Of a DNA stretch of 64,000 bases, positions 1 to 64,000 are shown piece by piece. Position 1 is the first letter of the stretch, and the number at the start of each line of letters is the position of its first letter. Under the pieces are notes generated by a model that saw only the letters and a program-made list of their open reading frames with translations, did not search any database and was not told the DNA's origin. This DNA is from Bacillus massiliglaciei (GTDB lineage: Bacteria; Bacillota; Bacilli; Bacillales; DSM-1321), in contig NZ_LT622352.1 of assembly GCF_900098925.1 (NCBI RefSeq), positions 223,762 to 287,761 on the forward strand, in the 5' to 3' direction. The position numbers and the translations under genes are program-made.

Positions 1-209
1 CCGGTATCCCTTTTTTCTCAAGGTCTTTCGCTATCTTCGGACTTCCAAATAGGATTTATGAACATGCTTAACCAGGGTCTTATGGCGTTTGGTTTTTTCA
101 CTTTCAGGGCGGTCCACCCATTTATGATATCCGCTTCGTGAAACATTCATAACGTTGCACATCTTCTCCACACGGAACTTGAAGCGATTCTCGAAGATAA
201 ATGAGAAAA
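1..209 (-). pseudogene. IS3-family transposase OrfB, N-terminal part, frameshifted
   Basis: Downstream of orfA on the minus strand a second frame encodes the start of OrfB, with VEKMCNVMNVSRSGYHKW followed by a basic stretch (KTKRHKTLVKHVHKSYL). The frame meets a stop at 31-33. The next codons in the neighbouring frame give GSPKIAKDLEKKGI, the expected OrfB continuation, so a single-base-scale frameshift lies near position 50. The catalytic DDE part would lie beyond the window edge. The copy is probably inactive. Confidence 0.65.
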
Positions 210-491
210 TTACCGATGGTCTTTCGCGAAGAAGTGCATAGCCTTTTTTAAGATGGCATTCTCCTCTTCCAAATCACGGAGACGTTTTTGCATGGCTTTT
301 AATTGTTGGTTTTCCGTCATGTTTGGAAGGGCAGCTTCTATAAACTCTTCACCGTATTTCTTTTTCCAATTGTGAATAGTATTTGGGTTGATATCCAGAT
401 CCCTGGCCGTCTGGGCAACTGATTTGTTTTGTTCAATCATCATTTGGACTGTGCTTCTTTTGAAATCTTCATCAAATGTTTGTCTGCTCAT
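210..491 (-). CDS. IS3-family transposase OrfA
   Basis: A 93-residue protein with the usual OrfA layout. A helix-turn-helix DNA-binding region lies at about residues 20-50 (QTARDLDINPNTIHNWKKKY) and is followed by a leucine-zipper-like coiled coil at about 60-88 (LEEENAILKKAMHFFAKD). In IS3 elements OrfA binds the terminal repeats and is fused to OrfB by -1 frameshifting to make the active transposase. OrfB begins immediately downstream in another frame, as expected. The start is preceded by GAGGTGTCC, a plausible ribosome binding site. Confidence 0.85.
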   Translation of the reverse strand: MSRQTFDEDFKRSTVQMMIEQNKSVAQTARDLDINPNTIHNWKKKYGEEFIEAALPNMTENQQLKAMQKRLRDLEEENAILKKAMHFFAKDHR

Positions 492-552
492 TTGGACACC
501 TCTTATTATTAGTTATTTTAATAATAAACTGTGTCTACTTTTGAGTCTAACA

Positions 553-937
553 TCATGGTGCCTTATTTGGTGGGAATGATTTTACTGCAGCTTGTCTCAA
601 TATGAATAGAGCAGATTCAGCCAAATCTATTATTCCTGAGTACGTTAAGTTAAACATAATGCCTAGTAGCCCATTCCAAATTATTAATGAACAAATTGTT
701 GGAAAAGCGATTGTACAAGGATTGAGAAGAACCAAACTTTTAAAATACTCAAATGGAAGAGAATACTTAATGGGTTTAGGGGGAGAGATAGCCGGTTCTT
801 GGCAGTCAGTCAAATGGTTATCTAAACATGCAGCTCCTCATGGATTAAATTATGTTTCTACTCCGCCAGATAGAATTTTATTTTCACTATTTGCAAGTGC
901 TCAATCAATATTACAATCTTTATATAGTGATATTTGA
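553..937 (+). pseudogene. 5'-truncated gene of unknown family
   Basis: The frame is open from the IS3 junction at 552 to a stop at 935-937 and encodes about 127 residues beginning ALFGGNDFTAACLN. The first internal ATG is at 602 but lacks a ribosome binding site. The open frame running straight into the IS end suggests that the IS removed the 5' part. I do not recognise the family. It is mostly polar with no membrane segment. It lies 67 bp upstream of a lactate-permease-type transporter in the same direction, so it may have been a catabolic enzyme for the same substrate; that is inference from position only. Confidence 0.45.
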
Positions 938-944
938 TAAATTA

Positions 945-981
945 AAAACGTTTACGTTATATACAATAGCGTAAACGTTTT
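945..981 (+). terminator. 12-bp perfect inverted repeat before the permease gene
   Basis: Arms AAAACGTTTACG (945-956) and CGTAAACGTTTT (970-981) are perfectly complementary around a 13-nt loop. The RNA would be a hairpin ending in four U residues, so it may be a weak terminator after the truncated gene. The symmetric AACGTTTACG half-sites could equally be an operator for the transporter that starts 23 bp downstream. Confidence 0.45.
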
Positions 982-1004
982 ATCCTTCGAAAGGAAAATT
1001 AATT

Positions 1005-2528
1005 ATGAATACAATAATAGCATTATTACCATTTGTGTGTGTGTTTGTATTTTTATTTATATTAAAACAAACGTCGTTGAAGTCAGGACTCCTATCTTAC
1101 ACTGCTACCTTATTTGTCATTTTGATTTACCCTAATTACCATATAGCCATAGAAGGAATCCTAAATGCTTCCATCAAAGGTTTTTTAATTTCTTTTGTAG
1201 CAGCTTATGTTTTGTTTTTTGGTATACTCTTTTTTCACTTAATTAATAATATTGGAGGGATTCAAACCATTGCTGCCTTTATTTCAGGTGCAACAAATGA
1301 TCAGCTTTTACAAGTTATATTATTAGTCATGGGACTCTCCCCTCTTTTAGAATCAACGAGTGGTTTTGGAATAGCATTTATGATTGTAGCACCAATCTTA
1401 ATTGCATTGGGGTTTACCCCTATTAAAGCAGCTTCTATCGGGCTTGTCAGTTTACTTGCGGTTCCATGGGGGGCTTTATCTACTGGAACTGTAATAGGTG
1501 CACAAATTGGAGGAATTCCTCTCAAGGAAGTAGGGACAGGAACCGCCATCATAAGTGTTCCTATATTTATATATTTTTTAGTAATTGCTATTTACTTAGC
1601 TGGAGGGAGAAAGGCAATAGGGCATAAATGGAAAGAAATTTTATCAATTTCAATTGTTTTTTCCCTTACTATGATTCTGTTTAATATTTTTGTAAGTGTA
1701 GAGCTAGCTGGTGTTCTTAGTTCCTTAGCTAGTAGTAGTATTGGTTTAATCATAATCAGGATAAAAAATTCTTCTCAACTTAAAATAACAAATAAAAGTA
1801 TTGAGGAAACTTCTACATCTAAAAAAACTGACGAAAGTATTAGCCTCATTAAAGTTATGAGCCCCTACTTATTTTTGACTTTCTCAATTTTCGCTACAAG
1901 ACTTATACCTTTATTTAAAGAATTTTTGGAATCAAACCTTGTCATTAATTTACCTACTTTTTCTTTTTCATTAGCTTTACTTTATTCGCCAGGGTTCTGG
2001 CTTTTTATTACATGTTTGTATACTATATTCATTTTTAGAATTTCTAAGAGTATAGTATGGATTTCTATTAAAACTACTATAAAACAATGGGTTCCTTTTG
2101 TAATTTCTACTACTGCATTTGTAGCTATTTCCCAACTAATGACAGCATCCAATATGACCGTTGTTATTGCTAACGCTGCTGGATTAATGTTTGGCACTAT
2201 ATTTATATATATATCTCCTTTTATTGGGGGAATAGGGGGCTTCCTTACAGGTAGTAACACAGGGTCAAATGCTATGTTTACCCAATTACAAGTTCAAACT
2301 GCCACTAAAACTGGCTTACCATTAAATTTAGTTGCTAGTATTCAAAATGCAAGTTCTTCTCACGCAACAATGGCTTGTCCTTCTAGGATAGCATTAGGAG
2401 CAACATTATGTGGAATTGAATCAGAAGAGAATAGTTTGTTAAAAAAGATGTCTTTAATTGTTATCGGGGCAATATTAATAATCATAATTATGACTCCAAT
2501 TTTATTAATTTTTGGCGACTATTCTTAA
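1005..2528 (+). CDS. LctP-family (L-lactate permease type) transporter
   Basis: A 507-residue, very hydrophobic protein with about 12 predicted membrane segments. It shows LctP-family signatures: SPLLESTSGFGIAFMIVAPI at about 113, a glycine-rich VSLLAVPWGALSTGTVIGAQIGG region, and near the C-terminus FLTGSNTGSNAMFTQLQ and NASSSHATMACPSRIALG. Members carry lactate, glycolate or related 2-hydroxycarboxylates across the membrane with protons. The true substrate here is not decided by sequence. A ribosome binding site, GAAAGGAAAA, lies 8 bp before the ATG. The gene is more AT-rich than the core genes and sits between IS remnants, which suggests acquisition by transfer. It has no adjacent intact enzyme gene. 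Confidence 0.8.
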   Translation: MNTIIALLPFVCVFVFLFILKQTSLKSGLLSYTATLFVILIYPNYHIAIEGILNASIKGFLISFVAAYVLFFGILFFHLINNIGGIQTIAAFISGATNDQLLQVILLVMGLSPLLESTSGFGIAFMIVAPILIALGFTPIKAASIGLVSLLAVPWGALSTGTVIGAQIGGIPLKEVGTGTAIISVPIFIYFLVIAIYLAGGRKAIGHKWKEILSISIVFSLTMILFNIFVSVELAGVLSSLASSSIGLIIIRIKNSSQLKITNKSIEETSTSKKTDESISLIKVMSPYLFLTFSIFATRLIPLFKEFLESNLVINLPTFSFSLALLYSPGFWLFITCLYTIFIFRISKSIVWISIKTTIKQWVPFVISTTAFVAISQLMTASNMTVVIANAAGLMFGTIFIYISPFIGGIGGFLTGSNTGSNAMFTQLQVQTATKTGLPLNLVASIQNASSSHATMACPSRIALGATLCGIESEENSLLKKMSLIVIGAILIIIIMTPILLIFGDYS

Positions 2529-2760
2529 AAAACCTAGGCTTAAATTTGTAATTCAGAGATTGTATTCCTCAAGACTAAAAAGACTAAGAGAACTATCTAG
2601 TTACCGAGCCTTGCCCTTCATGAAATCAAGCTATCCATAGAAAAAGCTATTGTGTAAAAATTTGAACAGTAGTTTATCTTGTTTGGATAGGCTAAACTTA
2701 GTTGGACAGAAAATCAAGGTCAAGTAGACTACAGATACCATACTAGAGGAGAATCTACAA

Positions 2761-4044
2761 TGACTAAAAAGAACGCCGGACCTTTACTGAAGACTTTAAG
2801 AAACAGATGGTGCAGTTGTACCAACATGGAAAACCTAGAAAAGAAATAATTCGAGAGTATGATCTCACCACCCCTTCTTCACTAAGTGGGTCAAACAGAG
2901 TGAAACATCTGGTTCATTTAAAGAAAAGGACCAGATGTCAGATGAACAGAAAGAACTGTTTAAACTTCGAAAGAGAAATAAGCAATTGGAAATGGAGAAT
3001 GATATTTTAAAGCTAGCCGCGCTGATACTAGGACGAAAGTAAATTAATCAAGAATAACCAGCACAAATACTTGATATCAGCAATGTGCAAAGTTCTGCAG
3101 ATTCCAAGAAGCACTTATTACTACGAATCGAAAGAAAGGCCTTCGGAAGACGACATTACGTCTCACATCATTGGAATTTTCCAAAACAGCCGTCAGAATT
3201 ACGGTACCCGATGTCCTTGAAGTAATAGGTATTCCTGAAGCGACGTATCATGATCACATCCAACAATGTAAGAAAGAAGATCCTGATCAAAAATGGAAAG
3301 ATATCATTCAAGAATTGTTTAAAAAACATAAAGGACGATACGGATACCGCCGGATTCATTCAGAATTAAAAGCACAAGTTCATGTCATCAATCATAAAAA
3401 AGTGCAGCGTATTATGAGGGTGTTAGACTTAAAATGTGGAAAATTCACACGTAAAATTCCGTTATAATTCTTACAAAGGGAAAGTGGGAAAAGTGGTTAA
3501 AAAACGTTGGAACCGTCGGTTTACTGCACCTTACCAAAAATTAGTAACAGATGTGACAGAGTTTAAATCTACAGGAAATGAAAAACTGTATTTAAGTCCG
3601 ATATTAGACCTTCATAACAGTGAAATTATCTCTTTCGGGATTTCTAACAGACCCACATTGGATTTGGTTTTAGCCCCATTGGACCAAGCAATAGATCTTG
3701 TTAAAAATGAAGCCGGCTATCGCACAACGATTCATTCAGACCAAGGCTGGCAGCATCAACATAATAAATGGGTGAAGGCACTAAAGATCAACAAAATTTT
3801 TCAAAGTATGTCCCGAAAAGCCAAATGTGCAGATAACGCAGCTATGGAGAATTTCTTTGGGATTCTGAAACAGGAAATGTATTACGGAGAAGAACTCATG
3901 TCGTACGGTGAGCTTAAGAAAAAAATAGCAGAGTACATAGATTATTATAACAACATACGGATTAAGCAAAAATTGGCTGGCTTAAGTCCAGTGCAATACC
4001 GAACTCAAACCAGCCGACCAGCTGCATAATATAAACTCTAACTT
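2761..4044 (+). pseudogene. Chimeric, frameshifted IS3-family transposase genes
   Basis: From 2761 an OrfA-like product (MTKKN, then RTFTEDFKKQMVQLYQ in another frame) runs to about 3041 with at least two frameshifts. An OrfB start follows (PRSTYYYESKERPSEDD). At about 3210 the sequence jumps to the middle of an IS150-type OrfB (DVLEVIGIPEATYHDHIQQC), suggesting a junction between two elements. A frameshift near 3450 separates GKFTRK from FRYNSYKGKVGKV. The catalytic triad is visible as D in VTDVTEF, D in HSDQGWQ and E in AAMENFFGILKQE, and the frame ends at 4029. It cannot make a full transposase and is a decayed remnant. Confidence 0.75.
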
Positions 4045-4614
4045 TATGGTGTTTTTATAACGGTTCGGAAGGATATCCAATGGTTTTTTTGTAATTCCAT
4101 CGGCAATGATGAGTTGGTATTTTCCCTCCCGTGTATCTCCTTTATACTCATCAATCGCGATGAAAGAAAGCAGCTTTTCCATGGGACGTATTTCACTTCG
4201 GGACAAACGGTTAAACAGGCGGACAATGGTGGAGGAAGAGGGACCGTAGGTTTTCCCCTGTTTCCTTGAACGTCTTTCCTTAATCGCCCGTATGGTCACT
4301 GCCTGCTTCCACTCAATCGATGCACGCTGATAACGCTGAACAAACGAGTTTTGTTCTGAAAAACGCTTCCCGCATTCACAGGTATAACGCCTGCGTTTAT
4401 AAAAAATCTTGGTCTTCCTTTTGAACCACTTTAAGTGCTTGATTTTTTGCATCCGATAGTCATGAACACGGGAGGTTCGTACTCCGCAGGTGGGACACAG
4501 GAGGAGTTTTTGTTCCATCTCCACATACACTCTCACGATATCCTCCACTTGTTTCACTTTAGAAATGATAACTCCTTTTAAACCGGGAATATTCATGGTA
4601 AAATTTATATGCAC
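4045..4614 (-). pseudogene. ISL3-family transposase, N-terminal fragment
   Basis: About 190 residues of an ISL3-family transposase. An N-terminal zinc finger is present (LCPTCGVRTSRVHDY, then YTCECGKRF), followed by a helix-turn-helix region and the start of the catalytic domain with the first Asp in FIAIDEYKGD. The homology stops after PNRYKNTIK at the junction with the IS3 remnant, so more than half of the usual length (over 400 residues) is missing. No left terminal repeat is visible beyond 4614. The same PNRYKNTIK segment begins the second ISL3 copy at the right edge of the window, so the two are related elements. Confidence 0.75.
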
Positions 4615-4866
4615 GCAACTCCGTTCTCTACTTGTTTCTCGTCAATTCAAGTATAAAGGAATTGGATGTTTGCGTGTATTTTTTATGCAAACGAATTGTA
4701 CAGATACCCCTACAAATAGTATAGAGCCTCTTTTCAATCATGTAAAAAGGATGGGATTCCTATTCCCCCCTTCTTTTTCCTGCTTTTTCTTCCTGGCCTG
4801 TGTCCACATGTTCTCCACAGGCATATCAGAACTTTATTTTGATTATGACAGGCGTTTATTATGGAG

Positions 4867-6240
4867 TTACACTTTTAATTTTATCAACGCACAGCACTCC
4901 ACATGTGTCGTCATCGGAAACATATCAACCGGCTGCACTTCAACGGTTTGGTATCCGCCTGCTTCCAAGATCTTTAGGTCCCTTGCCAGTGTTGCCGGGT
5001 TGCAGGAGACGTAGACGACTTTTTTTGGTTTCATTTCGATGATGGTGTTGAGCAGGGCTTCGTCGCAGCCTTTTCGCGGCGGATCGACGACGAGGACATC
5101 TGCCCGGTTGCCTTTGGCATACCAGTCCGGGATGACGGTTTCTGCTTCCCCAACGGCAAATTCAGCGTTATCGATGCTGTTCAGTTCGGCGTTGCGGCGG
5201 GCGTCTTCAATCGCTTCCTTCACGATTTCAACTCCGAAGACCTTCTTCGCCTTCTGCGCCAGGAAAAGGGAAATCGTCCCGATGCCGCAATACGCATCAA
5301 TGACTGATTCCTCGCCGGTCAGGCCTGCATATTCAAGCGCTTTTTCGTACAGCACCTTTGTCTGGTCTGGATTGACCTGGTAAAAGGAAAGCGGCGAAAT
5401 TGCAAATTTCACGTTTCCGATGTAGTCATAAATGACTTCATTTCCCCACAGCAGATTAGTCTGCTCGCCAAGGATGACGTTCGTTTTTTTCGAATTGACG
5501 TTTTGGACGATCGACTTTACATGCGGCAGCTGGCTGATCAGCTCCTGGACGATTTTTTCCTTGAACGGCAATTCTTTCGTTCTCGTCACGATCACGATCA
5601 TCAGCTCGCCCGTCTGCTTGCCGTACCGAGCCATGATATGGCGGATGACGCCCTTATGCTTTTCTTCATCATACGCTGGAATTCCAAGATCACTTACAAT
5701 CTTTTTCACCGCTCTGACCGCTTCATTGATGGCAGGATGCTGGATCAGGCTTTCGTCCGCATCGACGATTTCATGGCTGCGCGGCTTGAAGAATCCGGCA
5801 ATCAGCTTGCCGTCCTTCTCCCCGACAGGCACCTGGGCCTTATTCCGATAATGGAAGGGCTCGTCCATTCCGATGATAGGGTGCACCTTGACGTCACTGA
5901 GATTCCCGATCCGCTTCAGCACTTCCCGCACCTGCTTTTCCTTGAAATGGAGCTGGCCTTCATAGCTCATATGCTGGAGCTGGCAGCCGCCATATTTTGA
6001 AACGTCCTCCGGAAGAATCGCCGTCCGGTACGGGCTTGGTTCAACAACTTCCATCAGTCTTGCGAAGCCGTAGCCTTTATTGGCCTTCAGGACCTTGATT
6101 TTGGCCTTTTCCCCCGGCAGAGCATTTGGAATGAAGAGCGGGTAGCCGTCTACCTTGGCAACCCCTGCCCCGTCATGGGTCAAGTCCTCCACCTGTACTT
6201 CTATATAATCGTTCTTTGCAACTGGGGCTGTTTTTTTCAT
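4867..6240 (-). CDS. rlmCD: 23S rRNA (uracil-5-)-methyltransferase RlmCD
   Basis: A 457-residue SAM-dependent RNA methyltransferase of the TrmA/RumA family that makes m5U in 23S rRNA; the Bacillus enzyme modifies both U747 and U1939. It has an N-terminal TRAM domain (about 8-65, [20 protein letters not shown]), a SAM-binding motif ([16 protein letters not shown]), the VVDPPRKG motif and the catalytic cysteine in [14 protein letters not shown] chose the ATG at 6240 because AAGGGAAG precedes it; the frame stays open upstream but without family similarity. It lies downstream of dgkB in the same direction, as in B. subtilis, although a 3-kb lipase module now separates the two. Confidence 0.93.
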
Positions 6241-6420
6241 ATCATCTTCCCTTTTCTTATTCAATCTAGCAGTCATTGTACCATAAACCGTTCCTTTCTC
6301 ACAAAAACCCTCACCATCTGAATCCTTTCTCATACAATATAGCAGGAAAAAATTTTGAAACGGACATGCATAAAAAATGGCAAGGAGATGAAAAATAAGG
6401 AAAAAAGGAAGGTGGAAGTA

Positions 6421-6639
6421 ATGGGTTTATTCAGCAGCATATCGGCGTGGAATGCAGCCCGGGCAGAAAAACATCGTGTAAAAATGGAGGAAAGGGGATT
6501 TTGTCCGGACTGTAACGGCCGGGGATACAGCCCGTTTGTTCCGACAGAATATCATTTCTCGGACATTTACGATTGCCCGGGTTGCAACGGCAGCGGCAAA
6601 TATGAAGACTGGGCGAACATGAACGGAACGCAGATGTAA
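6421..6639 (+). CDS. Small cysteine-rich CxxCxGxG protein
   Basis: A 72-residue protein starting at the ATG at 6421, which follows GGAAGGTGGAAG; the upstream ATG at 6355 has no clear site. Two DnaJ-type half-motifs, CPDCNGRG and CPGCNGSG, could form one zinc-binding pair as in the DnaJ cysteine-rich domain. The N-terminal 25 residues are basic and helical. No enzymatic motif is seen. Function is unknown; zinc-dependent protein or RNA contact is a guess from the motif alone. A strong terminator follows. Confidence 0.65.
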
Positions 6640-6657
6640 CGGTAGATCCAATCGTAC

Positions 6658-6691
6658 AAAAAGGCTCTTTTAATAAGGAAGAGCCTTTTTT
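6658..6691 (+). terminator. Rho-independent terminator
   Basis: The stem AAGGCTCTT / AAGAGCCTT has a 9-nt loop and is followed by a run of T. It lies just after the small cysteine-rich gene and is flanked by A and T runs on both sides, so it can act in both directions. Confidence 0.85.
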
Positions 6692-6967
6692 GACGTGGGC
6701 TTTATTTTCTTTTTATGGCACAGCCTGCGATAAAAGGACAAGAAGTTATATCTTTTGATGCCGTCCTTCCATTTCTGAATACTTACAAAATGTGAAACCA
6801 TTTGTTGTTGAAATAGATATAGATGCATTTAAACATTAAAGTAACAGATACCTGACCCTAATTTTAGTTTAACTACTCTTCATTTTTCACCTTTCCGTAA
6901 CTGCTTACTTTGAAACCATCCAAATAATCTACAGCAGCAAAGAGAACATTCAAATCAAATAATGAGC
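6692..6967. other. Intergenic stretch with no recognised feature
   Basis: About 280 bp of AT-rich sequence between the terminator and the lipoprotein stop. I see no convincing gene, RNA or repeat here. Confidence 0.4.
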
Positions 6968-7234
6968 CTACTCTTCTCTTTCTTCCCATTCTCCGGTTCC
7001 ATCGACAGTGAATTCATTCATGTAATTTACCATAGCATAAATCTTTTCATCTTTATCTTTCTTATTAAACCCGGAAACGAAAACAATCCCTACATCTTCA
7101 TCCTCTATTTGTGTATGATCTACTACAAACTCTATATCTTCTTCTACTATAAAATATTCTTTCGTCGCTATTATTGCTTTTCTCTCAATATCCTCTCGAT
7201 CCACGCCGGCCTCCTTATTACATCCTGCTACCAA
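6968..7234 (-). CDS. Small putative lipoprotein next to the type VII lipase
   Basis: The frame shows a lipobox (LVAGC) followed by an acidic domain of about 80 residues. The hydrophobic signal peptide is encoded further upstream: codons up to about 7275 give KFFWVFLKIIIVLVAGCNK. No ATG, GTG or TTG sits in front of that stretch, so the gene may start at a rare codon (ATA after GAGGCGAGAG) or may have lost its start. The family is not recognised with certainty. It diverges from the lipase gene at 7345. Lipoproteins next to type VII lipase toxins can act as immunity proteins (TilA with S. aureus TslA), so an immunity role is plausible but unproven. Confidence 0.5.
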   Translation of the reverse strand: MVAGCNKEAGVDREDIERKAIIATKEYFIVEEDIEFVVDHTQIEDEDVGIVFVSGFNKKDKDEKIYAMVNYMNEFTVDGTGEWEEREE

Positions 7235-7344
7235 AACTATTATTATTTTTAAAAAAACCCAAAAAAACTTATGTATCTCTCTCGCCTCTTTCTAATCGGC
7301 CGTTTATAATTTTATTATAGTCTTTATGGAAATAGGTATCAATT

Positions 7345-8481
7345 ATGGTAAATAAAGTATCAGATAAAGAATACCAAAAACTCAGTTCCCTCGCTTACTA
7401 TAATGACATCCCAAAAACTTATATAATTAAAGGAAATGGTCTTAAGCAAAAGTGGACACTTATTATAGATAAAGATTTAAAAACATACGATCCTAACACT
7501 GGTTTGGATGCTGCAGTATATAAAAAAGGAAATAACGTGGTTGTTGCATTCGGAGGAACAAAAAACCTAACAGATCTAGGAGTAGATATAAAATATGTAG
7601 TTGGAGGCGTTTCCACAGAAGAAATAATACCTGAGTATGGAACAGATAGGTCTGACTGGTATGGGAAAAAGAAAGTTAAAACAAATCAATTTGCTCAATC
7701 TGAAAGGTTAGTCAAACAAGTAAAAGAAAAATACAGCACCCAGCCAAATATAAGGATAAGTACAACAGGACACTCCTTAGGCGGAGCAGAGGCAGGATAC
7801 TCTGCTGCCATTAATAAGGTCAAAGCCGTCACCTTTAGCGCACCTAACGTTGTTCATTTACTCCCGGCTGATTTACAAAAGGATGTTAAAGCTGGAAAAT
7901 ATAATAAGGTCATTGTGAATTATATACATCCTAAAGACTCCATAGGCGCTGGAGGAATTAGAGAGTGGGAACGTCATATTGGCTCCAGTTTTTATATAGG
8001 TTATAACTTTGAGTTCGAAAACTATAAAAATAAGGCCATATTTCCCAGGTTCCTCGCTTCCATAACAGGAGATAAAAAATCTGATCAAGAATATTGGCAC
8101 GGTTTACAGCATTACAAGTTTGATGAATTAGGCAACCTTTCTGTTCCTGAGTTAACGAATGTTGAAACTGGAGAAAGGCTTTGGCAATCACCCAACTTTG
8201 TTTCTGCTGATACTGTATCCATTGAGGTCACACCAAATGATTTAACAGCTCTTGCTGACGAACTTCAGGAAATATATAAACGTGTGGATGCATTATGTGA
8301 TGAAAACCGGACAAAAATTAATCAACTAAATTCAATAGTTATCAATGCAGGGGTGCAAAATAAAGTACTCCATACCCTTAATAACTTCCAGAAATGGTTT
8401 GGAGAAGCGACGCATGACTTAACAACTGCACTTAATGAAAGTGCTGACAAGTATGGCAGCAGATACTCCAAGAGAATCTAA
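7345..8481 (+). CDS. Lipase-fold protein, probable type VII secretion effector with reversed domain order
   Basis: A 378-residue protein. Residues 1 to about 270 form an alpha/beta-hydrolase (class 3 lipase-like) domain with the nucleophile elbow GHSLGG (Ser144); candidate acid and base are the Asp in HPKDSIG and a His in HGLQHY. Residues of about 290-378 are helical and resemble LXG/WXG-type targeting segments. There is no Sec signal peptide. This N-terminal lipase plus C-terminal helical targeting order is that of TslA, the S. aureus type VII secreted lipase toxin. A small helical protein is encoded immediately downstream and a lipoprotein divergently upstream, matching such toxin-partner-immunity modules. 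No ESX secretion genes lie in the window. It could alternatively be a cytosolic lipase. Confidence 0.65.
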   Translation: MVNKVSDKEYQKLSSLAYYNDIPKTYIIKGNGLKQKWTLIIDKDLKTYDPNTGLDAAVYKKGNNVVVAFGGTKNLTDLGVDIKYVVGGVSTEEIIPEYGTDRSDWYGKKKVKTNQFAQSERLVKQVKEKYSTQPNIRISTTGHSLGGAEAGYSAAINKVKAVTFSAPNVVHLLPADLQKDVKAGKYNKVIVNYIHPKDSIGAGGIREWERHIGSSFYIGYNFEFENYKNKAIFPRFLASITGDKKSDQEYWHGLQHYKFDELGNLSVPELTNVETGERLWQSPNFVSADTVSIEVTPNDLTALADELQEIYKRVDALCDENRTKINQLNSIVINAGVQNKVLHTLNNFQKWFGEATHDLTTALNESADKYGSRYSKRI

Positions 8482-8507
8482 GAGCTTAGGAGGATTTAAG
8501 GACTAAC

Positions 8508-8821
8508 ATGATAGATTTAGAGTTTATGAAAAAAAAAAACTATTGGACGGAATGGCAGACCTTAACTTGTTAGATAGGACAAATACCAATCTCGGGGATT
8601 TTCTTGAAGTAGATTTAGCGGCCATCAAGGAAAAGTTAGAATATGTAGCCTCATGGAAGTCTGGTAAAGGAATCGAGGCTTTTTTAACTGCTATGGAGAA
8701 CTATTTTGCTTTTTATTCTCAATATATCCAAGCAATTAGAGATATAGAAATGGATATCAGTGAGGCGAAGAAAAACATAAACTATGCTTTAGATCAAGTT
8801 AATTGGCAAAATAACGATTAA
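8508..8821 (+). pseudogene. Small helical partner protein of the lipase (Lap/TlaA-like), frame interrupted at an A-tract
   Basis: The ATG at 8508 follows TAGGAGG and AAGGA sites, but an 11-A tract at 8529-8539 puts it out of frame with the main reading frame; 9 or 12 A would restore one protein of about 104 residues (MIDLEFMKKK, then LLDGMADLNLL). The main frame, 8543-8821, is a 92-residue helical, acidic protein without signal peptide. Small helical proteins encoded beside LXG-type effectors serve as targeting partners in type VII secretion. The tract could be a slippery phase-variable site, a transcriptional slippage site or a sequencing error. A TTG at 8543 or ATG at 8552 could be used instead but lack ribosome binding sites. 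Confidence 0.55.
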
Positions 8822-9038
8822 AAAAATGACGTATCTATAAAAAGAAAGAATGCCATTCCACTCCCTGCATGATTGCCTTTACATATGTATACAGGCATTC
8901 TAACGTTCCCCGGAAGCTGAACATACAAAGTTAATCAAGTAAAGCCAGGCTACTTTGAACCTATCAGCTAATCAACAGTCGTTATTCTTTTTATTGCACC
9001 TCCCTGTCACTGGCAATTAGGATAGGCTCGCCGTATGC

Positions 9039-9314
9039 TCATTTGCTTTTTATTCCAATAAACACAATCGTGACTCCAATCATAATACACAGAAGTTTAA
9101 ACAGGGAAAGCTTTTCCGTCACTCCCACCAGCCCTATTGCGGTCGTGCTCATAAGAACGAAAGGACCGATTAATGCCAGGGAACTATTCACCATCAATGC
9201 TTTTTCGATATCATTAAATTTTAACATAAGCAATGCGGCAAATATCTCTAAACTCCCTGATAGCAAACGAATGAGTCCCATTAAAAGTACGGCTTTTTCA
9301 ATTGCAATAAACAT
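9039..9314 (-). CDS. YqhV-like (DUF2619) membrane protein
   Basis: A 91-residue protein with three hydrophobic segments. It matches the YqhV/DUF2619 pattern in the stretch RLLSGSLEIFAALLMLKFND, followed by a conserved-looking NSSLALIGPFVL segment. These are small integral membrane proteins of unknown function found in endospore-forming Bacillaceae; in B. subtilis yqhV lies near spoIIIA genes, which is not the case here. The gene stands alone between the lipase module and dgkB. The start ATG follows a GGAGGGG-type site. Confidence 0.65.
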   Translation of the reverse strand: MFIAIEKAVLLMGLIRLLSGSLEIFAALLMLKFNDIEKALMVNSSLALIGPFVLMSTTAIGLVGVTEKLSLFKLLCIMIGVTIVFIGIKSK

Positions 9315-9396
9315 AATTCCCCTCCAGACGGTTTCTCCATCATTATTTTATGAGCCTGTTTATAAAATAGGACAGGAATAAATGCTAGTTCCCCAT

Positions 9397-9437
9397 AAAA
9401 AAACACCTCTGACTGTTCCATAACAATCAGAGGCGCT
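9397..9437 (-). terminator. Terminator of dgkB
   Basis: On the minus strand the stem CCTCTGATTG / CAGTCAGAGG is followed by TG and a run of seven T. It lies just after the dgkB stop. Confidence 0.85.
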
Positions 9438-9442
9438 TTTTA

Positions 9443-10369
9443 CTAATGCTTATTATTTTTATTTTCCGGATCATCCGCTAAGGTGTCCCTTGGGATGAAT
9501 ACGTCGAAATGACGGTATTGGTTGACGAATTCTGCCGGTGCGAGGCCGCCGAATTCTCCATCCAGATTAAGCATCATTTCTTTTTTCGATGTAATCTTGA
9601 TCCGGTTCGCTTTTACGTAAATCACGTTTTTATCCCGGATATGTTCCCCGCGCATGGCAAGCGAAGCGATTCGGACAAAGTCCGCCAGGTTCGCTTTCTT
9701 CAGGATCAGGAGGGTGAACATGCCGTCGTTCAGCGAAGCGTCAGGCGCCAGCTTCTCGAAGCCGCCGACTGAATTGGTGTTAGCGACCAAGAACAGCATG
9801 ATTTCGCCTTCAAAAATCTTTCCATCATATTCAATCGTTACTTCCGTCGCTTTAATGGATGGAAGCATTTCGATTCCTTTTATATAGTAAGCAAGCTGCC
9901 CGAGCATCGTCTTCAATTTAATCGGCACATCATAGGTCAGCTCGGTCAGCCGTCCGCCGCCGGCAATATTGATAAAATATTTTTCGTTCATCTTGCCGAT
10001 ATCGACAGGCATGGAGTGCCCTCCGGCAATGATATCCGCTGCTGCTTCGATTGATTTTGGCAGGTGCAGGGCACGCGCAAAATCATTCGTGGTACCAGTT
10101 GGAATGATGCCAAGCTTCGGGCGTTTTTCCGCATCTGCAAGCCCGTTGACAACCTCATAAATGGTACCGTCACCGCCGGCTGCAATTACGATATCGTATC
10201 CGCGTTCGATCGCAATTTGTGCTGCCTTTGTGGCATCTCCGGCACCTGTCGTCGCATGGGCAGAAGTCTCATATCCAGCCGCTTCCATCTTCTGAAGAAT
10301 GATCGGCAGGCTTTTCTTGATGGCTTCCCTTCCAGATGTCGGATTATATATTAACCTTGCTCTTTTCAT
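9443..10369 (-). CDS. dgkB: Diacylglycerol kinase DgkB
   Basis: A 308-residue soluble lipid kinase of the DAGK catalytic-domain family. It phosphorylates diacylglycerol to phosphatidic acid, recycling the diacylglycerol released during lipoteichoic acid synthesis. The nucleotide-binding motif AAGGDGTIYEVVNGL is at about residue 65, GTTNDFARAL follows at about 94, and a C-terminal beta-rich domain includes LNLDGE. The length equals that of B. subtilis DgkB. In B. subtilis it lies a few genes after gatB and just before rlmCD; here more than 20 kb of accessory DNA separates gatB from dgkB. Confidence 0.93.
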   Translation of the reverse strand: MKRARLIYNPTSGREAIKKSLPIILQKMEAAGYETSAHATTGAGDATKAAQIAIERGYDIVIAAGGDGTIYEVVNGLADAEKRPKLGIIPTGTTNDFARALHLPKSIEAAADIIAGGHSMPVDIGKMNEKYFINIAGGGRLTELTYDVPIKLKTMLGQLAYYIKGIEMLPSIKATEVTIEYDGKIFEGEIMLFLVANTNSVGGFEKLAPDASLNDGMFTLLILKKANLADFVRIASLAMRGEHIRDKNVIYVKANRIKITSKKEMMLNLDGEFGGLAPAEFVNQYRHFDVFIPRDTLADDPENKNNKH

Positions 10370-10663
10370 TTCCCATCATCATCCTAAAGTTAAAATATGT
10401 TGATTCCATAAATTTCATATTATCTTTTTTATAGAGAAAAAGCAATGAGCGTGTACGCCGCTAATCGAGCCGATTCGGCTCCATGAAAATTATATAGCAG
10501 ATGGTTCTTTATTTCTAGCCAAATCTACCCTGAAAATAGGCAGCGGCATCCTACCATTTTTTGCACCGCTGTCCGCCTGCTTGTCTATACTATAGAGAAC
10601 CTTCTCCTCCATCATTGGATATAAGAAAAGAGGTTGAAAGAATATTCTAAGGAGGCATGAAAT

Positions 10664-11443
10664 GTGATCCATTCATCTCTGTTCGATCTGACGAATAAGA
10701 CCGCCATCATTACAGGCGGCGGAAGAGGACTCGGCCAGCAGATCACCTTGGCGCTTGCGGAGGCCGGGGCTAATGTCGTCATCGCCTCTAGGAATATCAA
10801 GGCCTATGAAGATTCCATTATCGAACAATTGGAAGACCTCGGTGCCGGCTACCTGACCATTGAATGCGACATCAGCAAAAAGCGCGATATCGAAGAAGCC
10901 GTATCGGCCGCTGTCGACCAGTTCGGAACGATTGATATTCTTGTGAATAACAGCGGCACCTCCTGGACGGCGTCCATTGAAGACACCCCTGAGGACAAAT
11001 GGGACAAGGTATTCGGTGTGAACGTGAAAGGTCCTTTTTTATTTACACAGGCCGTTCTGCCGTATATGAAGAAACAGAAATCCGGGAAGATCATTAACAT
11101 CTCTTCCATCATGGCCTTCGGCGGCACCCCTCCGGAAGTCTTGGACACGGTTGCCTATAATACAAGCAAGGGCGCACTCATTACCCTGACGAAGGATCTC
11201 GCGGTGAAGCTTGCCCGCTACGGCATCCAAGCCAATGCCATCGCTCCGGGGCTGTTCCCAAGCAAGATCACCCAGAATGTGCTCGGAGCTTCTGCTGCAC
11301 GGATTCTGCAAAAAGTCCCCCTTGCCCGCTTCGGGGACGAAGAGGACCTGAAAGGCGCGGCTCTTCTGCTCGCTTCAAAGGCCTCCGACTATATCACAGG
11401 CCAGACCCTGATCGTAGACGGTGGCCTGACAGCCGTCGTGTAG
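10664..11443 (+). CDS. Short-chain dehydrogenase/reductase, first gene of a PHA-type operon
   Basis: A 259-residue classical SDR. The NAD(P)-binding motif GGGRGLGQQ is at about residue 18, NNSG at about 94, the active-site Ser in INISSIMA and the YxxxK pair in YNTSKGA, with the C-terminal TGQTLIVDGG. Enzymes of this type reduce 3-oxoacyl-CoA or 3-oxoacyl-ACP. The GTG start at 10664 follows AAGGAGG by 7-8 bp. Downstream are a PhaR-like and a PhaC-like gene, so a PhaB-like acetoacetyl-CoA reductase role is reasonable; other 3-hydroxyacyl substrates remain possible. Confidence 0.75.
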   Translation: MIHSSLFDLTNKTAIITGGGRGLGQQITLALAEAGANVVIASRNIKAYEDSIIEQLEDLGAGYLTIECDISKKRDIEEAVSAAVDQFGTIDILVNNSGTSWTASIEDTPEDKWDKVFGVNVKGPFLFTQAVLPYMKKQKSGKIINISSIMAFGGTPPEVLDTVAYNTSKGALITLTKDLAVKLARYGIQANAIAPGLFPSKITQNVLGASAARILQKVPLARFGDEEDLKGAALLLASKASDYITGQTLIVDGGLTAVV

Positions 11444-11482
11444 CCTGTCCTCATTATTATGAACAAGAAAGGAAGAACAGAT

Positions 11483-11938
11483 ATGTTCAATATAAACCCT
11501 GAATTTTATAATCTATTAAAAACCTTAGGCACTCAGACTGAACAGCGGGTAAATGGGGTGATCAAAAGCGGCCTTCTGAATGAAAACCTGGCTTCCTCTG
11601 CCCTCAACTACTCCCGGCAGGCAGCTTCGCAAATCAGGAGAATCCAGGAACAGGCGGATAGGCTTTCCTTCCTGACAAACGTTCCGACCAAGAACGACTA
11701 TACGGAGTTGAAGCAGCTAATCGTTCAGCTGGAGGAAAAAATGGATGAGCTGGAGGATTTCTTCATTACGGCGCTTCAGGCCATGCAAACTGCTGTGAAC
11801 CCTCAGAACGGAACCGCTGCTGCGGGAAATGATCGTGCCGAGCGCTTCATGAAGGCGATCAATTCAGAGCGGGTTCTGAAAGCCTTATCCAATATGTCTT
11901 CTGTCCCTTCCAGCCTTCTGGTGAAAAAAAATGGCTGA
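11483..11938 (+). CDS. PhaR-like subunit of a class IV PHA synthase
   Basis: A 151-residue mostly helical protein starting at the ATG at 11483, which follows AGGAAG. Coiled-coil segments lie at about 55-75 and 80-105 (ELKQLIVQLEEKMDELEDFF). It overlaps the downstream PhaC-like gene by 8 bp, implying translational coupling. In class IV synthases PhaR is a helical partner of about 200 residues that PhaC needs for activity. This one is shorter and the call rests on position, size and helical pattern rather than a signature; a phasin-like granule protein is the main alternative. Confidence 0.55.
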   Translation: MFNINPEFYNLLKTLGTQTEQRVNGVIKSGLLNENLASSALNYSRQAASQIRRIQEQADRLSFLTNVPTKNDYTELKQLIVQLEEKMDELEDFFITALQAMQTAVNPQNGTAAAGNDRAERFMKAINSERVLKALSNMSSVPSSLLVKKNG

Positions 11939-12962
11939 GACCGGCCGCAATCGAGACAGGGCCTCCAAATGGAGCAATTTCCTGGATATTCCTAACCGGC
12001 CAATGCCCATTATGGGCGCCACCCCCAGAGTGGAAATCTGGAGAAAAAACAAAAGCTCTCTCTGGTATTACCCGGCACCGAAAAAAAAATACAGCATCCC
12101 GGTCTTTATGATTTATTCGCTTATCAACAAGCCCGTCATTCTCGATTTAGGGCCTGGGAATAGCCTGATTGAGTCCTTTACCCTTGCCGGCTTTGATGTC
12201 TTCCTGCTTGATTTTGGCAGTCCAGGCTATGAAGACGGCAGCATGACCATCAATGACTATATCACAGACTATGTCAGACGCGGTGTTCAGCGGGCCCTCC
12301 TGCATGCAGGAGCCCAGGAAATCACAGTACTCGGGTTCTGTCTCGGCGGAACGATGGCCGCCATGTATGCCGCCACTGCCGAAGAGCCGATCAGAAATTT
12401 AATTTTAACCGTAGCTCCTTTTGATTTCAGTCCTGCCTCCTATTTTGACAGCATCAAACAAGCGGTTAAAGACGGGCAGTCCCAGCTTAATGAATACTTG
12501 GATGTTCAGCGCACCATTCCCGCGAGAGAGGTCGAAGCCGGAATCCGCCTGATGACGTCTCCTGTCTATTACTCCCCTTATCTATCTTTGCTGAACCGCG
12601 CAGACGATCCGCAATATGTGGAGAATTGGAGGCGGCTTAACGCCTGGACAAAAGGCCATGTCCCGCTGACTGGCGGAGTCATCAAGCAGATGCTCGATGA
12701 TTTCATCGTTCATAACCGGCTGATCAGCGGAACACTCCGAATCCAGGGAAAAAGAGCCAATCTGGCAAATATCCGCTCCAACGTCCTTATCGTTGCGAAC
12801 AAACAGGACAATCTCGTCCCAGAGGAATTCATCAAACCGGTTTTGAAAAAATTAAAATCCGCGGATGTAACGTATACGCTCCAGAACAGCGGACATGCTG
12901 CTGGTTTATTACACTCAATTCCTTCCTTTCTCAAGGACTGGCTGACAGCCCGGTCCATGTAA
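11931..12962 (+). CDS. phaC: PHA synthase PhaC-like alpha/beta hydrolase
   Basis: A 343-residue protein with the PHA-synthase form of the lipase box, GFCLGG, where Cys137 replaces the usual serine nucleophile. The remaining triad is visible as Asp in ANKQDNLVP and His in QNSGHAAGL. The early stretch YYPAPKKKYSIPVFMIYSLINKPVILDLGPGNSLIE matches the substrate-side region of class III/IV synthases. Such enzymes polymerise 3-hydroxyacyl-CoA into storage polyester at granules. The operon order here is reductase, PhaR-like, PhaC; B. megaterium has phaR-phaB-phaC. Length is slightly below the usual 355-360 residues. A terminator follows directly. Confidence 0.78.
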   Translation: MAETGRNRDRASKWSNFLDIPNRPMPIMGATPRVEIWRKNKSSLWYYPAPKKKYSIPVFMIYSLINKPVILDLGPGNSLIESFTLAGFDVFLLDFGSPGYEDGSMTINDYITDYVRRGVQRALLHAGAQEITVLGFCLGGTMAAMYAATAEEPIRNLILTVAPFDFSPASYFDSIKQAVKDGQSQLNEYLDVQRTIPAREVEAGIRLMTSPVYYSPYLSLLNRADDPQYVENWRRLNAWTKGHVPLTGGVIKQMLDDFIVHNRLISGTLRIQGKRANLANIRSNVLIVANKQDNLVPEEFIKPVLKKLKSADVTYTLQNSGHAAGLLHSIPSFLKDWLTARSM

Positions 12963-12968
12963 GCAAAG

Positions 12969-12996
12969 CAGAGGCTTAATTGCCTCTGTTTTTTTT
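12969..12996 (+). terminator. Terminator of the PHA-type operon
   Basis: The stem CAGAGGC / GCCTCTG with a 6-nt loop is followed by eight T. Confidence 0.85.
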
Positions 12997-13046
12997 ATGC
13001 GCAAAAAGATTCGGAAGGCGGACAAAATAAAAAATAAGCAAGGCGG

Positions 13047-13092
13047 TTGCAAATGATTGAACATCGGAATATAATTTGGCCATAGGCAACAT
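13047..13092 (+). promoter_or_regulatory. mntH promoter with MntR-like operator
   Basis: A -35 TTGCAA (13047-13052) and a perfect -10 TATAAT (13070-13075) are 17 bp apart. Overlapping the predicted start point (about 13082) is the imperfect palindrome TTTGGCCATAGGCAA; its complement TTGCCTATGGCCAAA resembles the MntR boxes of B. subtilis mntH and mntA. MntR represses mntH when manganese is plentiful. Its position on the +1 site fits repression. Confidence 0.6.
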
Positions 13093-13144
13093 TTTTAAAA
13101 GAGGAAAAGTATTCGATTATTTAGTATATAAAGGAGGAATTATC

Positions 13145-14407
13145 TTGGCACAACATACATTCTTTACGAAGGCAGAAGATGTGCTGAGCGGCCGCACAAA
13201 GGGATTCAGACGGCTTCTTCCTTTCCTGGGACCTGCTTTTATTGCCGCAGTGGCCTACATTGATCCCGGAAATTTCGCCACCAACATCGCCGCTGGCTCG
13301 CAGTACGGGTATATGCTGCTCTGGGTGGTTCTCGTATCCAATATCATGGCCGTGCTGATCCAATCCATGTCAGCCAAACTCGGGATCGCCACCGGGAAGA
13401 ACCTGCCGGAAGTCGCACGGGAAAGATTCCCGAAACCTGTCTCATACGGCCTCTGGATCCAGGGAGAACTTGTTGTCATGGCCACGGATCTGGCGGAATT
13501 CATCGGGGCAGCGCTCGGAATCTACCTGCTGTTTGGGATTCCGCTCCTTCCTTCCGCACTGATAGCCGCCGTCGGTTCATTCGCCATCCTTGAGCTTCAG
13601 CGGCGCGGCGTACGCTCATTGGAAGCAGGCATCACCGGGTTCGTCTTCATTGTCGTCCTGGCATTCGGAATTCAGGTCTTTTATGCCAAGCCGGAAATGG
13701 GCCCGCTTCTGAATGGATTGCTCGTTCCGCAGTTTGACGGCGTAAACAGCGTATTGCTGGCAGCCGGAATTCTCGGTGCAACCGTCATGCCGCATGCGAT
13801 TTACCTGCATTCGGCCCTTACCCAAAAACGTGTAGTTGCCAAAAATGAGGAAGAACGCAAAAAAATCTTCCGCTTCGAATTCATTGATATTCTGATTGCC
13901 ATGGTAATCGCAGGAGCCATCAACGCCAGCATGCTGATCGTCGCTGCCTCCCTGTTCTTTAAGAACGGACTGTTTGTCGAAGACCTGGACGTAGCCTTTG
14001 ACCAGCTCGGAACCTTGATTGGTCCATTCGCGGCTATCCTGTTCGGAATCGGCCTGCTTGCAGCCGGCTTATCCAGCTCCACTGTCGGCACCATGTCGGG
14101 AGACGTCATCATGCAGGGATTCATCAGAAGAAGAATACCGATTTATTTGCGAAGGCTGATCACCATCACGCCTCCGATTATCATCATCGCCATGGGCATC
14201 AATCCAACCAAGGCGCTGGTCATGAGCCAGGTCATATTATCATTCGGCATCGCCTTTGCCCTCGTTCCATTGGTCCTCTTCACGAGCGACCGGAAACTGA
14301 TGGGCGGCCTGGTGAATAAAAAAATTACGACTATTATTGCATGGGCCATCTCTGTCGGAATTATTATTCTTAATCTATTTCTCTTATATCAAACTTTTTT
14401 CGGATAA
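13145..14407 (+). CDS. mntH: Nramp-family manganese transporter MntH
   Basis: A 420-residue proton-coupled divalent-metal importer of the plasma membrane with 11 predicted helices. Nramp hallmarks are the metal-site motif DPGN in AAVAYIDPGNFATN (helix 1) and MPHAIYLHSAL (helix 6). I place the start at the TTG at 13145, which has AGGAGG 8 bp upstream. The longer frame from 13076 would begin upstream of the predicted transcription start, and the shorter protein matches the B. subtilis length of about 425. It is a single-gene unit with its own promoter and terminator. Confidence 0.93.
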   Translation: MAQHTFFTKAEDVLSGRTKGFRRLLPFLGPAFIAAVAYIDPGNFATNIAAGSQYGYMLLWVVLVSNIMAVLIQSMSAKLGIATGKNLPEVARERFPKPVSYGLWIQGELVVMATDLAEFIGAALGIYLLFGIPLLPSALIAAVGSFAILELQRRGVRSLEAGITGFVFIVVLAFGIQVFYAKPEMGPLLNGLLVPQFDGVNSVLLAAGILGATVMPHAIYLHSALTQKRVVAKNEEERKKIFRFEFIDILIAMVIAGAINASMLIVAASLFFKNGLFVEDLDVAFDQLGTLIGPFAAILFGIGLLAAGLSSSTVGTMSGDVIMQGFIRRRIPIYLRRLITITPPIIIIAMGINPTKALVMSQVILSFGIAFALVPLVLFTSDRKLMGGLVNKKITTIIAWAISVGIIILNLFLLYQTFFG

Positions 14408-14415
14408 TCTAAAAG

Positions 14416-14448
14416 AAGCCGGTACTGCTGATGCAGTGCCGGCTTTTT
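14416..14448 (+). terminator. Terminator of mntH
   Basis: The stem AAGCCGGTACTG / CAGTGCCGGCTT has one G-T-type mismatch and a 6-nt loop, and is followed by five T. Confidence 0.85.
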
Positions 14449-14663
14449 GTGTTCCGCTGTTCATTTTTCGTTTCCATTTTGAGCTGTCAGCTTTTTTTCT
14501 CGCGTGTAAATACAGCTACAAAAAAATGGCTCCAGCGAATATGTATTTCATATCTTGTGTGAACAGGCCTGCTGCTAAAGCAAAGAAGAGAATGACAAAT
14601 GATATAGATTCATAAGGGCAGTCCTATTGGTATATTAACTGTCAGAACAGAAGTGTCAGCGGA

Positions 14664-17600
14664 ATTTCAATCCACGCATCCATATAGGATGCGACTAATA
14701 AATCCCCCGCGCTTCTACCTTCGAATTCTTATTTCAATCCACGCATCCATATAGGATGCGACGGATTGATCGATGAAATCATGTTCGATAATCAAGATTT
14801 CAATCCACGCATCCATATAGGATGCGACGGAAAGAGTAATGCTTCAGTAGACATTCAGATTATTTCAATCCACGCATCCATATAGGATGCGACTTTCTTC
14901 AGTTTTGGGAACCTGTTATATGGATCGTATTTCAATCCACGCATCCATATAGGATGCGACACTATACAATCGCTTTTAATAGATCCAACCTTCCGATTTC
15001 AATCCACGCATCCATATAGGATGCGACGAGGGAATGGTCAAAGAATTGTTTGCTGATCAGTACATTTCAATCCACGCATCCATATAGGATGCGACTGGAA
15101 TATTGAGGACAATTCCCTCAGAAAACATAAATTTCAATCCACGCATCCATATAGGATGCGACATCAAGATCTTCTGCATCATCACGACGATTTTTCAAAT
15201 TTCAATCCACGCATCCATATAGGATGCGACACGAACAATTTGTAGCATTCATGAAAAAATATAAATTTCAATCCACGCATCCATATAGGATGCGACGCAA
15301 CTGCACAGCAGACCACTACCTGTACCAGAGATTTCAATCCACGCATCCATATAGGATGCGACTGGCAGGCCAGTCCATTCCTGCTCCTAAAGCGGAAATT
15401 TCAATCCACGCATCCATATAGGATGCGACTCAAAGCTGACATTTATTTACCCCCTCTATAATGATTTCAATCCACGCATCCATATAGGATGCGACGCGTT
15501 GCAACCGCTTCGACTTCCAGCATGATTTTAATTTCAATCCACGCATCCATATAGGATGCGACAGCAGAAAATAGTTCCGTTCAATTCCTATTACCATTTC
15601 AATCCACGCATCCATATAGGATGCGACTAGGCGCGGGATCTTCCACTACTGGGGGCGGGCAGGATTTCAATCCACGCATCCATATAGGATGCGACGGTTT
15701 TACGATGTGCGTCGTCGTATACTATAAGTATTTCAATCCACGCATCCATATAGGATGCGACATACATTAATATCCTGATGCAACTCTTTATTTTCTATTT
15801 CAATCCACGCATCCATATAGGATGCGACATTATACATACAGTTCGTATTTATAGTTTAAAGGAATTTCAATCCACGCATCCATATAGGATGCGACGTTAC
15901 ATTTAAATCTATGCAAGTCACACCAGTTTTAATTTCAATCCACGCATCCATATAGGATGCGACACAACTAAAGCTGGTAAAGTTACAGCTATTTCTATTT
16001 CAATCCACGCATCCATATAGGATGCGACGTAAAGATGTGAGCATATGGGCATTGGCTCAAAATTTCAATCCACGCATCCATATAGGATGCGACGTGGCAG
16101 GCGCTCACGCCAAGAATTCCGTCAGACGATTTCAATCCACGCATCCATATAGGATGCGACTTTTCCAACTCTACCGCGACGGGTCTTGCTGTCCGATTTC
16201 AATCCACGCATCCATATAGGATGCGACGTAAAGGTCGCCCTGCGCAAGATTGCGGCCATTTACATTTCAATCCACGCATCCATATAGGATGCGACATCTG
16301 GGTCAAGCAGGATGTTGGTCAGTGGATACGATTTCAATCCACGCATCCATATAGGATGCGACCTTGAAGTATTTCGCTAATGACGCTATCTTCTAGATTT
16401 CAATCCACGCATCCATATAGGATGCGACGGTTTTACGATGTGCGTCGTCGTATACTATAAGTATTTCAATCCACGCATCCATATAGGATGCGACAAGCGA
16501 AAATAGCAAGAGGAGGCGGAAGATATAGATTTCAATCCACGCATCCATATAGGATGCGACGCGACCGTATAATCAAGTCGCGCTTCATCGCATTATTTCA
16601 ATCCACGCATCCATATAGGATGCGACGACATTGAGTACAGAGAGGACGAAGATAAATGACATTTCAATCCACGCATCCATATAGGATGCGACTCGCGCTC
16701 CTTCACAAGGCGTTCTTCGTAAATTTATTTCAATCCACGCATCCATATAGGATGCGACCGCCGAATCTTCACGCATTCCTGCAAGCTAGGGGCATTTCAA
16801 TCCACGCATCCATATAGGATGCGACGAATATAACTGGCTTCTACATCGTCCACAAATTATTTCAATCCACGCATCCATATAGGATGCGACGTACATAGCG
16901 GACTCACCTCCGCCTAATCAATATTTCAATCCACGCATCCATATAGGATGCGACCATAAAGCGTGGCGTTTCTATTTCCCTTTCGAATTTCAATCCACGC
17001 ATCCATATAGGATGCGACTCATATAGCCTTCCGTCCACTTCAACTCTGTTAAATTTCAATCCACGCATCCATATAGGATGCGACTCGCCCTCTCGAATAC
17101 TTCCGCCTGACGTCCTTTATTTCAATCCACGCATCCATATAGGATGCGACTAATTACACTACAGTATACTTGGAGGAGATTCGATATTTCAATCCACGCA
17201 TCCATATAGGATGCGACCCCCAGCAGCCTGCGTAGTCTCCGTCTAAATTAACATTTCAATCCACGCATCCATATAGGATGCGACAAATTCAGTCAGCACT
17301 GCATTCTCCGTGGAGCTGTAATTTCAATCCACGCATCCATATAGGATGCGACAAAAACCCTCCGGAAATGGAGGGGGTTACTTACTATTTCAATCCACGC
17401 ATCCATATAGGATGCGACGCAGAATAATTGAGCGCTGGCTGCAATAGTTGGGATTTCAATCCACGCATCCATATAGGATGCGACAACGGGCGATTAAAAC
17501 TAGAAGAATTACTTCTACCATTTCAATCCACGCATCCATATAGGATGCGACAGGATGGTATCATGACAACGTGTAAAATCATTACTTATTTCAATCCACG

Positions 17601-20591
17601 CATCCATATAGGATGCGACCGTTCGTGGTTAGATTCGAGATGGATAGGTTTCGTATTTCAATCCACGCATCCATATAGGATGCGACGTAAAGTCAACTTC
17701 CTCCCTCGTGTGCTTAGGAATTTCAATCCACGCATCCATATAGGATGCGACCTCTGCCGATTGACCGACTCACCAGCATGGCTGATTTCAATCCACGCAT
17801 CCATATAGGATGCGACTTCAACGTTGGTCATTTCCTCAAATTGTTTAATAATTTCAATCCACGCATCCATATAGGATGCGACAATGGTAAAGGTTCAGAT
17901 GACGCAAATAAGGACTATTTCAATCCACGCATCCATATAGGATGCGACGACCAACCCGATTAAAAGGCCCACAAAGACGCTCAATTTCAATCCACGCATC
18001 CATATAGGATGCGACTGGTTGGGTGTTTCCACCGTTATTCTGGCTCTTAATTTCAATCCACGCATCCATATAGGATGCGACTTCATAAATTCTACTCCTT
18101 CACAATAGTTATCTTATTTCAATCCACGCATCCATATAGGATGCGACTAAGATCTTTCAGCGTATTCTGCATTCCCTGATACATTTCAATCCACGCATCC
18201 ATATAGGATGCGACCTTCGTGGATGCCGGTAAATATCCAATCTTTGTCAATTTCAATCCACGCATCCATATAGGATGCGACGCTACATAGAGATATAGAA
18301 GACTTATACGATATATTTCAATCCACGCATCCATATAGGATGCGACATCTGCTTTTTCGAGTTTCTTCCTATTATATAGAATTTCAATCCACGCATCCAT
18401 ATAGGATGCGACGTGGTTTCTATCATGGTTGCACCGCCGAAAATAATTTCAATCCACGCATCCATATAGGATGCGACTCAATGCCATATGCGCATCCATT
18501 GGTGTATTTAATTTCAATCCACGCATCCATATAGGATGCGACAAGTTTGGATAAACATATTGGAATATGTTGTATTATTTCAATCCACGCATCCATATAG
18601 GATGCGACGTCCGGCATCTGATCATTCTCCCTGTCTTGGAGATTTCAATCCACGCATCCATATAGGATGCGACTATCTGCCGGCCGTATCATCAAAGGCG
18701 CTGTTAAATTTCAATCCACGCATCCATATAGGATGCGACATATATGAGTATGTATGGATTCAGGAGACAATAATTTCAATCCACGCATCCATATAGGATG
18801 CGACATCTGCTTTTTCGAGTTTCTTCCTATTATATAGAATTTCAATCCACGCATCCATATAGGATGCGACGATAAAGTTATCCGTTTCAGAATCCGGTAA
18901 CTGTTGATTTCAATCCACGCATCCATATAGGATGCGACTCAATGCCATATGCGCATCCATTGGTGTATTTAATTTCAATCCACGCATCCATATAGGATGC
19001 GACTGCTGCGGGCTTGTCTTCACCCGGAATATTTATTATTTCAATCCACGCATCCATATAGGATGCGACATTCCTGAGTGCAAAACCTTGCCATCGTCGA
19101 CGGATTTCAATCCACGCATCCATATAGGATGCGACGATGTTGCTTTCGGTTCATTTACATTAGCCAGTTATTTCAATCCACGCATCCATATAGGATGCGA
19201 CAAATACTTCTGTACGTCCTCCGTAATATCCCAGGCATTTCAATCCACGCATCCATATAGGATGCGACGCATAAACATCCTGTAAGGGGTGTTGCAGACA
19301 TATTTCAATCCACGCATCCATATAGGATGCGACACAGCCCAAAAATGCATAAAATAATGCATAAATATTTCAATCCACGCATCCATATAGGATGCGACAA
19401 TATTTTTTATGATAAAGACCAAGTTCCTATTGATTTCAATCCACGCATCCATATAGGATGCGACTATGGGTCTTGTAATGTCGCCTATCTTTATTATGTA
19501 TTTCAATCCACGCATCCATATAGGATGCGACGCCGTTTTCTTGCCAAAAAGCATACACTTTTCCATTTCAATCCACGCATCCATATAGGATGCGACACAG
19601 ACCGTGTTTCTTGGCAAAGCTGTTGCGTTCTATTTCAATCCACGCATCCATATAGGATGCGACATAGTGATTCTCGGTGATGCATCCATCAAGATAGATT
19701 TCAATCCACGCATCCATATAGGATGCGACAATTGATACCTTCCGCAATCTTACTTTTATAATTCATTTCAATCCACGCATCCATATAGGATGCGACCGGT
19801 TATTTGTTGCATTTACTAACTGTATATAATGATTTCAATCCACGCATCCATATAGGATGCGACGTGCATATACACCATCATCCACAACACCGCCAATATT
19901 TCAATCCACGCATCCATATAGGATGCGACGGTATTTCGGAGTCAAAACACAGATAAATCAACGATTTCAATCCACGCATCCATATAGGATGCGACATAAA
20001 GGGGAAATATTAGATGCGTATGTTTTAAATTTCAATCCACGCATCCATATAGGATGCGACGGAAACCATGCCAGACATCAAGTTACCCGCAGATATTTCA
20101 ATCCACGCATCCATATAGGATGCGACTCCGCCCTGCGCCATGGATTTGATCCCCGGCGTATTATTTCAATCCACGCATCCATATAGGATGCGACTGTCGT
20201 AGACTTGACCATTCTGTCTTACTAATTTATTTCAATCCACGCATCCATATAGGATGCGACCCGGAAGTGGGATTGGTATTGGATGCAAAGAGCCATTTCA
20301 ATCCACGCATCCATATAGGATGCGACCTTCTCCATTAAAACTCTGGATAAAAACAATAAGATTTCAATCCACGCATCCATATAGGATGCGACTAAGTATA
20401 TGTCAATAGTATATACTCAAAAGGAGTATTTCAATCCACGCATCCATATAGGATGCGACCAGTGTTCCTTTTTGTAGGTATTCCGCTAATTTAATTTCAA
20501 TCCACGCATCCATATAGGATGCGACAAAAATGCTTTCCTTCCCAACAGCCGATGGACGAATTTCAATCCACGCATCCATATAGGATGCGAC
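14664..20591 (-). CRISPR. Type I-C CRISPR array 1: 90 repeats, 89 spacers
   Basis: I count 90 copies of a 32-bp repeat separated by 33-36-bp spacers; all the copies I read are identical. In transcription direction (minus strand) the repeat starts GTCGCATCC, has loop TATAT, and ends with the tag TGGATTGAAAT; the 7-bp stem is CGCATCC / GGATGCG. This is the I-C repeat type. cas2 and the leader lie at the high-coordinate end, so the newest spacer is at 20526-20559 and the oldest at 14696-14730. Three spacers occur twice inside the array (15696 and 16429; 18347 and 18805; 18478 and 18939). Three are shared with array 2 (15496, 19334, 20460). The trailing repeat is not degenerate. The open frames that cross the array are artefacts of the repeats. 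Confidence 0.98.
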
Positions 20592-20759
20592 TGCGATTTC
20601 AGGTTGTGATTATGTAGAAAGCTACATAATTTTGTCTAAAAATGTTTTTTTCTGCGAGATAAAAGTGAAAAAAGCCCAAAACAGAAGAAGTTCAACAAAA
20701 ATATGGAACAAAATAAGGTGCGAATCCTTCTAGGTTTTTATGGGCACTACAGATTCGCA
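20592..20759 (-). promoter_or_regulatory. Leader of CRISPR array 1
   Basis: An AT-rich stretch of 168 bp between the cas2 stop and the first repeat. A promoter towards the array is visible on the minus strand: TAGACA (20638-20633), then TACATAAT (20616-20609) with 16-18-bp spacing, ending about 17 bp before the first repeat. A 45-bp element with inverted arms GTGCGAAT / ATTCGCAC lies at its far end and overlaps the cas2 stop. The same layout is found in the leader of array 2. Confidence 0.8.
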
Positions 20760-20761
20760 CT
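20717..20761 (-). repeat. Leader inverted-repeat element, copy 1
   Basis: The arms GTGCGAAT and ATTCGCAC(C) are 45 bp end to end, 125 bp from the first repeat. Inside, the minus strand keeps TG-AGT---CATA-A with copy 2 (32821-32865). The outer arm overlaps the cas2 stop codon. It may bind an integration or transcription factor, or form a hairpin that ends the cas mRNA; there is no T run. Confidence 0.7.
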
Positions 20762-21050
20762 AAAAAAGCAGCGGGCCCTCTAAATCTATAGATTCTTTTA
20801 CACCAATATGTTCTACCTTCGTTTTATAATTTTTCCCAAGCTGATAAAATCGTAGACTATCAGCTTGTTCATCAATAATATCAGCTAATTCAAATTTCAA
20901 ACTGGCGAATTGAGCTGCATCTACAATACATTCAAAAACAGAATTTTGTACTCTTTGGCCATAGTTTTGACATACCTTTGAAACCTTACGTAGTCTTCTT
21001 TGGCCGGCTCCAGTAACAGTACTGACGTCATAAGTAATTAATACCAGCAC
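20760..21050 (-). CDS. cas2: CRISPR-associated endonuclease Cas2 (type I-C)
   Basis: A 96-residue Cas2 with the ferredoxin-like core. It begins MLVLITYDVST, with the conserved Asp in TYDVS. Together with Cas1 it forms the integrase that inserts new spacers at the leader end. The GTG at 21050 is preferred because it gives the family's usual N-terminus and has AGGTG upstream; an in-frame GTG at 21059, next to the cas1 stop, would add three residues. The sequence also contains RVQNSVFECIVD and ends close to the leader inverted repeat. Confidence 0.93.
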   Translation of the reverse strand: MLVLITYDVSTVTGAGQRRLRKVSKVCQNYGQRVQNSVFECIVDAAQFASLKFELADIIDEQADSLRFYQLGKNYKTKVEHIGVKESIDLEGPLLF

Positions 21051-21059
21051 ATCATACAC

Positions 21060-22091
21060 CTACTTCCATAAAAAAGGTGGATAATCATCTAAGTCATCTC
21101 TTAAATAACGGGCTAATAATAAGGCTTGTACATGAGGAACCAGCCCCCACGTGATTTTCTCTCCTAAATATGGATGTGTCAGTTTCTCCTGTTTCTTGTC
21201 TTGCCAAGCAGACAGAAATTTTTTTCTGGCTTGATCAGTCATTATAACTGATCCATTTTCTTTCTTTAAGAAATCAGATTTATTGAGCACTTTTTTATTT
21301 ATCAATGAGAGCACAAATTTGTCTGCATAGACGCCTCTTAATTCTTCCATAACATCTAACGCTAAAGAGACTCTGCCTGGACGATCGCGATGCAGAAAGC
21401 CAACATACGCATCCAGACCAACACCTTCTAATGCCGCTGCCATATCATTAGCCAGTAAAGTATACGCGAAAGATAGCAGAGCATTTACATTATCTAAAGG
21501 AGGTCTTCTAGAGCGGATTGAAAAGTAAAAATCCTCTTTTTGCTGCAGAATCATCTGATTAAATAATCGATTATAGGCGATAGCAGCCTGTCCCTCCAAA
21601 CCTCTTAATACCTCTAAATCTTCACATTCTCTGATGTCTAAGAGGATTTTAGATAAATGTTTGGATGTTTTTTTAAATTCTTCAATATCTATTCTTAATG
21701 GGTAATCTCTAGTCATCCTTTCAATTATCCACTTACTGTTGAAAATTTTAGCTAAAATAAAGTTTCTTGCCATCTTTGCAGACGCCGTCTCATTATCTGA
21801 AATACGGTATTGCTTTTTTCTTAAAACAACATTTCCTCTGCTTTTTCCGATCACCCGCGCAAGGAACCTGCCATTCTTAGTTAAAAAGACAATGGATAAA
21901 TTTTTTTCAGCACAGTAACCCATCAATGCTGGGCTTGCTCCTGTATATCCAAATGTAATAATCGATTCCAGATTATGAAGCGGAAGTCTTCCGAGCCTCT
22001 CCTTCTCTTTTAGCAAGACAATATTATCGCCATCTAAAGATAAATACACATCGGGCTGTGTAATATATAGCGTATTCAAAAGTCTCTTCAT
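21060..22091 (-). CDS. cas1: CRISPR-associated endonuclease/integrase Cas1 (type I-C)
   Basis: A 343-residue Cas1. The N-terminal beta domain covers about residues 1-90. The helical catalytic domain carries the metal ligands: Glu in LEGQAAIAYNRLF (about 166), His in VGFLHRDRPGR (about 233) and the acidic residues in LALDVMEELRG. It overlaps cas4 by 4 bp (ATGA) and leads straight into cas2. Fresh acquisition is suggested by both arrays having the same spacer near the leader. Nothing looks damaged. Confidence 0.95.
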   Translation of the reverse strand: MKRLLNTLYITQPDVYLSLDGDNIVLLKEKERLGRLPLHNLESIITFGYTGASPALMGYCAEKNLSIVFLTKNGRFLARVIGKSRGNVVLRKKQYRISDNETASAKMARNFILAKIFNSKWIIERMTRDYPLRIDIEEFKKTSKHLSKILLDIRECEDLEVLRGLEGQAAIAYNRLFNQMILQQKEDFYFSIRSRRPPLDNVNALLSFAYTLLANDMAAALEGVGLDAYVGFLHRDRPGRVSLALDVMEELRGVYADKFVLSLINKKVLNKSDFLKKENGSVIMTDQARKKFLSAWQDKKQEKLTHPYLGEKITWGLVPHVQALLLARYLRDDLDDYPPFLWK

Positions 22092-22747
22092 TCATAGACC
22101 TTCCCTTCAATATAACTTTTCACTGACCGTTTATTCATTAAAAGCGGCAGGCAAATATTTTGAAGGGAACAATTTTTACAAAATGACCCCGTTTTAACCT
22201 TAGGTGTATATCTTCTCTTGTAGTATTCCTGCATTTCTTTTACTATGAATCTGACTTTATCTTTGTATTCTCTTGTCAATATGATTTCAACTCTATGTTT
22301 AATTTCATTGTAAAAAAGAAATCCCTTATCTATTTCGCAAAGAAGCATTTCTTCCAAGCAGATTGCCTGTGCAGTTAATTGAAGGATATCTGCGTCATTC
22401 ACCTTTGGTTTTCCACGTTTATATTCAACAGGATAAGCTACAAATTTCCCTTCTGCCCCCTGAATCTCAACGCCTTGCTCATCTTTGATAAATTCGACTA
22501 CGTCACAAACACCTGTGATACCAAGATCATTTGATTTGACAGGCATAGCCCGTACAATGAGTTTTTCTCCTCTTTTTTCCCTGATAAAAGGCTGGTCAGC
22601 ATTACGATGAAGGTACTGGCCTTCTATTGTTTTAACATTTTCTTCCCACTGTTGTTCAATGTGTATAAGCGCCCACTGCCGCTTGCAGAATTGAAAATGC
22701 TGAATTCCAGAAAGCATAAGATATTCAGCCTCTTCATTATATTCCAT
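22088..22747 (-). CDS. cas4: CRISPR-associated exonuclease Cas4 (type I-C)
   Basis: A 219-residue RecB-like nuclease. Cas4 trims prespacers and selects those with a correct PAM end before integration. The four iron-sulphur cysteines can be seen: one in FQFCKRQWALI near the N-terminus and three in SFCKNCSLQNICLP near the C-terminus. Nuclease motifs are GVCDVVEF (Asp) and AYPVEYKRGKPK (Glu-x-Lys). It overlaps cas7 by 11 bp and cas1 by 4 bp. Its presence fits the uniform TTC-type PAM expected for I-C. Confidence 0.95.
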   Translation of the reverse strand: MEYNEEAEYLMLSGIQHFQFCKRQWALIHIEQQWEENVKTIEGQYLHRNADQPFIREKRGEKLIVRAMPVKSNDLGITGVCDVVEFIKDEQGVEIQGAEGKFVAYPVEYKRGKPKVNDADILQLTAQAICLEEMLLCEIDKGFLFYNEIKHRVEIILTREYKDKVRFIVKEMQEYYKRRYTPKVKTGSFCKNCSLQNICLPLLMNKRSVKSYIEGKVYE

Positions 22748-23600
22748 CTAAAATCTCTGCCTTCAGTCCTTCTAGTTCTCCGACCTCAATAGCATAATGA
22801 TCCATATTCTTAGGCTCCTCTACTTTTGCTTTCACCTTCAATAAACGATGAACTTTAGCAGAAGAATATTGTCCTAACTGCGATGTATGCTCCCACCAAC
22901 ACACTTTATGTACTTCCATACTCCCTTCTGGCCGAGCAGCAGAAGCATCATTTTCAAATAATGTCATTAACGCAGACTTCATTTTCTCAGCATCTTCATG
23001 TGTAAAGCCCGTTTTTTCAGCCAATTGTGTATTAATACTCCCATAAAAAACGTAGACGCCAAAATCCACCCGATGCTTCATGCCCATCGTATCAGATCCC
23101 CTCTCCTTACCTGGCTCAGAGTTTACACTTTTGGTAATCTGCATGCTGGTAATATCAATTGGATCAATACTTGTCGCAGTGTGGATTGAAACAGGTCCCC
23201 TTACTCCCACAGATACACCTTTTCCGACTGATCCGCCTTTAAAAGCAAAAACTTGTCCAAAGCTTCGTACATCAATCCACTCCCGGCAAGCAATCTCTGT
23301 AAACTTTTCACTTGCTTTTTCTTTCAGCTTCAAGGATTTCACTAGTTCTTCATTCGCCTCTGCTCTTTCTCTTAAACTGTTGAACTCATCCACCTTTTTA
23401 TCATTTGATTGAACAAAAATTGATTCACCCATATCCTGAAGGCGATTTCTTATTTTTCTTTTAATGGCAACATCTGAAATTTCCCCATACCCATCATAAT
23501 TTTGCCGCGGGCGATTCCCATTCAGCGGATCTCCATTTGCATTCGCTTTTGTTACAGATAAAACAACGGCAAAATCAATCTTATGATCTAAATTTGTCAT
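22737..23600 (-). CDS. cas7: CRISPR Cascade backbone protein Cas7 (Csd2, type I-C)
   Basis: A 287-residue Csd2-type Cas7 that polymerises along the crRNA to form the Cascade backbone. Typical I-C signatures are NANGDPLNGNRPRQNYDGYGEISDVAIKRKIRNRLQ near the N-terminus, the glycine-rich DVRSFGQVFAFKGG at about residue 115, and the GVRGPVSIHTATSIDPI stretch, a likely RNA-contacting loop. It overlaps cas8c by 4 bp and cas4 by 11 bp, so subunits are translationally coupled. Confidence 0.95.
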   Translation of the reverse strand: MTNLDHKIDFAVVLSVTKANANGDPLNGNRPRQNYDGYGEISDVAIKRKIRNRLQDMGESIFVQSNDKKVDEFNSLRERAEANEELVKSLKLKEKASEKFTEIACREWIDVRSFGQVFAFKGGSVGKGVSVGVRGPVSIHTATSIDPIDITSMQITKSVNSEPGKERGSDTMGMKHRVDFGVYVFYGSINTQLAEKTGFTHEDAEKMKSALMTLFENDASAARPEGSMEVHKVCWWEHTSQLGQYSSAKVHRLLKVKAKVEEPKNMDHYAIEVGELEGLKAEILDGI

Positions 23601-25480
23601 TTTTCCATTTCCTCCTTATTGGATGTCTCCGTTTCTTTTTTTTGGTAAAAATCAAATCGTTGGCTATAAAATCCCAATAGATATTTACCTGTAAGCGGCT
23701 TATTATTAAAATCTTCCGCTTTAAACATTGAACCAACTTCATCAATCAACCTGTTATAATACCCAACCTTCTCTCCTAAGCGAGCCTGGTATGGCTGCAA
23801 TGCACTTTGGATCGTTCTCCATGTTCTTTCGGGATGCTGCGAGAAAGTATTCATGTACCTTCTGGCGTTCGTCGCTCTTTTATCACTTGAATCCAGTGCA
23901 TTTCTTTCCAGTACATCCGCAATTGCCAGTAAGCGGCCAAATAAATAGCTTCGATCATCAATTTCCTTATTAAGGCTCACTGTGTATTCCTCCTTTTTAT
24001 TACACAAAGCGCAGGCAATACTTAAAGTTTTTTCCCATTCCCAGTTCTCCATTGCAACAGGATTAGATGCGCGCTGAATGGCATTCCTAACAAGATCATT
24101 TGGTAATGGACGCCGGTCAATCACACAAGGAAGAAGCCGTTCCATCGTTCCTTTTATCACCTTATCACTAGCCTTTGGACCATATGCAGCAAATGCGATA
24201 TCCTTTAAGGAAGGGGCACCATAAAACTCCACAAATTGATTTTCAGTGTTTTTGCGATATCGATGCAGCCAAACACAAGAAGCATGCCAATCTTTAAGCC
24301 TATTTAAATATAGTTCTTTTTGAATGTTTCGATAATAAAGCACAGATAATCTTCCAGTTGTGGCTGAATCAAGCAGCATGATATTGATTTTTGCTGTTGT
24401 ATCTAAACTATTTTTGAACCCATCAATCGCTTTAGCTACCTCATGAGCATAAAGTTCGTGCGTATCAGATTTCATTTCTCCTGCCATGTTGAATAAGTCA
24501 AAACTGTCCTCATTGTAATCTAAAACCTCTTCATTACCCCAAACTAAAAAGACCCTTTGATCAATGATCTTCCCCTGCTTATTTATCAGCCATTTGAGCG
24601 CATTATGTGCTTTTTGGGAAACATCATAGCTGATATTCGCCGCTTCTGTCGGCTTATTAAATCTTCCGCGAAAAGTAAAACCGCTCGAGTCATTAGCAGA
24701 AATTAATTTTGCTTTATCTCCTGCATGCCTAATTTTATTTGCATGTTTATCTGTACTGGGCATCATCTCACCCGTTACATAGCATAGATCTTCATCCTTT
24801 AATAACTCTTTATAATATTGGACAAAGGATTCATACATGTTTGGATCTTTCCATACCTTGGTTAAAACCTTCTCTGACGACCGGACATCAAATCGGATGA
24901 ATGCACTCTCTTGCTCTCCCGAAATGACAGTGAAAATGGGTGGCTTTTCTCCAATCAGTTTTTCATATTCTTTATTCCATGCACCGATTAAATTTCCATC
25001 AGAATCTAAATATAAGATAGGATTGGAGACATTTGTCAAATCTTTAATAAGTCTTCGCTTGCTCAGGTACTGGTAAATGCTTTTCACTTTATCTGTTGCA
25101 TATGGTGATTCTGCCCAATCCCTTAATTGACTGATATAATAGGAAAACGGTTCCTCTTTTTTTATTTTCCCACCGTATGCTGCGAAATCTCCTGCGACAT
25201 AGCTTAATTTATCATGAAGCGGATAAGGTGCTATTTTTGATCCAGCTCTGCTTGCCGATTCTTCTGTGCTGGGAATCAATGTAATCCTATCACTTTTATC
25301 CAAAACCGAGGCAGAGTGAAATTCACCTTCTTCCGTAACCACCACTTCAATATGAGCAGTCTGTGTCGTATGGGAAACGGGAAGCAAGGTATATTCCTGA
25401 CCATTGTATTTCTTCTCAATAACTCCGACCCTGTCTAAATTAGATTGGTAGGTTTCATATAAGTTTAACAGCCAGCTCAT
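23597..25480 (-). CDS. cas8c: CRISPR Cascade large subunit Cas8c (Csd1)
   Basis: A 627-residue Csd1/Cas8c protein, the large Cascade subunit that recognises the PAM. N-terminal MSWLLNLYETYQSNL and the GRFNKPTEAANISYDVSQKAHNALKWLI block are family-typical. A CxxC in ACALCNKKEEY lies in the C-terminal third. In I-C systems an internal start in cas8c also yields a small subunit (Cas11c) from the C-terminal part; a candidate would lie in the last 120 codons, but I could not fix one. Its ATG follows the cas5c stop codon with no gap. Confidence 0.95.
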   Translation of the reverse strand: MSWLLNLYETYQSNLDRVGVIEKKYNGQEYTLLPVSHTTQTAHIEVVVTEEGEFHSASVLDKSDRITLIPSTEESASRAGSKIAPYPLHDKLSYVAGDFAAYGGKIKKEEPFSYYISQLRDWAESPYATDKVKSIYQYLSKRRLIKDLTNVSNPILYLDSDGNLIGAWNKEYEKLIGEKPPIFTVISGEQESAFIRFDVRSSEKVLTKVWKDPNMYESFVQYYKELLKDEDLCYVTGEMMPSTDKHANKIRHAGDKAKLISANDSSGFTFRGRFNKPTEAANISYDVSQKAHNALKWLINKQGKIIDQRVFLVWGNEEVLDYNEDSFDLFNMAGEMKSDTHELYAHEVAKAIDGFKNSLDTTAKINIMLLDSATTGRLSVLYYRNIQKELYLNRLKDWHASCVWLHRYRKNTENQFVEFYGAPSLKDIAFAAYGPKASDKVIKGTMERLLPCVIDRRPLPNDLVRNAIQRASNPVAMENWEWEKTLSIACALCNKKEEYTVSLNKEIDDRSYLFGRLLAIADVLERNALDSSDKRATNARRYMNTFSQHPERTWRTIQSALQPYQARLGEKVGYYNRLIDEVGSMFKAEDFNNKPLTGKYLLGFYSQRFDFYQKKETETSNKEEMEK

Positions 25481-26197
25481 TTATTCTTCACTTCCTCCTA
25501 TCTTTGCAAATAATTCTTCCACCGCCTCAATATTAGCAGAATTAAAAGGTTTCGCCTCCATTTTGGAAACCTTCCGAACAGCTCTGCACTGTTCAGGTCT
25601 AATGAATTGAATTACGCCATCATTCATAACTGGATTCCAGAGACGGATTTCCATCTCATTTCTCCCCGTTTCATCCGGATAGTTAATGCCATGCACCATG
25701 GTTCCAAGGTGAATGTCGCCGTACCCATCATAAAAACCTTCCCCTTCGCCAAATTGGCAAGGCTCCACGTATGCTTGGCACTCTCTGGTTCCAAGAAAAA
25801 TATCCCTTCTTCCTCCTGCCTTAAGGGAACGCTTCAAGATATTGTGATGCTTATTTTCATTACGATCAAAAGCTAAATCAGGACGATATTGATTGAATTC
25901 AAAATGAGCCCTTACCTGATAATGTACATCCTTCAAATATGTATAATAGGCCAGCGTATTGCCTCCCCCATATTCAATCGGACGTATTCCTTTAGACTCC
26001 ATTTTTATCGCTTTCATGATACGGACCGCATCAACAACCATAATCAATGTTGGTTTCCAATATATACTTTCTGTAATTCCTTTTAACGCTTGGTAGGTTG
26101 GTACTTGGTACGTCATTTTCTCCCCGCCGAGCTTCATAAGCGGATCTGTAAAAAGAGCATAGTCGCCAAATACCTCAAATTCGATTGAATTTCTCAT
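25481..26197 (-). CDS. cas5c: CRISPR Cascade endoribonuclease Cas5c (Cas5d)
   Basis: A 238-residue Cas5 of type I-C, which replaces Cas6 and cuts the repeat hairpin to leave an 11-nt 5' tag. Counting from the ATG at 26197, Tyr46, Lys116 and His117 fall exactly where the catalytic residues Y46, K116 and H117 of B. halodurans Cas5d are. That fixes the start; an in-frame GTG three codons upstream is not needed. The ribosome binding site is GAGGTGAT. It is now the first gene of the Cascade operon, because IS1182 separates it from cas3. A 290-bp control region lies upstream. Confidence 0.96.
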
Positions 26198-26255
26198 GGT
26201 TATCACCTCGCAATCTGTAAACTAGTAAGCCCCCTTGTCTTTCCTGATTTCTAAA

Positions 26256-26291
26256 GGACTTGGAATAAGGAAGAATGTTTATTCCAAATCC
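26256..26291 (-). promoter_or_regulatory. Hairpin in the cas5c 5' untranslated region
   Basis: Arms GGACTTGGAATAA and TTATTCCAAATCC pair at 12 of 13 positions around a 10-nt loop. It lies between the predicted cas5c promoter and the gene and is not followed by a T run, so it is not an obvious terminator. It may be an mRNA-stability or protein-binding element. Confidence 0.5.
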
Positions 26292-26370
26292 TTCAGAAAA
26301 ATTAGTTCAATATATTCAGTTGAAAGTTGTCTTTAATATAAATATATTGGAAAATTTAACTAGTACACTT

Positions 26371-26399
26371 AAATTATCACATTGTTCATAATATAACAA
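26371..26399 (-). promoter_or_regulatory. Predicted promoter of the cas5c-cas2 operon
   Basis: On the minus strand TTGTTA (26399-26394) and TAATTT (26376-26371) are separated by 17 bp. Transcription would start near 26364, giving a leader of about 165 nt to cas5c. The -35 abuts the protospacer-like site 26400-26421, so a Cascade R-loop of normal length there would cover it. Confidence 0.5.
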
Positions 26400-26424
26400 C
26401 TATTTTAGTGTTTTATTATATGAA
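26400..26424 (-). promoter_or_regulatory. PAM-flanked target site of the CRISPR-like RNA
   Basis: On the minus strand TTC (26424-26422) is followed by ATATAATAAAACACT and AAAATAG (26421-26400). The pseudo-spacer at 26484 reads ATATAGTACAACACT followed, after removal of the IS, by AAAATAG. Of 22 positions 20 agree. The mismatches are at spacer positions 6 and 9; position 6 is flipped out in type I R-loops and does not count. TTC is the known I-C PAM. The site abuts the predicted cas5c -35. Confidence 0.7.
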
Positions 26425-28283
26425 AGAGAATCGTTTCTGTATGGTATAATTAAATTGTCGTTAGAATTAACGCGGATTGAAATATATAGTACAACACTAA
26501 AGGGGCTGTCTGATAAGTCCCTAAAATAAAGCACGTGGAGAAAAACCAGCCGTTTTTCTCCACGTGCTTTTGTATGTTTTCGATTTTTCTCTGAAAGTAG
26601 CTGGCGGATGCCTGCTACTTTCAGTATATTGTGGGCTAATGCCACAATCCCAAACTCGACATGTACCTTGTCGAGACCCCGCAAAGAAAATCTGCGGAAC
26701 GACCGATTGCCCTTGATGTGACCGAACACACTTTCTACTTCGACTTTCCGCCGAGCGTAGATGGTGGCTTTCTCTTCACATTCAAGGGCTGTTTTTGCCT
26801 TCGCTTTCATTTCCTCGAAGACGGTATTCCAGTGTACTTGACGATTTCCCTTCGCTTTCGTGCATTTCTCTTTCAATGGGCAATCTGTACAATCTTCACA
26901 TTCGTATATTTTGAAGCTTTGCTCATAACCAGACTGATTCTTTTTGTTTTGGTATTTTTTAAGCGTAACTTTCCTTCCATTCGGGCAAATAAAACAATCA
27001 TCTTGCTCACAGTAGGTCCAGTTTTTCGCGTTTTTGATGTCCTTTTTGTATTTGCGTGTCTGTTCTTGTACATAGGATCCATAAGGAATGAGAAAATCAA
27101 ATCGAGGCTCTTTCTCATCACCCACCGCATATACGTAGTTTTCTTCACTGCCATATCCTGCATCCGCGATGACTGTTTGGGGCATCGGTAAAGAAGTAGA
27201 CGCCAGTTTCTCCAAATGCGGGATAAAACAACGCGTGTCTGTAGGCCGTTGATGAATGGTATAAAACAAGATAAATTGGTTCTCCGTCCCCATTTGCACG
27301 TTATACCCCGGCTTAAGCTGACCGTTTTTCATATGATCTTCCTTCATGCGCATAAAGGTTGCGTCTTTGTCCGTTTTGGAATAGCTGTTACGGTCGCCAA
27401 AGATTTCGTTCTGTTCCTTGTATTTCGCTAGTCGCGGTAAGAAATTTTCCCGAATCAGCTTTAAAGGTTTCTTCCATTTACTGCGTTCTTGTCGCTTCTC
27501 CTTACGAATCTTTGCATCTGTTTCCTTTTCAATTTCCTCTGTTAGCGTTCCTGCTTTTTCTTCTATTTCCTTAGCGACTGTCTCTAGATGATGTTCGGTG
27601 ATCTCTGCATTTTGTTCGGTTTCCTTTTCTCCCGTTCCAGCTTCTAATTGGGTTAATTCGTGGATTTGTTGCAGGGTTTCCTGTATTTTCTCTTTTAGCT
27701 TGGCTTCAAATTTCGCCGTTGCTTTTTTCCACACGAAAGAATACTTATTGGCATTGGCTTCGATCTTGGTGCCATCCAAAAAGTAGTTTTCCATCGTGAT
27801 GTATTTTTCTTCAATCAATTTCAGAATCATGGCTTCAAATAACTCATCCATCAAGACTTTCATCCGTTCCCCACGAAACTCGTTGATCGTACGGAAATCT
27901 GGTTGTTGCATCGCAGCTAACCACATGGCTGGGATGTTTTCTTTTATTAGCTTTTCGATTCCTCGGCAGGAATAAACCTTTTGGGAATAACCAAATAGAA
28001 TGATTTTAAGCATCATTTTGGGATGGAAGGGACTTCGGCCACCCCCTTTATAATGAGAAAACAATTGCTCATCCGGTACGGCTTCCACCATTTCGTCTAC
28101 CACACGTGCGACGTGATGTTCCGGTATAAGGGCTTCAACATCCAAGATCATTTGAATTTGGCGATTGTCGTAGGGTTTAAAAGTAGGGGCTAATGATCTT
28201 TTAGGGGCCATTTTCTCCTCTGTCTCTGGAAGAAGTGTCATTTGAGTGGTATAATTTTCGGTAGTAATCATTTGATTGCTCAT
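26400..28283 (-). CDS. IS1182-family transposase with no stop codon inside the element
   Basis: From the ATG at 28283 (site GAAAGGACG) the protein has 627 residues. It has the N-terminal DUF772 domain (HHVARVVDEMVEAV; GRSPFHPKMMLKIILFGYSQKVYSCRGIEKL), a DDE region with DGTKIEANANKYSF and IADAGYGSEENY, a Cys-rich segment (CPNGRKV, CEDCTDCPLKEKC) and a C-terminal VESVFGHIKGNRSFRRFSLRG. The frame continues through the terminal repeat (coding DLSDSP) into host DNA and stops only at 26400-26402, 30 codons later. The intrinsic protein therefore depends on the insertion site for its stop. Length otherwise fits the family. Confidence 0.85.
   Translation of the reverse strand: MSNQMITTENYTTQMTLLPETEEKMAPKRSLAPTFKPYDNRQIQMILDVEALIPEHHVARVVDEMVEAVPDEQLFSHYKGGGRSPFHPKMMLKIILFGYSQKVYSCRGIEKLIKENIPAMWLAAMQQPDFRTINEFRGERMKVLMDELFEAMILKLIEEKYITMENYFLDGTKIEANANKYSFVWKKATAKFEAKLKEKIQETLQQIHELTQLEAGTGEKETEQNAEITEHHLETVAKEIEEKAGTLTEEIEKETDAKIRKEKRQERSKWKKPLKLIRENFLPRLAKYKEQNEIFGDRNSYSKTDKDATFMRMKEDHMKNGQLKPGYNVQMGTENQFILFYTIHQRPTDTRCFIPHLEKLASTSLPMPQTVIADAGYGSEENYVYAVGDEKEPRFDFLIPYGSYVQEQTRKYKKDIKNAKNWTYCEQDDCFICPNGRKVTLKKYQNKKNQSGYEQSFKIYECEDCTDCPLKEKCTKAKGNRQVHWNTVFEEMKAKAKTALECEEKATIYARRKVEVESVFGHIKGNRSFRRFSLRGLDKVHVEFGIVALAHNILKVAGIRQLLSEKNRKHTKARGEKRLVFLHVLYFRDLSDSPFSVVLYISIRVNSNDNLIIPYRNDSLSYNKTLK
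26440..26450 (+). promoter_or_regulatory. Extended -10 promoter of the CRISPR-like RNA
   Basis: TATGG followed by TATAAT is a perfect Bacillus extended -10 (TRTGnTATAAT). The predicted +1, seven bases after the hexamer, is 26457, exactly the first base of the degenerate repeat. No good -35 is seen, which extended -10 promoters do not need. Confidence 0.75.
26457..26498 (+). ncRNA. CreR-like CRISPR-derived regulatory RNA (degenerate repeat plus pseudo-spacer), split by IS1182
   Basis: The degenerate repeat spans 26457-26483 (27 nt against 32 in the arrays). It keeps the initial GTCG, a hairpin re-paired as CGTTA / TAACG with loop GAAT, and the tag CGGATTGAAAT, 10 of 11 identical to the array 1 tag. 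The pseudo-spacer starts at 26484 and keeps 15 nt before IS1182; its former continuation begins at 28420, antisense to the last codons of cas3. It matches a TTC-flanked site next to the cas5c promoter (26400-26421). This is the design of CreR/CreA-type RNAs, which guide Cascade to the cas promoter for autorepression. Today the transcript would run into the IS and probably stop at the hairpin 26528-26570. The role is inferred; the sequence matches are direct. Confidence 0.7.
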
Positions 28284-28419
28284 AAAAATCGTCCTTTCTC
28301 GAATGTTGGTGTGGATAACTTTCATTTTACAGGAAGAGACGATTTTTTTGTGCTTTTTTATAGAAATTAAAAAGGGGCGCCGGCAAGTCAGATAAACCGA
28401 CTTTCTGGACAGCCCCTTT
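26499..28419 (-). mobile_element. IS1182-family insertion between cas3 and cas5c
   Basis: A 1921-bp element with imperfect terminal repeats: AAAGGGGCTGTC at 26499 and its complement GACAGCCCCTTT ending at 28419, 17 of 21 matching when extended. I see no target duplication: joining 26498 to 28420 restores ACACTAAAATAG, the same string as in the target site 26400-26412, so the flanks look like a clean original sequence. It interrupts the pseudo-spacer of the CRISPR-like RNA and replaces the original cas3 stop (TAG) with TAA made from IS bases. Confidence 0.88.
26528..26570. terminator. 18-bp perfect hairpin near the IS1182 end
   Basis: Arms AAAGCACGTGGAGAAAAA (26528-26545) and TTTTTCTCCACGTGCTTT (26553-26570) are perfectly complementary with a 7-nt loop. 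Both strands have T-rich tails. It lies inside the 3' end of the transposase frame and would end transposase mRNA, and also a plus-strand transcript from the promoter at 26440. Confidence 0.7.
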
Positions 28420-30844
28420 AAAATAGGTTGAATCCCAGGTTGCTTTCTCTCTGAATATCCACTCCATATTCCTTGTTATAAGCGCCCTCTTTCAAGACTA
28501 AAATCTTTCCGTCCCATAAGGAAGCCAGTCCGTCATTTTTTATTAATTGATCCCTTTCATAGCTGTATAAATTCACGGTATATTTCTGTGCTTTTTTTAA
28601 CAGGTTTCCTAAATTTTCTATCGATCCAAAACTGTTTAATTCAGCAATAATATCTTCACCTTCTCCAAATGGAACAATGACCGATGTCGTTAAATGATCG
28701 ATCACTTGAAACTGTTCTGCTGCTGTCTTGTAACTGTTTACTAGAAATAAAGGAATCTCCCTCTCATGCTTAAACTTATATGCGTTTCGATATTCATTTT
28801 GCCCTCTAGATACAGTTAATAACTCTGTCATGTTCTTTCTCAACTTCGGTATATAATAATGTAAATCCGATTCTAATTGTTGATAATACTCTTGAAAATA
28901 ACGATTCATTGCTTTTTTTGATAGAACGGATCCTCCCCATTTTTCAGGATTATGTTTTAAATCTATTAAAATCCCTTTTGCTACATGCTTACCATCTCTG
29001 ATCTCCTTTAAATGACTTAAATTTTCTTCTTCGTGATCAATGACGTAAACACTTTGCATAGGTTTCTCTCCATGACGATTGCAGCGGCCGGCTGCCTGGG
29101 CAATGGAATCTAAACCAGCGAGGGAACGGATTACACATTCAAAACTGACATCTACCCCCGCCTCAATCAATTGGGTACTGACACAAATGCATTTATTTCC
29201 GTTTTTAAGTTCATGCCTAACCTTATCCAAAATTTCATTTCTATGAGCAGCACACATAGAAGTGCTTAAGTGATATACTGGAACATCCATCTCTTCATCA
29301 AGCAGTCTTGTATATAACTCTTTTACAACAGATTTTGTATTTAAAATCACTAAGACACTTTGAACTTTCTCTGTCCTTTGCTTAATAAAGGCGGTCAATT
29401 TCTCATTATCAAAGGTTTCACCCGTTGCTTTATCAATCAATTCAACCCTCTTGAAGGCTTGAATTACTTCATCCAAATTTTCAATCATTTCACCGTCAGG
29501 ATCCATTAAAAGTTTTTGTTCAACAAAATCCAAAGCTGGCTGAGTAGCCGTACAAAGAACTGCACTGACTTTGCCATAATTTTTTAAAAAATTCAATGCA
29601 AGATTAAATAAGGACACACATTTAATAGGAACCTTTTGAACCTCATCAAAAACGATAACAGCTTCGCTAAGATTATGCAGCCGCCTTGCATTCCTGCTGC
29701 CTTTTGCATAAAAAGCGTTCAAAAACTGAACCATCGTAGTGAAAATAATGGGAGAATCCCAATTGTCTTTTGCTAATTTTAGTTTCTGCTGTATATCTGT
29801 ATAGCCGTCTTGATTTTCATCATTATCATCCGAATCATCAATGACATTTGAATGATGTTCTAAAATATTTGCATCATCTGCTAGAATCTTGCGAATTTCT
29901 TCTGCATTTTGCTCAATAATGGTGGTAAAAGGAACTACGTAAATAATTCGCTTTTTATGATGGAGAATGGCATGCTTAAGAGCATATCGGAGGCTTGCCA
30001 GCGTTTTACCTCCACCTGTCGGAATCGATAAGGTATAAATACCAGAGGGCTCATCCGCAAACCGTTCACACTGTTCAGACATTTGTCTTCTAAGGAGATT
30101 TATAGGAGTCGCATTATCATTAGAAAAGGAATTAATCTTCTCCATCAGTTTCTCATAATACCTATTAAATAATTGGGGATACGGAGTATTTGGATCTTCA
30201 TACTTATTTTCTTCAAATTGCCTAGTATTGGTACGATCTCCGTCAATCAAAGTGCTAAAAATAAATTTAGTTAAAAACATCAAATTATTTTCAAGCTGAG
30301 GAAGGGGGGCTTTTTTTATAAAAGTTTCGAGTTCTGTAGCTGCCAGATCAACATATTCATAAAAATTCCGTTCACTAATTACTTCATTAAAAAAGTACTG
30401 TTTCGTTTGTTCATACTCCTTAAGTTCTTTATTCTCTACTCTTCTTAAATAATTGGATTCTAAGTTAGGTCCCAAAAAATCCTGCAGGTAGGAATGGTGT
30501 GATATGATCGCATTTCCTACAATTTCAGATAATATGATATGATAACGGCTATTCTTTTTAGGTGAATGAAAAAATTCATATAACAATTTCCCTCCAGCAG
30601 TCGAGTGATCAACACTTCCCCGCTTTGGTGATGATGGAGATGGATTATTCACAGCCTCTAATATGTATTCCTTAAACTCATTTGTATATTTCCCCATATC
30701 ATGAAGCAGTCCGGCTAATCCTGTTATATGCGGGATACCAATCTTTTCTCCAAATGACTCTGCTAACTCTTTAACTTCCAATAAATGCTCCCGAACAGTT
30801 TGAATTTGTTGATCACTTTCACGGATATGTGCAATATACTCCAA
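28418..30844 (-). CDS. cas3: CRISPR-associated helicase/nuclease Cas3 (type I-C, HD fused)
   Basis: An 808-residue Cas3 that unwinds and degrades target DNA after Cascade binding. The N-terminal HD nuclease shows GLAGLLHDMGKY and later AIISHHSYLQDF; the SF2 helicase has IPTGGGKTLASLRYAL (Walker A), IVFDEVQKVP (DExx box as DEVQ), TATQPALDF and QAAGRCNRHGE. I chose the TTG at 30844 (MEYIAHIRESD) since AAAGGATGGG precedes it and the product matches the family start; an upstream TTG at 30877 would add 11 residues. The protein ends NLGFNLF with a TAA partly formed by the IS1182 end; without the IS the stop would be TAG at the same codon, so the protein is unchanged. Confidence 0.95.
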   Translation of the reverse strand: MEYIAHIRESDQQIQTVREHLLEVKELAESFGEKIGIPHITGLAGLLHDMGKYTNEFKEYILEAVNNPSPSSPKRGSVDHSTAGGKLLYEFFHSPKKNSRYHIILSEIVGNAIISHHSYLQDFLGPNLESNYLRRVENKELKEYEQTKQYFFNEVISERNFYEYVDLAATELETFIKKAPLPQLENNLMFLTKFIFSTLIDGDRTNTRQFEENKYEDPNTPYPQLFNRYYEKLMEKINSFSNDNATPINLLRRQMSEQCERFADEPSGIYTLSIPTGGGKTLASLRYALKHAILHHKKRIIYVVPFTTIIEQNAEEIRKILADDANILEHHSNVIDDSDDNDENQDGYTDIQQKLKLAKDNWDSPIIFTTMVQFLNAFYAKGSRNARRLHNLSEAVIVFDEVQKVPIKCVSLFNLALNFLKNYGKVSAVLCTATQPALDFVEQKLLMDPDGEMIENLDEVIQAFKRVELIDKATGETFDNEKLTAFIKQRTEKVQSVLVILNTKSVVKELYTRLLDEEMDVPVYHLSTSMCAAHRNEILDKVRHELKNGNKCICVSTQLIEAGVDVSFECVIRSLAGLDSIAQAAGRCNRHGEKPMQSVYVIDHEEENLSHLKEIRDGKHVAKGILIDLKHNPEKWGGSVLSKKAMNRYFQEYYQQLESDLHYYIPKLRKNMTELLTVSRGQNEYRNAYKFKHEREIPLFLVNSYKTAAEQFQVIDHLTTSVIVPFGEGEDIIAELNSFGSIENLGNLLKKAQKYTVNLYSYERDQLIKNDGLASLWDGKILVLKEGAYNKEYGVDIQRESNLGFNLF

Positions 30845-30888
30845 TTCTCTATCCCATCCTTTCTTATAAATGAACAATGGATCTCAAA

Positions 30889-30916
30889 ATTATTAAACTA
30901 TCATTCTAAACTTCAA
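30889..30916 (-). promoter_or_regulatory. Candidate cas3 promoter
   Basis: On the minus strand TTGAAG (30916-30911) and AATAAT (30894-30889) are 16 bp apart, about 45 bp before the chosen start codon. It lies between the trailing end of array 2 and cas3. The match is moderate. Confidence 0.35.
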
Positions 30917-30939
30917 AGCCTAGCATTTGAATCCAACAG

Positions 30940-32694
30940 ACAGCGTTCCACATATCCATATAGGAGGTGACGAGCAAAAGGGCATGTTTTTGAGGAGCGA
31001 TTCATATTTCAACCCACACATCCATATAGGATGTAACAAGGATTGATCAGATAAAGATCCAGGCGTGGTTGATTTCAACCCACACATCCATATAGGATGT
31101 GACCCGAAACCTCCCATATCTCCAAGTCGGTCTTTCATATTTCAACCCACACATCCATATAGGATGTGACTGTATCCTGTTTAGCAGCTTCCACCTGGCC
31201 AGCAATTATTTCAACCCACACATCCATATAGGATGTGACGAACAAGGTGATTGTCATAACGATGCTGGGGACCGATTTCAACCCACACATCCATATAGGA
31301 TGTGACTCAGCGAATTAGATTAATAGTTTAGGGGGAAACTATTTCAACCCACACATCCATATAGGATGTGACTTTTATGCTGCCCAACTACCGCCAGTAT
31401 GGCGATATTTCAACCCACACATCCATATAGGATGTGACGCGTTGCAACCGCTTCGACTTCCAGCATGATTTTAATTTCAACCCACACATCCATATAGGAT
31501 GTGACACTGACGCGCGACGCGTCGACAAACCAACGGAGATTTCAACCCACACATCCATATAGGATGTGACAAGAATAGACGAAGGAGTGGATTTTATTGA
31601 GTAGCATTTCAACCCACACATCCATATAGGATGTGACTATTGTAAATTCCGGAGCACGCCGTTCTTTATTATTTCAACCCACACATCCATATAGGATGTG
31701 ACTGTATTCCGCCATTCGTATTCACCACCCGAAAAAATTTCAACCCACACATCCATATAGGATGTGACGCGTGCTCGACTTTAAAGACAGAAATTTGAGT
31801 AATTTCAACCCACACATCCATATAGGATGTGACCTGTTGATCACGCCAGCCTGAATATAGAACTGGAAATTTCAACCCACACATCCATATAGGATGTGAC
31901 ATAATTCAACATTAAAGAAGTCAGCGATTTTTTATTTCAACCCACACATCCATATAGGATGTGACGGCTCCCAAAACGTCATTAGAGCAACAATTCAAGA
32001 TTTCAACCCACACATCCATATAGGATGTGACGTTTGTCCAATTCATTTGCGACCATTTGACGGCCTATTTCAACCCACACATCCATATAGGATGTGACGT
32101 TGTTTCTGCTGCTAATTCAGTGATTTCAAGAGATTTCAACCCACACATCCATATAGGATGTGACTCCTGCCAGGGGATGTTATCCTTCATTCCTTCATTA
32201 TTTCAACCCACACATCCATATAGGATGTGACCTTTGCCGTCCCTGACTACGCCCTTATTCGGTGGATTTCAACCCACACATCCATATAGGATGTGACAAC
32301 AGCCCAAAAATGCATAAAATAATGCATAAATATTTCAACCCACACATCCATATAGGATGTGACAGCTGCAGATCTGGCAGATGATAAAAAGGCAGTAATT
32401 TCAACCCACACATCCATATAGGATGTGACAAAGCATCATCGATTGTTTTTCTTACTTCTTTGAAATTTCAACCCACACATCCATATAGGATGTGACATTG
32501 TCTGCATCCGTTGCTTTTCCCCAGCCTTTATTTCAACCCACACATCCATATAGGATGTGACTCAAGCGATGATGGCAGTGTATTGATGGGCCACGTATTT
32601 CAACCCACACATCCATATAGGATGTGACCAGTGTTCCTTTTTGTAGGTATTCCGCTAATTTAATTTCAACCCACACATCCATATAGGATGTGAC
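30940..32694 (-). CRISPR. Type I-C CRISPR array 2: 27 repeats (one degenerate), 26 spacers
   Basis: The 32-bp repeat in transcription direction starts GTCACATCC and ends TGGGTTGAAAT. It differs from array 1 at positions 4 (G to A), 20 (C to T) and 25 (A to G); 4 and 20 face each other in the stem, so pairing is kept. The leader is at the high-coordinate end, so the newest spacer is 32629-32662. At the old end one repeat has a changed base (31006-31037, GTTAC start) and the last (30940-30971) is badly decayed in the tag half. Three spacers are shared with array 1 (31439, 32298, 32629). Confidence 0.97.
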
Positions 32695-32865
32695 AGCGAT
32701 ATTTGGTTATATCTATAGAGAAATATATAGTATTTTGACAAATATCAGATGTTCTTGTCAGAAAAAATATGTAATTATTCAACATGTAGAATTACTTATA
32801 TAGAATTCCCCTAAAAAAATGGTGCGAATGAGTCAGTGAATCTATGTATACTTCACGTTCGCACT
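32695..32865 (-). promoter_or_regulatory. Leader of CRISPR array 2
   Basis: The layout is the same as in leader 1. On the minus strand, a promoter TTGTCA (32741-32736) and TATAGA (32717-32712) with 18-bp spacing points into the array, and the inverted-repeat element lies 126 bp from the first repeat. The first 30 bp next to the repeat are also similar to leader 1 (CGATnTTnGGTT on the plus strand). No cas gene lies next to this leader. Confidence 0.78.
32821..32865 (-). repeat. Leader inverted-repeat element, copy 2
   Basis: The arms GTGCGAAT and GTTCGCAC have the same 45-bp outer length as copy 1 at 20717-20761, with the same internal TG-AGT---CATA-A pattern on the minus strand but otherwise diverged filler. 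Conservation of arms and spacing between diverged leaders suggests a binding site. Confidence 0.7.
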
Positions 32866-32965
32866 CGAAATAAAAGCTCTTACTACCAAATCATTTTATA
32901 AAATAACTGTACCATAAAGTAAGAAGAAACAATCAAATTTGTTAAAAAAAGTAATTATCTCTAAA

Positions 32966-33017
32966 TAAAAAAAGCGTGACTCTCTGTACCGGGAAATCCA
33001 GCTGAGAGTCACGCTTT
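32966..33017 (-). terminator. Terminator of the gatCAB operon
   Basis: A 14-bp perfect stem, AAAGCGTGACTCTC / GAGAGTCACGCTTT, is followed on the minus strand by a run of seven T. It separates gatB from the CRISPR leader. Confidence 0.9.
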
Positions 33018-33027
33018 ACTTATAGAT

Positions 33028-34458
33028 TTATCGCTTCACAATCTCTTCCATCAGGATTTTGTTGACCAGCTGCGGGTTGGCCTGTCCTTTGGTTGCCTTC
33101 ATGATTTGTCCGACAAGGAAGCCAGTGGCTTTCTTTTTGCCGGCCTTGAAGTCTTCAATTGATTGCGGGTTGTTGTTCAATGCTTCTTCGACAGCCGCAC
33201 GCAGGGCGCCTTCGTCAGAAATTTGGACGAGTCCTTTTTCTTTGACGATGATTTCGGCATCGCCGCCTTTTTCGATCAGTTCCTTGAATACCTTTTTGGC
33301 GATTTTTGAAGAAATCGTGCCATCGACGATCAGCTTGATCATGCCGGCCAAGGATTCAGGAGTAAGTGCCACTTCATGCAGTTCCTTGCCTTCTGCATTC
33401 AGGTAAGCGGAAAGCTCTCCCATGATCCAGTTGGACGCCTGCTTGGCATCCGCCCCTTTGGCAACGGCTTCTTCAAAGAAATCTGCCGTTTCCTTCGTAA
33501 CAGTCAGAACGGCTGCATCATAGTCGGAAAGACCAAGTTCTTCTGTGTAGCGCTTCTTGCGGGCATCCGGAAGCTCAGGGATTTCGGATGCAATTCTTGC
33601 TTTCCACTCTTCATCAATATGGATGGTAAGCAGATCCGGTTCAGGGAAGTACCGGTAATCATCGGATCCTTCTTTGACACGCATCAGGATCGTTTTGCCT
33701 GTCGCTTCATCAAAGCGGCGGGTTTCCTGCTCGATGATTCCGCCTGCATTCAATACTTCAGCCTGGCGGATTTCTTCGTGCTCAAGGCCTTTGCGGACAA
33801 AGTTGAAGGAGTTCAGGTTTTTCAGTTCGGTCTTTGTGCCGAATTCCTTCTGGCCGACAGGGCGAAGCGAGATGTTCGCATCACAGCGAAGGGATCCTTC
33901 CTCCATCTTGCAGTCGGATACGCCTGTGTATTGGATGATCGATTTCAATTTTTCCAGGTACGCATACGCTTCTTCAGGAGACGTAATGTCCGGCTCGGAA
34001 ACAATCTCCACAAGCGGCGTTCCCTGACGGTTGTAATCACAGAGGGAATAACCATCGCCCGTATGTGTCAGCTTACCGGCATCCTCTTCCATATGGATGC
34101 GGGTAATGCCGATTTTCTTTTTCTTGCCGCCGACCTCGATTTCGATCCAGCCATGTTCGCCGATTGGCTGGTCAAATTGTGAAATCTGGTAAGCTTTCGG
34201 ATTATCCGGGTAAAAATAGTTTTTCCTGTCAAACTTCGTGATCGGAGCGATTTCACAATTCAACGCCATTGCGGCCTTCATCGCATAATCGACCGCCTTT
34301 TTGTTCACGACAGGCAGCACGCCCGGGTATCCAAGGTCAATGACCGTTGTATTCGTATTCGGCGCCGCCCCGAAATGGTTGGGGCTTTCAGAAAAAATCT
34401 TTGATTCTGTTTTTAATTCTACGTGCACTTCGAGTCCAATTACCGTTTCAAATTCCAT
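33028..34458 (-). CDS. gatB: Asp-tRNA(Asn)/Glu-tRNA(Gln) amidotransferase subunit B
   Basis: A 476-residue GatB. It binds the misacylated Glu-tRNA(Gln) or Asp-tRNA(Asn), phosphorylates the side chain with ATP, and receives ammonia from GatA. The N-terminal cradle domain starts [21 protein letters not shown], with [21 protein letters not shown] and [16 protein letters not shown]. The C-terminal YqeY-like tail binds tRNA and ends [10 protein letters not shown]. It is the last gene of gatCAB, 15 bp after gatA, and is followed by a strong terminator. The length is as expected. Confidence 0.97.
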
Positions 34459-34473
34459 CTATTTTTTCACCCC

Positions 34474-35922
34474 TTACAGCTTCGGAAATTGTTTGTGATA
34501 GTTTGTTGCCTGCTCAAATGCATGGGCAGTGCGGTACACCGTGCTTTCGTCAAAATGCTTACCGATGATCTGCAGGCCAAGCGGCAGTCCGTCTTTGGAG
34601 AATCCGCATGGAATGGAAATTGCCGGAACGCCGGCCAGGTTCATCGGGATCGTCAGAATATCGTTGGCATACATCGTCAATGGATCGTCCACTTTTTCAC
34701 CGATTTTGAACGCAGGTGTCGGAGTTGTCGGTCCGATAATGACATCGTATTTTTGGAAGACATCTTCAAAATCCTTCTTGATCAGGGTCCGTACCTTTTG
34801 TGCTTTTTTATAATACGCATCATAGTAACCGGAGCTTAAAGAGAATGTTCCAAGCATGATCCGGCGCTTTACTTCTGCGCCAAATCCTTCGGCACGTGTC
34901 TGCTTGTACATGTCAATTAAATTCTCGGCATTATCCGTACGGTAGCCATAACGGACTCCGTCGAAGCGGGCCAGGTTGGCGGATGCTTCTGATGAAGAAA
35001 GCAGGTAATACGCGGCAAGCGCATATTTAGAGTACGGCAGGGAAACCTCTTCCCATTCAGCACCAAGTCCTTCTAATACCTTAAGGGCTGCAAGCACAGA
35101 ATTCTTCGCTTCTTCGCCGACACCTTCCCCTAAATACTCCTTCGGTACAGCAATTTTCAAGCCGCGCACATCTCCGCTCAGTGACTGAACAAAGCTTGGC
35201 ACATCCAGATTGGCGGATGTGGAATCCATTTGGTCTGCACCGGAGATGGCTTCGAGCAAGTAAGCATTATCTTCGACAGTTCTCGTTACAGGGCCAATCT
35301 GATCCAGTGAGGACGCAAAAGCCACTAAGCCGAAGCGGGACACCCGTCCATACGTGGGCTTCAGTCCGACAACGCCGCAGTAGGCAGCCGGCTGACGGAT
35401 CGAACCGCCTGTATCGGATCCAAGGGAGAATAATACTTCACCGGCAGCAACAGAAGCGGCCGATCCGCCTGATGATCCGCCCGGAACATAGTCCGTATTC
35501 CAAGGGTTGCGTGTCGCCTGGAAAGCAGAATTTTCATTGGATGAACCCATCGCAAATTCATCCATGTTCAGTTTTCCGATGGTAACCGTTTCTTTCTCTT
35601 TCAGCTTTTGAACGACCGTCGCATCATAGATCGGGTCAAAGTTTTCTAAAATTTTGCTGGCACAGGTCGTGCGCAGGTTTTGGGTGACGATATTGTCTTT
35701 AATCCCGATTGGAAGACCGAACAGCGGATTGCCTGCCTGCTTGTCATCCAGCTGTTTCGCCTGCTCCCGTGCTTTTTCTTCATCCAACGTCAAAAACGCC
35801 TTCACTTGGTCTTCCACCTGTCCGATTCGCTGATACGATTCTTCTACCAGGTCGGAAACGGCAAGATCTTTCTTATGTAAACGTTCATGCAATTCAGATA
35901 CCTTTTGCTCGAACAACGACAT
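34474..35922 (-). CDS. gatA: Asp-tRNA(Asn)/Glu-tRNA(Gln) amidotransferase subunit A
   Basis: A 482-residue amidase-signature enzyme that frees ammonia from glutamine for GatB. The Ser-cisSer-Lys triad is visible: Lys75 in PIGIKDNI, Ser150 in [10 protein letters not shown] and Ser174 in [12 protein letters not shown], each four residues before its S. aureus counterpart. The start has the upstream site AGGAGG. It is the middle gene of gatCAB. Like most Firmicutes, this organism probably makes Gln-tRNA(Gln) only through this route. Confidence 0.97.
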
Positions 35923-35934
35923 CCTGTTTCCTCC

Positions 35935-36225
35935 TTAATCCATAATCGCCGGAACGCGGATATATCCATCCTTGCTGTCCGGCGCGTTCTTCACCACTTC
36001 TTCTACTGGCAGGCCTTTTCCTGCAGTATCTTCCCGCATCACGTTCTTCATATCGAGCACATGATAAGTCGGCTCCACCTGATCCGTATCCAGTTCATTC
36101 AGCTGTTCAGCAAATGAAATCATTTCATCCAGCTGATGCTGGAACATTTCGGCTTCATCCTCTGTAATCCCTAATCTCGCAAGGTGTGCAACGTGCTTAA
36201 CCTGTTCTTTTGTGATTCGTGACAT
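35935..36225 (-). CDS. gatC: Asp-tRNA(Asn)/Glu-tRNA(Gln) amidotransferase subunit C
   Basis: A 96-residue GatC, the small subunit that wraps around and stabilises GatA. It starts [47 protein letters not shown] and has the [18 protein letters not shown] linker typical of the family. The ribosome binding site is GGAGGTGAAG. It is the first gene of the operon, 12 bp before gatA. Confidence 0.96.
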
Positions 36226-36332
36226 GTCTTCACCTCCATATGATATAAGCCCGGGACCTTTCGGGAAAGATATCCGGATTTATCTTGCAAAACGGCGAAA
36301 AACACCGCTTTCTATCAATAATCATCCTTTAA

Positions 36333-36362
36333 ATCATATCAAACTTTTACGAAGTAAAGCAA
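36333..36362 (-). promoter_or_regulatory. gatCAB promoter
   Basis: On the minus strand TTGCTT (36362-36357) and an extended -10, TGATATGAT (hexamer 36338-36333), are separated by 18 bp. The predicted start is about 100 bp before gatC. Confidence 0.6.
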
Positions 36363-36711
36363 TAAGAGAATCCATACGGTTCCTGTCGAACGCCGACTAT
36401 TTTCCGGGAAATAGAGGTGATGAAACCAGCCATCCCCGAAACGGATCGAATTCTGCAGGAGACATATGTTGGAGAACGGTGCTTTGCGGCTTTATTTTCG
36501 GTATCGTGCATTTTAAGAAAAATAAGAACCTCCCTCTCTTAAGTGTTTTTATCAGTACCACAATGGGCGTTTTTATGCTTTGATGATCGGGATTGCTTCG
36601 ATGTAGCCTAACAGGAAACCGTTCTTACATCATAAAACAAAAGCAGAAAGTTGCTGAATGGGAGTAAGATTGGAGTGGAGGGGCGGCTCCTGACATGCAG
36701 CACAGCAAAAA
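36363..36711. other. Intergenic region between gatCAB and camS
   Basis: About 350 bp between the gatCAB promoter and the camS terminator. I see no conserved gene; the open frame that crosses it has no ribosome binding site and no recognisable motif. Confidence 0.4.
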
Positions 36712-36752
36712 CAAAAAAAAACCAAATTTCTCTGTGAGAAATTTGATTTTTT
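36711..36752. terminator. Terminator after camS
   Basis: The perfect stem CAAATTTCTC / GAGAAATTTG with a 3-nt loop has a run of T on the minus strand (complement of A8 at 36713-36720) and also a shorter T run on the plus strand. It terminates camS and the ligA-pcrA operon. Confidence 0.85.
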
Positions 36753-36777
36753 GCCTCAGCCTCTGCTTCCTGACGGT

Positions 36778-37956
36778 TTATTCATAAATATGGACTTGCG
36801 GTTCTCCGGCATCTGCTTCGCGGACAATCAGGGCTTCCGGTCCGTTTACCGAGGTAATGGACACCTGAAGCGCAATATATTTCGGAAAGCGTTCCATTAC
36901 AAGCCCCGTCACATACTGGGTGAAGGCTACCGCTTCTGAATTTCCGTAGAATTGAATCGGAATGTCGATATTCAGGCTCTGCATTTCGCCATTGGCATAC
37001 AGGGCCCGTCCGATAACGCCGTTAAAGTTCGGGAAAAACTCCTCGACATCTTCCTTGAAGTTCGTAAAAGCTGTTACGTCATCCCGGTACTTTTCCTTCG
37101 CTTCAGAAGAAGTTGGGAAGAGATAGTAATGCTCATCCAGTTCATTCCACTTGCCGATGCTGTTGGCATTTTCCCCTACATTCGTATAGGAGATGAAATT
37201 GCCCGGCACGACAGAGGATTTTTCTTTTTGTTCAAAAAGGGCAATCGTAATAGGCACATTTTTCAGCTGATCCATCTGCCGCAGCCTTTTTAACACTTCA
37301 GCGGCAATCTTCTTGCCCTCTTCTTCCATTTTCTTTTTATCTATTTTCTTTTCATAAGTAGCTCCGTATTGCTCTTTCTGGTAATAGTGAACCGAATTCA
37401 GCGCAAGGCCGATTGTGACACCGGCAAGGCTCACTTTGTCGCCGTCTTTTTTCAAATAGTCATGCTCGAGGATATGTGCCAGGTAAATCGGGTTTTTCTC
37501 ATTACGCTCTTTGATATCCCCTTTTCCCGGATCAACTGGATTCAGTCCGATATTATCCTTGGCCTCTACCTTATTTTCCTTCAGCTGCTCTTTCGTGTAT
37601 TCTCTGCGCAGCCATTTGCTGATGGTGGTTCCGTCCAAAATCTGACCTTCCTGGAATAGATACTCATCAGGGTCGAATTGAGTTTGGGCCATTCTCATCA
37701 GCCCATTCTCAAATTCTTCAATATCATAACGCGTATTCAGATTGGACACGACCAATCCCCGTGCCTTGGAAGGCTCAAATGGCAAAATCGTCTGATAGTA
37801 ATCGTCCGAAATCTTGTACTTTGGAATAATGGCCGTTTCTTCTTTGCTCTCCGATTTTCCATCCTGTTTGATTTCCTGCTCTTTGTTAAAGCTCGGCGCA
37901 CAGCCGGCCAGCAGGAAAATCAGTGAAAGGGCGAGCACCCAACTCTTCCTTATCAT
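36778..37956 (-). CDS. camS: CamS-family sex pheromone lipoprotein (YerH)
   Basis: A 392-residue lipoprotein. The signal peptide ends in the lipobox LLAGC at about residue 19, so it is anchored on the outer face of the membrane. The domain matches CamS/YerH (for example EKNPIYLAHILEHDYLKK, SYTNVGENANSIGKW and the C-terminal PEALIVREADAGEPQVHIYE). In staphylococci and enterococci processed signal peptides of such proteins act as sex pheromones; the mature protein's role is unclear. Position right after ligA is conserved in Bacillus. Confidence 0.92.
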   Translation of the reverse strand: MIRKSWVLALSLIFLLAGCAPSFNKEQEIKQDGKSESKEETAIIPKYKISDDYYQTILPFEPSKARGLVVSNLNTRYDIEEFENGLMRMAQTQFDPDEYLFQEGQILDGTTISKWLRREYTKEQLKENKVEAKDNIGLNPVDPGKGDIKERNEKNPIYLAHILEHDYLKKDGDKVSLAGVTIGLALNSVHYYQKEQYGATYEKKIDKKKMEEEGKKIAAEVLKRLRQMDQLKNVPITIALFEQKEKSSVVPGNFISYTNVGENANSIGKWNELDEHYYLFPTSSEAKEKYRDDVTAFTNFKEDVEEFFPNFNGVIGRALYANGEMQSLNIDIPIQFYGNSEAVAFTQYVTGLVMERFPKYIALQVSITSVNGPEALIVREADAGEPQVHIYE

Positions 37957-37967
37957 GTTTACACCTC

Positions 37968-39983
<2,016 letters not shown>

Positions 39984-39989
39984 CTACCT

Positions 39990-42233
39990 TTACACTTTTT
40001 CAATCGGCGCAAACTTCGCCAGCAGGCGCTTAATACCAGTCGGGCTCGGGAAGGCGATATCGAGTTCCTTGCCTTCTCCCTCTCCCTTGACGCTGACAAC
40101 GGTTCCGACCCCCCACTTCTTATGGGAAGCCTTGTCGCCTACAGCCCAGCCGATCTCTTCCCCGCCGGTTGCAGACGGAGCCGAAACCGGACGGCCGAAC
40201 GAAGGGGCTGTCCTTCTCGCCGCTGATGGGGAAGAATAACCGCTGCTTCTTGAGGCTGATGATCCGGCCGGCCTGCCTTTTGGCGCCGGTTTAAGATCTT
40301 CAATCAGCTCTTCCGGAATTTCCTTAATGAACCGGGATACCGGATTCATGTTCGTGCGTCCGAACAATGTCCTCATCTGAGCATTGGTCAGGTACAGTTC
40401 CTGTTCGGCACGGGTGATCCCCACATAGGCAAGACGCCGTTCTTCTTCCATCTCGTCCTCTTCCATCAAGGAACGGCTGTGAGGGAAGACGCCCTCCTCT
40501 AATCCAAGCAGGAAGACAACCGGGAACTCCAGTCCTTTAGCCGAATGGAGCGTCATCAGCGTGATGCCTTCTTCGGTCTCTTCCTTGCTTTCGTCCAGCT
40601 GGTCGATATCCGCAACCAAAGCGAGATCGGTCAGGAAGCCGACAAGCGACTTATCCTCACTGTTATCCTCAAATGCCTTCGTAACAGACAGGAATTCATC
40701 GATATTCTCCAGGCGGCTCTGCGCTTCAATCGTCTTCTCGGCCTGCAGCATCTCGCGGTAGCCGGTCTTGTCGATGACTTCCTCCACAAGCTCCGTTACA
40801 GACAGGTATAGCTGCTGGTTCGTATAATTCGTAATCATCGTATGGAAATCACGGGCCGCCTTTGTTGCTTTCCCGCTGATTCCGATCATCTCCGCTTCCA
40901 GTGCATTGTAAATCGACAGGTCATACTGGGCCGCATAATCCGCCACCTTGTCCATCGAAGTCGCCCCAATGCCCCGCTTCGGCACATTGATGATCCGGCG
41001 GAGACTGATATCATCATCCGGATTGGCAATCAGGCGCAAGTAGGCAAGCAGGTCCTTGATTTCTTTCCTGTCATAGAACTTCGTGCCGCCGACAATAGTA
41101 TAGTTCAAGTTCGATTTAAGCAGCACTTCCTCCATTACCCGTGACTGCGCATTCGTACGGTACAGAATCGCAATATCTGAAAGGCTCTTGCCGTTTCTGA
41201 TCAGCTCATTGATTTTGCCGGCCACGAACTGGGCTTCTCCCTGCTCACTGTCTGCACGGTAATAAAAGATTTTGCTGCCCTCATCGTTCTCCGTCCACAG
41301 GTTTTTCGGCTTCCGGTTCATATTGTTATCAATAACCTTATTTGCCGCCTGAAGAATTTTCTTCGTTGAACGATAGTTTTGCTCGAGCATGATCAGCGTC
41401 GCATTCGGGTAATCCTTCTCAAAGGACAGGATGTTGGCGATATCCGCTCCCCTCCAGCGATAGATGGACTGGTCAGAGTCCCCGACGACACACAGATTGC
41501 GGAACCGGGAGGCAAGCAGCTTTACAAGCATATATTGCGCACGGTTCGTATCCTGGTATTCATCCACATGGATATATTGGAATTTCCGCTGATAATATTC
41601 AAGGACTTCCGGAACGAGACGGAAGAGATCAATCGTCATCATGATCAGGTCATCGAAATCAAGCGCAGAATTCCGGCGCAGCCGTTTCTGATATTCTGTA
41701 TAGACCTGTGATGTGATATCTGCAAAATGGTCCCCGCCTGCTGTTTTCGCATATTCCTCCGGGCTCACGAGTTCATTTTTCGCTGAACTGATTTTGCCGA
41801 GAATCCCGCGGTAATCGTATTTTTTCGGATCCAAATTTTTCTCTTTCAGGATTTGCTTAATGACGGACTGCTGATCGGTCGTATCCAGGATGGAGAAATT
41901 CCGGCTGTAGCCGATCCGGTCGATATCACGGCGTAAAATCCGCACACACATCGAGTGAAAAGTGGAGATCCAGATTTCATCCGAAGCGCCGCCCAGAATC
42001 TGCCGAATCCGCTCCTTCATTTCCCGTGCTGCTTTATTCGTAAATGTGATCGCCAGAATGTTCCATGGCGCTACTTCTTTTTCCACCATCAAGTATGCAA
42101 TCCGGTGAGTCAAAACCCTTGTCTTCCCACTGCCTGCTCCTGCCATGATCAACAGCGGGCCGTCTGTTGCCTTCACCGCGTCCTGCTGCTCTTTATTCAG
42201 GCCTTTTAATAATTTTTCTGCTAAATATTGCAT
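39990..42233 (-). CDS. pcrA: ATP-dependent DNA helicase PcrA
   Basis: A 747-residue UvrD/Rep-type SF1 helicase, 3'-5', needed for repair and rolling-circle replication and for removing RecA and RNA polymerase from DNA. Motifs in order: [10 protein letters not shown] (I), FTNKAAREM (Ia), [12 protein letters not shown] (II), [14 protein letters not shown] (III), [12 protein letters not shown] (IV), [10 protein letters not shown] (V) and [12 protein letters not shown] (VI). The Ser/Pro/Arg-rich linker and C-terminal Tudor-like domain ([17 protein letters not shown]) bind RNA polymerase in Bacillus. It is the second gene of pcrB-pcrA-ligA-camS. Confidence 0.97.
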
Positions 42234-42297
42234 GAAAACACCGCCTCACCGAACATTTGTTCCTTTATTATACTATATCCAAAGGCCATTGTACTGA

Positions 42298-42987
42298 TTA
42301 TTTCACGGCAGCCACCGTTTTCAGGGCTGCCTCCACATTTTCATAAATCACATTGCCGACCACGACTACATCTGCATACTCCGCCATCTCACGCGCCTGT
42401 TCCTCTGTTGTGATGCCCCCGCCGTAAAACAGCACGGTTTCCGACCCTTCCAGGCTTTCCTGTGCGGCTTTCACTGCAGAAACATCGCCGTATGTTCCGC
42501 TGTATTCCATATAAAAAATCGGCAGGCTGAACATCTTGTCCGCCATCATCGCATACGCGCCGACATCATCTGTATCCAAGTCCGTCTCTGCTTCCGTCAG
42601 CCTCGCCGCCTTGCAGTCCGGGTTCAAAATGCAGTATCCTTCTACAAAAATCTCATCCCAGTTCATGATCAGGCCGAATTCCTTGACCGCCTTCTGATGA
42701 AGCTTCGTAATCCAGTCAGGGTCCGAGCTGTTCAAAACACTCGGGATAAAATATAAATCAAAACCGGGCGTCACCGTCTCCAAGGACGAGATCTCAAGCA
42801 CACACGGCACCGTATAGCGGCGGACGCGGGCCATTAAATGCAGTACATTCTCCAGCGTGACACCATCCGTGCCGCCGATAATGATCGCATCCGTGCCGGA
42901 TTCACAGGCCCGCTCCAATGCCTCATCTGAAATTTCCTTATTGGGATCGAGTTTGAAAACATGTTTCCACTCGCGAAAATCGTACAT
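42298..42987 (-). CDS. pcrB: Heptaprenylglyceryl phosphate synthase PcrB
   Basis: A 229-residue TIM-barrel enzyme. PcrB transfers a heptaprenyl group to glycerol-1-phosphate, giving an archaeal-type ether lipid in Bacillus. Characteristic parts are [37 protein letters not shown] at the N-terminus, [15 protein letters not shown] in the middle, and the phosphate-binding [16 protein letters not shown] and VVVGNVIYE near the C-terminus. It lies upstream of pcrA as in B. subtilis, with a 64-bp gap. Confidence 0.95.
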
Positions 42988-43182
42988 CCTAATCCTCCAT
43001 TCAACACTATTCCATTACACCATTATAGCACTAAGAATTTTTATTAAAAAAGAGAATAATACTAAAATGTTTTCCAGTTTAAAAAGGCGCCTTCTATTCT
43101 GACCGGATTGCCCAAACTTTTCGCTTCAGCCTCGGACTGGGAAACAGGGAGAAGCAGATTCTTAGCGAATCCCTTGCCCAAT

Positions 43183-43191
43183 TGCTATAAT
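43183..43191 (+). promoter_or_regulatory. Extended -10 promoter of namA
   Basis: TGCTATAAT (TG-n-TATAAT) lies about 30 bp before the ATG, with a weak -35 (TTAGCG) 18 bp upstream of the hexamer. Confidence 0.5.
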
Positions 43192-43221
43192 GTGAAACGA
43201 TAAACAAGAAGGGAGCTGTAC

Positions 43222-44250
43222 ATGTTGTCAAAAAGAAATCCAAAACTATTCACGCCATATACGATTAAAGATGTAACGCTCAAAAACAGGATCGTCATGT
43301 CTCCAATGTGCATGTACTCCTGCTATGAGGAAGACGGGCTCGTCCAAAACTGGCACAAAACTCATTACACAAGCCGCGCAGTCGGCGGAGTCGGCCTTAT
43401 CATTGTTGAAGCAACGGCCGTCCAGCCTCAAGGACGCATCTCTTCCCGCGACCTAGGCATCTGGAACGATGAACAGAAAGAAGGCCTTCGCGAACTTGTG
43501 AGCCTAATGAAAGAGCAAGGCACAGCTGCCGGCATTCAAATCGCCCACGCAGGACGCAAAGCCGAGCTTGAAGGCGAAATCTATGCACCGTCTGCCATTG
43601 CTTTTGATGACAGCTATTCTGTTCCAAAAGAAATGACAAAAGAAGACATCCAGGAAACTGTTGCCGCTTTCCGCGACGGAGCACGACGCGCGAAGGAAGC
43701 TGGATTTGACGTAATCGAAATCCACGCAGCCCACGGCTACCTGTTAAACGAATTCCTTTCCCCAATCAGCAACAAGCGCACCGACGAATACGGCGGATCT
43801 GCAGAAAACCGCTACCGCATCGTTAAAGAAACCATCGCTGCTGTAAAAGAAGTATGGGAAGGACCTTTATTCGTCCGCATCTCCGCTAATGATTACCTAG
43901 AAGGCGGAATGGATCCAGAACAATACATTGAAATGGCCAAATGGATGAAAGAAGACGGCGCTGACTTGATTGATGTCAGCTCAGGAGCCGTTGCCCCGGC
44001 AAAAATCAAAGTGTTCCCTGGCTACCAGGTTCCATTCAGCGATACCATCAAGCATGGCGCTGATATCGACACAGGTGCTGTAGGACTGATCACAACCGGC
44101 ATCCAGGCAGAAGAAATCCTGCAAAACGACCGGGCCGACCTTGTATTGCTTGCCCGCGAATTGTTAAGAGATCCTTACTGGCCCCGCACTGCCGCACAAG
44201 AATTAAAAGCCGAAATCGAACCTCCTGTCCAATACGACAGAGCTTGGTAA
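43222..44250 (+). CDS. namA: NADPH dehydrogenase NamA (old yellow enzyme, YqjM type)
   Basis: A 342-residue FMN-containing ene-reductase that reduces activated C=C bonds, quinones and nitro compounds with NADPH. It starts [26 protein letters not shown], where Cys30 corresponds to the redox-tuning Cys26 of YqjM. Active-site features are HAGRKAE, the proton-donor region [31 protein letters not shown], and the C-terminal [15 protein letters not shown], which reaches into the neighbouring subunit. It stands alone between two minus-strand groups and ends in its own terminator. Confidence 0.95.
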
Positions 44251-44270
44251 GATTGAAGCGGAACAGACAC

Positions 44271-44303
44271 AGGCCGCCAGAAAAAATCGGGCGGCCTTGT
44301 TTT
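44271..44303 (+). terminator. Terminator of namA
   Basis: The stem AGGCCGCC / GGCGGCCT with an 11-nt loop is followed by TGTTTTATT. Confidence 0.8.
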
Positions 44304-44447
44304 ATTGCCGGACTATGCAATCCTTTTAATTATACTGTTAGGCTGATTGAAGCGAATGCCCGCAGCGGAAACCAGCCGAAAGCCAAAGACAGTGCTAATG
44401 CAAAAAAATAAAGCCAGGATTTCTCCATGGCTTTCATTTCTTTTCTA

Positions 44448-44762
44448 TCAAGACTCGTTTGTCTCTTCAGCAGTTTCCTTTACACGGCTCAATGCCATGG
44501 AGTACGCATCATTTCCATAATTGAGGCAGCGCTTCACGCGTGAAATCGTCGCCGTGCTGGCTCCCGTTTCCGTCTCGATTTTATGATACGTCTTCCCCTC
44601 TTCCAGCATCCGGGCCACTTCAAGCCGCTGGGCCAAAGACTGGATTTCATTGACCGTACATAAATCATCGAAGAAACGATAGCATTCTTCTAAATCCCGC
44701 AATGAAAGAATCGACTTAAACAGCTGATCAAGCTCCTTGCCTCGCAGTTTATCGATTTGCAT
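44448..44762 (-). CDS. yerC: YerC/TrpR-family DNA-binding protein
   Basis: A 104-residue helical protein of the YerC/YecD TrpR-related family. A helix-turn-helix lies at about 55-80 (GKTYHKIETETGASTATISRVKRCLNYG). In B. subtilis YerC contributes to control of histidine biosynthesis, but this remains poorly defined. It follows yerB by 21 bp in the same direction and completes the conserved yerA-yerB-yerC group downstream of pur. Confidence 0.9.
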   Translation of the reverse strand: MQIDKLRGKELDQLFKSILSLRDLEECYRFFDDLCTVNEIQSLAQRLEVARMLEEGKTYHKIETETGASTATISRVKRCLNYGNDAYSMALSRVKETAEETNES

Positions 44763-44783
44763 GGATGTTTTCCCCCTCTTCTA

Positions 44784-45815
44784 TCAATCCTCGAAAGAAA
44801 CCTCTCCTGAAAGTCCTGGCTGATCCGGTACAATATTTACCCATGTTTTCCCCGGTACCATCCTTGCTTCTTCACCATTCTTCACAGGAACGATTCGTCC
44901 TTCTCTGTTTTCCCATTCTACTTCATTCATTATACCTTTTTGAAGCAAATAGCCTTTTCCGCCGCTTTTCAAATCAATATCGCGCCGGCCTTTCTTATCC
45001 GTAACCTTGTGGGGCGCTTCAATAATGAACACATTATCCAGCCATATCGGCTGATCCGCAGCCTGATCTTTCGTCTGAACCCCGTTGGAGGAGCGTGCGT
45101 ACTTCTGCTCCGTTTTATTGTACGTATACTGAACATTATAGGCAGCCTTCCCGTAGTTCACCCTGACGTCAGCGGCCGCTTCCCCTTCAAGTTCTGCTTC
45201 CTCATCATCTGAAAGGAATTTCAAGGGGGCAAGCTCAGACGTTTGCTCATACCCCTTTTCCTTTGATGCTTTCATAATATTGTCATATGTGGTGTAAGAA
45301 TTATGGGGCGCTTTTCTGTCATCCGACCGCTGGAAGAGTGTGCCGTCATACTGCAATCCGTTCACCGAATCAATATATCCGCTGTCCATGAGCTGTTTCG
45401 CTTCCGGACTGTTTCCATGGGTAACAAAAATCGCATCCAATCCTTTGGCAATTTCGATGTAATAATCCCTGGCGCTTCGAACCGGACCAACCTGATCCGG
45501 GACCTCGCTTTGGAAAACAGCGAGAAACCGTGTGATTTCTCCTTCAGCCAGCATTTCGTATACAACATCCGCCTTTGACAATCCCGTCTGCGGCCTGGCC
45601 TGCGTATGGTTATTCACCATCACCGCCACCGCACGTCGGTCGGTCTCTCCGTCGGCTTCCGTGCCGCTGAGCGGGTAAACCGGCGTTTCATCCTGTTCAG
45701 TTCCCGTCTGCGGCTCCGATTCCCGGCTTGTTTCTTCCTTCACGTCTTCCTTCTTCGCACAGCCTGCCGCAAGCAACAGCATCACAGTCAGAATAAGCAG
45801 AAATTTAAATTTCAT
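44784..45815 (-). CDS. yerB: DUF3048 lipoprotein YerB
   Basis: A 343-residue lipoprotein with lipobox LLAAGC at about residue 19, followed by an acidic, low-complexity linker (KKEDVKEETSRESEPQTGTEQDE). The mature part is the two-domain DUF3048 fold: VAVMVNNHTQARPQTGLSKADVVYEMLAEGEITRFLAVF and, near the end, GKTWVNIVPDQPG. Function is unknown; it is exported and membrane-anchored. It lies between yerA and yerC. Confidence 0.92.
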   Translation of the reverse strand: MKFKFLLILTVMLLLAAGCAKKEDVKEETSRESEPQTGTEQDETPVYPLSGTEADGETDRRAVAVMVNNHTQARPQTGLSKADVVYEMLAEGEITRFLAVFQSEVPDQVGPVRSARDYYIEIAKGLDAIFVTHGNSPEAKQLMDSGYIDSVNGLQYDGTLFQRSDDRKAPHNSYTTYDNIMKASKEKGYEQTSELAPLKFLSDDEEAELEGEAAADVRVNYGKAAYNVQYTYNKTEQKYARSSNGVQTKDQAADQPIWLDNVFIIEAPHKVTDKKGRRDIDLKSGGKGYLLQKGIMNEVEWENREGRIVPVKNGEEARMVPGKTWVNIVPDQPGLSGEVSFED

Positions 45816-45893
45816 TTCCCCACGCTCCCATTCTTAGGCGCTTGTCTGTTTTTCAAAACGGCTGGGTGCATTCAACATGCTCCCTTTTATATT

Positions 45894-47648
45894 TTAGCGC
45901 ATTATAGTAGGAAAGAGTACAGTTTTATTCATCACGTCGTACATTCCCCGCTGTGTAATTCGGATATACGGCAGATGGGTCGTTGAAAAAAATGAAAGGG
46001 TATACATCGGATCTGTAAAGCGGTAGCCCCGTTCCTGCAGCAGCCTCTTCATCTTGTTTTCTTCCTGGATCAATTCAGGAATAGGCTTTTCCGACATAAC
46101 CCCCTGAAGCCTGAGCGGGATTTCACCGATGATTTCGCCATGTTCGACGAGCACCATCCCTCCCCCGATGCTTTTCATTCTTTCAAATGCCAGCAGCATA
46201 TCCTTTTTTCGCTTGCCGATTAAAATAATATCCCCTGAATTTGTATACGAACCGGCAAAGCCGCACAGATTGTTGGCAAAGCCTTTTAAGAGCGTATTGA
46301 TGCGCCATTTTCCCTTGCGGTCCACCATCATGAAGAAGCATTCATCCTCTTCGTCAAACGGAAGTTCATCTTCTGACACGTCATTCGAAAGGGAATAGGG
46401 CTTTGTAATAACATCATTCACCATTTCAATCCCAAATGGCATGGAAAACTCAAAATCCTCGTTCAAATCCAGGTCCCAATCCAGCTCCAAGGAATGGAAG
46501 CCATACTTGCACCAATCAATCTCCCGCTCTTCCTCCACGGCTTCTCCGTCCCGCTTGACCCATTTTCCTTTCGCTAAAACTGAAACCGGTGCAGGTTCCG
46601 CCGGATCGCTCAGGAAATTTAGGCTGGCGACGCGGCCTGCGGCAATTGTGCCATGAAGGTGTTCCATATTGTAATAACGGGCAATGTTGATTGTGGCCAT
46701 ATTGTAGGCATCAATGACTGGAACCCCCTTATCAATGGCAATTTTGATTAACGCATCAATAAAACCATTTTCGTAAAAGGAAGGCGGCGAACCGTCTGTT
46801 GTTAAAAAGAACTGTTCATAGCAGCCGATCTCCAGCCGCTGAATATCCTCTAAAATCCGCGGAAGATCCGGCCGGATGGAGGAATGCCGGAGCGGGACCT
46901 TCAACCCCTGCATCAGCCTCGCGAGCACTTCCTCCCCTGTCATGGCCTCATGGTCGCTGTCTGCTCCCAAAAGAGCCATCTTGGCAAGTGTCTTTTCCGA
47001 AGCTCCCGGAAAATGTCCTTCAATTTTCTTGCGCATACGTTTCGCCTCTTGGATCCAGTGGAGCATCATATCATCGCCGGCAAGAAGGCGCGGCCACCCG
47101 GTCAGTTCTCCACCTTGAAGCACCGATTCATGCTCCAGCCAGGATTTCACGGAGGCATGCGAGAAAACCTGCTCTTCTTCACCAAGCTCCGTTTGGGAAT
47201 CAAAGCGGCACCACCAATACATCGAAGCCGGTCCATCATTCAGCTCTTTTAACAAAGAAAACGCTTTCTTTTTATCTTGATGCAAAACAAGCCGCAAATT
47301 GTCATTAATGAGAGTCGTCGTTCCGGATTGAGATGCATAGCTCGAGATTGTATGGGGATTATATAACTGAAAAGGATGTGAATGCGGCTCGATATAGCCC
47401 GGGACGAGGAATTGCCCTTGGCAGTCAACGATTTCGCAGTCATCAAGCATGTCCGGCAGCTTATCGCCGACATAGATGATCCTGTCTTCGTACACCCAGA
47501 TGTTCGCGGCCATCCATTTTCGCAAGACTTGGTTTAAATATACAGCATTCTGCAGCAGGATGGTTGGAGCCCGGCTGCCATCCAGAACATCTACATGTTC
47601 TCGGAGATGCTTGTTTTTCCATCTGTAACGCTGTTCAAGCATGTACAT
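45894..47648 (-). CDS. yerA: Adenine deaminase-like amidohydrolase YerA
   Basis: A 584-residue metal-dependent amidohydrolase of the adenine deaminase family. The metal-binding HxH appears in VPGYIEPHSHPFQL at about residue 90; further family blocks are EGHFPGASEKTLAKM and LTTDGSPPSFYENGFIDALI with the conserved Asp. Adenine deaminase converts adenine to hypoxanthine and ammonia. YerA-type members are diverged from AdeC, so the substrate is less certain. It lies downstream of purD as in B. subtilis, which fits a purine salvage role. Confidence 0.85.
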   Translation of the reverse strand: MYMLEQRYRWKNKHLREHVDVLDGSRAPTILLQNAVYLNQVLRKWMAANIWVYEDRIIYVGDKLPDMLDDCEIVDCQGQFLVPGYIEPHSHPFQLYNPHTISSYASQSGTTTLINDNLRLVLHQDKKKAFSLLKELNDGPASMYWWCRFDSQTELGEEEQVFSHASVKSWLEHESVLQGGELTGWPRLLAGDDMMLHWIQEAKRMRKKIEGHFPGASEKTLAKMALLGADSDHEAMTGEEVLARLMQGLKVPLRHSSIRPDLPRILEDIQRLEIGCYEQFFLTTDGSPPSFYENGFIDALIKIAIDKGVPVIDAYNMATINIARYYNMEHLHGTIAAGRVASLNFLSDPAEPAPVSVLAKGKWVKRDGEAVEEEREIDWCKYGFHSLELDWDLDLNEDFEFSMPFGIEMVNDVITKPYSLSNDVSEDELPFDEEDECFFMMVDRKGKWRINTLLKGFANNLCGFAGSYTNSGDIILIGKRKKDMLLAFERMKSIGGGMVLVEHGEIIGEIPLRLQGVMSEKPIPELIQEENKMKRLLQERGYRFTDPMYTLSFFSTTHLPYIRITQRGMYDVMNKTVLFPTIMR

Positions 47649-47774
47649 CCCCCTCTATATATGTAACACGATGTGTGATTTTTCAAATTTTATTTTATAT
47701 TAACATAATTTATTCCATTAACCCAGCAAAGTTCTGTGAATATTTGTTAAATATTTGTGAAAGGAAGGAACGCC

Positions 47775-48062
47775 ATGCAATTTAAACAAAATATCAGCAC
47801 AATGAATGCACTCGTCCGGATGACTTGCGGTTTCACCATGCTTGCCTGCACAACGGCCAAAATGGCAAGGAAGTCTCACAAAGATTCGTATATACTGATC
47901 GCCGCCCTTTCTGCTATGAAAATTGGTGAAGGAATCCTTCGCTACTGCCCGCTGACAGATGCGATGGAAAGCGGAGGCAAGTCGCAAAAGATGAGCCACG
48001 GAGACGACCTGGCTGACTCATTGGGCAAACAAATGGAAGATTTCATGAAAAAAGAGAGCTGA
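47775..48062 (+). CDS. DUF2892 (YgaP-like) membrane protein
   Basis: A 95-residue protein from the ATG at 47775 (after GAAAGGAAGGAACGCC; an in-frame start at 47757 would add six residues). The N-terminus MQFKQNISTMNALVRMTCGFTMLACTTAKM and a second hydrophobic segment fit the DUF2892 membrane hairpin. The tail is charged. Function is unknown. It sits alone between yerA and the purD terminator, transcribed against both. Confidence 0.7.
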   Translation: MQFKQNISTMNALVRMTCGFTMLACTTAKMARKSHKDSYILIAALSAMKIGEGILRYCPLTDAMESGGKSQKMSHGDDLADSLGKQMEDFMKKES

Positions 48063-48160
48063 GTATGTGAAATTTCTTCCCTTCTTTAACACTATTCGAG
48101 GTAAATGAGGAATATCCTTCTTTTTCATGTTATTTTTTCTAACATAAAGAGGATTTTTGC

Positions 48161-48200
48161 AAAAAAAGAAGGAGAAAGGCTTCCTGGATAGCCTTTCTCC
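48161..48200 (-). terminator. Terminator of the pur operon
   Basis: The perfect stem GGAGAAAGGC / GCCTTTCTCC with a 10-nt loop is followed on the minus strand by TTCTTTTTTT. It lies just after the purD stop. Confidence 0.9.
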
Positions 48201-48207
48201 TTACTTT

Positions 48208-49491
<1,284 letters not shown>

Positions 49492-51027
49492 TTAATGTTT
49501 GAAATGTCTTACTCCTGTAAAGACCATTGCAATTCCGTATTCATCCGCCTTCTTGATGGAATCTTCATCCTTAACAGATCCTCCTGGCTGGATAATGGCC
49601 GTTACTCCGGCTTTGGCTGCTGCTTCAACGGTATCATCCATCGGGAAAAACGCATCGGAAGCAAGGGCGCTGCCCGCCGCTTTTGGACCGGCCTGTTCCA
49701 AAGCAATTTTCGCTGCGCCTACCCGGTTCATTTGTCCGGCTCCGACACCAAGTGTCATCTTATCGTTGGTCAGAACGATCGCATTGGATTTAACATGCTT
49801 CACAATTTTCCAGCCAAGCTCAAGCGCACTCCACTCTTCTTCTGTCGGAATCCGTTTCGTTGCCACTTTGATATCAGCGTCTTTCAGGCTGAAAGCATCG
49901 CGGTCCTGAACAAGGGCTCCGCCTTCCACCGCAGTCAGTTTGCGCTCCGCTTTATCTGTCTGTTGGAAATCAACCGTTAACAGGCGGATGTTCTTTTTGC
50001 CTGTCAGGATTTCCAATGCTTCTTCGGAAAAAGCAGGGGCAATAATGATTTCAAGGAAGATTTCATGCAGCTTTTCCGCTGTCGCCTTATCGACTTCGCG
50101 GTTCAGCGCAATAATTCCGCCGAAGATCGAAGTTGAATCAGCTGCATACGCTTTTTCGTATGCTTCTAAAATCGTTTCCCCGACACCGACGCCGCATGGG
50201 TTCATATGCTTAACCGCAACCGCAGCCGGCTCTTCGAATTCACGCACAATCTGCAGGGCCGCATCTGCATCATTGATGTTGTTATAAGATAGCTCTTTGC
50301 CGTGAAGCTGCTTTGCTTCCGCAATCGAAAAGGCAGAGCCAAGCGGCTTCTTGTAAAAGGCTGCTTTTTGATGCGGGTTTTCCCCGTATCTGAGCGGCTG
50401 TTTCAATTCATAGGTCACTGTCAGTGTTTCTGGATTTTCTTCTCCCGCAAGCTCTGTCATATATTCGGCAATGACAGCGTCATAAGCGGCTGTATGGCGG
50501 AATACCTTCGCAGCCAGACGGCGGTTTGTTTCTTTGGATACCTTGCCTTCGGATTTAATTTCTTCCAGAACGGCCGGATAATCAGCCGCATCTACGATGA
50601 CTGTTACGTATTCATGGTTTTTGGCAGAAGAACGAAGCATGGTCGGTCCGCCGATATCAATGTTTTCAATCGCATCTTCAACGGTCACATCGGGCTTTGC
50701 GATGGTTGCCTGAAATGGATACAAGTTCACGCAAACAAGCTGAATCGGCTCGATTTGATGCTTCTCGAGCTGGGCGATATGATCCGGATCGCCATGCTTG
50801 GCCAATACGGCTCCGTGTACATTTGGATGCAGGGTTTTCACACGTCCGTCCAAAATTTCCGGAAAACCTGTCACTTCACTGATTCCGATCACATCGATGC
50901 CATTTTCCTTCAGCTTCTTGCTTGTGCCGCCTGTTGAGATGATCTCAAATCCGGCTTCCGTCAAGCCTTTTGCGAATTCTACGATTCCTGTTTTATCCGA
51001 TACACTGATTAACGCGCGTTTCGTCAT
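49492..51027 (-). CDS. purH: Bifunctional AICAR transformylase/IMP cyclohydrolase PurH
   Basis: A 511-residue enzyme for the last two steps to IMP. The N-terminal cyclohydrolase has the MGS-like fold ([38 protein letters not shown]). The C-terminal transformylase carries the KHMNPCGVG motif (Lys-His pair) and ends with [23 protein letters not shown]. It follows purN by 14 bp and precedes purD by 18 bp. No unusual features. Confidence 0.97.
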
Positions 51028-51041
51028 GTCTGTTAGTCCCC

Positions 51042-51623
51042 CTAATATGTATGCTGCTTTTTTCGAAAAAGCTGCTGCAGTACTTCTGGATATAGTTCAT
51101 GTTCTTTTTTCTGGATCCGTTCCTGGAGCGAATCCCTTGTATCCCCGTCCAAAACAGGCACAGCCTGCTGGGCGAGAATCGGTCCGGTGTCCATTCCTTC
51201 ATCGACATAATGAATCGTCAGGCCGGTGACTTTTACGCCAGCCTGAAGGGACTGTCCTACCGCGTCCTTGCCTGGAAAAGCAGGCAAAAGGGAAGGATGT
51301 ATATTTACAATCCGCTCGGCATAAGGCTGAATCAGCGTTGGCCCGATCAATCTCATATACCCGGCAAGAATGATAAAGTCCACGCGGTATTCGTTCAGCC
51401 TGCGAAGGATTTCCTGTTCATAGGACGCTTTGTCCGGATAGTCTTTGGCCGAAAAGGTGAAAGCATCCACCCCTTCTGCCGCAGCCCTCTCCAATACAAA
51501 GGCCCCGGCTTTATCGCAAACGACAAGAACGGGCTCCGCATCCAGCCGTCCTTCCTTCGCCGCGTCACAAATGGCCTGAAAATTGCTTCCGTTTCCTGAG
51601 GCGAAGACCGCAATCCGTTTCAT
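51042..51623 (-). CDS. purN: Phosphoribosylglycinamide formyltransferase PurN
   Basis: A 193-residue formyl-THF-dependent GAR transformylase (step 3). Seen are [14 protein letters not shown] at the N-terminus, [32 protein letters not shown] (catalytic Asn and His) and [17 protein letters not shown] (catalytic Asp region). It overlaps purM by 4 bp, so both are translated together. Confidence 0.96.
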
Positions 51624-52648
51624 CCGGAAAAGGCAACCCCTTCGCCTTTTTCCACAGTGCCAATGATCCAGGCCTGTTCACCGCAGGACTCCAGGTGGGC
51701 AAGGAACGCTTCCGCATCCTCCTGGCGGACGACAGCGGTCATACCGATGCCCATATTAAAAATGTTAAACATTTCTTCATGCGGGATCCGGCCTTTTTCC
51801 TCAAGTAAAGAGAAGATGGCCGGGATGGTCCAGCTGCCGCGGGTGATCTGCACGCCGAGACCTTCCGGCAGCATTCTTGGAATATTCTCAATGAAGCCGC
51901 CGCCTGTGATATGGGCAAGGCCTTTTACTTCAAATTTTTCAAGGGCAGAGAGAATTGGTTTGACATAGATCTTAGTCGGTGTCATCAATTCCTCGCCCAA
52001 TGTCTTGCCAAGTGCAGGAACGGCCGCTTGAAGATCCATTCCGCTGTCTTCCAGCAGTACCTTGCGGACCAAAGAATACCCATTGCTGTGAATGCCGCTT
52101 GAAGCAAGGCCGATCAGGACATCCCCTGCTGCTATGTTCTTCCCGGTGATCAACTGCTGTTTTTCGACTGCCCCGGCCGCAAAGCCGGCTACATCGTATT
52201 CCTCCGGAGAATACATGCCAGGCATTTCTGCTGTTTCGCCGCCGATCAGCGCACATCCAGCCTGCTCACATCCGTCCGCAATCCCCTTCACAATCGATTC
52301 AATCCGTTCAGGAACCGCTTTGCCGCATGCAATATAATCTAAAAAGTATAAAGGTGAAGCTCCCTGAACGACAATATCGTTGACGCACATGGCTACACAA
52401 TCTACTCCGATTGTATCATGCTGATCGAGCATCAGCGCAAGCAATAGTTTGGTACCGACCCCGTCCGTTCCTGAAATGAGAACAGGCTCCTTCAGGTTAA
52501 GGGCGGACAGATCGAACATGCCACCAAAACCGCCGAGTCCGCTCATTACTTCAGGGCGCATGGTGCGCTGGACATGCTTTTTCATCCGATTGACCGATTC
52601 ATAGCCAGCTTCGATATCAACGCCGGCCTGCTTATAAGCATTTGCCAT
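51620..52648 (-). CDS. purM: Phosphoribosylformylglycinamidine cyclo-ligase PurM
   Basis: A 342-residue AIR synthetase (step 5) of the PurM/PurL fold. Conserved blocks are [55 protein letters not shown] and [18 protein letters not shown]. The start [17 protein letters not shown] has a GGAGG site. It follows purF after 41 bp. Confidence 0.97.
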
Positions 52649-52689
52649 TCTATTTCCTCCTCAGAACATCGCTTTGCATTCATCGCTGC

Positions 52690-54105
52690 TTAACATTTCA
52701 CCGCTTCAAGCGCTTCTTCATATATTTCTGTCGGGTAATTGCCGGTGAAACAGGCAAGACAGGAGCCTCTTGTTTCGCCAGGGAACGGGCGGCCGATCGC
52801 CTCGACCATCCCTTCTGCACTCAGGAATGTCAGGGAATCTGCACCAATGATTTCACGGATTTCCTCAACCGATTTCGAACTTGCAATCAGCTCTTCCTTT
52901 TTCGATGTATCAATTCCGTAGAAACATGGATTTTTAATTGGTGGCGAGCTGATAAGCACATGAACCTCAAGCGCACCCGCTTCCTTCAGCATCCGGACAA
53001 TCCTTCTGCTTGTCGTGCCGCGGACAATGGAATCATCCACCATGACCACGCGCTTTCCTTCCACAACCCCCCGCACCGCAGACAGCTTCATTTTAACCCC
53101 CTGCTCCCGAAGGCTCTGGGAAGGCTGAATGAACGTACGGCCGACATATTTATTCTTGATCATTCCCATTTCATAAGGAATGCCTGATGCTTCTGCATAG
53201 CCAATCGCCGCTGAAATACTGGAATCAGGAACACCTGTGACGACATCTGCATCGATCATCGCCTCTTCAGCCAGTTTTTTGCCGAGGTTTTTGCGGGCCG
53301 TATGGACATTGATCCCGTCAATATTGCTGTCCGGCCGGGAAAAATAGACATACTCCATCATGCACATCGCCTGCTGGGTCGATTTGGCGAACATTTCGGC
53401 CGTAATCCCTTCGTCGTTGATGACCACGAGTTCACCAGGAAGGATATCACGGACAAACTCCGCGCCGATAATGTCGAGAGCACAGGTTTCAGACGCAGCC
53501 ACATAGGCATCGCCGATTTTCCCAAGAGAAAGCGGACGAAGACCGTGCGGATCACGCGCCAAAATCAGTTCTTTTTCCGTCAGAACGACAAAGGCATACG
53601 CACCTTTCAGCATGCCCAGACTGCTTTTTACGGAATCCTTCAGCACCGGGTAGCCTGAACGCTTAATCAAGTGTGCCAAAACCTCTGTATCTGAAGTCGT
53701 CTGGAAAATGCTCCCCTGGGATTCGAGCTGGGCCTTTAGCTGATTGGCATTGACGATGTTTCCGTTATGCGCCAGCGCCAGGCCTCCGGTATGGGAGTTG
53801 AAGAGGAACGGCTGGACATTCTGATATCCGCCGCCTCCTGCTGTCGCATAGCGCACATGGCCGATGGCCGCTTTTCCGCTGTCCGCCAGCTCTTCCATCT
53901 TATCTGCCGTGAAAATCTCCGTCACAAGTCCTTCGCCTTTGCAAAGGGAAAGGGATGTGCCGTCCGTTGTCACGATCCCGGCACCTTCCTGGCCCCTGTG
54001 CTGCAGGCTGTGCAGTCCGTAATAGGACAGCTGGGCTGCTTCCGGGTGATTCCAAACCGCAACAACTCCGCATTCCTCATTCAATCCTTTTATTTCAGCA
54101 AGCAT
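52690..54105 (-). CDS. purF: Amidophosphoribosyltransferase PurF
   Basis: A 471-residue glutamine PRPP amidotransferase, the committed step of purine synthesis. The precursor starts [19 protein letters not shown]; as in B. subtilis an 11-residue propeptide is probably removed to expose Cys12 as N-terminal nucleophile. The PRPP loop reads [17 protein letters not shown]. Four cysteines for a [4Fe-4S] cluster typical of the Bacillus enzyme are present (for example in [17 protein letters not shown] ETCA, NPCFYG and GSCLACF). It overlaps purL by 16 bp. Confidence 0.97.
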
Positions 54106-56309
54106 GGAATGGCTCCTTTCCAGGCAGACTGGAGTTCTGCTACTTCTGCTTCCAGTTTGCCTGCTCCATCATTCAGATTGATATGCAGTTCTTGGCTTGT
54201 ATTCACTGTGCCGATCCAGACTGCGTCCTTGACTGCTGCTTCAAACGCCGTTTGGTTTTCCGGCTTAACAGAGATCAGAAATCTGGACTGTGTTTCGCTG
54301 AACAAAGCCGTTACCGCTTCGCCATTCAGGGAAATGTCCGCTCCGAATTCTGTACCGAATAAAGCTTCCGCCAAGGCAACGGCAAGGCCGCCTTCGGCAA
54401 GGTCATGCGCAGAGGCCACAAGACCGGACTGGATGGCGTTCAGCACTTGCTGCTGACGGGCCTGTTCCAGCGCTAAATCGATCTTAGGCGCGCGTCCGAA
54501 AATCTTGCCTTCCGTCATTTTCTGAAGCTCGCTTCCGCCGAATTCCGCTTCCGCTTCGCCGATGACATAAATCAAATCGCCGTCAGCCTTGAAAGTCTGA
54601 GTGGTAATATCTTTGACATCATGGACAAGTCCGACCATGCCGACAACCGGTGTCGGATAAACGGCTTCTCCGTTATTTTCGTTATACAGGGAAACATTTC
54701 CGCCGATAACCGGTGTGCTTAAATCCCGGCAGGCTTCGCTCATGCCGTCCGCCGCCTTTTCAAGCTGCCAGAAGATCTCCGGTTTTTCCGGATTGCCGAA
54801 ATTCAGACAGTCCGTGATCGCAAGCGGCTCTCCGCCTGAACAGATGATATTGCGCGCTGCTTCCGCAACAGCAATTTTTCCGCCTGTTTCCGGATCCAGA
54901 TACAAATAACGGGAGTTGCAGTCCGTTGTCATCGCCAATGCTTTATTCGTTCCGCGCACACGGATGACTGCTGCATCGGAGCCGGGAGCAACGACTGTAT
55001 TCGTCCGCACCATATGGTCATACTGGTCATACACCCATTCCTTGCTTGCAATCGTCGGCTGCTGAAGCAGGTTCAGAAGTGCATCCTTATAGTCTGCGAC
55101 AGCCGGCACTTCCGCCTGCATGCTTTGGAAATCACGGAAGTACTGAGGCTCTGCAGAAGGCTTATGATAAATCGGCGCTTCTTCTGCCAGCGCATCAACC
55201 GGTACAGAAGCAACCGTCTCACCGTGATGGGTCAATGTAAGTTTTTTATCTTCTGTCACTTCACCGACAGATACCGCTTCAAGGCCGTATTTTGTGAACA
55301 AATCAACGATTTCCTGTTCACGTCCCTTTTTGACGACAATCAGCATCCGCTCCTGGGATTCAGACAGCATCATTTCATAGGCTGTCATTCCGGTTTCACG
55401 CTGCGGCACTAAATCCAAGTCCATCTTGATTCCGGATCCGGCTTTACTCGCCATTTCGGCAGAAGAACTGGTCAGTCCGGCCGCACCCATATCCTGAATA
55501 CCGACAAGCGCATCGGACTGGATCAGCTCCAGACATGCTTCAATCAGCAGCTTCTCCATAAACGGATCGCCGACCTGCACCGCCGGACGCTTTTCATCAG
55601 AGGATTCAGAAAGCTCTTCAGAAGCGAAAGTCGCTCCGTGGATACCGTCACGGCCTGTTTTTGCGCCGACATACATCACCGTATTGCCGACACCGTGCGC
55701 CTGGCCTTTTTTAATATCCTTATGGTCGATCAGTCCAACACACATTGCATTCACAAGCGGGTTGCCTGCATATGAAGGGTCAAACTGAATTTCGCCTCCG
55801 ACTGTCGGGATGCCGATACAGTTGCCGTACCCGGCAATCCCTGCCACGATTTCCTTGAACAGATATTTCACTCTTGGGTTATCCAGCTCGCCGAAGCGAA
55901 GGGAATTCAATAAAGCAATCGGACGGGCTCCCATTGAGAAGACATCACGGATGATGCCGCCGACGCCTGTGGCCGCTCCCTGGTAGGGTTCAATCGCAGA
56001 CGGATGATTATGGCTTTCGATTTTGAACACAACCGCCTGTTCATCGCCAATATCAACAATTCCTGCGCCCTCGCCAGGCCCCTGCAGCACGCGTTCCCCT
56101 GTAACCGGGAATTTTTTCAGGACAGGCTTTGAATTTTTATAGGAGCAATGCTCGGACCACATAACCGAGAATAACCCGGTTTCTGTGTAGTTCGGCAATC
56201 TGCCCAGAATCTTTTCCACCATGGCAAATTCATCATCGGACAGACCCATTTCTGCGTACAGACGGTCTTGTTTAATTTGCTCCGGATTTGGTTCAAGCTG
56301 TAACAACAT
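54090..56309 (-). CDS. purL: Phosphoribosylformylglycinamidine synthase subunit PurL
   Basis: A 739-residue small-type PurL, the ATP-using subunit of FGAM synthase (step 4), which works with PurQ and PurS. It has [18 protein letters not shown] and [29 protein letters not shown] near the N-terminus, and two PurM-like halves, the second with [28 protein letters not shown]. It overlaps purQ by 17 bp and purF by 16 bp, consistent with a tightly coupled operon. Confidence 0.97.
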
Positions 56310-56979
56310 GTGATTCCCTCCAGTTTTTCACGATGGATTGAAAAATCTTTAAGCCGTCTGTGCTGCCAAGCAAAGCATCGACTGCGCGTTCAGGATGCGG
56401 CATCATCCCAAGGACATTTCCTTTGGCGTTCATAATGCCGGCAATATTCTCAAGGCTTCCGTTCGGGTTCGATCCTTCATACGTAAACAGGATCCGGTTT
56501 TCCCGCTTCAGCTCCTGCAGTGTTTCTTCGTCGCAATAATAGTTTCCTTCGCCGTGAGCAATCGGCACCGTAATCGTCTCTCCGGCTTCGTAGGCTGAAG
56601 TGAACAGGGTAGTTGCATTCTCAACCTTCAGTCCGACATTGCGGCAGATAAACTTCAAGCTGTCATTCCGGCGCATCGCTCCCGGAAGAAGACCGGCTTC
56701 GAGCAGGATTTGAAATCCGTTGCAGACACCAAGAACCGGTTTACCAGCTTCTGCAGCCTTAATCACTTCTGCCATAACATTGGAAAAGCGGGCAATAGCT
56801 CCTGTGCGGAGGTAATCTCCATAAGAAAACCCTCCGGGAAGAAGAATCCCGTCGTAGCCTTCCAAATTTTCAGCCGTATGCCAGACATACTCCGCTTCTT
56901 CTCCCAGTGCATCCTTCACTGCATGATACATGTCGATATCACAGTTCGAACCCGGGAATACGATGACCGCAAACTTCAT
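56293..56979 (-). CDS. purQ: Phosphoribosylformylglycinamidine synthase subunit PurQ
   Basis: A 228-residue class I glutamine amidotransferase providing ammonia to PurL. The nucleophile is Cys86 in [10 protein letters not shown]; the His and Glu of the triad are in [10 protein letters not shown] near the C-terminus. The start [19 protein letters not shown] is typical. It overlaps purS by 4 bp. Confidence 0.97.
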
Positions 56980-57230
56980 AGGGCGACAACCTCCTCAACT
57001 TCATAGCGGTATGCCTCAATCACTGTATTGGCCAATAACTTTTCACACATTTCCTTCACTTGCTGATCCAGATCGCGGTCCGTCTTTTCGATGGACAGTT
57101 CAATATACTTCCCGATACGCACATCGCTCACTTCCGGATAATCCATGCTGTGAAGCGATTGTTTGACAGCTGCCCCCTGAGGATCCAGCACGCTTTCTCT
57201 AAGTGTGATAAATACTTTAACCTTATACAT
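56976..57230 (-). CDS. purS: Phosphoribosylformylglycinamidine synthase subunit PurS
   Basis: An 84-residue PurS, the small dimer that links PurL to PurQ in Gram-positive bacteria. Features are [26 protein letters not shown] and the ISxx-type [10 protein letters not shown] stretch. It overlaps purC by 8 bp and purQ by 4 bp. Confidence 0.96.
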
Positions 57231-57942
57231 GTTGTATGCCCTCCAGCTTTTCCAGTATTTTTCCGTAAGCTTCCGTCAGACTGCCCAAGTCCCTGCGGAA
57301 CACGTCCTTATCCATTTTCTCATTTGTTGCTGCATCCCAAAGTCTGCATGTATCGGGCGATATTTCATCTGCCAGCAGGATATCGCCGTCCTTCGTCTTG
57401 CCAAATTCCAATTTAAAGTCCACAAGATGGATTCCTAATTCCTTAAAAAATGCGGATAGAACGTCATTGACCTTACGTGCGCGCTTCTTTAGATCAGCCA
57501 CTTCCGCTTCACTTGCAAGCGCAAGCTCCTCGATATGGTCTTCCGTCAGCAATGGATCGCCTAAATCATCATCTTTATAATAAAATTCCACGAGCGTTCG
57601 TTTTAGCGGGGTTCCTTCAGGGATACCGGTCCGTTTTGAGAAACTGCCGGCAGCCGTATTCCGGACAACTACCTCTAGAGGAATGATGGAGACTTTTTTG
57701 ACCAGCTGCTCTGTATCAGACAGCTTTTCAATAAAGTGTGATGGAATATTTTCCTGATGAAGCTTTGAAAATAGCAAACTCGTAATTTTATTATTTAGCG
57801 TACCTTTGCCGCTGATTTCCGACTTCTTCTCTCCGTTGAAGGCTGTAGCCGAGTCTTTGTATTGGACCCAGACAGTTTCCGTTGAATCGGTCGCATAAAT
57901 CCGTTTCGCTTTTCCTTCATAGAGCATTTCTCGTTTTTCCAT
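57223..57942 (-). CDS. purC: SAICAR synthetase PurC
   Basis: A 239-residue enzyme joining aspartate to CAIR (step 7). Signature segments are LYEGKAKRIYATD, KDSATAFNGEKK, the conserved VRNTAAGSFSKRTGI and LADEISPDTCRLWD. A 109-bp gap separates it from purB; it contains a GAGCGTC / GGCGCTTCG-rich stretch but no clear promoter. Confidence 0.96.
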   Translation of the reverse strand: MEKREMLYEGKAKRIYATDSTETVWVQYKDSATAFNGEKKSEISGKGTLNNKITSLLFSKLHQENIPSHFIEKLSDTEQLVKKVSIIPLEVVVRNTAAGSFSKRTGIPEGTPLKRTLVEFYYKDDDLGDPLLTEDHIEELALASEAEVADLKKRARKVNDVLSAFFKELGIHLVDFKLEFGKTKDGDILLADEISPDTCRLWDAATNEKMDKDVFRRDLGSLTEAYGKILEKLEGIQHV

Positions 57943-58051
57943 TTGTGTCAGGCCTCCGTATTAGGAATATTAGGAATTTTCCATCTTTAAAAGGTGCAGG
58001 ATTTGATGAATTGGCAGACGCTCCTTTCGAAGCGCCTGCCCTGCTTAGTTC

Positions 58052-59344
58052 TTACAGTCCAAGTCTGTCAAAAATGACATCCACATTTTTTAGATGGTAA
58101 GAAGGATCGAAGCAGTCATCGAGTTCTTCTTTTGTCAGCAGGCTTGTAATTTTATCGTCCTTTTCAAGCAGGCTGCGGAAAGGAACCTGCTGCTCCCAAG
58201 CCTCCATTGCTTTCGGCTGAACGGTATCATAAGCCTCTTCACGGACAAGGCCTTTGTCAATCAAAGCCAGCAGCACGCGCTGGGAGAAAATCAATCCCAA
58301 GGTGCGGTCCATGTTGCGCTTCATGTTTTCCGGATATACCGTCAGATTCTTGACGATGTTGCCGAAGCGGTTCAGCATGTAGTTCAGCGCGATCGTTGCA
58401 TCCGGGAGAATGACCCGTTCTGCAGAAGAGTGAGAAATATCGCGCTCATGCCAAAGGGCAACATTTTCATAGGCAGTCATCATATAACCGCGGATAACAC
58501 GTGCCATTCCGGTCATATTTTCAGATCCGATCGGATTGCGTTTATGCGGCATTGCTGATGATCCCTTTTGACCTTTTGCAAAGAACTCCTCCACTTCGCG
58601 CGTTTCACTCTTTTGAAGTCCGCGGACTTCTGTTGCAAACTTCTCGATGGATGTTGCAATCAGTGCCAGCGTGCTGAAGTAGTGGGCATGGCGGTCGCGC
58701 TGAAGGGTCTGTGTGGAGATCGGCGCTGCTTCCAGGCCAAGCTTTTCACAGACAAAGCTTTCCACGAATGGGTCGATGTTGGCATATGTTCCGACAGCAC
58801 CGGACATCTTGCCGACTTCAATCATTTTGCGGGCCGCTTCAAAACGCTCCACATTCCGCTTCATTTCCTGGTACCATAGGCCAAGCTTCAGTCCGAACGT
58901 TGTAGGCTCAGCGTGAACGCCGTGCGTACGTCCCATCATGACGGTATATTTATGTTCCTTCGCTTTGTTTTTCAAAATTTCTACGAAGTTGTTCAAGTCC
59001 TTAGCAAGGATCTCATTGGCCTGTTTAATTAAGTAAGAAAGCGCTGTGTCGACTACATCCGTAGACGTAAGCCCGTAATGGACCCATTTGCGCTCTTCCC
59101 CAAGCGTTTCAGACACAGCACGGGTGAAAGCCACGACATCATGGCGGGTTTCCGCTTCAATTTCCTTAATGCGATCCACATCGAAGGTTGCCTTCTCGCG
59201 AATGACCTGCACATCCTCCTTCGGGATAGCGCCAAGCTCCGCCCAAGCCTCACAGGCTAAAATCTCCACTTCCAGCCAGGCTTTAAATCTGTTTTCCTCT
59301 GTCCAAATCGCTCCCATTTCAGGGCGGGTATACCGTTCAATCAT
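58052..59344 (-). CDS. purB: Adenylosuccinate lyase PurB
   Basis: A 430-residue lyase of the fumarase/aspartase superfamily acting twice in purine synthesis (SAICAR to AICAR and adenylosuccinate to AMP). The three conserved regions are [27 protein letters not shown] (catalytic His) and the superfamily signature [15 protein letters not shown] with the active-site serine loop. It overlaps purK by 4 bp. Confidence 0.97.
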
Positions 59345-60501
59345 AATACATCCTCCGTTTCAACCTGTTGTTTCCAAATCCGGCTTTGTTCGCTCTCCTG
59401 AAGAGCCTCTTCCGCCGTCGGCCGTAAAATATTCACATGGCCCATTTTCCGTTTCAGCTTTGCTTCCGCCTTGCCGTATAAATGGACTTTCCAATCCTTC
59501 CGCTCCGGAATTTCCGCAAGCAGCGGCTTCAGATGCTCGCCGAGTATGTTCACCATCACAACAGGCTTCAGCAATTCCGTATTGCCAAGCGGCCAGCTGC
59601 AGACAGCCCGGACATGCTGCTCGAACTGGGATGTCTCGCAGGCTTCCATCGTGTAGTGTCCGGAATTATGCGGCCTTGGCGCCAATTCATTAATCAGGAT
59701 GCCGTCCCCTTCTGTCAGGAACATTTCCACAGCCAAAGTTCCGACAAGACCCATTTCCTCAGCCAGACGGTACGCCTGGGCAATGGCCCTTTCTGCTGCT
59801 TTTCCGCTGATGCGTGCAGGGACAATGCTTTTATGTAAGATATTGTCCACATGGATATTTTCAGCCGGCGGAAAATGACGAATCTCGCCGTTTGTGCTCC
59901 GTGTCACAATCACGGAGATCTCTTTTGTAAAAGGGATCCACGCTTCCATGACACATACGCCTTGCCGGAGCAGCTTATCGGCATGCTGAAGATCAGACCT
60001 GCCTTTGATGACAAGCTGCCCTTTTCCATCATAACCGCCCCGGGCCGTTTTTAACACCGCTGGATAGCCTAAATCTTCAATTGCCGCCTCAATATCTGCA
60101 AAATCTCGGATTTCACGGTAAGGAGCCACTTCAACGCCGGCCTTCTCAATCGCCTGTTTCTCTGTCAGCCGGTCCTGCGTCACTTTGAGAAGCTCTGAGC
60201 CTTGTGGCAAATACGCATGCTCCTTCAGCCAATCAAGAGCCTCTGAGCTGATGTTTTCAAATTCATACGTGATGATATCGCTGACTTCCGCAAGCTGCTG
60301 TAAAGCTTCAAGGTCATCGTATGCCCCATTGATTTCGTAATCGGCCACTTGGGCGCAAGGTCCGTTTTTTCCCGGTTCCAGCACCGCAATTTTAAAGCCT
60401 GAAGCCTTCGCGGACAACGCCATCATACGTCCAAGCTGCCCGCCTCCGATAATCCCGATTGTCTGTCCTGGTAAAATGATACGGTTATTTAAGCTGTTCA
60501 C
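59341..60501 (-). CDS. purK: N5-carboxyaminoimidazole ribonucleotide synthase PurK
   Basis: A 386-residue ATP-grasp enzyme that makes N5-CAIR from AIR, bicarbonate and ATP. I start it at the GTG at 60501 ([27 protein letters not shown]), which overlaps the purE end by 17 bp; the longer frame reads backwards through purE and is not protein-like. Motifs are [12 protein letters not shown] and [18 protein letters not shown]. The product feeds PurE. Confidence 0.93.
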
Positions 60502-60973
60502 TGCTCTGCAACACCTTTTCTCTAGTTTCATAGCGCTGTTCTTCCAATCTATGAAACAGCTCCTGATCGGCCGTCCCCAAAATCTGGGCTGCCAAAAGAC
60601 CTGCATTGATTGCTCCCGCCTTGCCAATGGCGACAGTCGCCACTGGAACTCCGCCCGGCATCTGGACGATGGACAGCAATGAATCCATTCCCTTCAGAGC
60701 CTTGGATTGCACAGGCACCCCAATGACCGGCACAACCGTCTTTGCCGCTGTCATGCCCGGAAGATGAGCTGCTCCGCCGGCACCGGCGATAATGACCTTG
60801 ATTCCCCGGTCCTTCGCTGTCTCTGCATATTCAAATAATAGATCGGGTGTCCGATGTGCCGATACGACCCGTTTCTCAAAAGGGACTTCGAGCTGCTCCA
60901 ATGTCTCGCATGCATATTTCATCGTTTCCCAATCCGAAACGCTTCCCATTATCACGCCCACTTGCGGCTTCAT
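60485..60973 (-). CDS. purE: N5-CAIR mutase PurE
   Basis: A 162-residue class I PurE moving the carboxyl group of N5-CAIR to C4. It has [27 protein letters not shown] and [17 protein letters not shown], the usual substrate-binding blocks. It is the first gene of the pur operon, about 45 bp downstream of the riboswitch-controlled terminator. Confidence 0.97.
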
Positions 60974-61017
60974 CCCATTCCCTCCAAATCACTATCTAAA
61001 ATTCTATCTATTTTAAA

Positions 61018-61071
61018 GTAAAAAAGCCGGACAGGCTTCCTCTACTTACAGAGAAAGCATCTGTCCGGCGT
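61018..61071 (-). terminator. Conditional terminator of the purine riboswitch
   Basis: On the minus strand the 9-bp arms GCCGGACAG and CTGTCCGGC frame an inner AT-rich loop and are followed by six T. It lies between the aptamer and purE and would stop transcription when guanine is bound. Confidence 0.88.
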
Positions 61072-61124
61072 TAAGTCTCATCTCTAAAAAAGACTCAGCT
61101 GTATCCGAATAAGCAGCTGCTTTT

Positions 61125-61191
61125 CTCATAGTCCAATGATTTACGGTCATTGGGTAGAAACTTTTGGGCCATATCCCCATGATTATATGAG
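61125..61191 (-). promoter_or_regulatory. Guanine-type purine riboswitch aptamer
   Basis: On the minus strand the three-way junction is clear: P1 CTCATA / TATGAG, the J1/2 and P2 region ATAATCATGGGGATATGG, then GTTTCTACC and P3 with the conserved CCGTAAA loop. The specificity base in GGACTATG is C, the guanine form (adenine riboswitches have T). It controls the pur operon through the terminator at 61018-61071. Confidence 0.93.
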
Positions 61192-61213
61192 AGGTATAAA
61201 ACTTGTTAACCCC

Positions 61214-61242
61214 ATCTTACCTTTCAGCTAAAAACATGTCAA
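61214..61242 (-). promoter_or_regulatory. pur operon promoter
   Basis: On the minus strand TTGACA (61242-61237) and TAAGAT (61219-61214) are separated by 17 bp. Transcription would start near 61207, just before the riboswitch. Confidence 0.85.
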
Positions 61243-61245
61243 GGT

Positions 61246-61291
61246 AAAATCGAATAATATTTTCAAGTATTACTTATAATGTTCGGTTTTT
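61246..61291 (-). promoter_or_regulatory. PurR box pair
   Basis: Box 1 on the minus strand reads AAAACCGAACATT (within 61278-61291), the PurBox consensus; the second, inverted and weaker, reads AAAATCGAATAATAT (61246-61260). The spacing of about 17 bp and position just upstream of the -35 match the PurR control sites of B. subtilis purE. PurR represses and is released by PRPP. Confidence 0.8.
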
Positions 61292-61487
61292 AATCCATTT
61301 TTTTGGCTTCAAAGACGATTTTCCTCGCAATCGGCTCATATTGAAGCTTTCCATCCACCATTTTCTCAGCAAATATGGGCTCCTCTGTCCGTCTCACAGG
61401 AAAATATCCTTCGGCTTTTATGCGGTCCAGGCAGGCATCAATCGTTTCTCCCTCGGCCACTTCAAATTTCATCTTACTGTTCTTCAT
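61290..61487 (-). CDS. yebG: YebG, NETI-motif protein
   Basis: A 65-residue protein matching the short YebG/NETI family: FEVAEGETIDACLDRIKAEGYFPVRRTEEPIF, followed by a basic tail. The function is unknown. It lies directly upstream of the pur control region in the same direction, as in B. subtilis; its stop overlaps the first PurR box. Confidence 0.85.
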   Translation of the reverse strand: MKNSKMKFEVAEGETIDACLDRIKAEGYFPVRRTEEPIFAEKMVDGKLQYEPIARKIVFEAKKMD

Positions 61488-61628
61488 CTAATCTATCCTT
61501 TCGGCGATTTATACATCCCTACCATATAGAATGATCCTCCTGAAGTCAATTCATCCTCGGAAAGCCTCGGTTTCTGGAATATATGCGATTCCTTGTGATT
61601 TTCTGGTAAACTGTCAACAAGGGGGTAG

Positions 61629-62180
61629 ATGGATTTGCTTATACATAAAATTGATGAAGATGTTTCTCTACGGCTTTTTAATGAGGCAGATGCTGAGGAA
61701 TTTTACGCACTGACGATTCGGTCAAAAGCCTATCTGAAAAAATGGCTCGGATGGCTGGAGCATACAAAAAGTGCAGCGGATACGGCCCAGCATATTAAGG
61801 CGGGACTTCAGGAGTTCGCAGAAAATGGCGGGCATCCCAAGTCTTTTGCAATTCTGTATCAAGGGAAAATTGCCGGTACGATCAGTTTCAATACCATTGA
61901 TAAGGTCAATAGAGCCGGAACGATTGGCTACTGGCTTGGCGAAGAGTTTCAAGGAAAAGGAGTCATGACCAAAGCATGTAAAGCATTAATTGATTATGGT
62001 TTCCAGGAACTTGACCTTCATCGGATTGAGATTCGTGCTGCAGCAGAGAACAAAAAGAGCCGATCCATTCCGGAGAGACTGGGATTTACGGAGGAAGGCA
62101 GAGTCCGGGAGGCAGAATGGCTGTATGACCATTATGTGGACCATATTGTTTACGGCCTTCTTGAGAGTGAGTGGAATTGA
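61629..62180 (+). CDS. GNAT-family N-acetyltransferase (RimJ/RimL type)
   Basis: A 183-residue GCN5-related acetyltransferase. The acetyl-CoA loop is in GYWLGEEFQGKGVMTKACKALIDYGF, followed by HRIEIRAAAENKKSRSIPERLGFTEEGRVREAEWL, the RimJ/RimL subfamily pattern. Relatives acetylate ribosomal-protein N-termini or small molecules; the substrate here is unknown. The ATG follows AAGGGGG by 5 bp. It is a single gene ending in a hairpin terminator. Confidence 0.88.
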   Translation: MDLLIHKIDEDVSLRLFNEADAEEFYALTIRSKAYLKKWLGWLEHTKSAADTAQHIKAGLQEFAENGGHPKSFAILYQGKIAGTISFNTIDKVNRAGTIGYWLGEEFQGKGVMTKACKALIDYGFQELDLHRIEIRAAAENKKSRSIPERLGFTEEGRVREAEWLYDHYVDHIVYGLLESEWN

Positions 62181-62193
62181 CAGAGAAATAGCG

Positions 62194-62231
62194 CAGCCAG
62201 AAGACCAGTTCAGAGGTTTTCTGGCTGTTTT
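62194..62231 (+). terminator. Terminator of the acetyltransferase gene
   Basis: The stem CAGCCAGAA / TTCTGGCTG with a 16-nt loop is followed by TTTTG. It lies just before the stop of the convergent gene and may serve both. Confidence 0.65.
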
Positions 62232-62238
62232 GCTGGGA

Positions 62239-62538
62239 TTACCATAATGGCTCGTCTTTATCCGTTATTTTCAAGAAAATTGGCATGAGCATCCAGATCA
62301 AGAGCAAAAGGACTGCATCCAGACATATCATGGTAACCAGCGGCAGCTGAAACAAGACTGAAAGAGGGAGGATAATAACAGGTATCAAAGATAACAGTAC
62401 GATCGTGTTCCTTGATGCTGTACTTTGATATTGAGCTTCTCCGCAATATGGGCATTTCATTTCTTTTCGGAATGTGACTAACTTCTTCATCGATTCCGCC
62501 CAGGACCATTTTTTACCGCAGCACTGACAAGTAGGCAT
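62239..62538 (-). CDS. TIGR04104-type zinc-finger membrane protein
   Basis: A 99-residue protein with an N-terminal four-Cys zinc ribbon (CQCCGKKWSW and CPYCGEAQYQS) followed by two hydrophobic helices at about 45-90. This is the layout of TIGR04104-type small proteins of Bacillus. Function is unknown. Convergent with the acetyltransferase gene. Confidence 0.8.
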   Translation of the reverse strand: MPTCQCCGKKWSWAESMKKLVTFRKEMKCPYCGEAQYQSTASRNTIVLLSLIPVIILPLSVLFQLPLVTMICLDAVLLLLIWMLMPIFLKITDKDEPLW

Positions 62539-62654
62539 TTTTAAAATTCTCCTTATTTTAAAAGTTTTCTATATTTCTTCTACGTTTCTAATAACTGGAA
62601 AGTTTCATTTTTTTGAACTTGTTTGCTGGATGACTATTTAAAAAGGTGGATGGA

Positions 62655-62793
62655 AGGAATTTCCGCTTCAGGGATTCGCTTTCCGCGGGCGGTCAGGAAG
62701 CCTCCTCGTCGCTGTTGTCGCGCTCCTGCGGGGTCTTCCTTTGACGCGCTTTTCCCGCAGGAGTCTCACCCCATCCACTCCAATTCTATATAG
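62655..62793. repeat. Bacillaceae interspersed GC-rich repeat
   Basis: A GC-rich block in an AT-rich gap, reading ATTCGCTTTCCGCGGGCGG, then CCTCCTCGTCGC, CTGCGGGGTCTTCC, CGCTTTTCCCGCAGGAGTCTC and ending CCATCCACTCCAAT. I recognise this from many Bacillaceae intergenic regions as a non-coding dispersed repeat with internal imperfect symmetry (CCGCGGGC against CCCGCAGG). No transposase is attached. Confidence 0.6.
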
Positions 62794-63274
62794 CTGTCAA
62801 TTAATCTTCCATTTTACACATAGATCTGGATAGCGATCCATATAACTACTTAATCGGTTGCAGTTAAATAAAGAGAAAATCGAGTCTTTTCTATAGATAA
62901 AAAGCGTTTCATTCTAGGCACTTTCGAGGTAATATCAGATGACTAAGCGAATTCAAAGCTCTTTAGAACTTCATAAAAAGAGACCAGCTCTTCAACTGAT
63001 CTTACAAGGGTTGAACATACTCGGCCAAGCCTGAATTCGAATGGCTTCTTGTTACTTATTACACCTCTGGCGAGGAGTTTTTAGTATCTTTTTGACCTGC
63101 AGTCTTTATTCTATAAAAAAGATGGGCGCTCGAGCTCCGGAACGGCGATGGACGGCGAATCTCTGCGTCAGCTTCCTCCGCTCCGGTCCTCATGTACGCT
63201 GTACACTCCGGTCCTCGCTCCCCTGCTTCCTTGATCTTCTTGTCCCTCCCCATTCCGGGTGAGGCGTTTAAAAT
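62794..63274. other. Gene-free stretch between the repeat and the ISL3 copy
   Basis: About 480 bp. The open frames on both strands at 63041-63262 lack ribosome binding sites and conserved motifs. A GC-rich part with CTCCGGTCCTC twice (63181 and 63205) looks like decayed dispersed repeat rather than a gene. Confidence 0.35.
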
Positions 63275-64000
63275 GGTTCTCCGTCAAATGTTGGGGTGGC
63301 GACTGATCGCCATCCCTAACCAATATGTATCCCAATTCCTTTAAACTGATGGGTTAATAATATTTTTGCTCGAAAACGACTGAAATTCCTGAATCCATAC
63401 GCATTTCGCTTAAGAACCTTCGTTGAATTGTTGATCCCTTCTAAAAAACCATTCGAATAGCCATAAACAAAGCTGTTTAAGATTTCTGTCTGCCAGTTTT
63501 GGAGCGTGTAATGGCTTTCTCCATTTCAGGAATGCCAGAATCCTGGACCCGTCGATAAAAGTCTCTCAGCCCCTGTTTGACCTTCCCTGCATCTTCCGCT
63601 TCTGATTCCTTCGCCTGAACAAACCAGCCACGATAGGTTTCCTTTAATTCGTATGCTTTTTTAAGCTTTTCCGACATATCCAAATACCGATTCAAATGCC
63701 ATCTGTCTTCTTCTGTCAGGCGGTCGGAGGCCTTGTGAAAGACATACTTCATACGTTTGCACTTCTTGCGGTCATACGGATGAAACTCTTTCTGTACCCT
63801 TCTTCGGACACCGTCCAGCGCCCAATAGATATACCGGCAGAAATGAAAGCGATCGGCCACAATCACAGGGCGGCCTAAGGCACTTTGAACCGCCGATTTA
63901 AAAGAATGGCTCATGTCCATGATCACCACCTGAACCTGGTCCCCATACTTTTGAAGATAGTGTTTAATCGTATTCTTATAGCGATTAGGCAGGATATCTA
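63275..64000 (-). pseudogene. ISL3-family transposase, C-terminal part, frameshifted, cut by the window edge
   Basis: The minus strand enters the window in the catalytic domain at DILPNRYKNTIKHYLQKYG and continues with QVVIMDMSHSFKSAV (second Asp) and VADRFHFCRYIYWALD. The main frame stops at 63477 after AITRSKTGRQKS, but the next frame carries the expected ending NWQTEILNSFVYGYSNG to KGIGIHIG with a stop at 63316-63318, so a one-base frameshift lies near 63500. The conserved C-terminal Glu is in the displaced part. The terminal repeat GGTTCTCCGTCAAATGTTGG begins at 63275 and marks the element end. Confidence 0.8.

Follow-up and report, generated by a model that had tools for sequence, protein, structure and literature searches.

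The window analysed here, a stretch of 64,000 nucleotides from Bacillus massiliglaciei, contains a type I-C CRISPR-Cas locus whose minus strand reads, in order, CRISPR array 2, cas3, an IS1182-family element, a gap of 293 nt, the run cas5c-cas8c-cas7-cas4-cas1-cas2, and CRISPR array 1. Between cas3 and cas5c, on the plus strand and so opposite to the minus-strand cas genes, lies a short unit that resembles CreR, the cas-regulating RNA. The three adaptation genes we take to be cas4, cas1 and cas2 from the gene order and from recognition of their sequences. The features are as follows.

14664-20591, minus strand: CRISPR array 1, 90 repeats
20760-22747, minus strand: cas4-cas1-cas2 (reading frames 22088-22747, 21060-22091 and 20760-21059), downstream in the same predicted operon as cas5c
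22737-23600, minus strand: cas7 (csd2; TIGR02589, E 5.4e-107)
23597-25480, minus strand: cas8c (csd1; TIGR01863, E 2.1e-135)
25481-26206, minus strand: cas5c (TIGR01876, E 1.5e-85), first gene of the predicted regulated operon
26371-26399, minus strand: predicted weak promoter of the cas5c operon, TTGTTA (26399-26394), 17 nt, TAATTT (26376-26371)
26406-26421, minus strand: target upstream of cas5c, protospacer positions 1-16 (13 of 14 scored positions match, 14 of 16 raw)
26422-26424, minus strand: the target's PAM, TTC, 33-35 nt upstream of where the repeat begins
26442-26450, plus strand: extended -10, TG-G-TATAAT, of the predicted creR promoter
26457-26483, plus strand: lone degenerate type I-C repeat, with a hairpin and a tag of 11 nt; predicted to form the 5′ portion of the RNA
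26484-26498, plus strand: native guide, positions 1-15, ATATAGTACAACACT
26500-28418, minus strand: IS1182-family element of 1919 bp, interrupting the guide; a TA duplication is possible
26528-26570, plus strand: hairpin at the IS end, 19 pairs and a T-rich tail, a possible substitute terminator for creR
28418-30877, minus strand: cas3 (TIGR01587 and TIGR01596), upstream of the creR-like unit
31006-32694, minus strand: CRISPR array 2, 26 repeats of variant sequence

The initial annotation of this locus proposed a degenerate 27-nt repeat, and GTCGTTAGAATTAACGCGGATTGAAAT can be read directly at 26457-26483; its tag, CGGATTGAAAT, agrees with the array 1 tag TGGATTGAAAT at 10 of 11 letters, just as had been stated, and is preceded by GTCGT, so that the focal unit is among the six of 33 units (see below) without GTCGC. 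What we have is thus an ectopic, degenerate repeat of the cognate subtype inside a cas locus. The hairpin of the repeat folds as claimed, if weakly (-3.0 kcal/mol, z -0.62; 50 of 200 shuffled sequences are as good), and the extended -10 is indeed perfect, standing six nt upstream of the repeat and recurring in relatives. Guide positions 16-18 read AAA at the junction with the IS1182 element (A at 26499-26501, partly the IS end), which cut the guide after position 15 or 16. The element ends in AAGGGGC..GCCCCTT, and the stop codon of cas3, as read in the sequence, touches it. A second copy on another contig (C12) is identical over two compared stretches of 1641 and 213 nt, which are separated by 65 nt outside the comparison; because the twin is identical over all nucleotides compared, the jump is likely to be recent.

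A search of Rfam gave no match at 26457-26498 up to E 1, and four weak matches elsewhere in 26150-28500, all under their gathering scores; BLAST against a plasmid collection returned three records, matching inside cas5c only. The guide does not appear to have been taken from the genome's own arrays, the best array spacer agreeing at only 11 of 15 positions, which is the reporting limit. A further repeat-like tag at 23182 (plus strand) inside cas7 was rejected as ordinary coding of VSIHTATSID; the motif is readable in 34 of 80 loci, where synonymous positions vary and the tag match ranges from 7 to 10 of 11.

Read in place, the first 18 nt of the guide match the target at 16 of 18 positions (26421-26404, minus strand), namely positions 1-5, 7, 8 and 10-18, with mismatches at 6 and 9, and the TTC PAM stands at the spacer boundary (26424-26422), as the initial annotation had it. 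Among the 17 TTC sites in the gap, a match of at least 13 of the 14 scored positions (guide positions 1-16 minus 6 and 12) is reached by 1 in 20,000 shuffled guides and 1 in 20,000 Markov guides. A -35 of cas5c had also been placed beside the target. A weak predicted -35 is present, TTGTTA, which starts 22 nt from the start of the protospacer; our scan of 26150-26700 for promoters, however, found no minus-strand sigma-70 site above threshold, and the automatic -35 pick falls on another site, 5 nt from the protospacer start. The focal guide thus partly matches a PAM-flanked site next to a cas promoter that is predicted, and weak, in this locus.

Relatives were retrieved through cas5c, the best 80 of 193 loci, all from named genomes, being combined with the focal locus and with G042, a genome of the same genus and the only other carrier among 43 genomes of the family, to give 82 loci. 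In each we looked opposite the cas strand, up to about 900 nt from cas5c, for the tag with at least 9 of its 10 letters; where L030 and L078 had a second tag, this was set aside ahead of counting. The scan found a unit in 33 of the 82 loci (best 80 of 193 plus two); of the others, 31 have a cas3-cas5c gap shorter than 90 nt, 17 have a longer gap, and one (L029) has too little sequence. An RNA model built from 27 of the 33 tag units added L017 and L042, the only two of the 17 longer-gap loci that proved to carry the unit, so that the same set of 82 (best 80 of 193 plus two) holds 35 loci with a unit, 33 of these with a matching target nearby. Since 31 of the 82 loci have a gap shorter than 90 nt and no unit there, and 15 of the 17 longer gaps likewise have none, the unit is not essential to type I-C systems. 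The organisms include members of Bacillus, Oceanobacillus, Brevibacillus, Paenibacillus, Schinkia, Sporosarcina, Mesobacillus, Heyndrickxia, Lysinibacillus, Viridibacillus, Saccharibacillus and Trichococcus, and one unclassified Bacillota assembly.

The RNA model was also run over 398 Bacilli genomes, under stricter filters that lose weak matches, and gave 13 matches, all within the 55 genomes with cas5c (53 of which exceed the curated cut-off) and none in the 343 without it. The focal genome is not among the 13, its unit being cut by the IS element; within the window the model reaches E 0.08. Four of the 13 units are identical to known ones and nine are new, one of them (L100) being identical to the unit of L017; eight of the nine have a TTC target matching at 13-14 of 14 positions and one, L108, is without a target. 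Counting the identical units of L017 and L100 as one, we arrive at 42 distinct units including the focal one, and a target is present for 38 of the 41 others.

The anatomy of the unit is recurrent. Repeats in the relatives are mostly 24-31 nt long; GTCGC precedes the tag in 27 of 33 units; and of the 32 units with a placeable repeat start, 18 have a perfect TATAAT 5-6 nt upstream of it, 16 of these 18 with TG at the extended position as well. Downstream, 24 of 33 units have a gapless stem of at least 6 pairs that begins no later than guide position 26 (a raw count, given without a shuffled baseline), CCTATC is present in 19 of 33, usually as AAAACCTATC..GATAGGTTTT, and the folds of L007 and L030 reach z -5.1 and z -2.7. 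Reading of the 33 units and of the focal locus, where the IS element intervenes, showed no second repeat after the guide; in most relatives a predicted terminator hairpin follows the guide instead, and the unit has the look of a small RNA that contains one repeat and ends at an intrinsic terminator.

Further evidence that the guide and its target belong together comes from the relatives. The best TTC site matches at least 11 of the 14 scored positions in 31 of 33 units, a level reached by 35 of 6,600 shuffled guides, and at least 13 of 14 in 28 of 33 units, a level reached by none of 6,600. When the PAM requirement is dropped the best target still has TTC in 31 of 33 units, L025 and L066 tying with a non-TTC site. 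Of the two units added by the model, L017 matches its TTC target at 14 of 14, and L042, whose unit lies upstream of cas3, matches at 14 of 14 a site with a CTC PAM (none of 3,000 shuffles reaches 14 at any site). The L070 target is weak at 11 of 14, and for the identical unit L105 3 of 300 shuffles equal that score. Targetless units are L005 and L019 among the 35 and L108 among the nine new ones: a whole-genome target search yielded for the first two only two-mismatch matches (1 and 2), about the yield of the reversed control, and for L108 none.

In 30 distinct pairs there is no mismatch at positions 1-5, 7, 8 or 11, against 26 at position 6, 22 at position 12, 7 at position 16 and 20 at position 17. 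Both of the mismatches reported by the initial annotation, at 6 and 9, exist in the focal pair, but the typical second mismatch is at 12, and the one at position 9 belongs to the focal genome alone among the 30 pairs. With the eight new units and L042 the set grows to 39 distinct pairs, in which 528 of 546 core positions match, whereas 10,000 permutations of the pairing average 355 and never exceed 396; the pairs were picked for good match, which inflates the observed count, but the shuffled-guide controls share that choice and stay far below. Position by position, none of 10,000 permutations reaches the observed value at 1, 3, 5, 7-11 and 13-16; at positions 2 and 4, which are nearly invariant, 12 and 279 of the 10,000 do; and no excess of matching is seen at 6, at 12 or at 17-24. 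This permutation test supersedes a swapped-guide control, in which 20 of 1,054 swaps reached 14 of 14 and 78 reached at least 13, and which is weak because the guides are related to one another. Free positions every six nucleotides are the mark of Cas7-bound guides in Cascade structures, and the matching blocks 1-5, 7-11 and 13-16, taken from sequence comparison, are the pattern of a Cascade R-loop.

The same comparison sets the length of the match. The initial annotation had counted 20 matches in 22 positions. The target is real, with 16 of 18 positions matching in place, but 22 nt can be had only by removing the IS element on paper: the AAAATAG past the element comes from the 3′ end of cas3, and the match in its natural state spans about 16 nt. 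Because matching in relatives shows no excess from position 17, the extension to 22 nt is probably fortuitous. The broader CreR-type reading fared better, since guide and target co-vary in relatives and PAM, tag and extended -10 recur. A lack of joint conservation of the repeat-like and target sequences in homologous loci had been named as evidence against it; we compared such loci and found the opposite, repeat and target (and guide and target) being conserved together.

Where the target lies relative to promoters is also recurrent. The best site is on the cas strand in 26 of 33 units, and in 21 of these 26 loci the -35-like box with the best score begins at a distance of 14-28 nt from target position 1 (a raw count without a random baseline), the outliers being the focal locus at 5 nt, L022 at 9, L038 at 13, L066 at 50 and L072 at 359. 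With the box at 14-28 nt, Cascade bound to the target would overlie or contact it. The target's PAM-side end is 48-60 nt ahead of the repeat tag in 18 of 26 units, at about the -35 of the creR promoter, and the RNA might therefore limit its own synthesis too; this would not apply to L013, L020, L033, L035, L046, L051, L060 and L061. A second group (L103, L107, L109, L070 and L078) has its target on the opposite strand, immediately ahead of the ribosome-binding site, with a TTC that is the complement of GAA in AGAAGG or AGAAAGG.

We consider it very probable that a CreR-type RNA guides the I-C Cascade to repress the Cascade and adaptation genes without cutting. Specifically, i) transcription would start at the repeat; ii) Cas5c would bind the hairpin and tag of the RNA; iii) an R-loop of about 16 bp would cover the -35 or, for targets of the second group, the sequence ahead of the ribosome-binding site; iv) Cas3 would not be triggered, because the R-loop is short; and v) abundant crRNAs, or an anti-CRISPR that removes Cascade, would release the operon. 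Published work reports that I-C Cas5c processes crRNA and, with Cas7.7, clamps its 5′ handle (PMC7684278), and that in type I-F1 guides shortened to 14-26 nt bind and form R-loops without triggering Cas2/3, while in type I-E guides 6 or 12 nt shorter still allow slow degradation by Cas3 (PMC7296934); since shortened I-E guides allow this, non-cutting is an assumption for type I-C.

We lean, with less assurance, towards a fuller picture in which Bacilli have an I-C branch of CreR of their own: an RNA of about 70-90 nt that has one repeat, ends in a hairpin, carries a guide built in Cas7 units (5+1+5+1+4 nt) and lies in the divergent cas3-cas5c promoter region, so that a single binding of Cascade would shut the Cascade and adaptation operon, and often the unit's own promoter, while cas3 stays on; the second group would aim before the cas5c ribosome-binding site, its PAM being the complement of the Shine-Dalgarno GAA; and in the focal locus IS1182 may have taken the terminator's place while leaving the RNA functional.

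Known systems offer several likenesses. CreR (Liu et al. 2023, Cell Host Microbe) is treated in three reviews (PMC13131331, PMC12737573, PMC12948488), of which one reports autorepression for types I-B, I-E and V-A (PMC13131331) and another speaks of CreR in type I and V-A generally (PMC12737573; one passage also in PMC12948488). As CreR is described there, the present unit shares with it an ectopic repeat, a guide partly matching a cas promoter and an (here predicted) effector-guided autorepression; it differs in belonging to type I-C, in having one repeat, in the hairpin that mostly comes soon after a guide of 16-18 nt, and in its usual place in the cas3-cas5c gap. Racr RNA anti-CRISPRs are also solitary repeat units, with a type I-C example, but they are encoded by viruses and plasmids and block Cas proteins by repeat mimicry rather than by guiding (PMC10651486); they are carried by mobile elements apart from cas genes, whereas the focal unit lies between cas3 and cas5c. 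The standalone conserved repeat with its guide to a cas promoter has a further parallel in mini-arrays. Computational predictions by Shmakov et al. in 2023 (NAR 51:8150) reportedly include CRISPR-derived regulatory elements or mini-arrays, mostly of type I, in which standalone repeats next to cas genes are conserved and carry guides against cas promoters, and which are said to be often two-repeat and aimed at cas8. Compared with such mini-arrays, no second repeat was seen here. In type II-A, a natural single-guide, the long-form tracrRNA, is reported to turn Cas9 on its own promoter (Workman et al. 2021). The likeness is that of an effector turned on its own promoter; the difference is that the effector is Cas9 and the RNA an unrelated one derived from tracr.

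Three readings of the family compete with guided repression of the cas operon. A plain inverted repeat, in which a DNA-binding protein would recognise two operator half-sites between the divergent promoters, would account for guide and target being inverted copies that flank the creR promoter in most loci, but we regard it as extremely improbable, as matching without excess at 6 and 12 that ends at 16 is unexpected for a protein site, TTC recurs before the target, one of the copies follows a repeat tag, and the targets of L044, L055, L062, L070, L078, L103, L107 and L109 are in direct orientation. Hardly any more weight can be given to decay of an array, in which a former first or last repeat would survive with a spacer that either fits the target by coincidence or was taken up from the locus itself: a repeat-like sequence near cas genes with no second repeat seen after the guide is what such decay would leave, but not the co-variation in 39 pairs, the recurring promoter spacing and the hairpin soon after the guide, which together point to selection on guide and target. 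An antitoxin-like guide repressing a toxin or cargo gene in place of cas genes is unlikely, if not to the same degree. CreA of CreTA has one or two degenerate repeats and guides Cascade to repress by partial complementarity (PMC9458426), its object being a toxin RNA; the L042 target is just upstream of a 103-aa reading frame before cas3, and a 72-aa frame follows the target in L055. In the focal locus, in contrast, a search for reading frames of at least 80 aa (a limit under which shorter frames and RNA toxins fall outside it) found none between target and cas5c, and in many relatives the target is only 79-121 nt from the cas5c match.

We wish to stress that guided repression as a property of the family is a separate matter from the state of the focal copy, for which we put the chances of still repressing or being dead at about even. 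That this copy is dead, IS1182 having removed the end of the unit and left the operon unrepressed, is only slightly disfavoured if the reading of the family holds. Pointing that way are the identity of the IS twins over the nucleotides compared, with an insertion that is likely recent, the position-9 mismatch unique among 30 pairs, and the absence, through the insertion or from before it, of the hairpin that usually follows the guide in relatives. Against it, the junction with the IS supplies A at 16-18 and so leaves the 16-nt core nearly complete, the extended -10, tag and PAM are intact, and the IS supplies a strong hairpin 27-69 nt further on (26457-26575 folds with z -6.58), so that a focal RNA of about 115-120 nt may end in the IS hairpin.

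CreR-type autorepression is known; among the literature matches listed a report of an I-C CreR was not found, and our literature search found no paper combining CreR, CRISPR and I-C. If the proposed repression is true, RNA-guided self-repression extends to a common subtype with a minimal Cascade, and any Acr that removes I-C Cascade should raise expression of the cas5c operon. The natural guides would be an evolutionary measure of the shortest promoter match for Cascade, about 16 nt in three blocks, a measure useful for CRISPR interference with native I-C systems. The presence, absence or IS interruption of the unit among relatives provides natural comparisons. On visual inspection, L004 and L002 lack a unit but retain a terminator-like sequence, and a remnant is left in L048.

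A second type of target, on the opposite strand, is found in the related cas5c loci L103, L107, L109, L070, and L078; this guide-matching site lies directly upstream of the cas5c ribosome-binding site, and its PAM is the complement of GAA in the Shine-Dalgarno sequence.

Another creR-like unit (a single degenerate I-C repeat and guide; L042:1576-1782) is positioned upstream of cas3. Its guide matches its site at 14/14 positions (guide positions 1-16, scored without 6 and 12) with a CTC PAM, and the matched site, which immediately precedes a 103-aa reading frame, would be the guided promoter of a possible cargo gene. A 72-aa frame (L055:4695-4913) after the guided site of L055, within a long gap, is likewise a possible cargo gene.

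Frames recognized by eye as transposase-like separate target from cas5c in two loci (L017:4208-4516 and L072:4403-4777), suggesting that insertion into this gap may be recurrent. In the window, the end of the IS1182 element that interrupts the guide bears a hairpin of 19 pairs with a T-rich tail (26528-26570), which could terminate transcription entering the element from outside.

Within cas7, GTCGCAGTGTGGATTGAAAC at 23182 (+) resembles a repeat tag, but this reading was rejected, since the sequence simply encodes a motif conserved in Cas7. The window's CRISPR arrays are:

14664-20591, minus strand, array 1
31006-32694, minus strand, array 2

Their repeats differ, being of the GCGTGGATTGAAAT and GTGTGGGTTGAAAT types; two identical spacers are nevertheless common to both arrays, and three spacers of array 1 are each present twice.
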